Below are positions 1 to 39,977 of a DNA stretch of 39,977 nucleotides, piece by piece; positions within the stretch are counted from its first letter, which is position 1; each line of letters starts with the position of its first letter. The notes beneath the pieces are model-generated. The model made no database searches and had not been told where the DNA came from. It saw only the letters and a program-made list of their open reading frames with translations. This stretch comes from Cytophagales bacterium. GTDB lineage: Bacteria; Bacteroidota; Bacteroidia; Cytophagales; Thermoflexibacteraceae. The position numbers and the translations under genes were made by a program. Location of the stretch: assembly GCA_013298985.1 (NCBI GenBank), contig JAAFJS010000022.1:1-39977 (forward strand). The letters are read 5' to 3'.

Positions 1-977
1 TGGTCTATTTTATTGAACACAAGTACCACAGGTTTGTCTGCTGCACCTATTTCAGCTAAGGTTTTGTGTACAATCTCAATTTGCTCCTCAAAAGCAGGAT
101 GCGAAATATCGACTACGTGTAGCAAAATATCTGCCTCTACCACCTCCGAAAGCGTAGATTTGAAAGCCTCAATCAAAGTAGTGGGCAATTTACGAATAAA
201 TCCGACAGTATCTGCAAGTAAAAAAGGAATTTGATTAAAAACAATTTTTCTGACTGTCGAATCTACGGTAGCAAACAATTTATTTTCTGCAAAAATATCA
301 GATTTTGCCAACAAATTCATCAGCGTGGATTTACCCACATTGGTATAGCCCACCAAAGCCACGCGCACCATAAGGTCGCGAGATTTGCGCTGGTTCACCG
401 CAATTTTTTCTATGTCTTTGAGTTTTTCCTTCAAGAAAGCAATGCGGTCGCGCACGATACGGCGGTCAGTTTCTATTTCTTTTTCGCCAGGACCGCCACG
501 TGTGCCTTTGCCCCCTTGCTGGCGCGAAAGGTGCGTCCACATACGCGTAAGTCGTGGCAAAACGTATTCATACTGCGCCAGTTCTACCTGCGTAGTTGCC
601 TGTGTAGTGCGGGCGCGCTGCATGAAAATCTGGATAATGAGCAAACTTCTGTCAAGGATTGAGCAAGTCAGTATTTTTTCCAAATTGCGAATCTGCGAAC
701 TGGTCAAATCATCATCAAAAATCACCATATCGGGCTTATACTCTTTGACATACGCCACGATTTCGTCCATCTTGCCCTTGCCCACAAAATATCGCCCGTC
801 AGGGTGAACCAATTTTTGCTTGAATTTATAAATCGTCTTTACTCCCGCCGTTTCTGCCAAAAACGCCAACTCATGCAGGTATTCTGCCGCCTGCTCCTCT
901 GTTTGTTTTTGCGTGATTACAGCTACCAACACCGCCGTTTTTTGCTCCTCTTTGGTTTCTATTAATTTGATTTTCAT
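1..977 (-). CDS. hflX: GTPase HflX (3' part beyond window edge)
   Basis: HflX is a ribosome-associated GTPase that can split stalled or hibernating 70S ribosomes. About 325 residues are visible and no stop is reached before position 1, so the C-terminus is missing. The N-terminal HflX domain carries the family's glycine-rich linker (SRQQGGKGTRGGPGEKEIE, about residues 151-169). The G domain follows: P-loop GYTNVGKST at about 210-218, DTVGF as the G3 switch, and NKID as G4 in the last visible codons. The start ATG (complement of 975-977) gives the MKIKLIET opening expected of Bacteroidota HflX. A near-ideal Bacteroidota promoter ends only a few bases before this ATG, so the message may be leaderless. 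Family assignment is very secure. Only the missing C-terminus is unseen. Confidence 0.96.
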   Translation of the reverse strand, partial: MKIKLIETKEEQKTAVLVAVITQKQTEEQAAEYLHELAFLAETAGVKTIYKFKQKLVHPDGRYFVGKGKMDEIVAYVKEYKPDMVIFDDDLTSSQIRNLEKILTCSILDRSLLIIQIFMQRARTTQATTQVELAQYEYVLPRLTRMWTHLSRQQGGKGTRGGPGEKEIETDRRIVRDRIAFLKEKLKDIEKIAVNQRKSRDLMVRVALVGYTNVGKSTLMNLLAKSDIFAENKLFATVDSTVRKIVFNQIPFLLADTVGFIRKLPTTLIEAFKSTLSEVVEADILLHVVDISHPAFEEQIEIVHKTLAEIGAADKPVVLVFNKID

Positions 978-981
978 AATA

Positions 982-1012
982 CAAATTTATAAAAAAATTA
1001 AAGTGTAACAAA
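982..1012 (-). promoter_or_regulatory. Bacteroidota-type promoter of hflX
   Basis: On the minus strand TTTG (1009-1012) is followed by exactly 19 nt and TAAATTTG (982-989). This matches the -33 TTTG / -7 TAnnTTTG consensus of the Bacteroidota primary sigma factor. The -7 element ends 5 bases before the hflX ATG, so initiation would fall at or next to the start codon. The motif is seen directly; promoter activity is inferred. Confidence 0.7.
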
Positions 1013-1136
1013 ATTTTCAATGTATTGGTTTGAAAGTCTAAGCAAAGAAGACTGGTTGAAGGCAATTTTATTGATGTCAAGCGTTCGCACCGTTCATTGA
1101 TGTTCAAGAATGACGCGTTCTGTGAGTTGGAGTGAG

Positions 1137-1242
1137 TTCCCACCATTAAAACGGTGGGTTATAGAGTATAATATATTGACTATCAATTTTTTAACACCTC
1201 GCTTGCGCCGCAATATGAAGGGTGGGCTTTCCACAAAATTTA
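1137..1242 (-). repeat. REP-like double-hairpin repeat, copy A
   Basis: This non-coding block begins 4 bp past the stop of the glycosidase at 1247. Read on the minus strand it opens with TAAATTTTGTGGAAAGCCCACC, then a GC-rich segment ending GCGAGGTGTTAAAAA, then a second hairpin with CCCACC and GGTGGG arms (1139-1158). The same order of blocks is found in the opposite orientation at 18108-18176. Here about 35 nt of AT-rich sequence separates the two hairpins, against a few bases in copy B. It could serve as a terminator for the gene before it. Its dispersed nature suggests a mobilised REP/MITE-like family. Confidence 0.7.
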
Positions 1243-1246
1243 CCCC

Positions 1247-3460
1247 CTATTCGAAAACGATTTCATAATAAATTGCTTTGAAGGCATTCCCATCTAAGAG
1301 AATTAGATTGCGCGAATTACCAGAAACAATTGCCTTTTCTGTTCTATTCCCTATATGGTCAAGGATATAAGCCTTAAATTTATCTTTTCTATTTATTTTC
1401 AGATTTACTCGCACAGGCTCAATCAGAATGGGGGCTTCGCCCACTTTGAGCAAGTTTTTCTTGTCGGCATCATATTCCATGCCTGTATTTTTTGCGCGGG
1501 CTATGGTGGTTATCAGCCATCTTTTTGCCCTGTCAAGCCCTTGGTCTTTGTCCAAGCTACTGACCAAAATCACCGCAAATTCATTGGCTGTAGTCAAACT
1601 GATTTCGCCCAAGTCAAATTTTTTGTCTTTGGCAAAGCCCACCAAACCCTTTGTTCCTGCGCTATTTATGGTAAAAAAACCTTTGTCCGAATAGTCCCAA
1701 AAAAGCTGATTGGTATTAGAGGTTACGGTTTTGTTTTTCCAAAATTTTGATAAATCTGTGGTTTCATTTTCTTTCAAACTATTAGTAAAGGTGAGGCTTA
1801 CCTTGCCAACAGCCATTGCCTCTAAGGGAAAACTTCCTGCAAAACTTTTGCGGTCATGGTCTTGGATAACTCTTTCATCAAAAAACTGCTTATTTTCTGC
1901 TACGGAGGGCAAATGCACCTGTCTATTAACTGCGATTTCGCCTTCTTTGATGTCATTCCGATAAATCATCATAGCAAGGGCAGGGTACAAAGCGAGTTGT
2001 GTAGGTGAGCAAGCATTATAAATTCCACCCCAAGGCGGCGTTTGGATAGTAGGCGTAAAGTACGGATAATCAGTGGCAAAGGTGTAAGAAGCGTCCCAGC
2101 CCTGCAAACCCATTCCGTAGGCGGCGAGCAGGGGCGCGCTTTCGGCAGTCCACTCGTTGGGGATAAGACTCATCCATTCTGAGATAGCAAAAGGTCTGTC
2201 GCTAACTTGCTGTAAACCAGTGCCGTATAGCCCTGAGCCAATTTGGGCAAGCATAGAAGTATTGTCAAATTTACCTGCTTGGAGGTGATGTCCATCGCCT
2301 CCGCCAAAGTAGTTGTGCCTATCAATAATCCCTGCTTGGTAATCGGCATATAAATTGTACAAATGCGAGATGCCCGTTCCTGCTTGCCAGCAACTCCCCA
2401 CTATAGTTCCTTGGTAACCTGTATTTCTAATTGCGGTTACAAACTTATTGTAAAATTTGATTTGTTCATCATATAAAAAAGTAGCTTTGTCTATAATATG
2501 CTGTTTTACAGGCTTTTTATTTTTCAAAGCCTGTTCATATTCCCAGCTTAGTAAGCCATGATTGGGGCTTGGATACATATTTTCCTTGCTCAGAAGTTCG
2601 CCTTCATTGACTCCTTCCTTATTCCATGCCTTTTCTAAGTTTTCTTGGGAATGGTACTTTTCTAAGAGCCATGCTGAAAATTTTTTGCAAAGTAAGGCGC
2701 GATACGTAGGTGTTTGTTTGAGTGTGGCTTCGATGGCTGACCAAAAAATATTGTCTTCGTTTTGCAGTTCGATAAAGCTAAGTGCGGGGTCATTAGCATA
2801 GCGCAGTCCTGAAAGCGGATTTTTATGGTTTAACATATTGATAGTGAGTTCAATATTGAGATTTTGGAGGTCTTCGGCAAAGTTTACCAAAGAGGCTGTG
2901 GTGGCGTTGAGATGCGACCAAGGAAATTTGGTATCTGCTATTTCTTTGTAGGCGAGCAGGCGCGTGCTATCGCTTGGGCGTACGCGATGCCCATAAATAT
3001 GCGACCAGCCATAATAAATTCCTGTTTGGCGAAGCTCTTGGGACAAAAAATCAAGGTTTTTCCAATTTTCATCAGTGATAAGCGTGGAGTTTTTGCCATC
3101 AGTTGCGTCCCAAGTAAATTTATGGAAACGCGCGGCATTAAATCCGTATTTTGCCAAAAATTTTGCCCAAGTTTTTGCCTGTTCGTTAGGCATGAAGGGT
3201 GCGCCTCCTGCAATGTTTGTTCCCCAAAACTTAACGGGCGTACCGTCCTGAAAAACTAAATCTTTGCCCTTCATCTGCACAAAGCCATGCTTGCCCGCAG
3301 GGGCATCAAGCCAGTGGCTCAGGTTCAGCGAGTTAGGCTCAAAATAGCCCTTGGGCTGAAAAGCAAACCAATTATCTTGGGCAAAAGTAGCAACATAAAA
3401 ACAGCAATGAATGCTCAAAAACAATACAATTACTTTTAAAATAGGGTTTTTCATATTCAT
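1247..3460 (-). CDS. exported clan GH-A (GH5-like) glycoside hydrolase
   Basis: This is a 737-aa putative secreted glycosidase. An N-terminal hydrophobic stretch ending near FAQ (about residue 28) is a typical signal peptide. A short beta-rich lead-in contains KFWGTNI (about 77-83), the usual entry into a cellulase-like TIM barrel. ELQNEDN places Asn234-Glu235 as the clan GH-A acid/base pair, and AISEWM places Glu428 as the likely nucleophile. After about residue 540 the sequence turns beta-rich, consistent with accessory domains. I see no obvious type IX sorting domain at the C-terminus. It lies 85 bp downstream of another exported glycosidase-like protein on the same strand, so the pair probably acts on one polysaccharide. 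The substrate cannot be read from the sequence. No SusC/SusD pair is present. Confidence 0.8.
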   Translation of the reverse strand: MNMKNPILKVIVLFLSIHCCFYVATFAQDNWFAFQPKGYFEPNSLNLSHWLDAPAGKHGFVQMKGKDLVFQDGTPVKFWGTNIAGGAPFMPNEQAKTWAKFLAKYGFNAARFHKFTWDATDGKNSTLITDENWKNLDFLSQELRQTGIYYGWSHIYGHRVRPSDSTRLLAYKEIADTKFPWSHLNATTASLVNFAEDLQNLNIELTINMLNHKNPLSGLRYANDPALSFIELQNEDNIFWSAIEATLKQTPTYRALLCKKFSAWLLEKYHSQENLEKAWNKEGVNEGELLSKENMYPSPNHGLLSWEYEQALKNKKPVKQHIIDKATFLYDEQIKFYNKFVTAIRNTGYQGTIVGSCWQAGTGISHLYNLYADYQAGIIDRHNYFGGGDGHHLQAGKFDNTSMLAQIGSGLYGTGLQQVSDRPFAISEWMSLIPNEWTAESAPLLAAYGMGLQGWDASYTFATDYPYFTPTIQTPPWGGIYNACSPTQLALYPALAMMIYRNDIKEGEIAVNRQVHLPSVAENKQFFDERVIQDHDRKSFAGSFPLEAMAVGKVSLTFTNSLKENETTDLSKFWKNKTVTSNTNQLFWDYSDKGFFTINSAGTKGLVGFAKDKKFDLGEISLTTANEFAVILVSSLDKDQGLDRAKRWLITTIARAKNTGMEYDADKKNLLKVGEAPILIEPVRVNLKINRKDKFKAYILDHIGNRTEKAIVSGNSRNLILLDGNAFKAIYYEIVFE

Positions 3461-3545
3461 TTTTTATAATTTTTTTGGCGTAATTTTTATAAAATACTAT
3501 GCTTGCCTTGTATTCCCACAAGCACCACTAAAGTCTTCAAAAGAA

Positions 3546-6092
3546 TTAATACCGCAATTCTACCTTTTTTGCCTCAGCCCCACTCATCATAAAGTCCACA
3601 TAAACAGATTGTTCTACTTGCGAAGTAGTAAACTTCTGTGCCTTTCCATTTACCAAAACGGACAATGGCTTTTGTGCAGTAGGAGGCAAAGGTAAATGAA
3701 AATTTGTTTTTTCGCCACTTCCTGCTACGGTAAGCAATATCGTCTTTTGTGCTTTTTTGTGGAGGTAAGTATAGGCAACATAACCCTTTGAGGCGGGGTA
3801 GCAAATGGTTACGTTGATGGAATCAGACTGGGTTTCGTTCCATCTTGGCGATAGTATTGCTTCCTGGTAGGCGGCTGTTTTGGGTGCGTCTTTGACACCA
3901 GCCAAGCCTTCTACCATAGCGGCAACTGCCGTTGCAGAAGCCCAGTTATCGGGGCCGCCATAGGAAGGCATTTTTACAGGTACGTAATGTGGCTTATCTG
4001 CCAGCGTTATCCCAAAAACGGTGTAAATACCTTTATTTTCAGGTGCATGAAGGATTATTTTTGTGATTTTTTTAGTAGGTTCGGGATTATTGATAGCAGA
4101 CCAACTAAGCCCTACACCTTCGCTAACCAAGTTTTTTCCATACCAAGCAATACCTGCGTGGTCGTTTTGGAGTTCTGAGAACCACCAATACGTGAGGTGT
4201 TTTTCCGCAACCATGTAGTTAAATTTTTTGCTACCGTCCTCATACACAAAGGAAACGCCACCCACAATATTTTCGGAAGCGGGCTTGGAAGCGGTATGCA
4301 AAAAATACAGACAAGCGGCAGTTTCATTGACAGGAATCTCTATGCTTTGGGGCAAGATATGGTCTTTGCCTACTGCTACTACTGCTTTTCTATTGTTTTT
4401 TTCGGGGTCTATGACTTCAAACCTGATGCCTGCAAAGGTTTGCTCGCCCACAGGCAACTCGCGCAAATCATCACCTACTCGCCCGCCGAGCATCCAAGTA
4501 TTGCCTTCCTTTTTTTCGTTTACCCAAAAGTCCATGTTTGCCAATAATTTGAGATTCAAAGGTTTATAAGTAGGCGGTGCGGGCGGCGGAAACATTGCGC
4601 CTGTGTAAGCAAAGTAAAGTTTGTGGTCATATTTTTTTCCTAATTCAAAAAGGCGGTTTAGAATGTCTGCGCCATATTTTTCGTAACCGCTTTCAAAAGC
4701 CCCGCGCGCCAGCTCGCCCGCGACGTGTCCGCCTACGCCCCCGTTCATGTATTGCCAAATGTCCCCATGCGTGCCAAATCCGCGCTGAAAAGGGGGATAA
4801 ATCGCATACCACTCTCCTGGCGAGCCTTGCGGTAGGTTATCTTTTAAGTTCAAATACGTTTGTATGATAGCCTTGCTTTGGGCAGGATTTAAAGGGCGAT
4901 TCAGCGAATAGGCGTTGGATTGGGCGATTTGAGAACGTTCATCTACTCCCAGATTGCGCTTGACCGTAGAATCCTCATCAATAAAATGAGTGTAAAATTT
5001 GCCATTCCAAGCCAATTTATCCAAACGTTCCTTAAAAGCCTTACCTCTTTCTCTAAATTGCTGTGCATCAGCCATCTGCCCTACGTGTTCCAGCATTTCT
5101 GCCAGTTCGTAGCAGGCGGCAATGTAGCCCGTATTGTCGCCAAAAAAGACCCCAAACTTAGATTTTTCTGGGTGAACAATCATAGAGTTGGTCATACCAA
5201 TATTGGGCAGGTACTCGTCCTCTACCGCAAAATCCCAAGAATCAATAGTATAAACGCGTTTTAGAAGCTGAAATCGCTTACTAAAACGCGCAGGGTCTTT
5301 ATAAATATAGTCTAAAGATTTTATTGCCGAAGGAAGTGTTTTTTTGAGCCATTCGCTATTTCCCGAAGATTTCCAACTCATATACACCGTATTGACATAA
5401 ATATATTCGGGGTGATTTTCAGTGGGTTGGCGCACAAAATACTTATCCCCAATTTTTTTGGTATAGCCTGACCACTTGTCCCGCGTATAAAAATAATCGG
5501 CATTTTTCATGTACTGCACAAAGCTATAAATCATGCCGTCTTCGCGCTGTACCTCGCGCATCAGGTCGACAAACTCATGCCCTACACCACTAAAATACTT
5601 CATGCCCTTCATGTTGTGGCAGTGGTCTAAAGTCCAGGGAACAAAGAAGTTATAACTTTTTCCGTTCCATTTTATACTTCGCCCATCCCCTTCGTCAAAA
5701 TTATCCATACCCTTGTAAAACAAATCGAACATTTCCTTGTAATAACCGCCGTCATTAATACTGGTTTTTGCGCTGACCTCAAAAGTAAACAACGGTGTTT
5801 TTTTGCCCTTGCTGTCCAGCGTGCTGACTGTATGCTTTCCCAGCGCACCACTTACGCGAAACGGGGTTTCGGTTTTTCCTGTACTTCGGAAATATTCTCG
5901 TCCTTTGCTGTCGGTTACGATAAAAGTTTGCTCTTTTGCGCCTACCATGACCAAGTTGTCCAAAGGCTGCGCGTAAGTTACCAAGCGAGCAATTCCAAAT
6001 TGGTTATCAAACAGTTGAGCCTGCCCTCTGGAAATAGAAAAAACAAGAAAAAATAGAAAAGTGTAATGTGATAAGTTTTTCATTTTCATCAT
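3546..6092 (-). CDS. exported six-hairpin (alpha/alpha)6-barrel glycosidase-like protein
   Basis: This is an 848-aa protein with a signal peptide (hydrophobic residues 11-21, likely cleavage after QA at about 25). An N-terminal beta domain (about 26-110) precedes a long aromatic-rich helical region (about 115-500) of the six-hairpin glycosidase type. That region has blocks such as VPWTLDHCHNMKG, TIDSWDF, SPGEWYAIYPP and GFGTHGDIWQYMNGG, which contain candidate catalytic acids. The remaining 350 residues look like beta-sandwich or carbohydrate-binding modules and end in KKVELRY. No obvious type IX sorting signal is visible. It is the upstream gene of a likely operon with the GH5-like enzyme at 1247-3460. 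I cannot assign a numbered GH family. The fold and hydrolase role are inferences from composition and motif spacing. Confidence 0.62.
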   Translation of the reverse strand: MMKMKNLSHYTFLFFLVFSISRGQAQLFDNQFGIARLVTYAQPLDNLVMVGAKEQTFIVTDSKGREYFRSTGKTETPFRVSGALGKHTVSTLDSKGKKTPLFTFEVSAKTSINDGGYYKEMFDLFYKGMDNFDEGDGRSIKWNGKSYNFFVPWTLDHCHNMKGMKYFSGVGHEFVDLMREVQREDGMIYSFVQYMKNADYFYTRDKWSGYTKKIGDKYFVRQPTENHPEYIYVNTVYMSWKSSGNSEWLKKTLPSAIKSLDYIYKDPARFSKRFQLLKRVYTIDSWDFAVEDEYLPNIGMTNSMIVHPEKSKFGVFFGDNTGYIAACYELAEMLEHVGQMADAQQFRERGKAFKERLDKLAWNGKFYTHFIDEDSTVKRNLGVDERSQIAQSNAYSLNRPLNPAQSKAIIQTYLNLKDNLPQGSPGEWYAIYPPFQRGFGTHGDIWQYMNGGVGGHVAGELARGAFESGYEKYGADILNRLFELGKKYDHKLYFAYTGAMFPPPAPPTYKPLNLKLLANMDFWVNEKKEGNTWMLGGRVGDDLRELPVGEQTFAGIRFEVIDPEKNNRKAVVAVGKDHILPQSIEIPVNETAACLYFLHTASKPASENIVGGVSFVYEDGSKKFNYMVAEKHLTYWWFSELQNDHAGIAWYGKNLVSEGVGLSWSAINNPEPTKKITKIILHAPENKGIYTVFGITLADKPHYVPVKMPSYGGPDNWASATAVAAMVEGLAGVKDAPKTAAYQEAILSPRWNETQSDSINVTICYPASKGYVAYTYLHKKAQKTILLTVAGSGEKTNFHLPLPPTAQKPLSVLVNGKAQKFTTSQVEQSVYVDFMMSGAEAKKVELRY

Positions 6093-6180
6093 ATTTTATT
6101 TTCAATAGAAGGAAAATATAGTTTCATCTAACCAAAAATGACCAAGCCTTATCACAAAACAAATTTTTTATCAAAAATCC

Positions 6181-7968
6181 TTACTCTCTTGTTTTCTCCC
6201 CTTTCATCAGCTGGCACGCCTCTACCAATCTGATAAACTCTGCCCTGTATCCTTCGCTGTCCTTACCTTTTGCGCCTTTTGCCATGCTAATTATCTGATT
6301 GTAAGCTACATTACCTTTGAACTCAGATTCTCTTAACAATAATCCAAAACCAGCTACTGCGGCAGAAAAACGGAAATTGTCGCTGGTACTTTCCAATTTT
6401 TGATTCTTTGCATTCAAAATATGCGTAATCAATTTACTGGTATCCTCTGTTGGTTTTTTGTAGCGAAACTTAATCGTCATCATTTCATCTGTGTTAGAAA
6501 CATTGGTATTTTGATTATTTTGGTATTTCAAGGCATCTACACTTTTGAGGTATTGAGATTTTACGCCCACAGGCACGATTTCGTAAATGGCTGTTACAGT
6601 GTGTCCTGCGCCTAACTCACCTGCGTCTTTTTTGTCATCATTAAAGTCTTCATCTTTGAGCATACGGTTTTCATAACCAATTAAGCGATATGCCTGCACC
6701 TTGTTTGGATTAAACTCAATTTGCAACTTTACATCTTTGGCAATCGTGAAAAGAGTAGCACGCATCTCCTTGACAAACACCTTTTTAGCTTCGTTGATAT
6801 TGTCAATGTAAAAGTAATTGCCGTTTCCATTTTTGGCGATTTCTTCCATACGGTCATCTTTGTAGTTGCCCATACCGAATCCGCACAGTGTCAGGAAGAT
6901 ACCTTCTTTCCTTTTTTCTTCGACCAATCTTACCAATTCGGAAGTAGAGGAAGTTCCTACATTAAAATCACCATCAGTTGCCAAAATAATGCGGTTATTG
7001 CCTTCTGCGAGAAAATTCTCTTTTGCCACTTTGTAAGCTAACAAAATTCCTTGACCGCCTGCGGTAGAGCCACCAGCTTCTAAATTGTCTAAGGCATTGA
7101 TAATCTTGGACTTGTCAGTAGCTGGAGTTGAGGGCAATACCAAGCCTGCCGCACCTGCATACGCCACGATTGCGATTCTGTCTTTGGCACTTAACTCATT
7201 GAGTAAGAGTTTCAAAGAAGATTTGAGCAAAGGCAATTTGTTGTTATCAGACATAGAGCCAGAGGCATCAATCAAAAATACCAAATTGCAGGGTGCTAAC
7301 TTGTCATAATCCAATTTTTTGCCTTGTAGCCCAATGTGAACTAACTGATTTTCAGGATTCCAAGGGCTGGAAGAAACTTCGGTAATGATAGAAAAAGGGT
7401 GTTCTCCCGTAGGATTTGGATATTCATAATCAAAATAATTGACAAATTCCTCGATGCGAACAGCATCTTTGTAAGGCATTTGCCCACTTTCTATCATGCG
7501 GCGGCTATTGGAATAGGAAGCCTTATCTACGTCAATAGAAAAGGTAGAAAGTGGCGCATTTTTGGGGCTTTGGAACTGATTTTCAACAATTTTGCTGTAT
7601 TCTTCTGTATTAAAATTTTCTCCGCCCTCGTCTTCTTTACTTATGATGCCTTTCTCCTGTTCTTTCATTTTCTTTCTTTCCAATACCCTGCTATCTTTGT
7701 TCATATACAAATTATCAGTGCTTCGCAACATTTTTTGCGATTCTCCTGCGGGCGCAGTCAGGCTTGGGCTGACAATGGGCTTGGTGCTGATGTCCATGTC
7801 AGCAGGTATAGGTGCTTCTTCTACTGTTTTTTCAGTTGCTACTATTTCAGGCTGATTGACCGTTTGGTTGCCTTTATTTGCTTCTTTGCTTCCTTGGCAC
7901 GCCCACGCCAGCCAAATGCAAAGCATGACCACCAATAATTTGCTTGAAAATGATTTTAAAGTTTTCAT
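6181..7968 (-). CDS. von Willebrand factor type A lipoprotein, YfbK family
   Basis: This 595-aa lipoprotein has the lipobox LAWAC, with Cys24 as the lipidated residue. A low-complexity tether (about 30-120) follows. The YfbK-type N-terminal block is STFSIDVDKASYSNSRRM (141-158) with RIEEFVNYFDYEYP. The VWA domain carries a full MIDAS: DASGSMS (Asp234), a Thr in GGSTAGG (about 300) and ATDGDFNVG (about 340). The C-terminal third matches the YfbK C-terminal region and ends in GYRAEFIRLVEACQLM. Length and order are normal for the family. VWA domains of this type bind protein ligands through a metal ion. The partner is unknown here. It is transcribed away from the divergent FtsX-like permease and shows no operon partner beyond the downstream glycosidases. 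Confidence 0.9.
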   Translation of the reverse strand: MKTLKSFSSKLLVVMLCIWLAWACQGSKEANKGNQTVNQPEIVATEKTVEEAPIPADMDISTKPIVSPSLTAPAGESQKMLRSTDNLYMNKDSRVLERKKMKEQEKGIISKEDEGGENFNTEEYSKIVENQFQSPKNAPLSTFSIDVDKASYSNSRRMIESGQMPYKDAVRIEEFVNYFDYEYPNPTGEHPFSIITEVSSSPWNPENQLVHIGLQGKKLDYDKLAPCNLVFLIDASGSMSDNNKLPLLKSSLKLLLNELSAKDRIAIVAYAGAAGLVLPSTPATDKSKIINALDNLEAGGSTAGGQGILLAYKVAKENFLAEGNNRIILATDGDFNVGTSSTSELVRLVEEKRKEGIFLTLCGFGMGNYKDDRMEEIAKNGNGNYFYIDNINEAKKVFVKEMRATLFTIAKDVKLQIEFNPNKVQAYRLIGYENRMLKDEDFNDDKKDAGELGAGHTVTAIYEIVPVGVKSQYLKSVDALKYQNNQNTNVSNTDEMMTIKFRYKKPTEDTSKLITHILNAKNQKLESTSDNFRFSAAVAGFGLLLRESEFKGNVAYNQIISMAKGAKGKDSEGYRAEFIRLVEACQLMKGEKTRE

Positions 7969-8343
7969 AAATTTTTTATTTTTTGGGTTTAAAACTTTTT
8001 TGATTTAAAATTTTGGATTTGTTTGTAAAACCACAAACAAGTATTTATTTGTAAGTATGATGTGGGCAAAAGAGAAATTCCATAAGGGGATTGATTTTTT
8101 TTTGATTTTTTTTTCAAGTTTACTTTCCCACTTCCGCACAAAAACGACCGAAAACGGACAATTCTTTTTGAATTATGAATTATAAGTTGTTAATTATGAA
8201 TAGATTATGATTGGCAAAGTAATTGGAATACAAAATCTGGAATCTTTTAATCTGGAATGAGTAATGAAATACAAAAATGAAATTCCAGATTCCAGATTTT
8301 TTAATTTTCAGATTTTAATTCATTTCTAATTTATATAAAACCC
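7969..8343. other. divergent intergenic region with iterated AT-rich motifs
   Basis: This 375-bp non-coding spacer separates the divergent VWA and permease genes, so it must hold promoters for both. I found no convincing TTTG/TAnnTTTG pair for either. It contains two T9 runs spaced by GA (about 8093-8114), an iterated AATTATGAA motif (about 8171-8205) and, at its right end, a repeat block shared with the next permease gene (8263-8324). No small gene is credible in it. Confidence 0.6.
8263..8324 (+). repeat. 62-bp direct repeat in permease leader, copy 1
   Basis: A 62-bp stretch identical to 10764-10825. It contains ATTCCAGATTCCAGAT followed by TTTTTTAATTTTCAGATTTT, and the reverse-complement motif ATCTGGAAT sits just upstream at 8235-8256, so a hairpin can form. 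Both copies lie directly before an FtsX-like permease, and both leaders then share TAATTTATATAAAACC near the ATG. The role is unknown: it may be a shared regulatory leader or a duplication scar. Confidence 0.85.
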
Positions 8344-10725
8344 ATGATAAAGAACTATTTAAAAATTGCTTGGCGAAATATGCTTCGCAATAAGGTGTAT
8401 TCCTTCATCAATATTGGAGGGCTGGCGGTGGGTATGGCGGTGGCTATGCTCATTGGGCTGTGGATTTATGATGAGTTGAGTTTCGATAAATATCATCAAA
8501 ACTATGAAAGGATAGCACAGGTAATGCAAAACCAAACCTATAATGGTGAGGTGGGGACAGAAAAGAGTGTTCCACCAATTATTGCAGATGAAATTAGGAA
8601 TGTTTATGGAAGTGATTTTAAATATGTGGTGCAATCCTCATGGACTGAGAATCGTTTGTTTAAAGTAGGTAATAAAAAATTTATAAAATCTGGTAATTTC
8701 TTTGAACCAAAAATTACCGAATTATTATCATTGAAAATGCTGGCAGGTACAAGGAACGGTTTGGTAGACCCGTATTCAATTTTGCTGTCAGAATCAGTAG
8801 CCAAAACATATTTTGGGAATACTAACCCAATCAATCAAATAATACGAATTAGCGACCAATTTGACCTGAAAGTTACTGGTATTTATGAAGATTTTCCCGC
8901 TAACTCTACGTTTAGGAACATTACTTTTATGTTGCCTTGGGAACTGTATCTCATTCAAAACCCATCTATCAAAACAATGAATAACCCTTGGGATAATAAT
9001 TTCACCCAATGTTTTGCTCAAATTGCTGATAATGCGGATATGGATAAGGTTTCGGCAAAAATAAAGAATGTAAAATTAGATAAGGTAGAAAAAGAAGATG
9101 CTAAATTTAAACCAGAAATGTTTTTACAACCAATGTCAAAGTGGCATTTGTATTCTGATTTTAAAAATGGTCAAAACAATGGTGGGCTTATCGATTATGT
9201 ATGGCTTTTTGGTATTATTGGAATCTTTGTATTGCTTTTAGCCTGTATCAACTTTATCAATTTGGCAACAGCTCGCTCTGAAAAACGGGCTAAGGAAGTA
9301 GGAATTAGAAAAGCGATTGGTTCGGTTCGGTGGCAGTTAATCGTTCAGTTTTTTTCTGAATCATTGGTGGTAGTTAGTTTGTCCTTTGTATTTTCAATAC
9401 TACTTGTATCATTATTTTTACCATTATTCAATGAATTGACAGATAAAAAAATGACCCTCTTATGGTCAAATTCAGCTTTTTGGCTGTTTGGCATAGGATT
9501 TAGCCTCATTACTGGCGTCATTGCTGGTAGCTACCCAGCCTTTTATTTATCATCTTTTGAGCCAGTGAAAGTGTTGAAAGGCACTTTTAAGATTGGGCGT
9601 TTTGCCTCTACACCTCGCAAGGTTTTGGTTGTTTTTCAATTTACTGTTTCTGTTACACTTATTATTAGCACGCTTATAGTGTATCATCAGATTCAATTTG
9701 CCAAAAATAAACCCGTAGGTTACAATCGAGAAGGTATCGTCAGCACGTTTTTTTCTTCTGGTATTTATAGTCATTTTGAAGCCATTCGAGATGAGTTAAT
9801 AAACAATCAGGCTATTGAAGAAATGGCGCAGTCTTCAAGCCCTCTAACTGAAATTTGGAGAACAACTTCTGGTTTTGAATGGGAAGGAAAAGACCCAAAT
9901 TTTGCTGAGGAATTTCCACTTAATACTATTTCTTATGATTATGGCAAAACAATTAGCTGGGAAATTAAAGAAGGCAGAGATTTCTCAAAAGAACTTTCGA
10001 CAGATTCTATGGCTTTTATTCTCAATGAATCAGCAGTGAAATTTATGGGATTGAAAAATCCTATTGGTAAAACAATAAAATGGAATAATAAGCCATTCAC
10101 AATTATTGGTGTTGCAAAAGATTTGATTGTAGAGTCTGCCTTTGAACCTGTTAAGCCCACACTTTATAATTTAGCTGGTCAGCAGCAAAATGTGATTATT
10201 TTTAAAATGAATCCCATGAAATCCATGAATGAATCTCTGGAAAAAATAGAGAAATGTTTTTTGAAATATAGCCCTGAGATGTTAATCGAGTATAGATTCA
10301 TAAACCAAGAATATGCTCAAAAATTCGCTACGGAAGAACGCATTGGCAAGTTATCTGCTGTTTTCGCTGGATTAGCAATATTGATTTCCTGTTTGGGTAT
10401 TTTTGGTTTAGCAAGTTTTGTAGCAGAGCAACGCACCAAAGAAATCGGCGTTCGCAAGGTCTTGGGTGCAAGCGTGCCGCAGTTGTGGGCTTTGCTGTCC
10501 AAAGATTTCGTTTTCTTGGTGATTATTTCTTTTGTAGTTGCCAGCCCAATTGCCTATTATTTTATGAATGAGTGGCTACAAAAATATACCTATCGGACCG
10601 AAATTTCTTGGTGGGTATTTGCGCTTTCAGGCGTAGGCGCGCTGGCGATTACCTTGCTCACCGTAAGCTGGCAGAGCATCAAAGCGGCGGTGGCGAATCC
10701 TGTTACCTCACTTCGTTCGGAATGA
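8344..10725 (+). CDS. FtsX/MacB-like ABC transporter permease
   Basis: This 793-aa integral membrane protein is of the large MacB_PCD-FtsX-FtsX type abundant in Bacteroidota. It opens with the family signature MIKNYLKIAWRNMLRNK and a first membrane helix (about 20-45). A periplasmic MacB-type domain follows, then three helices from about 280 to 400 with ATARSEKRAKEVGIRKAIGS, a second periplasmic region, and a C-terminal FtsX domain with EQRTKEIGVRKVLGAS (about 695-710). It ends in NPVTSLRSE. Such proteins pair with a separate LolD/MacB-like ATPase to move lipoproteins, peptides or drugs, or to transmit force. No ATPase is in the window. The central coding region is visibly more AT-rich than the two ends. 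It is tandem to a paralogue at 10874. Confidence 0.92.
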   Translation: MIKNYLKIAWRNMLRNKVYSFINIGGLAVGMAVAMLIGLWIYDELSFDKYHQNYERIAQVMQNQTYNGEVGTEKSVPPIIADEIRNVYGSDFKYVVQSSWTENRLFKVGNKKFIKSGNFFEPKITELLSLKMLAGTRNGLVDPYSILLSESVAKTYFGNTNPINQIIRISDQFDLKVTGIYEDFPANSTFRNITFMLPWELYLIQNPSIKTMNNPWDNNFTQCFAQIADNADMDKVSAKIKNVKLDKVEKEDAKFKPEMFLQPMSKWHLYSDFKNGQNNGGLIDYVWLFGIIGIFVLLLACINFINLATARSEKRAKEVGIRKAIGSVRWQLIVQFFSESLVVVSLSFVFSILLVSLFLPLFNELTDKKMTLLWSNSAFWLFGIGFSLITGVIAGSYPAFYLSSFEPVKVLKGTFKIGRFASTPRKVLVVFQFTVSVTLIISTLIVYHQIQFAKNKPVGYNREGIVSTFFSSGIYSHFEAIRDELINNQAIEEMAQSSSPLTEIWRTTSGFEWEGKDPNFAEEFPLNTISYDYGKTISWEIKEGRDFSKELSTDSMAFILNESAVKFMGLKNPIGKTIKWNNKPFTIIGVAKDLIVESAFEPVKPTLYNLAGQQQNVIIFKMNPMKSMNESLEKIEKCFLKYSPEMLIEYRFINQEYAQKFATEERIGKLSAVFAGLAILISCLGIFGLASFVAEQRTKEIGVRKVLGASVPQLWALLSKDFVFLVIISFVVASPIAYYFMNEWLQKYTYRTEISWWVFALSGVGALAITLLTVSWQSIKAAVANPVTSLRSE

Positions 10726-10763
10726 GGAAATACATAATCTGGAATGTAGAATCTGGAATGAAG

Positions 10764-10860
10764 AATGAAATACAAAAATGAAATTCCAGATTCCAGATTT
10801 TTTAATTTTCAGATTTTAATTCATTCCAGATTCCAGATTTTTAATTTTCAGATTTAATAA
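10764..10860 (+). repeat. 62-bp leader repeat copy 2, with an extra tandem half-unit
   Basis: Positions 10764-10825 are identical to 8263-8324. A second shortened unit follows directly, again ATTCCAGATTCCAGAT plus TTTTTAATTTTCAG. The complementary motif AATCTGGAAT lies just upstream (about 10750), giving a potential stem. An inverted relative occurs at 35089-35125. It fills most of the 148-bp spacer between the two permease genes. Confidence 0.85.
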
Positions 10861-10873
10861 TTTATATAAAACC

Positions 10874-13279
10874 ATGTTAAAAAACTACTTTAAAATTACC
10901 TTCCGAAACTTATTTAAAAACAAAGCTTACCTGTCCATCAACCTCTTGGGCTTGACGCTGGGCGTAGCTTGTGCGTTGCTTATCTTTGTAGTGATTCGCT
11001 ACCAAAACAGTTTTGATAATTTCCATACCAAAGCAGATAGGCTTTATCGGGTCTATTCGTATGAAAATAAGGCAGATAAGGACAGCTACAATGGCGGAAG
11101 CTCGCTGGTGCTTCCGACTGCGCTCCGAACGGATTTCTCTGATTTAGAAGGGATTACCCAAGTTTATGCTGATGGGAGTAACATGGTATTTGCTATCCAA
11201 GAAGACGGCAAGGCTGAAACTACAAAGTACATGGAGTATCGATTTGCCTTTGTAGAGCCTGAGTTTTTTGCCATGTTTACCTATCCTCTGCTGATTGGGG
11301 AAGCAAAATCTGCCATGAAAGAGCCAAATTCAGTGATTTTGACGGAAAAAATAGCTAAAAAATATTTTGGAAACAATGAAAAAGCCATCGGGAAAATCAT
11401 TCGCTGGGACAACAAATTAGACCTCAAAGTTACGGGCATCGCCAAAGATGTGCCTAAAAATACAGATATACGATTTGAGATTTTTATTTCTTATGCTTCT
11501 CTCCATCAATTTGTTGATAAAGAGGAATTTATCACTTGGGGTAGCATTTCAAGTGCGTATGAAACTTTCGTATTATTACCCGAAAAATACACCCAAGCGC
11601 AGGTAGAGGCGCGTATGCCCGCGTTCAGGGAAAAATACATCACCAAAAATGACCAAACGCGCAACTATGCCCTCCAGCCTTTGAAGGAAATGCACTTTGA
11701 CGAGAGATTAGGGAATTTCAATGGCAGTGCGGTTTCCCTGCAAATGCTGTGGGCGTTAGGACTTATTAGTATATTTTTGATTATTACAGCTTGTATCAAT
11801 TTCATCAATTTGGCTACGGCGCAGGCGGTCAAGCGAAGCAAGGAAGTGGGGATTCGCAAGGTCTTGGGTAGCAGCAGAGTAGCCCTGATTCAGCAGTTTT
11901 TGGGTGAAACATTTTTTATTACCACCATTGCAGTTTTATTGGCTATGGTTTGTGCCGAATACCTTTTGCCCTACGTCAATGATTTATTGGGTATGGAAAT
12001 AGAAAAACATTTTCTTTGGAATAAGGAAACAGGATTTTTCTTGATAGGTTTGACCTTTGTAGTAACCTTATTATCAGGTTTTTATCCTGCTTTGGTGCTT
12101 TCGGGCTTCAATCCTGTCTTGGCTATCAAAAACTCTATTACCTCTAATCACGCGGGCGGCATGAGCCTTCGCAGGGGCTTAGTCATCGCGCAGTTTGCTA
12201 TTTCGCAAGTCCTTGTAACTTCTACTTTGATAGCTGTTCAGCAAATGGATTATTTCCAAAGCAAAGATGTAGGTTTTAACAAAAAAGGTGTAGTGGTCTT
12301 GACCTTGCCCAAAAACGATTCCTTACGATTCAACACCTTAAAAGCTGAATTACAGCGCATTACAGAAATAGAAAAAATAAGTTTTGCCATGACTTCGCCC
12401 GCCTCAGGCAATAATGCCATCACCAATGTAGGCTTAACGGGCAAGGACTCCAAAGATGACGTAGATGCGAACATGAAGCGCGTAGATGCAGATTATTTGG
12501 AAGTATATGGGCTAAAACTGGCGGCTGGGAGAAATATGATGCCCACTGATACGCTGAACGAAGTCCTTATTAATGAAACACTTGCGAGGCGACTGGGCTT
12601 CAAAACCCCAGAGGAAGCATTGGGAAAAACGCTAAGGCGAGGCAAATCGCCCAAACCCATCGTGGGCGTACTCAAAGACTTCCATGTCAATTCTTTGCAC
12701 CGAGGCATTGACCCTGTGTATATGGGCGCGGGTATCCACCGCTACGAAACCGCAGGCGTAAAGTTTTCCACCAAAAATACCAAAGAAATGATGGGCAAAA
12801 TAGAGAAACTTTGGTCAAGTGTTTTTCCTGAGTATGTATTTGAGTATGAGTTTCTTGATGAAAGTTTGGCTCGTTTTTATCAAGGGGAAAAACAGCTTTC
12901 TAACCTTTTCAAAATTTTTGCTTTTATTGCTATTTTTATTGGTTGTATTGGTCTGTACGGCTTGGTTTCTTTCATGGCAACCCAAAAAAACAAGGAAATT
13001 GGTATCCGCAAGGTCATGGGCGCGAGCGTGGGGCAGATTGTTTATTTGTTCTCCAAAGAATTTGCAAAACTGTTACTTGTCGCTTTTGTGATTGCCTCAC
13101 CTATCATTTATTATGTGATGAGTGGCTGGCTGGCAGACTTTGAGTATCGAGTAAATATTGGCTGGCAAGTTTTTGTTATTTCTATTGTTTCCTCTGCCCT
13201 TATTGCTTGCTTTACAGTGGGTTATAAATCTTTGCGGGCGGCATTGGCAAATCCTGTGAAGTCGCTGCGGTCGGAATGA
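10874..13279 (+). CDS. FtsX/MacB-like ABC transporter permease (paralogue of upstream gene)
   Basis: This 801-aa protein has the same architecture as its neighbour: MLKNYFKITFRNLFKNK at the start, one helix, a MacB-type periplasmic domain, and three central helices with AQAVKRSKEVGIRKVLGSS. A second periplasmic domain and a C-terminal FtsX domain with TQKNKEIGIRKVMGAS follow, ending in NPVKSLRSE. The two are related over their whole length but differ in the periplasmic parts, so they probably recognise different substrates or form a heterodimer. No nucleotide-binding subunit is encoded nearby. The gene ends in a convergent spacer that carries a hairpin (13288-13310). Confidence 0.92.
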   Translation: MLKNYFKITFRNLFKNKAYLSINLLGLTLGVACALLIFVVIRYQNSFDNFHTKADRLYRVYSYENKADKDSYNGGSSLVLPTALRTDFSDLEGITQVYADGSNMVFAIQEDGKAETTKYMEYRFAFVEPEFFAMFTYPLLIGEAKSAMKEPNSVILTEKIAKKYFGNNEKAIGKIIRWDNKLDLKVTGIAKDVPKNTDIRFEIFISYASLHQFVDKEEFITWGSISSAYETFVLLPEKYTQAQVEARMPAFREKYITKNDQTRNYALQPLKEMHFDERLGNFNGSAVSLQMLWALGLISIFLIITACINFINLATAQAVKRSKEVGIRKVLGSSRVALIQQFLGETFFITTIAVLLAMVCAEYLLPYVNDLLGMEIEKHFLWNKETGFFLIGLTFVVTLLSGFYPALVLSGFNPVLAIKNSITSNHAGGMSLRRGLVIAQFAISQVLVTSTLIAVQQMDYFQSKDVGFNKKGVVVLTLPKNDSLRFNTLKAELQRITEIEKISFAMTSPASGNNAITNVGLTGKDSKDDVDANMKRVDADYLEVYGLKLAAGRNMMPTDTLNEVLINETLARRLGFKTPEEALGKTLRRGKSPKPIVGVLKDFHVNSLHRGIDPVYMGAGIHRYETAGVKFSTKNTKEMMGKIEKLWSSVFPEYVFEYEFLDESLARFYQGEKQLSNLFKIFAFIAIFIGCIGLYGLVSFMATQKNKEIGIRKVMGASVGQIVYLFSKEFAKLLLVAFVIASPIIYYVMSGWLADFEYRVNIGWQVFVISIVSSALIACFTVGYKSLRAALANPVKSLRSE

Positions 13280-13287
13280 TTTTTATG

Positions 13288-13330
13288 GGTTCAAGACTTA
13301 CGCTTGAACCAGTGGGAGAAAATTTTTTAC
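13288..13330. terminator. candidate bidirectional terminator between convergent genes
   Basis: GGTTCAAG (13288-13295) pairs perfectly with CTTGAACC (13303-13310) across a 7-nt loop. AAAATTTTTT lies downstream and ATTTTTAT upstream. It sits between the stops of the (+) permease and the (-) 92-aa gene. The U-tract is not immediately adjacent, so strength is uncertain. Confidence 0.5.
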
Positions 13331-13605
13331 CAAAACTTCCACCATTTATCTTTGATAATGGGGGGAGGAATGTAATTACCATGAATGGTTTTTACATATT
13401 CCTCATTTTCTGTAAAAATAGTTACCTCTATACTTGAGTCTTTTTCTACAATGCTTTGTGCTTCCTCTTCTGCATTTGTAAGGTCAAAAGTGATTATATA
13501 AGGTAGGGCAGTATTGCCCTCATATCGACCATCAAAAAGTAATTTGCCATCTGTATGTAAAATTTGCCCTGTTGAGCATTTAGTTTGTAATAATAAATAT
13601 TTCAT
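13327..13605 (-). CDS. small hypothetical protein (92 aa)
   Basis: This is an unrecognised cytoplasmic-looking 92-aa protein with no signal peptide or membrane helix. It starts MKYLLLQTKCSTGQ, has an acidic middle (AEEEAQSIVEKDSSIE) and ends in an aromatic, basic tail (KDKWWKFW). The alternating hydrophobic pattern suggests a small alpha/beta fold. It follows the Uma2-like gene on the same strand, 81 bp downstream, with the TTGTCTGTG hairpin in between, so co-transcription is possible but not certain. Coding is supported by an intact frame with codon use like its neighbours. No function can be assigned. Confidence 0.6.
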   Translation of the reverse strand: MKYLLLQTKCSTGQILHTDGKLLFDGRYEGNTALPYIITFDLTNAEEEAQSIVEKDSSIEVTIFTENEEYVKTIHGNYIPPPIIKDKWWKFW

Positions 13606-13637
13606 TGCTTTACTTTCTCAATATTTAAATCTGCGCT

Positions 13638-13661
13638 GTTGTCTGTGTCCCCACAGACAAC
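13638..13661. repeat. TTGTCTGTG hairpin repeat, copy 1
   Basis: A perfect 10-bp stem: GTTGTCTGTG and CACAGACAAC around the loop TCCC. The same arms with a different loop recur at 39563-39586. Here it lies in the spacer between the Uma2-like gene and the 92-aa gene. Confidence 0.8.
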
Positions 13662-13686
13662 CTAAGAGCTACATTCAGAACTATTT

Positions 13687-14157
13687 TTAAAAACGTTTTC
13701 TGAAAATTTGGTCAAATGGAATTTCAATGTCTATGATGGGGTCTTTGATGATTCCTTCGGAAAAAGTTAGTTTTTTGCCATCAGGGGTACGAATGGTTAT
13801 CGTTTGAAGCAATGGCACAACAATCCAAACTGATTTAACGCCCGCAGGAAAGTAAATGTTATTGATTTTATCCGTAATGTCAGTCATCGCTTGTTTGGGT
13901 GAAAGCACCTCAACCGCAATAATAGGAGGCTCAGTAATTGAAATAATATCAGTATCCCAGTCTTCGGGTAGATTTGGGTAAATGGAAACATCAGGCTTGA
14001 CAGGTTTTCCATTAAGTTTCATTTCTAATTCTGGCAAAATATCATAAATATCATCATAGCGTTCGAGGTACGAGCCTATTCGCTGAATAGTTCTTGAATG
14101 ATTAAGGGACATAATATCTTCTGTTTGGAATTCTTCTATTTCTAAGATGTCTTGCAT
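13687..14157 (-). CDS. Uma2-family (DUF820) PD-(D/E)XK nuclease-fold protein
   Basis: This 156-aa protein has the Uma2 core. Asp56 lies in KPDVSIYP. Glu83 lies in AVEVLSP. Downstream is the helix-strand DKINNIYFPAGVKSVWIVVP with a candidate catalytic Lys97. These are the positions expected for a PD-(D/E)XK active site. Uma2 proteins are widespread as multicopy genes in cyanobacteria and some Bacteroidota, often near mobile DNA, but their biological role is poorly defined. The ORF is somewhat short because the N-terminal domain is abbreviated (family members are often about 180-200 aa). A -7-like TATATTTG lies at 14176-14183, just upstream. Confidence 0.85.
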   Translation of the reverse strand: MQDILEIEEFQTEDIMSLNHSRTIQRIGSYLERYDDIYDILPELEMKLNGKPVKPDVSIYPNLPEDWDTDIISITEPPIIAVEVLSPKQAMTDITDKINNIYFPAGVKSVWIVVPLLQTITIRTPDGKKLTFSEGIIKDPIIDIEIPFDQIFRKRF

Positions 14158-14214
14158 AATTGAATTTGTTTTTTACAAATATACAAAGAATAAAAACAGA
14201 TGCTAAGGAATTAT

Positions 14215-15498
14215 TTAAAAATTACCTTTGACCTCGCCTACCCCCACCAACGCCTCATAGACCAACTCTAATGCTGCATCAGTGATTATGTAAGGAGGCA
14301 CCAGATACAGCACATTGCCCAAAGGTCTAAGCAAAATATCTTGGTCTAAAAAATGATAATAGAGGGCATTTCGCGCTTCGTGGAAATAGGAATTTTCGCC
14401 ACTTTGGGTAATTTCCATTGCCAGAATCGTTCCTAATTGTCTGATATTATGAAATTTAGGATTAGATTGATGCTGGGCAAGGAACTGCGCGTGCTTTTGG
14501 GCTATTCGTTCTCTATTTTCCTGACAATCAGCATGAAGCAACAAGTCCAAACTCGCATTGGCGGCGGCGCAGGTTAGCGGATTGGCAGTGTAGGAATGTC
14601 CATGAAAAAAAGTTTTCATGAGGTCTTCTGATTGGTAGGCGGCTTGGATTTGCTGGGTACAAGTCGTAACGCCCAAGGGCAGAAACCCGCCTGTAATTCC
14701 TTTGGAAAGACAAATAATATCGGGTTGGGCAGTCAAATAATCAGAAGCAAACAGCTTTCCTGTGCGCCCAAAGCCCGTAAAAACCTCGTCAGCAATGCAA
14801 ATTACGCCATTTTCTTGTGCCAGCTTGATAGCCTTGCTTAACCACTCGGCAGCGTACATTCTCATTCCGCTTGCTCCCTGCACCAACGGCTCAAAAATAA
14901 ACCCACTTACTTCACCCCCGCGTATAATGTCTGCAAACTGACTGAATACAATATCTTCGTTGGATTGTGTAGGCAAGGGAATAAACTCCACCTCAAATAG
15001 ATACGGCTGAAAAGGTGCATTAAAAGGACTTCTATCACCCACCGACATTGCCCCAAAGGTATCTCCATGATACGCGCCCTCAAAAGCAATAATTTTTCTT
15101 TTCTTCATGCCCTGATTATGAAAATATTGGAAGGTCATTTTCATAGCTACCTCCGTAGCGGTGCTTCCATTGTCCGAAAAAAACACTTTTGCCTGATTGC
15201 TGGGCAGGATTTCTAACAAACGAGTGGCTAACTGGATAGCAGGCTCATGCGTAAATCCTGCAAAAATCACGTGTTCTAATCGTTGGGCTTGCTCGGCGAT
15301 AGCCCTCGCGATGTGTGGGTGGGCGTGTCCATGTAGATTTACCCACCAAGAAGAAATCGCATCTAAAATCTTTTTTCCTGTGCTGGTGTGTAGATAACAG
15401 CCTTGTGCAGAAGTAATTAACAAAGGCTCGCGTAGCCCAAAAAGAGGCGTAAAAGGGTGCCAAATGGAGCTTTGGTCGGCTTTGATAAGGTCTTGCAT
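14215..15498 (-). CDS. bioA: adenosylmethionine-8-amino-7-oxononanoate aminotransferase
   Basis: BioA is a PLP enzyme that converts 7-keto-8-aminopelargonate to 7,8-diaminopelargonate with SAM as amino donor, in biotin synthesis. I chose the ATG at 15498 (427 aa) because the protein then opens MQDLIKADQSSIWHPFTP, the family's conserved beginning. The frame is open a further 37 codons upstream, but those residues look non-coding. Hallmarks are GCYLHTSTGKKILDAISSWW, the substrate-site HPHIARAI, GAYHGDTFGAMS, IADEVFTGFGRTG (about 235-247), and the PLP lysine Lys266 in LSKGITGG. No other biotin gene is in the window. It is divergent from the adaptor at 15624, with a 125-bp spacer. Confidence 0.95.
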   Translation of the reverse strand: MQDLIKADQSSIWHPFTPLFGLREPLLITSAQGCYLHTSTGKKILDAISSWWVNLHGHAHPHIARAIAEQAQRLEHVIFAGFTHEPAIQLATRLLEILPSNQAKVFFSDNGSTATEVAMKMTFQYFHNQGMKKRKIIAFEGAYHGDTFGAMSVGDRSPFNAPFQPYLFEVEFIPLPTQSNEDIVFSQFADIIRGGEVSGFIFEPLVQGASGMRMYAAEWLSKAIKLAQENGVICIADEVFTGFGRTGKLFASDYLTAQPDIICLSKGITGGFLPLGVTTCTQQIQAAYQSEDLMKTFFHGHSYTANPLTCAAANASLDLLLHADCQENRERIAQKHAQFLAQHQSNPKFHNIRQLGTILAMEITQSGENSYFHEARNALYYHFLDQDILLRPLGNVLYLVPPYIITDAALELVYEALVGVGEVKGNF

Positions 15499-15575
15499 GA
15501 ATGAATGAGTATCAATTTGAAAACGAAGATAGTAAAAATATATGCGGAAAGTAAAGAACTCTACAAAGAGTTTTC

Positions 15576-15583
15576 TAATTTTG
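15576..15583 (+). promoter_or_regulatory. possible -7 element for adaptor-ribF transcript
   Basis: TAATTTTG at 15576-15583 fits TAnnTTTG and lies 40 bp before the adaptor ATG, but no clear TTTG is found at the right distance upstream. Only the -7 half is supported. Confidence 0.35.
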
Positions 15584-15623
15584 TACGTAAAACAAAGCGT
15601 AAAACTCAATATACTATATATTT

Positions 15624-17042
15624 ATGGCTGAACATACCGTTAGTTTGGAAAAAAAAGTGGTTAGAAAAAAGAAAAGTAACAAAATTTACTTCATTCTTGG
15701 AGGCATACTGCTCGCACTGGTTGCTTTTGCCTTTGTAGCGCGCAAAGCGGGCTGGGTAGGCGGTGAAAAACCTACCGAAGTAATTTTTATGAAAGTAAAA
15801 AAGAGTGAAATCGTAGAAAGAGTAAGTGCATCGGGCAAGGTACAGCCTGTAGTAGAGGTCAAGATTTCCCCCCAAGTGTCAGGAGAGGTCATTGAACTTT
15901 TGGTCAATGAAGGCGATTCTGTAAGGGGTAATGTCTTGCTGGCAAAAATCAAACCTGACTTTCTCAAATCTGCCTTAGACCGCACCAGTGCAAACTTAAA
16001 TACACAACGTTCTCAATTAGAGCAAGTCAAAGCGCGTTTTGAGCAATCCAAAGCCCAATTTATTCGCGCAAAAGCCGATTTTGAGAGGCAAAAGCAACTT
16101 TTTGAACAAAAAGTAATTTCCAAAGCTGATTTGGATTTGGCTACGGCAAACTTCGAGGCGGCAAAGGCTGACTTAGAGGCGGCAACCAAAAGTATTGACG
16201 CTTCTCGTTTCAGTGTGCAAGGCGCAGAGGCTACCGTCAAAGAGGCAAACGAAAACCTTAATTTTACGAGCATTTACTCGCCCATGGGTGGCACGATTTC
16301 CAAGCTGGGCATCGAGAAAGGTGAGCGCGTGGTAGGCACAGCGCAAATGGCGGGTACAGAAATGATGAGGATTGCGGATTTGAGCAAAATGGAAGTACGT
16401 GTAGATGTGAACGAAAACGACATTGTGCGTGTAGCTTCGGGCGATACGGCAATTATAGAAGTAGACGCGTATCCTGAAAAAAAGTTTAGAGGAGTAGTTA
16501 CGCTGATTGGCAATAGTGCCAAGCAAGAGGTAGGTGCTTCTTCTGATGCGATTACAGAATTCGAAGTCCGAATCTTGATGCTAAGTGAATCCTACAAAGA
16601 ATTAGTAAGCCCACAAAGAAAATATCCTTTCCGCCCTGGCATGACCGCAAACGTAGAAATTATTACAGAACGCAAGGGTGGCATCATTGCTGTACCGCTT
16701 GCCGCCGTAACCACGCGCATACCAGAACAAGCCAAAGAAGGGGAGAAACCAGCAGGCGGGAACCCCAATCAGACAGTTACCACACAAGAAAAACCAAAAT
16801 CTTCTATCAAAGAGCAACCCAAAGAAGTGGTTTTTGTCCATAACAACGGAGTCGTCAAGATGGTGGAAGTCAAAACAGGCATTAGCGATTTTGATAATAT
16901 CGAGATTCTTTCAGGGCTAAAAGATGGAGATGAAATTATCTCAGGTCCCTTTTTTGCAGTTTCTAAAAAACTAAAAGATGGCGAAAAAGTAGTGAAAATG
17001 AAAGAGGGCAAAGACAAGCCTAATGACGCAAAACCTGAATAA
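15624..17042 (+). CDS. MacA/HlyD-like periplasmic adaptor (membrane fusion) protein
   Basis: This 472-aa adaptor has one N-terminal transmembrane helix (about 21-39) after a basic cytoplasmic tail. A biotinyl-lipoyl-like half follows (VKISPQVSGEVIELLVNEGDSV, about 91-112). A long alanine/glutamine-rich coiled-coil hairpin spans about 120-215, and the second lipoyl half reads IYSPMGGTISKLGIEKGERV. Beta-barrel and membrane-proximal domains carry a hydrophilic insert rich in Lys, Glu, Pro and Gln (about 370-405). Such adaptors link an inner-membrane ABC (MacB) or RND pump to TolC. No pump gene adjoins it: ribF follows 29 bp downstream. The tandem MacB/FtsX permeases at 8344-13279 are candidate partners, but lie about 2.3 kb away across four-strand-switch territory, so this is speculative. 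Confidence 0.88.
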   Translation: MAEHTVSLEKKVVRKKKSNKIYFILGGILLALVAFAFVARKAGWVGGEKPTEVIFMKVKKSEIVERVSASGKVQPVVEVKISPQVSGEVIELLVNEGDSVRGNVLLAKIKPDFLKSALDRTSANLNTQRSQLEQVKARFEQSKAQFIRAKADFERQKQLFEQKVISKADLDLATANFEAAKADLEAATKSIDASRFSVQGAEATVKEANENLNFTSIYSPMGGTISKLGIEKGERVVGTAQMAGTEMMRIADLSKMEVRVDVNENDIVRVASGDTAIIEVDAYPEKKFRGVVTLIGNSAKQEVGASSDAITEFEVRILMLSESYKELVSPQRKYPFRPGMTANVEIITERKGGIIAVPLAAVTTRIPEQAKEGEKPAGGNPNQTVTTQEKPKSSIKEQPKEVVFVHNNGVVKMVEVKTGISDFDNIEILSGLKDGDEIISGPFFAVSKKLKDGEKVVKMKEGKDKPNDAKPE

Positions 17043-17071
17043 ATAGACTGATAATTAATAGTTTAGCATCA

Positions 17072-18022
17072 ATGCAAATATACCAAGGGCTTGAAAATAT
17101 ACCACAACTGCCCTACACAATAGTTACAAGTGGTACTTTTGATGGGGTGCATATTGGGCATCAGAAAATATTGAACCGCTTACAAGAAATCACACTTTCA
17201 GCACGAAACCAAGAAAGTACACAGGCTGAAAGTGTGGTTATTACCTATCACCCGCACCCGCGTTTGGTACTTTTCCCTAACCAAACGGACTTGCATCTCC
17301 TCTCTACCTTAGAGGAGAAAATCGACTTGATGGAAAGATTTAAAATAGACCATTTTTTGATTATTCCCTTCAATACCGAATTTGCTCAGACAAGTTCGGA
17401 GGATTTTATTCAAAAAATATTAATTCAAAAACTAAATACCAAAAAATTGGTGATTGGTTATGACCATCGGTTTGGTAAAAATCGCGAGGGAAGTTTCGAA
17501 TACCTGCACGCACACCAGCACTTATATCCATTTGGCATCGAGGAAATTTCAAGACAAGACATTGATAATGTCGGAATTAGTAGCACCAAGATTCGCCACG
17601 CCCTTGATGATGGCAAGGTAGAAATCGCCAACGAATACTTGGGGCATAGCTATACGCTGACAGGCAAAGTGGTCAGGGGTAACCAAATAGGCAGAACCAT
17701 AGACTATCCTACTGCCAATCTGGAAGTAAGCGACAAGCACAAACTCATTCCTGCTGATGGAATTTATGCAGTCAGGGTAATTCATCACAAATTGATTTTC
17801 AATGGTATGCTGTATATAGGTACGCGCACTACGCTGGGGGAAGACTTGCTCCGTACGATTGAAGTCAATATTTTTGATTTTGATGAAGATATTTATGACC
17901 AACATCTCACCCTCGAACTGATTGCTTCCTTGCGTAAAGAAATGAAATTTAATGACATAGAAGCAATGAAGGAACAACTGGCAATAGATAAAAAAGAAGC
18001 CTTAAAGGTATTGGTTTCGTAA
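17072..18022 (+). CDS. ribF: bifunctional riboflavin kinase / FAD synthetase
   Basis: RibF phosphorylates riboflavin to FMN and adenylylates FMN to FAD. The 316-aa length is normal. The N-terminal nucleotidyltransferase domain has SGTFDGVHIGHQKIL with the HIGH motif at 27-30, and ISSTKIRHALDDG (about 170-182) as the second ATP-binding motif. The C-terminal kinase domain begins about 190 and carries GRTIDYPTANLE with the conserved PTAN metal/ATP site, and later a NIFDFDEDIYDQ segment with the catalytic Glu region (EVNIFDFDEDIY). It follows the adaptor gene by only 29 bp and is probably co-transcribed with it. Confidence 0.96.
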   Translation: MQIYQGLENIPQLPYTIVTSGTFDGVHIGHQKILNRLQEITLSARNQESTQAESVVITYHPHPRLVLFPNQTDLHLLSTLEEKIDLMERFKIDHFLIIPFNTEFAQTSSEDFIQKILIQKLNTKKLVIGYDHRFGKNREGSFEYLHAHQHLYPFGIEEISRQDIDNVGISSTKIRHALDDGKVEIANEYLGHSYTLTGKVVRGNQIGRTIDYPTANLEVSDKHKLIPADGIYAVRVIHHKLIFNGMLYIGTRTTLGEDLLRTIEVNIFDFDEDIYDQHLTLELIASLRKEMKFNDIEAMKEQLAIDKKEALKVLVS

Positions 18023-18107
18023 ATTAACAAGAAGTAAGGATACATACACACAAATTTGAGTTTCCCAAAAATTAATTTTAAATTTGAAATAAAAGTCAGT
18101 ACACTGG

Positions 18108-18176
18108 TAAATTTTGTGAAAAGTCCACCCCGCTAAAGCGAGGTGTTATTTTTAACCCACCGTTTTAACGGTGGGA
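18108..18176 (+). repeat. REP-like double-hairpin repeat, copy B
   Basis: In the spacer between ribF and gldH. TAAATTTTGTGAAAAG is followed by hairpin 1, CACCCCGCT-AA-AGCGAGGTG (one mismatch), then TTATTTTTAA, then hairpin 2, CCCACCGTT-TT-AACGGTGGG (18156-18175, perfect). The order and sequence match copy A at 1137-1242 in inverse orientation. It may also terminate ribF transcription. It is the best-preserved copy for building a consensus. Confidence 0.75.
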
Positions 18177-18259
18177 ATCAGACTACCACAAAAGTCCAAA
18201 GATTTCAAATCACAGTATAAAGACTTTTTTACAGCAAAATAATTGAAAATCAGAGATTT

Positions 18260-18757
18260 ATGAAACAAAAAACCAGCAATAAAGCATTGCAAACAAGGTA
18301 TTTTCTTTTGTTCTTCATTGTATTGATGAATGCTTGTGATGGCGCGCGCGTATTTGAGGGCTATAAAGACCTCGAAAATAAAAAATGGTCAGCCCGCGAA
18401 ACGGTCAGTTTTAGCTTTCCCATCTCAGACACTCAGCAGCCCTATAACCTTTACTACAATATTCGAAACACACTTTCCTATCCATATTATAATTTGTATA
18501 TTACGTATGAACTCTTAGATGCTGGCGGTAAAGTATTGGAAACAAAGATGTTAGATAGTAACCTGATGCACCCACAAACAGGAGAGCCGATGGGAAGTGG
18601 TGCAGGAGGAGATTTGTTTGACACACAGTTTCCCTTGCTCACCCGCTATCAATTTGCCAAAATAGGCACTTACCAAATTCGCCTGCGCCAATATATGCGT
18701 ATGGACGAACTTCCTGAAATCGTAGCAGTGGGTGTAAGGGTAGAAAAAAGTGAGTAG
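18260..18757 (+). CDS. gldH: gliding motility lipoprotein GldH
   Basis: GldH is a lipoprotein required for gliding and associated surface-adhesin secretion in Flavobacterium johnsoniae. This 165-aa protein has a signal peptide with lipobox LMNAC (Cys26). The family blocks follow in order: YNLYYNIRNTLSYPYYNLYI, MHPQTGEPMGSGAGGDLFD, LLTRYQFAKIGTYQI, LRQYMRMDELPEIVAVGVRVEK. Length is typical. It overlaps the longest frame of the next gene but not its likely true start. No other gld gene is in the window apart from the PorP/SprF-family protein at 28285. Confidence 0.93.
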   Translation: MKQKTSNKALQTRYFLLFFIVLMNACDGARVFEGYKDLENKKWSARETVSFSFPISDTQQPYNLYYNIRNTLSYPYYNLYITYELLDAGGKVLETKMLDSNLMHPQTGEPMGSGAGGDLFDTQFPLLTRYQFAKIGTYQIRLRQYMRMDELPEIVAVGVRVEKSE

Positions 18758-18803
18758 TTACTTGTTTTATTGTTCAGAATTTTCTTGTTTTAAATCAAAA
18801 CCA

Positions 18804-20186
18804 ATGAAAAAACTTCAATTTGCTTTGTTTCTTTTCTGCTTTGCGTGTGGCAGTAATTACAACGACCCGCAGACACTTTCGGAGTTTCACACCAAGTACG
18901 TTTGGAAACCCAATAGCGCACAAACAAAGGCAAGTGATTCCTTAGAGGTCTATATCGACTATTCTTCAGGTATGTACGAGGCGATGTATCATTCCCTAAA
19001 CACTGTCATCAATGACGTGCTGACCATCGCCAAAGATGAGAAAACTAAGTTTTTCCGCGCAGGAGCTACCTCGCCCTATCAGGTTGATATTGAGGCAAGT
19101 GAGCATATTCCCTCTACTACTACCAACTACAAAGAAAACCGTTCTGTGCTGGACGAACCCATCAGGCGAATCGTCAAAGGCAATAAACAAGGCGTTTTCA
19201 TCACTGATTTTGAGTTTGTTCCCACAGGTCAAAAAGTTTTTGAAGCAGCAATGCCTGATGGCAAACGCGTCAAAACTTGGATTAATCCTGACGCATGGGC
19301 TACCAATCTTTTTGAGGATTGGCTCAGAAAAGGCAATCAGATTGATATTTTTGCGTGTGAGTTTCGTAAATCACCACAGCAATTTTTGTATGTATTAGTT
19401 TTTACACCACAAGGTATGCTGGGTAAGGATAACGCCCTGATAACGAGGCTCAAACAATTAGATAGCCGACTTTCTGATAACTTTTATCACTTCAATTTTT
19501 TTAGTTTGAAAAACACCAAAGCGATTACCAAAGACTATGATGCCAACTTTGGCGGGCTAAATGAAAACCTTGCCGCCTTAGATTTTCTTTACAAACCCGA
19601 ACGCAATTTTGACTATTACGAAGTGCCACTAAAAGATATAGAAACCTATATTTCCAACGAGGCAAGCGTCAAAGACAAGCGTATTTTGCGAAAAATATTT
19701 CTCGAAGGAGATTTACAACAGTTTGAAAATGTAGAGATTAGCTTGAATACACATCGCATTTCTGATGTTTTTGGTCTTTACCAACAAAGCCAAGACCAAG
19801 CACCACCAGCCTACGAAAAAGACCTCGAAACAGGCGATTCTACACTGGTTTCGGGACAACAAATGGTTTTTACTTATACCGAAGGCGATGAAGTAAAAGA
19901 CATTTTTGAGTCTGTTTTTAATAAGGAAAGCAAGGAAATAGGCATCAAAATCAAGCCCGATTTCTATGGCACTGACAACAAAAGTGAGCTTTATCGCATA
20001 GATTTATTGCTCAAAAATGCAAATTTCAAGGAAACGCCAGAGATGAAAAGAGTATTGCAATGGACTGATAAACAGGGTTTTACTGTTCCTTCGCTTTACC
20101 TGAGCATTACAGAAGCAATGCGTCGCGCAGAGAAAACCGCCAAAGATAAACCACTTTATACCTATTATTTGAAACTGGATTTTTAG
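18804..20186 (+). CDS. unrecognised lipoprotein with a VWA-like DYSSGM motif
   Basis: This is a 460-aa protein from the ATG at 18804. That start gives a clean signal peptide (MKKLQFALFLFCFACGSN), whereas the frame opens 18 codons earlier inside gldH. The lipobox CFAC (Cys15) is imperfect. The start of the mature part (about 48-60) reads SLEVYIDYSSGMYEAM, resembling strand 1 and MIDAS of a von Willebrand A domain but with Gly where the second Ser belongs. GVFITDFEF (about 128-136) could be a following core strand. A C-terminal beta-rich region starts near 280. It follows gldH by 46 bp and is likely co-transcribed. I do not recognise the family. A degenerate VWA-like fold is an inference. Confidence 0.75.
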   Translation: MKKLQFALFLFCFACGSNYNDPQTLSEFHTKYVWKPNSAQTKASDSLEVYIDYSSGMYEAMYHSLNTVINDVLTIAKDEKTKFFRAGATSPYQVDIEASEHIPSTTTNYKENRSVLDEPIRRIVKGNKQGVFITDFEFVPTGQKVFEAAMPDGKRVKTWINPDAWATNLFEDWLRKGNQIDIFACEFRKSPQQFLYVLVFTPQGMLGKDNALITRLKQLDSRLSDNFYHFNFFSLKNTKAITKDYDANFGGLNENLAALDFLYKPERNFDYYEVPLKDIETYISNEASVKDKRILRKIFLEGDLQQFENVEISLNTHRISDVFGLYQQSQDQAPPAYEKDLETGDSTLVSGQQMVFTYTEGDEVKDIFESVFNKESKEIGIKIKPDFYGTDNKSELYRIDLLLKNANFKETPEMKRVLQWTDKQGFTVPSLYLSITEAMRRAEKTAKDKPLYTYYLKLDF

Positions 20187-20287
20187 GGGAATCATAAGCT
20201 GCTTATTTTGCAACAAATAATTTCATACACTTCCTTGTAATTAGGCAGGGATACTCGCGCGCGCTTCACTAAAAAAGTAATTTTTTG

Positions 20288-20349
20288 ATTTCTAACCACG
20301 TTCTAATGATTCTTAGACGATTTCTAATCTGTTATTAACGCCGTTTTAA
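20288..20349 (+). promoter_or_regulatory. 11-bp-phased array of TTCTAA-like motifs before efflux operon
   Basis: Six related octamers follow one another: ATTTCTAA (20288), CGTTCTAA (20299), GATTCTTA (20308), ATTTCTAA (20320), GTTATTAA (20331) and CGTTTTAA (20342). Start spacings are 11, 9, 12, 11 and 11 bp, one helical turn each. The array ends 49 bp before the chosen tolC ATG. OmpR/PhoB-type response regulators are known to bind direct repeats with 11-bp spacing, so a metal-responsive regulator is plausible. The repeats are seen. The regulator is inferred and none is encoded next to it. Confidence 0.55.
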
Positions 20350-20398
20350 TACTCCTTACGTTAATTTGTATATCAAAGTAAAGCTACTTACTACCTCC

Positions 20399-21706
20399 AT
20401 GAATATACAAATTATCATAGCTCGTATTATTGCTTTTATAGCCTTGTTTTTTGCTTTCATAGCACCTATCAAAGCCCAAAATGCAGATACACTGCGGTTT
20501 TCTCTCTCTGATGTAGAAAGAATTTTTTTAGAAAAAAACTATGCTTTGCTTGCCCAAAAATACAGTATTAGCATGGCGCAGGCGGCTATCACGCAGGCGC
20601 GACTACTGCCAAATCCCAATTTTTCGTTTATGGGAAACTTCATCAATCCTAACACAGGTCAGCTACTTCCTTTTGGAAAAGTGAGTGCTGATGATGTAGC
20701 AAATCAGGTTTACAACAAAAACCAAGTTGTTTTCCAAGTCCAGCAACTGATTTATTTGGCAAAAAAGCGGAGTAAATTAGTGCGTTTGGCAGAATCCAAC
20801 AGTCAGTTACAGTCTTTGGCTTTCGAGGACTTGGTTCGCACCCTGCGCTATCAGCTTTACACGACTTATGCTAATCTTTACTTTGATTTTAAGGGCTACG
20901 AACTCTTGCAAATTGAGGAAAACAAACAAGAAGATTTGGTCAGGGCATTCCAAGCACTTTTGCCGCAAGGTGGTGTTTCAACCTATGAAGTTACGCGCTT
21001 AGAGGCAGAGCTTCAATCGCTGAGGGCAGACATCATCGACCTGAAAAGGCAAATCTCAGATGAACAGGCTACACTGCGGATTTTTCTTTTGCAAAAAGAA
21101 AATGCCATCATCAAGCCTACCAATTTTAGCGTGAATAATACTACTCTGCCATCACTAAAATTGGCATTGGATTCCGCCTTAGCAAGTCGCCCTGACCTCA
21201 AAATCACTTTTGAGCAGGCAACCAATGCCAACTTGGGCTTGAATTTAGAACGTGCGCGCAGGCTACCCGACCTTACCCTGGGGCTTAACTACGAATCTTA
21301 TGGAAACGCTTACAGGAACTTTGTAGGCTTGTATGGGGCGATTGACCTCCCCTTGTTCAACCGCAATCAGGGCAATATCAAAATGGCAGAAATTAGGGTA
21401 GAAACCAGCAAAAAGGCAATAGAAAATCAGGAAGTAATAGCCCAAAGCGAAGTAGCAAATGCGTATCAAAAATTACAAGACCTGTACGAACTCAATGCAA
21501 ATATAACGCAAATTTATCGAGATAATTTGCAGAATATCAGCACCGAAGCCATTAAAAATTATAACAGAAAAGTCATTAATCTACTGGATTACTTGGACAA
21601 GATTCGCACCTACAAGCAGGCACAAATAAACCTGATAACCTTGGAAAATAACATTTTTTTGCAACAACAATATTTTAATTATGTAACCAATACAAAGTTT
21701 TTCTAA
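20399..21706 (+). CDS. TolC-family outer-membrane efflux protein (CusC/CzcC-like)
   Basis: This 435-aa protein starts at the ATG at 20399, which places a proper signal peptide at the N-terminus (cleavage near IKA-Q, about 26). The frame begins 11 codons earlier, but those residues precede the hydrophobic core without purpose. The two-fold TolC repeat is visible: helical blocks LEKNYALLAQKYSISMAQAAI and SLKLALDSALASRPDLKITFEQA each start a repeat, and RLPNPNF/RRLPDLTLGLNY-type strands follow. It is the first gene of a tight operon (16 bp and 18 bp to the next two genes) encoding a heavy-metal-type tripartite pump. Confidence 0.9.
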   Translation: MNIQIIIARIIAFIALFFAFIAPIKAQNADTLRFSLSDVERIFLEKNYALLAQKYSISMAQAAITQARLLPNPNFSFMGNFINPNTGQLLPFGKVSADDVANQVYNKNQVVFQVQQLIYLAKKRSKLVRLAESNSQLQSLAFEDLVRTLRYQLYTTYANLYFDFKGYELLQIEENKQEDLVRAFQALLPQGGVSTYEVTRLEAELQSLRADIIDLKRQISDEQATLRIFLLQKENAIIKPTNFSVNNTTLPSLKLALDSALASRPDLKITFEQATNANLGLNLERARRLPDLTLGLNYESYGNAYRNFVGLYGAIDLPLFNRNQGNIKMAEIRVETSKKAIENQEVIAQSEVANAYQKLQDLYELNANITQIYRDNLQNISTEAIKNYNRKVINLLDYLDKIRTYKQAQINLITLENNIFLQQQYFNYVTNTKFF

Positions 21707-21722
21707 GACAAAAATAAAGATT

Positions 21723-22808
21723 ATGAAAACTATCATTTTGATTTTCACGCTTATTTTGCCTCTTTTTATGCTTTTTTCATGCAAACACGAAGAAAAAGCA
21801 AGCGCACAAGTTACTACACAAGTATTCGAGAACATCTATCAAACGGATACGGTCAAATTGGCACATATAGAAGACGAACTCGTACTAAACGGCTCGGTTT
21901 CCTTTGACGAAGACAGTGTAGTACATATTTTTCCCATGGTGAGTGGAAAAGTAGAAATCGTCAAAACGCAATTAGGTGCTTTTGTAGAAAAAGGACAGGA
22001 ATTAGTCTTTATCAAAAGTGCAGACATTACCAATCTCATCAAGGATTATGAGGTCGACAAGGCAAACTTAGCCTTGGCAAAGAAAAACTTGCAAAATTCA
22101 GAAGCACTTTTCAAATCGGGGTTTGCCTCCGAAACAGACCTTCTGACAGCAAAAAAAGAAGTGGCTAATTACCAACAAGAACTCTCAAGGGCGCAAGAAG
22201 TATTGCGAATCTATGGAGGGGCTACGCAAGCAAACAAGCCTTTTTTTGTGGTCAAAGCACCTATTTCTGGCTATGTCGTACAGAAAAATGTCAATGCAGG
22301 ACAGGAAATGCGGGCTGATAATTCAGAGGCGATGCTTACCATCTCGAACCTACACACCGTTTGGGTGATGGCAAATGTCTATGAAACGGACATTGCTGAC
22401 ATTAAGCTGGGACAGGCGGTCGAAATTCATACGCTTGCTTATCCAAATACTGTTTTTTCAGGAAAAATCTCTAACCTAAGTAATGTACTTAATGAAGGCT
22501 CGCGCGTGATGAAAGTGCGTATAGAAATAAACAACAAAGATGGGCTACTCAAGCCCAATATGTTTGCTTCTATTCATTTACACTTAGTTCAGCCCGATAA
22601 AATGCTCACTATCAGCCCCAAAGCATTGATTTTTGACAATGACAAATACTATGTAGTCAAGGTGGATAGCACCAATGCTTTTGCCATCAGGGAAGTTCAG
22701 ATGATAAAAAACACCTCGAAATACGTGTATGTCAAAGGGAATATCAAGGCAGGCGAGTACATCTTGACGGAGGGAAGTTTATTGGTTTTTAATGAATTAA
22801 CAAATTAA
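21723..22808 (+). CDS. CzcB/CusB-like RND efflux adaptor lipoprotein
   Basis: This 361-aa adaptor has lipobox LFSC (Cys20), so it is probably anchored by lipid rather than a helix. The barrel and lipoyl halves are VVHIFPMVSGKVEIVKTQLG and VVKAPISGYVVQKNVNAGQ, flanking a short coiled-coil hairpin (about 100-165). The beta-barrel and membrane-proximal region continue with VWVMANVYETDIADIKLG, typical of the heavy-metal branch. There are no His-rich or Met-rich N-terminal metal motifs, so the metal cannot be named. It lies 16 bp after tolC and 18 bp before the pump gene. Confidence 0.9.
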   Translation: MKTIILIFTLILPLFMLFSCKHEEKASAQVTTQVFENIYQTDTVKLAHIEDELVLNGSVSFDEDSVVHIFPMVSGKVEIVKTQLGAFVEKGQELVFIKSADITNLIKDYEVDKANLALAKKNLQNSEALFKSGFASETDLLTAKKEVANYQQELSRAQEVLRIYGGATQANKPFFVVKAPISGYVVQKNVNAGQEMRADNSEAMLTISNLHTVWVMANVYETDIADIKLGQAVEIHTLAYPNTVFSGKISNLSNVLNEGSRVMKVRIEINNKDGLLKPNMFASIHLHLVQPDKMLTISPKALIFDNDKYYVVKVDSTNAFAIREVQMIKNTSKYVYVKGNIKAGEYILTEGSLLVFNELTN

Positions 22809-22826
22809 TTTTCATTTATCATTCAC

Positions 22827-25800
22827 ATGAATAAGCTCATTCAATACATTATTGCTTTTTCTCTTAAAAACAAAGCCTTTATTTTTATCTGTACAGCTTT
22901 ACTGGTTGCGGCGGGTACATTCAGTTTTTACCATACACCTGTAGAGGCATATCCTGATGTTACTAATACAGAGGTAGTTATCATTACGCAGTGGGCTGGG
23001 CGAAGCGCAGAAGAAGTAGAACGCTTTATTTCCATTCCTATTGAAACTGAGATGAACTCCATTAGCCGCAAGACCTCTATTCGTTCTATCAATATTTTTG
23101 GCTTGTCTTTTTTCAAAATTATTTTTGACGACGGGGTGGATAACTTTACTGCGCGCACCGAAGCTGCTCTCAAGCTGGCAAACGTCGACCTGCCCGATGG
23201 CGTAAGTGCCGAAGTGCAGCCGCCTTATGGTCCCACAGGTGAGATTTATCGATATTCACTCACCAGTCAGACTAAAACAGTGGTCGAACTCAAAACTATC
23301 CAAGATTGGGTGATTGACAAGCAACTAAAAGCGGTGGCTGGTATTGCAGACGTGGTTAGCTTTGGCGGAAAAGTCAAAACTTTTGAGGTAAGTGTAAATC
23401 CTGCACTCTTGGCAAAGTACAATTTTACTGCCTTAGATGTATATGGTGCAATCCAGAACGCAAATATCAATGTGGGTGGCGATGTGATTAAGCAAGGGCA
23501 TCAATCTTTTGTAGTGCGCGGGATTGGTATGCTAAAAAATGTACAAGACATTGAAAATGTGATTGTTGACAATGTAGAAGGCGCGCCTATCCTCATCAAA
23601 AATGTGGGAACAGTGCGCGAGAGTTTTCAGCCACCCTTGGGCATTGTAGGGCGCGATGGCAAAGATGATGTAGTAGAGGGAATTGTACTGATGCGAAAAG
23701 GTGAAAATCCTGGCGACGTTTTGCCTGCATTAAAGGCAAAAGTAGCGTACCTAAACAGTACGGTTTTGCCCGATGATGTGCGAATTAAGGTATTTTATGA
23801 CCGTACCGAACTGAATAATCATACCTTACATACGGTTTCCGAAAATGTGATATTGGGCATTACGTTGGTAACAGTGATTTTATTGGTTTTCTTGGCAGAT
23901 TGGCGCACCACAGTTTCGGTGGCAGTAGTAATTCCGCTTGCCTTACTTTTTGCCTTTATTTGTATGAGAATCAAGGGAATGACCGCTAATTTGCTATCCA
24001 TTGGGGCAATAGATTTTGGGATAATCATAGATGGCGCAGTGGTGATGGTAGAGGGTATTTTTGTTACTTTGGCACTCCAAGCCGAGCAGTTGGGCATGGA
24101 AAAGTTTAACAAACGCGCAAAACTGAGCAGTATCTGGAAAACAGGCTCAGAAATGGCAACGTCCATCGTAACGTCCAAACTCATCATTATCACTGCCTTA
24201 ATTCCTATTTTTGCTTTTCAAAAAGTAGAAGGAAAACTATTCTCGCCCCTTGCTTATACCGTTAGTTTTGCCCTGATTGGTGCTTTGATACTGAGCCTTA
24301 CCCTCATTCCTGTCCTGACAAGTATTCTCCTGAAAAAAAATGTCAGAGAACGCCACAATCCATTGATTGGATTTCTAAACAGAAATTATGCCCCACTGCT
24401 GGACAGGGTGATGCACAAACCTAAGATTAGCATTGCGGTTGCGGTGGTTATCTTAGCGATTGCTTTATTTTCCTTCCAATTTATAGGCTCGGAGTTTTTA
24501 CCTCACCTAAACGAAGGCTCGATTTATGTACGCGCAACTATGCCGCTATCTATCTCATTAGACGAAAGTTATCATTATACCAAGAAGTTCAGAGAAGTAT
24601 TTAGGCAGTTTCCCGAAGTGCATGGCGTAATGTCCCAGACAGGTCGCCCCAATGACGGCACAGACGCAACAGGCTACTTTAATGAAGAATTTTTTGTGGA
24701 TTTGTTCCCCCAAGAGCAGTGGAAGCGAGATATTTCCAAAGAAGAATTAATCGCAGAAATGCAAGCAAAACTGGCAAATTACCCTGGGGTAAATTTCAAT
24801 TTTTCTCAACCTATCTCGGATAACGTAGAGGAAGCAGTTTCTGGCGTAAAAGGCTCTATCGCCATCAAGGTTACAGGACAAGACTTAAATGTGCTTGATG
24901 CTAAGGCAGATACAATCTATGCTACTATGTCAAAAATTGAAGGCGTAGCCGACTTGGGTGTTTTTCGCAATTTAGGGCAACCCGAACTCAGAATCACACT
25001 TTTACAAGAAAAATTAGCACTCTACGGCATTGATATTGCCGACTGTAACGCAGTAATAGAAATGGCAATTGGCGGCAAGGGCATCAGTCAAGTTTATGAA
25101 AATGAACGCAAATTTGATATTCGTCTGCGCTACGACCTGCCCTATCGGTATTCACCCAAACAGATTGGCGAACTACTTGTGCCTACACTCAAAGGCGACA
25201 AAATTCCGTTGAAAGAAATCGCAGAAATTAAGAACGTAGCAGGGGCGGCGTTCATTTACCGAGAGGACAATACGCGCTTTATCGCGATTAAATTTTCTGT
25301 TCGCGGGCGCGACTTGGGCAGTACCATCAAAGAGGCGCAGCAAAGAGTGAGCAAAGCCATTCATCTGCCCAAAAGCTATGAACTCAAATGGAACGGCGAG
25401 TTTGAAAATAAAGAACGTGCTGAGAAAACCCTCCTGTTTGTCGTCCCTATTAGTATTCTGACTATATTTTTCATTTTATTTATTTCATTTGGAAGCGTGT
25501 TGGACTCCGCATTGGTCTTGCTCAATGTACCTTTTGCACTGATTGGAGGCATTGCGGCACTGCTGCTGACTGGGGTTAATTTCAGCATCTCGGCGGGCGT
25601 AGGTTTTATTGCACTCTTTGGCGTAGCTACGCAAGACGGCGTGATTCTGGTCAATAAATTTCGCCAAAATCTGAAAGACAAAATGCCTTTGGTGCAGGCA
25701 ATCAAAGAAGGCGCAAAAAGTCGTCTGCGCCCTGTGGTGATGACCGCACTGATGGCAAGTTTGGGCTTGCTTCCTGCGGCAGTTTCTACAGGCATCGGCT

Positions 25801-25946
25801 CTGAAACCCAAAAACCGCTTGCGATTGTGGTGATAGGAGGACTAATTACGGCTACAATTCTGTCTTTACTCATCTTACCTACGGTTTATGAGTTTGTGTA
25901 TAGCAGCCGTAAGGACTTAAAAAAGATAGCGCGTGAGCATATATAA
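22827..25946 (+). CDS. CzcA/CusA-family heavy-metal RND efflux pump
   Basis: This 1039-aa inner-membrane proton/substrate antiporter is the usual length for the HME-RND family. It shows the standard plan: helix 1 (about 11-31), periplasmic loop with EAYPDVTNTEV, helices 2-6 (about 340-500), a second loop, then helices 8-12 (from about 870). In helix 4, DFGIIIDGAVVMVE (Asp396, Asp402) is the motif associated with divalent-cation (Czc-like) rather than Cu/Ag pumps. The C-terminal GVATQDGVILVNKFRQ and SRLRPVVMTALMASLGLLP are conserved RND blocks. With the preceding TolC and adaptor it forms a complete tripartite system. Zn/Co/Cd/Ni specificity is likely but not proven. Confidence 0.94.
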   Translation: MNKLIQYIIAFSLKNKAFIFICTALLVAAGTFSFYHTPVEAYPDVTNTEVVIITQWAGRSAEEVERFISIPIETEMNSISRKTSIRSINIFGLSFFKIIFDDGVDNFTARTEAALKLANVDLPDGVSAEVQPPYGPTGEIYRYSLTSQTKTVVELKTIQDWVIDKQLKAVAGIADVVSFGGKVKTFEVSVNPALLAKYNFTALDVYGAIQNANINVGGDVIKQGHQSFVVRGIGMLKNVQDIENVIVDNVEGAPILIKNVGTVRESFQPPLGIVGRDGKDDVVEGIVLMRKGENPGDVLPALKAKVAYLNSTVLPDDVRIKVFYDRTELNNHTLHTVSENVILGITLVTVILLVFLADWRTTVSVAVVIPLALLFAFICMRIKGMTANLLSIGAIDFGIIIDGAVVMVEGIFVTLALQAEQLGMEKFNKRAKLSSIWKTGSEMATSIVTSKLIIITALIPIFAFQKVEGKLFSPLAYTVSFALIGALILSLTLIPVLTSILLKKNVRERHNPLIGFLNRNYAPLLDRVMHKPKISIAVAVVILAIALFSFQFIGSEFLPHLNEGSIYVRATMPLSISLDESYHYTKKFREVFRQFPEVHGVMSQTGRPNDGTDATGYFNEEFFVDLFPQEQWKRDISKEELIAEMQAKLANYPGVNFNFSQPISDNVEEAVSGVKGSIAIKVTGQDLNVLDAKADTIYATMSKIEGVADLGVFRNLGQPELRITLLQEKLALYGIDIADCNAVIEMAIGGKGISQVYENERKFDIRLRYDLPYRYSPKQIGELLVPTLKGDKIPLKEIAEIKNVAGAAFIYREDNTRFIAIKFSVRGRDLGSTIKEAQQRVSKAIHLPKSYELKWNGEFENKERAEKTLLFVVPISILTIFFILFISFGSVLDSALVLLNVPFALIGGIAALLLTGVNFSISAGVGFIALFGVATQDGVILVNKFRQNLKDKMPLVQAIKEGAKSRLRPVVMTALMASLGLLPAAVSTGIGSETQKPLAIVVIGGLITATILSLLILPTVYEFVYSSRKDLKKIAREHI

Positions 25947-25993
25947 AAACTAAAATACAAAATATTTTTTTAAATTTTTAATTGTAAATAATC

Positions 25994-26488
25994 ATGGAAA
26001 CATTAGATTCAACAGTGGGAGTTTATTCTTCCCACAAAAAAGCGTTAGACGCAGTAAAAGAACTGCAAAATGCAGGTTTTGATGTAAGTAAAATTTCTTT
26101 ACTGGGCAGTGCCAAAATAGAGGACGAGCATCTGCACATTATAGACGAGGAAAAAGTCTTTGACAAGACTACCGCAACAGGCTCTATTTTAGGTACTGTA
26201 GTAGGTGCATTGGCAGGAATGAGCCTGATTACGGTACCAGGCGTAGGTTTGCTGTATGCAGCAGGTGCTTTGGTAGGTGCTGTTGGTGGATTTTCTATTG
26301 GTTCATTAGGTGGTGGTATAGCTGGAGCATTGCTTGCGTTGGGTGTAGGCAAAGATGGTATTTTGACCTATAAAAATCACTTGAAAGCAGGTAAGTTTCT
26401 GGTCGTAGTTCATGGTTCAGCAGAAGATGCACATAAAGCACATGAAATTTTGGTCGGGACAGAACACCACGAAGTAAACAAACATTGA
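25994..26488 (+). CDS. YflT/general-stress-17M-like protein
   Basis: This 164-aa protein has an N-terminal alpha/beta domain (VGVYSSHKKALDAVKELQNAGF, about 8-29) typical of YflT-like heat-shock-induced proteins. A glycine/alanine-rich helical hairpin (about 60-125), GSILGTVVGALAGMSLITVPGVG, follows and resembles glycine-zipper membrane segments. A second small alpha/beta repeat (KAGKFLVVVHGSAEDAHKAHEIL) ends the protein. Such proteins are induced by general stress, with no known chemistry. It starts 47 bp after the pump and is closed by a strong terminator at 26518, so it may share the metal-efflux transcript. Confidence 0.8.
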   Translation: METLDSTVGVYSSHKKALDAVKELQNAGFDVSKISLLGSAKIEDEHLHIIDEEKVFDKTTATGSILGTVVGALAGMSLITVPGVGLLYAAGALVGAVGGFSIGSLGGGIAGALLALGVGKDGILTYKNHLKAGKFLVVVHGSAEDAHKAHEILVGTEHHEVNKH

Positions 26489-26517
26489 TAACAAGTTTTT
26501 TTCATGAAATGCTATTT

Positions 26518-26552
26518 TTTAGACAAAGATGACATCTTTGTCTAAATTTTTT
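26518..26552 (+). terminator. rho-independent terminator after stress protein gene
   Basis: TTTAGACAAAGATG and CATCTTTGTCTAAA form a perfect 14-bp inverted repeat around a single A (the real loop will open a few pairs), followed at once by TTTTTT. An upstream T-run (about 26515-26520) could make it work in reverse as well. It closes the tolC-adaptor-pump-stress gene unit. Confidence 0.88.
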
Positions 26553-26647
26553 ATAACCTTGTGGCAACAATACGGCAATCATGGCGCAGTCAGCAGGTAA
26601 ATTTGAGAAAACTTTGAGGTCTGAGAAAGAATTTGGGTTTAGAAAAT

Positions 26648-26677
26648 TTTGATAATTTCATTTAATCTTTACTTTTG
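26648..26677 (+). promoter_or_regulatory. Bacteroidota-type promoter of amino-acid permease
   Basis: TTTG at 26648-26651, 18 nt, then TACTTTTG at 26670-26677 fits the -33/-7 consensus. Initiation near 26684 would leave a leader of about 70 nt before the permease ATG at 26754. Confidence 0.65.
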
Positions 26678-26753
26678 CAGTTGCACACATCATATTGTCA
26701 ATACGTTAGATTGAAATTTATAAAATTACGAAAACCTATTAAATCATTTTTTT

Positions 26754-28199
26754 ATGAGCCAACTCTGGAGAAAAAAATCCATCAGCGCATTTGAGGCTGA
26801 TATGAAAAAAAGCGAACTCAAACGCGTGTTGGGAAAGTGGAGTCTGACCGCGATTGGTATTGGGGCTATTATTGGAGGTGGCATTTTTGTGCTTACTGGT
26901 ACTGCCGCACATTACCACGCAGGACCTGCCTTGGCGTTATCTTTTGTGGTGGCGGGTATTGCCTGTATTTTTGCCGCTTTGTGTTATGCCGAATTTGCTG
27001 CGATGCTGCCTGTAGAAGGGTCTGCGTATGCGTATGCCTACGGAACGGTGGGTGAACTTTTTGCTTGGCTGATAGGCTGGGGGCTTATTTTGGAATATGG
27101 CATGGGCGCAATGACCGTTGCCGTAAGCTGGTCGGGCTATTTTAACAAATTGCTAAAACTTTTTGGATTAGTCCTGCCCAGTTACCTGACCAACGACCCT
27201 TTCTCGGCGGGTTCTTTTGCCATCAATTTGCCTGCCTTCCTCATTGTTTGGGTAGTAACTTCTATTTTGGTCAAAGGAATTAAAGAAGCGGCGGGCGCAA
27301 ACAACGTGATTGTGGTGATGAAAGTTGCCGCCGTTCTATTTGTCATTTTTGTAGGCGTATTTTCCATTGTCCCCGAAAATTGGGTGCCTTTCATTCCCGA
27401 AGCAACGGAAATCGTGGGTGAAGGTGGAAAAATGCACTCCGCCTATGGTTGGGGAGGCATTTTTGGTGGTGCGGCGGCTATTTTCTTTGCCTACATTGGC
27501 TTTGATGCCGTTTCTACGCAGGCGGGCGAGGCTATCAATCCCAAAAAAGACATTCCCTTTGCCATTATTGCTTCCTTATTGATTTGTACGGTGCTTTACA
27601 TTGCGGTTTCCTTAGTGCTTACAGGCATGATTAACTACAAAGACATAGTAGGAGATGCCCTCAAAGCACCTGTAGCAGCAGCTTTTGAAAAAGCAGGAAA
27701 ACCTTGGGCGGTGTTCATCATTACCACTGCCGCCACCGTAGGTTTGATTTCGGTGATGATGGTGATGATGCTGGGGCAAACGCGTATTTTCTTGGGCATG
27801 GCAAAAGATGGCTTGATTCCCAAATTTTTTAAAGCAATTCACCCTACCTTCAAAACGCCCTACAAAAGCACTATTCTGGTAGGTTTCGTAGTATCCTGTG
27901 TTGCCGCACTTACTCCCATCAGTTTGCTGGGCGATATGACCAGTTTTGGAACTTTATTTGCCTTTGCGATGGTTTGCGGTGCTGTTTGGTTACTCAGAAT
28001 CAGAGAGCCAAACCTGCCAAGAGGTTTCAGAGTACCTGCCTTGCCTGTGATTGCTGTGTTGGGAATTTGCACAAATCTATTTTTGATATTAAATCTAAAC
28101 ACCTTAGCGCAACTATTGGCAACTGCTTGGCTTGGCGTGGGGTTGGTTGTTTACTTTATTTATGGAAAAAACCATAGTAATTTGAATACAGAAAGCTAA
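26754..28199 (+). CDS. APC-superfamily amino-acid permease (CAT-like)
   Basis: This 481-aa inner-membrane amino-acid/polyamine permease has about 12 hydrophobic segments. The first helix holds the substrate-binding turn GIGAIIGGGIFVLTG (about 36-50). AALCYAEFAAMLPVEGSAYAYAY (helix 3) and FFAYIGFDAVSTQAGEAINPKKDIPFAI (helix 6 region) are conserved for the cationic-amino-acid/YfnA group. The loop MLGQTRIFLGMAKDGLIPK is also diagnostic. Single-gene unit with its own promoter and a shared bidirectional terminator downstream. The transported amino acid cannot be read with confidence. Confidence 0.93.
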   Translation: MSQLWRKKSISAFEADMKKSELKRVLGKWSLTAIGIGAIIGGGIFVLTGTAAHYHAGPALALSFVVAGIACIFAALCYAEFAAMLPVEGSAYAYAYGTVGELFAWLIGWGLILEYGMGAMTVAVSWSGYFNKLLKLFGLVLPSYLTNDPFSAGSFAINLPAFLIVWVVTSILVKGIKEAAGANNVIVVMKVAAVLFVIFVGVFSIVPENWVPFIPEATEIVGEGGKMHSAYGWGGIFGGAAAIFFAYIGFDAVSTQAGEAINPKKDIPFAIIASLLICTVLYIAVSLVLTGMINYKDIVGDALKAPVAAAFEKAGKPWAVFIITTAATVGLISVMMVMMLGQTRIFLGMAKDGLIPKFFKAIHPTFKTPYKSTILVGFVVSCVAALTPISLLGDMTSFGTLFAFAMVCGAVWLLRIREPNLPRGFRVPALPVIAVLGICTNLFLILNLNTLAQLLATAWLGVGLVVYFIYGKNHSNLNTES

Positions 28200-28230
28200 A
28201 AATAGAAGTAATTAGTTCATTATTACCTTT

Positions 28231-28285
28231 TTATCCGATTGTCAATGGTGCAAAAAGTACCTTGATAATCGGATAAATATTTTTT
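28231..28285. terminator. bidirectional terminator between permease and porP/sprF
   Basis: TTATCCGATTGTCAA (28231-28245) pairs along its full 15 nt with TTGATAATCGGATAA (28262-28276), with one G-T pair. T-rich tracts follow on the right (ATATTTTTTT) and A-poor, T-rich sequence lies on the left. Genes on both sides converge here. Confidence 0.85.
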
Positions 28286-29271
28286 TAGAAAAACACAGGG
28301 CAATCCACATTTTTACTTCCTCTTTTATTTCTTCTATCGTAGCGCGGAGCAATGACAATAGCTACCTCGTGCGCGCCACCTGAACGATTTAGCGATGAAA
28401 TAGTGGCATCATAGCTATACGTAAAAATCCAATTTTTATAGCGAAAACCCGCCAAACCCGCTATCGCATCTTGATTAATCCGCCCTGCTACGTTTTGTGT
28501 AATGGGGATGCCGCGATACCACAAGCCCAAAATCAGGGGTTCATAAAAGAAATTTACCCCCAAATCCAACTGGTCAAAGGGAGCTTGGCGTTGATAAAGT
28601 ATAGCAGGTGCAATAGAAATGTCCTTGTCCCAATCCTTTGAAAATGAGAACTTTGCGCCTGCCTGAATCGTTTGGCGCATAGCAAGGCGTTCGCTGGTGT
28701 TTATCAGCGATTGGTAAGGTCGCGTGAGGTGATGAATCCCTGCGCCAAACCAAAAAGTTTTGTTATAAACCAAAAAACCTGTGCTAAAATCTGGATAATG
28801 AATAAAATTGCCTATCAAATTTTCCTGCGTTGGATTGCCTGTGTTTAGCTGGTCTTGGAAAACCAAGCGCGAAAAATCTGTGGTGCGTACGGTATAAGCC
28901 CCCTGCAAGCCCAAGCGCGCACGCCACTGCTTGGTGAGCTTGATTTGATAGGAGTAGGAAAGCTGGAGGCTGGTAGAAGTCATGGAGAATGAGCTTAATC
29001 TGTCTTGGACTATCATCGCGCCCACGCCCGAATCGTAATCGTCCCAGTTGTAATCAAAGGAAAAAAGATTCGTTTCGTAGGTATTTGGAATGTTAGGGTA
29101 CTGGTTGCGGTACTGCATAGTAGCGCGGTATTGCGGCACTGCGCCCACAAAAGCGGGGTTCATATACACAGGCGAGGCGTAAAACTGCGTAAAGTTGGGG
29201 TCTTGGGCAAACCCAAGCGTAGCCGCACTAAGCAACAACGCCAGCAAGCAATAGCTTTGTAAGATTTTCAT
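28285..29271 (-). CDS. PorP/SprF-family type IX secretion outer-membrane protein
   Basis: This 328-aa outer-membrane protein has a signal peptide (cleavage near GFA-Q, about 22). The mature start DPNFTQFYASPVYMNPAFVG is the family signature. Alternating amphipathic strands (YRATMQYRNQYP, TNLFSFDYNWDD, LQLSYSYQIKLTKQWRARLGLQGAY, WIFTYSYDATIS) indicate a beta-barrel. PorP/SprF proteins help the T9SS attach or export particular surface proteins, and each paralogue often serves a partner adhesin. No large adhesin gene (SprB-like) is adjacent, so the partner is elsewhere. Its own promoter lies upstream at 29303-29330. Confidence 0.92.
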   Translation of the reverse strand: MKILQSYCLLALLLSAATLGFAQDPNFTQFYASPVYMNPAFVGAVPQYRATMQYRNQYPNIPNTYETNLFSFDYNWDDYDSGVGAMIVQDRLSSFSMTSTSLQLSYSYQIKLTKQWRARLGLQGAYTVRTTDFSRLVFQDQLNTGNPTQENLIGNFIHYPDFSTGFLVYNKTFWFGAGIHHLTRPYQSLINTSERLAMRQTIQAGAKFSFSKDWDKDISIAPAILYQRQAPFDQLDLGVNFFYEPLILGLWYRGIPITQNVAGRINQDAIAGLAGFRYKNWIFTYSYDATISSLNRSGGAHEVAIVIAPRYDRRNKRGSKNVDCPVFF

Positions 29272-29302
29272 ACCGTCTATTTTTGTGAAAGATGAATCAA
29301 TA

Positions 29303-29330
29303 CAAAAGTAGTATAAAAAACTTTGCCAAA
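29303..29330 (-). promoter_or_regulatory. Bacteroidota-type promoter of porP/sprF gene
   Basis: On the minus strand TTTG (29327-29330), 16 nt, then TACTTTTG (29303-29310). The -7 match is exact; the spacer is slightly short. Leader length would be about 25 nt to the ATG at 29271. Confidence 0.6.
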
Positions 29331-29348
29331 AATGAAATTTCCTTTATA

Positions 29349-32300
29349 TCAAATATTACTTAACAAATTCATCGCCCTTTCTATCGTTTTGACTTCCTCA
29401 ATAATCAAGGTTGCGCCTTTGCTTGTTTCTTTGAGTTTACAAATTTTATTTTGTTTCTGCACAAAAGCCAGCACTTTCCCAAAAGCCTCTGATTGAAAAT
29501 ATTTATCATTTTGAGCAAAATAACCTTTCATCGTTTGACTTTTCAAAATTAGCTTTTCAAAACCTATTTTTTTGGCAAGCCAGCGCAGTTTTACTGTTTT
29601 CAGCAGGTCATCTACCTGTTCAGGCATTTTGCCAAAGCGGTCATTCAGCATTTTTTTGAACTTAGCCAATGCTTCTTCGTCTTCGAGCTTATCTGCTTGT
29701 GTATAAAGCTGTAAGCGTTCGGAAATATTGGTAACATAGTAGTCAGGAATCAATATTTCCAAGTCAGTTTCTATGGAGCAATCTTGGATAAAATCTTCTT
29801 TCTTGATTTCTAATTCTTGTTCAAAAAGACTTTTGAATTCATTTTCTTTTAATTCCTGAATAGCCTCATCAAGAATTTGGTGATACATTTCGAAACCCAA
29901 ATCGTTGATAAAGCCACTTTGTTCTGCACCAAGCAAATCGCCTGCACCGCGAATATCCAAGTCGCGCATCGAGATTCTGAAGCCATCACCTACATCAGAA
30001 AACTCCTCCAATGCGCTTAGTCGCTTGCGCGAATCAGCCGTAAGCCCTTGGAGCATAGGGGTTAGTAAATAGCAGAAAGCCTTGCGGTTCGACCTACCTA
30101 CGCGCCCGCGCATCTGGTGAAGGTCTGCCATGCCAAAATGGTGCGCGTTATTGATGATGATTGTATTGGCGTTGGGAATGTCCAGTCCAGACTCGATGAT
30201 ATTAGTCGAAATCAGTATATCGTACTCACCCTCAATGAATTTGAGCATTGCTTTTTCTAATAAATGTCCTTCCATTTGTCCATGTGCCACACCAATTTTG
30301 GCATCAGGAACTAAGCGCAAAATGATATTGGCAATGGCATCAATATCGTTTACGCGGTTGTGAACTACAAAAACCTGTCCGCCACGTTCGAGTTCGTAGC
30401 TAATTGCGTCGCGCAGTAGCTCATCATGAAAAGTATGAATTTCTGTCGTAACTGGCTGACGATTAGGCGGTGGCGTGGCAATCACAGAAAGGTCGCGCGC
30501 ACCCATGAGGGAAAAGTGCAAGGTACGTGGAATGGGCGTTGCCGTCAAGGTCAATGAGTCGACATTGATACGATGATTTTTGAGCTTTTCCTTGACCTTG
30601 ACCCCAAATTTTTGTTCCTCGTCTATAATCATCAAGCCCAAGTCTTTGAACACCACATCATCATTTACGATTCGGTGCGTGCCAATCAAAATATCTATTT
30701 TCCCTTCTTTGATGTCTTTTAATACTTGATTTACCTCTTTGGTGGTTCTAAAACGATTGATAAAATCCACTTTACAAGGCAATTCTTTCAAACGTTCTTT
30801 AAAAGTTTTGTAATGCTGCATCGCCAAAATTGTAGTTGGCACAAGGACAGCAACTTGCTTGGAATCGCAAACCGCCTTGAATGCCGCCCGAATCGCTACT
30901 TCGGTTTTGCCAAAACCCACATCACCACACACGAGCCTGTCCATTGGGTGCTGTTTTTCCATGTCAGCCTTCACTTCGGCGGTCGCTTTTGCTTGGTCAG
31001 GCGTATCCTCATAAATAAAGGAAGATTCCAATTCTGCCTGCAAATAATTATCAGGATTAAAGGCAAAACCAGTAGCTTGTCGCCGCTTGGCATAGAGGCT
31101 AATTAGCTCTCTGGCAATGTCTTGGACTTTTCTGCGAACAGATTTTTTCTTGTTATCCCACTCCTGCGAACCCAATTTATTCAGCGAAGGCATCATGCCT
31201 TCCTTGCCCGAAAATTTGGAAATTTTGTGCAGAGAGTGAATATTGATGTAGAGCATATCGTCGTCGCGAAAAACCAAGCGAATCGACTCCTGCAATTTTC
31301 CATTATTTTCTATTTTTTCCAAGCCCGCAAACCGCCCAATGCCATGGTCGATGTGCGTTATGTAATCTCCCACCTGCAAGTTCCGTAACTCTTTCAGGGT
31401 CATGGCTTGGGACTTCGTATATTTTTCTTGGGATTTGTAGCGATGGAAACGTTCAAAAAATTGATGGTCAGTGTAGGCGCAGATTTTGAGATAATTATCA
31501 TAAAAACCCTCTCTCAGCGAAAGATGGATTGCCTCAAAGCGTAGCTTTGGATTGGTTTCTTCAAAAATAAAAGTTAGGCGTTGTAACTGTTTTACGGATT
31601 CTGCAAAGACAAAGGTTTGAAAATCATTGTTTTGCATTTCTTCTAAATGCTCACCTATTTTGGTGAAATCTTTGTGAAAGGAAGGTTGCGGTTTCGCCTC
31701 GAAGGTGAAGGTTTGCTCTTTTGCCTCATTCTTGCCCAAAGGAGGTGAGTATGCTTCACCGCTGTTATTTGAAGGAGAAGTAGAAAGCCTCTCTCCTTTG
31801 GGGAGGGGTTGGGGTGGGGCATAAAACTTTTTCCCAAACTCTATTTTTGCAAAGTTTGTGGCAAGTTCAGAGAAGGTTTCTGCCGTTTCAAAAAGGTCTT
31901 CGGGCTTAGAAATCAGTTGGATATTGCCGCCAGAGAGGGTAGTGGCAAAAGATTCGCTTGCCTTCTCAAAATATTTTTGGATAATTTCTAAAGTGAGTGC
32001 GAAGTCCTTGAACCAGAGGCGCGTAGCAGGTGAAATAAATTTCAAAAAAGGCTCTCGTACTTCATAAAATAGCTTTGCGCCCACATTGGGAATGATAATA
32101 ATTCTGTCCAGCGTTTCCTCAGAAAGCTGTGTAATGGGGTCAAAGGTGCGTATGCTTTCTATTTCATCTCCAAAGAGTTCCACGCGGTAAGGCTTTTCGT
32201 TGGCATAGGAAAAAATGTCGATAATACCACCGCGTATGGCGTACTGCCCTGCCTCATACACAAAGTCAGTGCGTTCAAACTCATAGCTTTGCAGGAGGTC

Positions 32301-32792
32301 AGCAATGAAATCCATGCCCAAGCTATCGCCAATTTTTGCGCCATACGTATTCTCGACCAGCGATTTTTTATTGATGACTTTTTCGGTCAATGCTTCTGGA
32401 TAGGTTACTATCAAATCGCCTTTGGTGATGCCCAGCACGCGATTTTGGTTGATGCGACTCAGCACTTCGGCACGTTGCAAGACGTTGGCATTTTCGGTTT
32501 CCTCAAACTGATAAGGACGTTTGTAAGAAGTGGGAAAATACAAAATTTCGGTATTGGGCAATAGATTTTGTAGGTCATTAACAAAGTAGGCAGATTCCTC
32601 CTTGTCGTGCAAAACAAAAATATGCGAAAGCTGGGGTTGCAAGGAATACAAGGCACTGGCAACCACTGCGTCCAAACTGCCCACTAAGCCCTTTAACTTG
32701 ATTGTTTTATGTTTGTTATCTTTTAGCGTTTCGGCAATCGCCTGAATAGTAGTATCTTGGATATATTTTTTTACAAAATCTTCGACTTTCAT
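29349..32792 (-). CDS. mfd: transcription-repair coupling factor Mfd
   Basis: Mfd is a DNA translocase that removes RNA polymerase stalled at lesions and recruits UvrA. At 1147 aa it is full length. The UvrB-like module is at about 1-320. A divergent linker follows. The CarD-like RNA-polymerase-interacting domain (LQVGDYITHIDHGIGRFAG) is at about 472-545. The helicase motor has Walker A GDVGFGKT (623-630) and DEEQ (724-727), then TLTATPIPRTL and QMRGRVGRS. The C-terminal TRCF domain completes it. Residues about 325-358 (roughly 31720-31818) are an unusual proline-rich insertion (PPQPLPKGER ... SPPLGKNEAKEQ) encoded by a palindromic DNA element and probably lie in the flexible region between D2 and D3. 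A -7-like TATATTTG sits at 32867-32874. Confidence 0.97.
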   Translation of the reverse strand: MKVEDFVKKYIQDTTIQAIAETLKDNKHKTIKLKGLVGSLDAVVASALYSLQPQLSHIFVLHDKEESAYFVNDLQNLLPNTEILYFPTSYKRPYQFEETENANVLQRAEVLSRINQNRVLGITKGDLIVTYPEALTEKVINKKSLVENTYGAKIGDSLGMDFIADLLQSYEFERTDFVYEAGQYAIRGGIIDIFSYANEKPYRVELFGDEIESIRTFDPITQLSEETLDRIIIIPNVGAKLFYEVREPFLKFISPATRLWFKDFALTLEIIQKYFEKASESFATTLSGGNIQLISKPEDLFETAETFSELATNFAKIEFGKKFYAPPQPLPKGERLSTSPSNNSGEAYSPPLGKNEAKEQTFTFEAKPQPSFHKDFTKIGEHLEEMQNNDFQTFVFAESVKQLQRLTFIFEETNPKLRFEAIHLSLREGFYDNYLKICAYTDHQFFERFHRYKSQEKYTKSQAMTLKELRNLQVGDYITHIDHGIGRFAGLEKIENNGKLQESIRLVFRDDDMLYINIHSLHKISKFSGKEGMMPSLNKLGSQEWDNKKKSVRRKVQDIARELISLYAKRRQATGFAFNPDNYLQAELESSFIYEDTPDQAKATAEVKADMEKQHPMDRLVCGDVGFGKTEVAIRAAFKAVCDSKQVAVLVPTTILAMQHYKTFKERLKELPCKVDFINRFRTTKEVNQVLKDIKEGKIDILIGTHRIVNDDVVFKDLGLMIIDEEQKFGVKVKEKLKNHRINVDSLTLTATPIPRTLHFSLMGARDLSVIATPPPNRQPVTTEIHTFHDELLRDAISYELERGGQVFVVHNRVNDIDAIANIILRLVPDAKIGVAHGQMEGHLLEKAMLKFIEGEYDILISTNIIESGLDIPNANTIIINNAHHFGMADLHQMRGRVGRSNRKAFCYLLTPMLQGLTADSRKRLSALEEFSDVGDGFRISMRDLDIRGAGDLLGAEQSGFINDLGFEMYHQILDEAIQELKENEFKSLFEQELEIKKEDFIQDCSIETDLEILIPDYYVTNISERLQLYTQADKLEDEEALAKFKKMLNDRFGKMPEQVDDLLKTVKLRWLAKKIGFEKLILKSQTMKGYFAQNDKYFQSEAFGKVLAFVQKQNKICKLKETSKGATLIIEEVKTIERAMNLLSNI
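31720..31818 (-). repeat. palindromic element inserted in frame within mfd
   Basis: CCCAAAGGAG (31735-31744) and CTCCTTTGGG (31793-31802) form a perfect 10-bp inverted repeat with a 48-nt loop that carries an inner GGTGA/TCACC pair. The encoded peptide is low in complexity and rich in Pro, Gly, Ser and Lys, unlike the flanking Mfd sequence, and the frame is kept. One alternative frame reads PHPNPSPKERG, the kind of peptide often produced by dispersed genomic repeats. Boundaries are approximate. Confidence 0.7.
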
Positions 32793-32866
32793 ACGAACTT
32801 AGTACATGATAAATAAGCATGGGCTTACTCGCCGTTTTCCGACAAATAAGCCTTTTTAAATTAATG

Positions 32867-32874
32867 CAAATATA
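32867..32874 (-). promoter_or_regulatory. possible -7 element of mfd
   Basis: TATATTTG on the minus strand fits TAnnTTTG, about 75 bp before the mfd ATG. No good TTTG is visible at the expected distance upstream, so only the -7 half is supported. Confidence 0.35.
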
Positions 32875-32999
32875 ATGGATTTTCTTAGAAAGGAAAAATA
32901 GAAAAAGGCTATCGTTCATGTTTTTTACTCTAATTTTTTAACGACTTCTCGATTATTCAAAAAAATTAATCAAATAGTTAAACTTTTTTATTAAATTAG

Positions 33000-33030
33000 T
33001 TGGACAATTCATTTTTTTCTTTTTACTTTG
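33000..33030 (+). promoter_or_regulatory. probable promoter of tetR-type gene
   Basis: TTG at 33000-33002, 20 nt, then TTACTTTG (33023-33030), one mismatch to TAnnTTTG. Initiation near 33037 would give a leader of about 17 nt to the ATG at 33054. Just upstream, CAAATAGTTAAA (32971-32982) is repeated before the next gene. Confidence 0.5.
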
Positions 33031-33053
33031 TGGCATCATATAAAAAATCAGAC

Positions 33054-33692
33054 ATGACAGAAAGCAATAAAACAGCGATTATCAAAGACCAGATATACCT
33101 CTCTACCGAAGAAAAAATCATAGTAGCAGCACGCAAAGTATTCACTAAGAAAGGCTTATCGGGCGCACGTATGCAAGACATCGCAGACGAGGCAGGCATC
33201 AACAAGGCTTTATTGCACTATTATTTTCGTAGCAAGGACAAGCTATTTGAAAAAATATTTGAGGAAGGAAGCAAAAAAATGTTTATGACCGTAAACGCAT
33301 TGGTGGAAAGTGCAGACCTCAATTTATTCCAAAAAATAGAAAAAATAATAGAGGCACATATACAAATAGAAATAGAAAACCCATATATTCCTGCTTTTAT
33401 TATGAATGAAGCAAATCAAAACCCTGAATTTATTAAAAAATTTTTGCAAGATACCATCAAACTGCCAATTAAACTGGTAGAGCAAATCCAAGAAGGAATC
33501 AACTTGGGGCATATTAGACCCATTAATCCAGTGCAACTTTTTATGAATATTATGTCATTAAGTGCCTTTCCTTTTATTGCAAAGCCTATTTTCCAGACTT
33601 CTTTTGGCATAACTGACGAGCAGTTTTTTATGCTCATGGAGCAGCGCAAAAAGCACGTAGTCGAGTTTATCATCAATGCCATAAAGCTTTAA
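33054..33692 (+). CDS. TetR/AcrR-family transcriptional regulator
   Basis: This 212-aa regulator starts at the ATG at 33054. The open frame extends 18 codons upstream to a TTG, but that part overlaps the promoter region and is not conserved-looking. The N-terminal HTH is classic: EEKIIVAARKVFTKKGLSGARMQDIADEAGINKALLHYYFRSKDKLFEKIF (about 20-70). The C-terminal ligand domain includes EANQNPEFIKKF and ends FIINAIKL. It precedes a TolC-adaptor-RND set on the same strand by 69 bp and very probably controls it in response to a pump substrate. Ligand unknown. Confidence 0.93.
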   Translation: MTESNKTAIIKDQIYLSTEEKIIVAARKVFTKKGLSGARMQDIADEAGINKALLHYYFRSKDKLFEKIFEEGSKKMFMTVNALVESADLNLFQKIEKIIEAHIQIEIENPYIPAFIMNEANQNPEFIKKFLQDTIKLPIKLVEQIQEGINLGHIRPINPVQLFMNIMSLSAFPFIAKPIFQTSFGITDEQFFMLMEQRKKHVVEFIINAIKL

Positions 33693-33714
33693 ATTTTTTT
33701 GAACTCAATTTGAC

Positions 33715-33753
33715 CAAATAGTTAAATCATTAAATAAAATCATTTAGTTAAAA
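33715..33753 (+). promoter_or_regulatory. candidate operator: CAAATAGTTAAA repeated
   Basis: CAAATAGTTAAA at 33715-33726 is identical to 32971-32982 upstream of the tetR-type gene. A related TTAGTTAAA follows at 33744-33752. Both sites border the genes that the regulator would be expected to control. The motif is not a clean palindrome, which is unusual for TetR proteins, and the region is AT-rich, so chance is possible. Confidence 0.3.
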
Positions 33754-33761
33754 ATAAACCA

Positions 33762-35081
33762 ATGAAAAAATATCTCTTTGTCATTATCATTTTTCTGTGG
33801 TTTTTCAGTCTGGCACACGCGCAGACGACTGTACTGAGCTTGGAGCAGTGCATTACAAAAGCATTGCAGGAAAACCTCAGCATCAAATCTGCTCGCTATG
33901 AGATAGACCTGACCCAAGACAAAATCAGCGAAGTCAAGGCGGGCTTGTTTCCGCAGGTCAATCTCAGTGCTAATTATCAGTATAACACACAGATAGCCAC
34001 TCAATTAGCTCCCGCAGCCGCTTTTGGCGGTAAGCCTGGCGAATTTCGTGCTTTGCAGTTTGGCGTGCCTACTACCACAACCGTAGGCATTGTGGCAAAT
34101 CAGGCATTGTTTAACGCACAACTTTTTATAGGACTGAGGGCGGCAAAGACAGCGAGTGAGCTTTCCCAGTTGCAACTGATTAAAAGTCAAGAAGATGTCG
34201 TATATAATATAAGTGCTACCTATTATAACGCCCAAAGTTTAGCACAACAGATTGAGTTGTTAAAAAAGAATTTGACTTCTATGCTCAAACTTACGGAAAT
34301 TACTAACTTGCTCTATCAGAACCAGTTAGCAAAGAAAACGGACGTAAATCGTTTGGAAGTGAATCGTGCAAACTTAGAAACACAAATTGAAAATTTACAA
34401 AATACTTATACACAGCTTATTAGCTTATTAAAGTTTCTTATCAATACTCCCCAAGAAACACCTTTGGAAATCCAAACTGATGTGCAAACAGACCTGAATG
34501 TACTTACACAGGAAGCTGGTAATGCAGAGCAACGCACTGATTATAAGCTACTTGAAGTATATAAAATCCTCAACGGGTATGAGCAAAAAGTAATCAGTAG
34601 CGGCTATTTCCCTATTGTTTCCCTTGTAGGGCAGTACGCACGCCAAGGTTTTGCTAAGTCAGGCGAACTTGCTTATACCTCATTTCCAGTGAGTTTTGTG
34701 GGCGTACAGTTGCAAATGAATCTCTTTGACGGCTTCAATAAAATGTTCAAAATGCGCCAAAAGAAAATAGAACTCAAAAAATTGGACAACCAAGTGCTGA
34801 TGTTCAAGGAAAATACAAATCGTGAAATGGTAAATGCACGTAATACCTTGAAAGTCAATCTAAAAACTCTTACTTTTCAGCAAACTAACATGAATCTGGC
34901 GCAAAAAGTCTATGAGCAAACGCAACTCCAATTCAAGGAAGGAATCGTAGGCATCAATGACATTTTGAACTCCGAAAACGCACTCAAAGAGGCACAAACG
35001 AACTATCTGACTTCTTTGGTGAAGGTGAGAATGGCTGAATTGGAATTGAAAAAAGCAAACGGAACATTGATAAATAAATGA
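33762..35081 (+). CDS. TolC-family outer-membrane efflux protein
   Basis: This 439-aa protein has a signal peptide (cleavage at AHA-Q, residue 20). The TolC double repeat is visible: LSLEQCITKALQENLSIKSARYEIDLTQDKI and LLEVYKILNGYEQKVISSGYFPIVSLVGQY, each followed by strands and long coiled-coil helices. A C-terminal TQLQFKEGIVGINDILNSENALKEAQTNYL is typical of the family. It forms the outer-membrane channel of the tripartite pump with the two following genes, and is separated from the adaptor gene by a 176-bp spacer full of short iterated motifs. Confidence 0.92.
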   Translation: MKKYLFVIIIFLWFFSLAHAQTTVLSLEQCITKALQENLSIKSARYEIDLTQDKISEVKAGLFPQVNLSANYQYNTQIATQLAPAAAFGGKPGEFRALQFGVPTTTTVGIVANQALFNAQLFIGLRAAKTASELSQLQLIKSQEDVVYNISATYYNAQSLAQQIELLKKNLTSMLKLTEITNLLYQNQLAKKTDVNRLEVNRANLETQIENLQNTYTQLISLLKFLINTPQETPLEIQTDVQTDLNVLTQEAGNAEQRTDYKLLEVYKILNGYEQKVISSGYFPIVSLVGQYARQGFAKSGELAYTSFPVSFVGVQLQMNLFDGFNKMFKMRQKKIELKKLDNQVLMFKENTNREMVNARNTLKVNLKTLTFQQTNMNLAQKVYEQTQLQFKEGIVGINDILNSENALKEAQTNYLTSLVKVRMAELELKKANGTLINK

Positions 35082-35088
35082 AATGCAA

Positions 35089-35160
35089 AATCTGGAATGA
35101 AAATGCAAAATCTGGAATCTGGAATGAAAAATTACCAATTACCAATGACTAATTAATAAT
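35089..35160 (+). repeat. iterated ATCTGGAAT / AATTACC motifs in spacer
   Basis: Tandem-like AATCTGGAAT units (35089-35125), the reverse complement of the ATTCCAGAT iteration in the permease leaders, run into AATTACCAATTACCAATGAC. Similar short iterations (CTATCTAACTATTAAGC; ACTAATTACGAATAACTAAT) occupy the rest of this spacer and the next one (36305-36399). Non-coding. Confidence 0.65.
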
Positions 35161-35257
35161 AAATACAAGCAATACTATTTCGTCTTATACTACCCAAAAG
35201 AACAATATAACCATTCAACTATCTAACTATTAAGCTATTTAATCATTCAAAAAATAT

Positions 35258-36304
35258 ATGAAAAAATTAATCATTGCGCTTGTTATAGTTGTTGCTATCG
35301 GCTTGACTGCATGGAAGTTATCGGAAAATAAAAAGGTGGCAGAGGAGAAAGTTTATCGCAACGACCCCAATACCAAAGTGTTGGTCAAAACAGGCAAAGT
35401 TATTCTCCAAGAACTCCGTCAGCCACAAACTTGGCTCGGCACGTTTGAGCCAAATCGTGAAATTAGAATTTTAGCTGAAACGAACGGCAAGGTCGTCAAG
35501 GTAGGTATCAGCGAGGGCGACCGCGTCAGTGCAGGGCAGTTAATTGCCCAAGTAGATAGCGATATTCTTCAATATCAGCTACTTGCGGCGCAGGCAAATT
35601 ATGATGAAACCCAAGCAGATGTGAAGCGTTATCAAAACCTCACCAAAGGCGAAGCGGTTGCCCAAATTCAATTAGAAAAGGCAAATTTGGCGGCAAAAGC
35701 AGCAGAATCTCAACTGAAAGTTTTACAAAAACAGTTGAAAAATACGACAATTGTTGCGCCTTTTAGTGGCACGATTACAGCGAAAATGTTTGACTTAGGT
35801 TCAGTGCTTGGCGCAGGCGCACCTTTGGCACAACTCACTGATATTTCAGCAGTTAAGTTAGTAATTAATGTGCCAGAAAAGGACATTTTGAAGTTCAAAG
35901 AAGGGCAAAGTGTCAATGTGGCTACGGACGTTTTTCCTGAGCAGCAGTTCGCAGGGAGAGTAAGCATGATAAGTGCCAAAGGTGATAATGCCCACAACTA
36001 TCCTGTGCAGATTTTGGTGAGCAATAGCAATGCAAATCTCTTGCGTGCGGGTATGTACGGTTCAGTAGTTTTTGATAACGTACTCAGTGCAAGCACTTTG
36101 ACCATTCCTCGCGCAGCACTGATAGGTACGGCAAAGCAACCGCAAGTGTATGTAGTAGAAAATGGAAAAGCGCAACTGCGTGATATTCAGATAGGTGCAG
36201 GAACAAATGAGTTTTATGAGGTGATTGCAGGCTTGAAGGAAGGTGAAACTATCATTCTTAGCGGTCAGGTAAACTTAGAAAATGGAATACTCGTGAGAGA
36301 ATGA
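35258..36304 (+). CDS. RND efflux periplasmic adaptor (AcrA-like)
   Basis: This 348-aa adaptor has an N-terminal membrane helix (about 4-19) and no lipobox. The lipoyl halves are ILAETNGKVVKVGISEGDRVSAGQ and IVAPFSGTITAKMFDLGSVLGAG, flanking a short helical hairpin (about 105-160). Then come the beta-barrel (AVKLVINVPEKDILKFKEGQSVNVATDVFP) and a membrane-proximal domain with RAALIGTAKQPQVYVVENG. It lies between tolC and the RND pump and completes the system. Confidence 0.92.
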   Translation: MKKLIIALVIVVAIGLTAWKLSENKKVAEEKVYRNDPNTKVLVKTGKVILQELRQPQTWLGTFEPNREIRILAETNGKVVKVGISEGDRVSAGQLIAQVDSDILQYQLLAAQANYDETQADVKRYQNLTKGEAVAQIQLEKANLAAKAAESQLKVLQKQLKNTTIVAPFSGTITAKMFDLGSVLGAGAPLAQLTDISAVKLVINVPEKDILKFKEGQSVNVATDVFPEQQFAGRVSMISAKGDNAHNYPVQILVSNSNANLLRAGMYGSVVFDNVLSASTLTIPRAALIGTAKQPQVYVVENGKAQLRDIQIGAGTNEFYEVIAGLKEGETIILSGQVNLENGILVRE

Positions 36305-36399
36305 ATGAATGACTAATCATTAATGACTAATTACGAATAACTAATTATTAATGAGATGACTAACTACAAACTATCTAACCATTTAACTATTTAATTAAG

Positions 36400-39300
36400 A
36401 TGAGTTTAACAGAAATAGCAATCAAACGACCTTCACTTATCATAGTGATTTTCAGTGTGTTGGCTTTGGGAGGAATTTTTGCCTACCAAAATTTGGGGTA
36501 TGAGCTGATGCCAGACTTTTCACCACCTGTCATTACGATTACCACCGTTTATCCTGGTGCATCACCTTCGGAAGTCGAAAACTCGGTAACAAAAAAAATA
36601 GAAGATGCAATTTCAGGCTTGGAAAATATTGATGACATCACTTCCAAATCACTGGAAAATGCCTCGATTGTGATTGTCAATTTTAAGCATGGTACAGACC
36701 TCGATTTGGCTACTCAAGATGCACAGCGCAAGATAGATAACATGAAGCGCACCATGCCTGCGGAGGTACAATCGCCTACGATTTCTAAAATTGCGATTAA
36801 TGACCAGCCTATCATGCAGGTTTCTGTCAATTCGAATCTGCCTGATAAAGTGATGTTTGCTAAAATGAAAACAGAGATTTTACCTCAGTTACAGCAACTC
36901 AAAGGCGTAGCACAGATAGATATGCTTGGCGGAGAAGAAAGGCAGGTACGCGTAAATGTGGACAAGGAGAAACTCCAATTTTATAAAATTTCCCTTTTAC
37001 AAGTTACACAGGCAATTAAGCAGGCAAATATGGAATTTCCAACAGGGAAGGTAAAAGGTGCTGATAATCAGATGACTGTAAAGCTGGCAGGGAAAATATC
37101 CTCCATGGACGATTTGAAAAACTTGGTCATTTTTACACCTATGAGTGGCACTCCGCCAATGGGTAGCCCTATCCGATTGAGTGAGGTGGCAGAAATTATT
37201 GATGGCGTGAGAGATATTTCGAGTGTGATTCGTTTTAATGGACAAAATGGAATTGGGCTGCGAATTAAAAAACAAGCTGATGCAAATGCAGTTTTAACAG
37301 CAAAAACGATTCGCCAGAAAGCCACAGCGTTAGAAAAAAAATATGCTAAAGAGGAGTTGAGATTTATCATTGCAGATGATGTTTCTTTGTTTACCTTAGA
37401 CTCTGTTAATGCTGTGGTGCATGATTTAGAAATTGCCATTGTCTTGGTTTCTTTGGTGATGTTAGTTTTCCTGCACAGCTTGCGTAACTCGTTGATTGTG
37501 ATGATTTCCATTCCTGCTTCTTTGGTTTCTTCGTTGCTGGCGATGTGGCTCATGGGCTACACATTGAACCTAATGACTTTGCTGGCAATGAGTTTGGTGG
37601 TGGGGATTTTGGTAGATGACTCGATTGTGGTGTTAGAAAATATTTATCGGCACTTAGAAATGGGCAAAGACAAGCGGCAGGCGGCTTTGGACGGCAGAAA
37701 TGAAATTGGTTTTTCTGCGATTTCTATTACGCTGGTCGACGTGGTTGTGTTCCTGCCTATCACTTTTGTAAATACAGTGATTGCAGATATTTTGCGTCAA
37801 TTCTCTGTGATTGTGGTCGTTACGACCCTGATGAGCTTGTTCGTTTGCTTTACACTTACGCCTTGGCTCGCCTCCCGTTTCTCGCAGGTTACGCACCTGA
37901 ACCCAAAAAATCCCTTGCAATGGTTGTTAATTCAATTTGAGAAAGGGTTGGACAGTTTTACGAATGGATACGTCAAATTGGTGCGCTGGGCGTTAAACCA
38001 TAAATTGATAACGCTGGGCATGATTGTTTTACTTTTTGTGGGCATTGGACAGGTGATGAAGTTAGGCATTTTGGGGCAGGAATTGGTAGCGCAAGGTGAC
38101 CAAGGAAAATTTATACTAAGAATGCAATACGACAAAAACACATCTTTGCAGCGCAACAACTTAGTTACCAAACAGATAGAAGATTATATTTTGAAAAAAC
38201 CCGAAGTAGATTATGTCTATTCAAATGTGGCAGGCTCTACCACAGGTGCATTTGCCTCTGGCTTGGGTTCGGAAAATAGGTCAGAAATGACGGTGCAGTT
38301 ATTACCTACTTCACAGATAAATCGGGTAAGTTCAGAAAAATATATGATTCAGGTTCGCAAGGAGTTAGCAGAAAAATTTGCGAGTATTGATATCTCTTCT
38401 TCTGTAATAGGGCTGGTAAATTCAGGGCAGGCTCCCATTGAAATTATACTCAGTGGCGAAAATTATGAACAAGTGATTGCAACGGCTAATAAGCTGAAAA
38501 CCTTGATTGTAAACACACCAGGCGCAAATGATGTGCAGGTTTCGGTAGAGGCAGGTAATCCCGAACTGCGAATAGAGCTGGATAGAGAGAAAATGGCGCA
38601 GTTGGGTTTAAATATCGCAACCGTAGGCGCGACATTGCAAAATGCTTTTTCGGGAAATGACGATTCCAAATACCGCGAAGGCGGCAACGACTACGATATT
38701 CGAGTGATGTTAGATGCCTTTGACCGCAAAAATCCCGAAGATGTCAAGTCTGTAGCCTTCCTCAACGCGCAAGGACAACTGATAAAACTTTCTCAATTTG
38801 CCAAAATTACCCAAAGCACTGCGCCTTCCGTTTTGGAGCGCAAAGACCGCAGAGGCTCAGTTACAGTAACTTCGTATAACCTGGGGCGAGGCTCTGGTAC
38901 AGTTGCCCAAGACATTGATAAACAGCTCAAAGCCAACCCATTACCCGCAGGCATTGACCTCAAATGGGGCGGCGACATCAAGCGACAAAATGAGTCTTTT
39001 GGGGCGATGGGGCTGGCATTGCTTGCTTCTTTGGTCTTGGTGTATCTGATTATGGTCGCGCTTTATGACAATTATATTTATCCTTTTGTGGTGCTTTTCT
39101 CGATTCCTGTGGCAATGATTGGCGCGTTGCTGGCACTGAATCTGTCCATGTCCAATTTCAGTATTTTTGCAGGGCTGGGCGTGATTATGCTCTTGGGTTT
39201 GGTGATGAAAAACGCGATTTTGATTGTCGATTTCACCAATCACCTCAAAGAAAAAGGCAAGAAAACGTATGACGCACTGCTCGAATCGGTCAAAGAACGT

Positions 39301-39561
39301 ATGCGCCCTATCCTGATGACTACGGTGGCAATGGTATTCGGCATGATTCCGATTGCGATAGCGAAGGGCGCAGGTGCAGAGTGGAAAAATGGCTTGGCGT
39401 GGGTGCTGATTGGCGGTTTGCTCAGTTCGATGTTTCTCACCATTGTCCTCGTGCCTGTAATGTACTATACAGTAGATTTGGCGAAAGAGAAACTGGAAAA
39501 GTGGTTTGGTGGGAAGAAACAGGTCGTGAGTGAGGAACTGACAACGGTGGAAGTGGAGTAA
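36400..39561 (+). CDS. AcrB-family (HAE1) RND multidrug efflux pump
   Basis: This 1053-aa inner-membrane pump is of normal length. The opening LTEIAIKRPSLIIVIFSVLALGG, GYELMPDFSPPVITITTVYPGASPSEVE and helix 4 SLVVGILVDDSIVVLENIYRHLE (Asp406-Asp407, the proton relay pair) are family hallmarks. The later helix with GLGVIMLLGLVMKNAILIVDFTNH carries the relay lysine. Two large periplasmic loops separate helices 1-2 and 7-8. It ends in an acidic tail (VSEELTTVEVE) and is followed at once by a hairpin and a strong terminator. It forms a tripartite exporter with the TolC and adaptor upstream. Substrate unknown, and TetR control is likely. Confidence 0.95.
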   Translation: MSLTEIAIKRPSLIIVIFSVLALGGIFAYQNLGYELMPDFSPPVITITTVYPGASPSEVENSVTKKIEDAISGLENIDDITSKSLENASIVIVNFKHGTDLDLATQDAQRKIDNMKRTMPAEVQSPTISKIAINDQPIMQVSVNSNLPDKVMFAKMKTEILPQLQQLKGVAQIDMLGGEERQVRVNVDKEKLQFYKISLLQVTQAIKQANMEFPTGKVKGADNQMTVKLAGKISSMDDLKNLVIFTPMSGTPPMGSPIRLSEVAEIIDGVRDISSVIRFNGQNGIGLRIKKQADANAVLTAKTIRQKATALEKKYAKEELRFIIADDVSLFTLDSVNAVVHDLEIAIVLVSLVMLVFLHSLRNSLIVMISIPASLVSSLLAMWLMGYTLNLMTLLAMSLVVGILVDDSIVVLENIYRHLEMGKDKRQAALDGRNEIGFSAISITLVDVVVFLPITFVNTVIADILRQFSVIVVVTTLMSLFVCFTLTPWLASRFSQVTHLNPKNPLQWLLIQFEKGLDSFTNGYVKLVRWALNHKLITLGMIVLLFVGIGQVMKLGILGQELVAQGDQGKFILRMQYDKNTSLQRNNLVTKQIEDYILKKPEVDYVYSNVAGSTTGAFASGLGSENRSEMTVQLLPTSQINRVSSEKYMIQVRKELAEKFASIDISSSVIGLVNSGQAPIEIILSGENYEQVIATANKLKTLIVNTPGANDVQVSVEAGNPELRIELDREKMAQLGLNIATVGATLQNAFSGNDDSKYREGGNDYDIRVMLDAFDRKNPEDVKSVAFLNAQGQLIKLSQFAKITQSTAPSVLERKDRRGSVTVTSYNLGRGSGTVAQDIDKQLKANPLPAGIDLKWGGDIKRQNESFGAMGLALLASLVLVYLIMVALYDNYIYPFVVLFSIPVAMIGALLALNLSMSNFSIFAGLGVIMLLGLVMKNAILIVDFTNHLKEKGKKTYDALLESVKERMRPILMTTVAMVFGMIPIAIAKGAGAEWKNGLAWVLIGGLLSSMFLTIVLVPVMYYTVDLAKEKLEKWFGGKKQVVSEELTTVEVE

Positions 39562-39562
39562 G

Positions 39563-39586
39563 GTTGTCTGTGCGGACACAGACAAT
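39563..39586. repeat. TTGTCTGTG hairpin repeat, copy 2
   Basis: TTGTCTGTG (39564-39572) and CACAGACAA (39577-39585) pair perfectly around CGGA, 2 bp after the stop of the RND pump gene. Same arms as at 13638-13661, different loop. Confidence 0.8.
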
Positions 39587-39593
39587 GGCATAT

Positions 39594-39649
39594 AAAAAAG
39601 CAAACTTGTGAGCGGTGCGACGCTCGCAAGTTTGCTGCTTTTTGTTTTT
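39594..39649 (+). terminator. rho-independent terminator of RND efflux operon
   Basis: AGCAAACTTGTGAGCG (39599-39614) pairs with CGCTCGCAAGTTTGCT (39621-39636) with one G-T pair, loop GTGCGA, then GCTTTTTGTTTTT. A-rich sequence precedes it, giving a very stable stem. Confidence 0.9.
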
Positions 39650-39775
39650 CAATGTGCCAGTTTTAAGAAATTAGACACCACAAAAATAATCTCTTACTTT
39701 CATTTTACCCTAAAATTTCTATATATTCGCTTTTAAAATCTCATTAACAACCCATACCACAAATCTACTAAAAAA

Positions 39776-39977
39776 ATGAAAAAATTATTTTTTGTTACTT
39801 TCTTTGTTTTCAATGCCTTCCTTGCAATTTCTCAAGTAAAAATTGCAGGTAAAATAGAAAATGCACCCGTTAGTGAGATAACACTCACTTATTCTGAGTT
39901 TTATGTTGGTGAAACTTTAACACAAACTATCAAGCAAGATGGAAGTTTTGAATTTTCTTTTGATGTAGATTTGCCTA
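39776..39977 (+). CDS. exported protein, start only (possible TlpA-like N-terminal domain)
   Basis: Only 67 codons are visible before the window ends. The start MKKLFFVTFFVFNAFLAISQ is a signal peptide with cleavage near IS-Q. The mature part begins VKIAGKIENAPVSEITLTYS and continues GSFEFSFDVDLP, reminiscent of the beta-strand N-terminal domain (DUF4369-like) that precedes thioredoxin domains in Bacteroidota TlpA-type proteins. This resemblance is weak, and the thioredoxin part, if present, is outside the window. The frame is open to the edge. Confidence 0.7.
   Translation, partial: MKKLFFVTFFVFNAFLAISQVKIAGKIENAPVSEITLTYSEFYVGETLTQTIKQDGSFEFSFDVDLP

Follow-up and report, generated by a model that had tools for sequence, protein, structure and literature searches.

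Upstream of a TolC-adaptor-CzcA operon for metal efflux, the genome studied here (G000) carries an array of TTCTAA-like boxes at 11-bp pitch. We read this array, with a probability of roughly 85%, as the operator of a CusR-like response regulator of the OmpR/PhoB family that would activate the operon, and which in this genome would be encoded elsewhere, with a regulator on contig C18 as the best candidate. The array is an observation on the window, by which we mean the whole stretch of 39,977 nucleotides that was analyzed. That a protein binds it, that binding activates rather than represses, that a metal is the signal and that the C18 regulator is the one involved are points which we infer from sequence comparison.

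A phased box array precedes the efflux operon

The array lies in the intergenic stretch 20187-20398, which is flanked by the gene that comes just after gldH and ends at 20186, and by the operon. The latter comprises genes for a TolC-family outer-membrane efflux protein (20399-21706, plus strand; Pfam OEP), a CzcB-like periplasmic adaptor (21723-22808, plus strand; Pfam HlyD_D23 and RND_mfp) and a heavy-metal RND pump of the CusA/CzcA family (22827-25946, plus strand; TIGR00914, 936 bits against a cut-off of 701). Directly 3' of the pump gene, a small gene with a sub-threshold YflT match (25994-26488) is perhaps the fourth of the operon. Another RND pump operon of the window is found at 33000-39561, with a TetR-family gene in front of it.

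A preliminary description had listed six related boxes at 20288-20349 with start-to-start spacings of 11-9-12-11-11, reading the letters of the third box as TTCTTA at 20310. We derived a 6-nt box profile from six arrays found in other genomes, so that the window did not contribute, and linked its matches into chains in which 11 bp was the favored step and steps of 9, 10, 12 and 13 were penalized. On the plus strand this profile places C-type TTCTAA boxes at 20290-20295 (box 1), 20301-20306 (box 2) and 20322-20327 (box 4), a weak TCTTAG (box 3, profile score 0.4) at 20311-20316, 10 nt after box 2, a partially matching TATTAA (box 5) at 20333-20338 and the promoter-proximal TTTTAA (box 6) at 20344-20349, the last starting 21 nt before a TTTG. 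The helical phasing of the boxes thus stands, but the exact steps do not: we replaced them by 11-10-11-11-11, with a degenerate third box, and both boxes 3 and 5 are poor matches to the profile. As the step from box 2 to box 3 is 1 bp short, the array may consist of two parts, namely four promoter-proximal boxes and a distal pair.

The window chain scores 32.9, a value reached by none of 2,000 and none of 20,000 dinucleotide shuffles (shuffle maximum 28.4), while the second-best chain in the 40-kb window scores 19.0 and the best chains in 165 kb of other DNA from the same genome score 24.6 and 23.7. The six boxes are therefore present where they had been described, and the concern that shuffled AT-rich sequence would yield equal arrays does not hold for the conserved box. 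Under a loose rule (TTCTAA with up to two mismatches, spacing 9-12, six or more boxes per chain) chains appear in 132 of 5,000 shuffles and in 10 of 751 window tiles, a rate that is not tiny, and a motif-free self-match of the window alone at lag 11 is marginal, being equalled in 269 of 5,000 shuffles. Because looser rules find the array only mildly unusual, the strong case for it rests on conservation. Pairs of the form TTCTAA-N5-TTCTAA with up to one mismatch are not enriched genome-wide (50+53 against 71+76 for the reversed pattern), and we rejected such pairs alone as a genome-wide signature. Exact pairs occur at five sites in the genome, the window's own included, and the other four form no long arrays in the profile chain scan.

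The phasing is conserved upstream of orthologous operons

We collected regions upstream of orthologous operons from relatives and from named genomes (Siphonobacter, Dyadobacter, Runella, Arcicella, Pseudarcicella and others), 42 loci in all (L031-L050 and L088-L109), 37 of which were usable; L036, L041, L097, L099 and L104 had no usable region upstream of TolC. Many of these regions contain four boxes of the form TTTTAAT, TTCTAAT or TTTAAGG at 11-bp pitch. A score-filtered autocorrelation over the orthologues was set aside because its regions had been chosen by an 11-bp chain, which makes it partly circular, and we hence relied on unfiltered lag counts, from which the near-duplicates L032, L040, L093 and L095 were omitted. 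For 32 operons taken without any score filter, the 300 bp that precede TolC contain 50 pairs of YTAA at lag 11, 30 at lag 22 and 16 at lag 33, compared to 0-9 at every other lag. At lag 11, 500 shuffle sets gave a mean of 2.9 and a maximum of 9 pairs, control tiles from the same loci gave 0.6, and at least one such pair is present in 20 of the 32 regions. The 11-bp phasing is thus conserved in orthologous upstream regions.

Besides the window, 22 of the 37 operons reach a profile score of at least 20 and 15 fall below it. The array is absent from all five Dyadobacter loci analyzed (profile scores below 20), three of which (L090, L091 and L103) possess a divergent regulator pair of another type instead. 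Six boxes in series, previously regarded as more than usual, do exceed the four that are usual in this group, but are not exceptional, as the array before the pump of Siphonobacter sp. SORGH_AS_0500 (L088:7354-7477) forms a chain of 12 members, several of them weak, with spacings of 9-13. In two Runella genomes (L100:7035-7463 and L108:7090-7494) a small lipoprotein-like gene, without a Pfam match for the one tested, lies between array and TolC; at the Dyadobacter loci a secreted protein of similar size adjoins the divergent regulator pair.

A model, R1, built from 17 orthologue arrays with the window excluded, ranks the window site first of 25 matches at E<=10 in the 6.06-Mb genome (E 0.019). 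The sixth-ranking match (E 0.41) is a weaker array on contig C360 (G000:C360:12497-12554, locus L123), located before a further gene of the TolC type; some 2.5 kb downstream lies a CzcA homologue.

The pump itself is 74-77% identical to those of Siphonobacter, Dyadobacter and Runella (77% for Siphonobacter) and 58% identical to the best copy within the genus, which suggests horizontal gain, or loss in kin; judged by these identities, its own history may differ from that of the genome. We rejected the contig as a contaminant of the bin, as its mfd gene is 86% identical to that of the same-genus genome G001; the identity to mfd of a second such genome (G002, in two pieces) is 82-86%.

The array is held at a fixed distance from a putative -7 element

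The distance from the start of the last box to a TTG preceded by A, T or C is exactly 21 nt in 19 of 23 arrays, 20 nt in two and 22 nt in two. It is also 21 nt in 35 of the 40 loci of a second held-out set (see below), a figure that is partly circular since these loci were found with R1, whose model includes the TTTG. The conserved TTTG corresponds to the end of the Bacteroidota -7 box TAnnTTTG, described at -12 to -5 in Flavobacterium psychrophilum (PMC9723704). The putative -7 element of the window, TTAATTTG at 20361-20368 on the plus strand, deviates from this consensus by one mismatch and lies at the distance fixed in the orthologues. From a -7 box at -12 to -5, transcription is predicted to start at 20373 on the plus strand, which would put the last box at about -29 to -24. 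Because of this location the array would stand in place of the -33 element, i.e. at the position of a class II activator. Relative to the predicted start, the array therefore has the placement expected of an OmpR/PhoB operator, upstream of or replacing the -35/-33 element.

Arrays in relatives adjoin response regulator-kinase pairs

At several orthologous loci a response regulator gene and a CusS-like kinase gene, confirmed by Pfam for one pair, directly precede the array. Run on 198 genomes of this class at E<=1e-4, R1 identified 20 sites in 16 genomes, one of the sites (L150) being among the arrays used to build it. A CusS-like kinase gene ends just upstream of 15 of these sites, a divergent regulator-kinase pair stands beside two, and three (L180, L184 and L186) have neither, so that regulator-kinase pairs are linked to 17 of the 20. 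As a rough baseline, a kinase (L135, L137, L140 and L076) or a regulator (L068) matched at five of 49 weaker sites of the genome under study. Since the arrays of relatives mostly adjoin CusRS-like pairs, we read the array as an operator of the OmpR/PhoB family, whose tandem direct repeats at 10-11 bp pitch it also shares. Linkage to, or covariation with, a winged-helix response regulator is seen in relatives; in this genome the array is unlinked. The OmpR/PhoB-type reading already put forward in the preliminary description thereby gains support from the linkage as well as from the covariation of residue and base given below.

The genes 3' of the class-level arrays vary and include outer-membrane efflux proteins (identified by eye), a SulP permease, a SLAC1 channel and a bestrophin, with one case each of the latter three examined by Pfam; within the order, a DabA gene is also found 3' of such an array. 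The architecture therefore belongs to the regulator class and not to one pump. SulP-like permease genes and a gene for a DabA inorganic-carbon transporter lie behind the arrays at L145, L146, L151, L152, L171 and L172 (Pfam for L145 and L172 only), which suggests carbon or pH regulons under the same class of regulator.

No response regulator or kinase was detected by Pfam in the 24 ORFs scanned from the window, nor by two HMMs across its whole length. The claim that no regulator gene is adjacent hence holds for these two protein types, but has to be qualified by the TetR gene 7 kb downstream, which precedes the other pump. A cognate regulator-kinase pair beside the efflux operon, as in CusRS and CzcRS systems, is thus missing from the window and present in several relatives. 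Phosphate genes downstream, as expected of a PHO box of the Pho regulon, are not found here, the downstream operon being that of a metal pump.

One residue of the recognition helix covaries with the third base of the box

At loci with linked regulator and array, the residue before L-R in the recognition helix is Tyr in combination with TTCTAA boxes and Phe in combination with TTTTAA boxes. The discovery set comprised 32 loci with a linked response regulator; L043 was dropped, and L207, which has Leu, was counted as neither Tyr nor Phe. The rule was written down before either of two held-out sets was fetched, both of which were found with R1, a model that includes both box types and the TTTG. 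In the first set (40 loci fetched, all but L275 scanned; of these 39, 19 with a linked Tyr or Phe regulator and 20 without a regulator) C boxes accompany Tyr at 8 of 8 loci and Phe at 0 of 11. The second (40 loci fetched; 23 with a Tyr or Phe regulator, 14 without a regulator, and L287, L292 and L319 with another residue or another protein) has C boxes with Tyr at 7 of 7 loci and with Phe at 2 of 16, in each case as a single, most distal box. Taken over all 72 linked loci, C boxes are present at 32 of 32 Tyr loci, and any C box is present at 2 of 40 Phe loci; none of the 40 Phe loci has a C in the four promoter-proximal boxes, a cut that was defined after the two distal C boxes (L281 and L318) had been seen. 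Tyr-type arrays also contain T boxes, so that the code as seen would be that Phe needs T and that Tyr takes C and tolerates T.

The last version of the regulator tree omits L033, L259 and L318, whose branches are long or doubtful. Eight changes of the residue fall on this tree, five or more of them across well-supported branches, and in five of five independent contrasts on such branches the box switches together with the residue (p 0.0625). The recognition-helix column is the best of 302 alignment columns, carrying 0.998 of the 0.998 bits of the box label compared to 0.464 for the next, and it aligns with Tyr220 of M. tuberculosis PhoP.

These data bear on two readings in which no response regulator is needed. 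An unrelated factor that reads direct repeats as a cooperative multimer might bind the array, as the MerR-like protein BldC does with its direct repeats (PMC5859096). The adjacency of arrays to regulator-kinase pairs at 17 of the 20 class-level sites, together with a third box base that follows one residue of the regulator's helix, makes this very improbable. Even less credible is that the phasing works without a protein, as intrinsic curvature or as an AT-rich promoter feature. T/A-rich boxes in helical phase can bend DNA, and the loose definition finds similar chains in shuffled sequence at the rate given above; against this, the conserved letters are specific (TTYTAA), are present in GC-rich relatives too (e.g. 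L037) and switch between C and T with the regulator's Tyr and Phe.

A candidate regulator is encoded on contig C18

The C boxes of the window predict a Tyr-type regulator, and the C18 regulator is the only one of this genome. Among seven PF00486 regulators, it alone possesses Tyr at the recognition position by alignment (helix ...VDVYVNYLRNKIDK), the residue found with TTCTAA boxes in relatives; the other six show Lys or Arg. It is encoded on the minus strand (G000:C18:1924-2613) together with a kinase (513-1922), and is 54% identical to the regulator beside a TTCTAAT array in G040 and 39-50% identical to the other array-linked regulators compared, against 23-36% for the remaining six. Within the genus it is conserved, with identities of 89% and 84%, and in four genomes of the same family the regulators nearest to it (47-48%) stand in the order regulator, kinase, TTCTAA array. 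In the tree it forms a long branch without close kin among the linked regulators, the nearest rows by path being mostly of the Phe type, and for this reason it is by its helix residue and overall identity that we assign it. On these two grounds, we consider the C18 regulator probably to be the one that acts on the window array in trans.

Alternatively, the operator could be read by another of the seven OmpR-family regulators or by one in the unassembled part of the genome. The C18 pair adjoins unrelated genes (one that looks DUF485-like by eye, and a small one in divergent orientation) and not an efflux operon, and an array of this type was looked for next to it in this genome and not found. 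Furthermore, an OmpR-family regulator on contig C36 has its own upstream 11-bp phased array in opposite orientation (G000:C36:3746-3793, L112), by which it is possibly autoregulated, and the assembly is fragmented into 383 contigs at 98.26% completeness. Given the Lys or Arg and the lower identity of the other six regulators, we nevertheless hold this alternative to be unlikely.

With the C18 regulator as the preferred candidate, metal stress, the assumed signal, would activate the C18 kinase and thereby yield phosphorylated regulator, whose subunits would most likely line up head to tail on one face of the DNA, each occupying an 11-bp unit. The proximal subunit would cover positions of about -29 to -24, in place of the missing -33 element, and contact RNA polymerase at the -7 box (20361-20368), so that a filled array would recruit polymerase to this box and induce the pump, with extra upstream units adding cooperative occupancy.

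Comparison with known systems and implications

The arrays resemble the PHO boxes of PhoB and PhoP in E. coli and Streptomyces, which are described as 11-nt direct repeats, bound head to tail, in unit numbers that vary by operator (PMC4415409), but differ from them in box letters and regulon, in that four or more units are usual and in being locked to the Bacteroidota -7 element. The box of PmrA/BasR, also an OmpR/PhoB regulator, consists of the half-sites CTTAAT and CCTAAG, five bp apart and head to tail (PMC3973317), hence likewise at 11-bp pitch. There are two half-sites there, compared to four to six or more boxes in the arrays here. The recognition position of PmrA is presumably Asn, in contrast to the Tyr or Phe of the array-linked regulators.

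In the DNA complex of M. tuberculosis PhoP, Tyr220 hydrogen-bonds the C of a TCACAGC motif, and three and four tandem 7-bp motifs with 4-bp spacers were bound more tightly than two (PMC4832192). This tighter binding is the closest experimental support for the proposed role of extra units; the motif differs from ours, and the parts of that report on which we draw describe no Tyr/Phe switch. AgrR of Cupriavidus metallidurans, a response regulator for silver resistance, is reported as a type II activator at poor -35 elements, with extra in-phase direct repeats at some sites (PMC7380067). It thus resembles the proposed regulator in controlling metal-resistance genes and in these repeats, but its core site is the inverted repeat ATKACANNNNTGTMAT (PMC7380067), whereas we saw direct repeats only. 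Our literature search, which drew on parts of the sources, returned no description of such a recognition code or of such arrays in Bacteroidota.

More generally, we find it somewhat more likely than not that a large clade of CusR-like response regulators in Bacteroidota, with the helix motif (D/E)-V-Y-x-x-[Y/F]-L-R, reads base 3 of TTYTAA as C with Tyr and as T with Phe, and that its arrays are 11-bp polymerization tracks with between four and some ten units, whose distance from the TTTG of the -7 box is fixed at 21 nt. Such a code would make orphan arrays assignable to unlinked regulators from sequence alone. If this code is true, a Tyr/Phe exchange in the regulator should exchange the C/T preference.

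To our knowledge, operators in Bacteroidota have seldom been assigned to their regulators except in systems for sugar use. With a conserved promoter geometry and a single-residue code, many two-component systems of the phylum could be paired with their promoters from sequence, among them those for metal pumps, for SulP and DabA transporters and for anion channels. For the window, an orphan array would thereby become a specific, candidate regulator-operator pair that is open to test.
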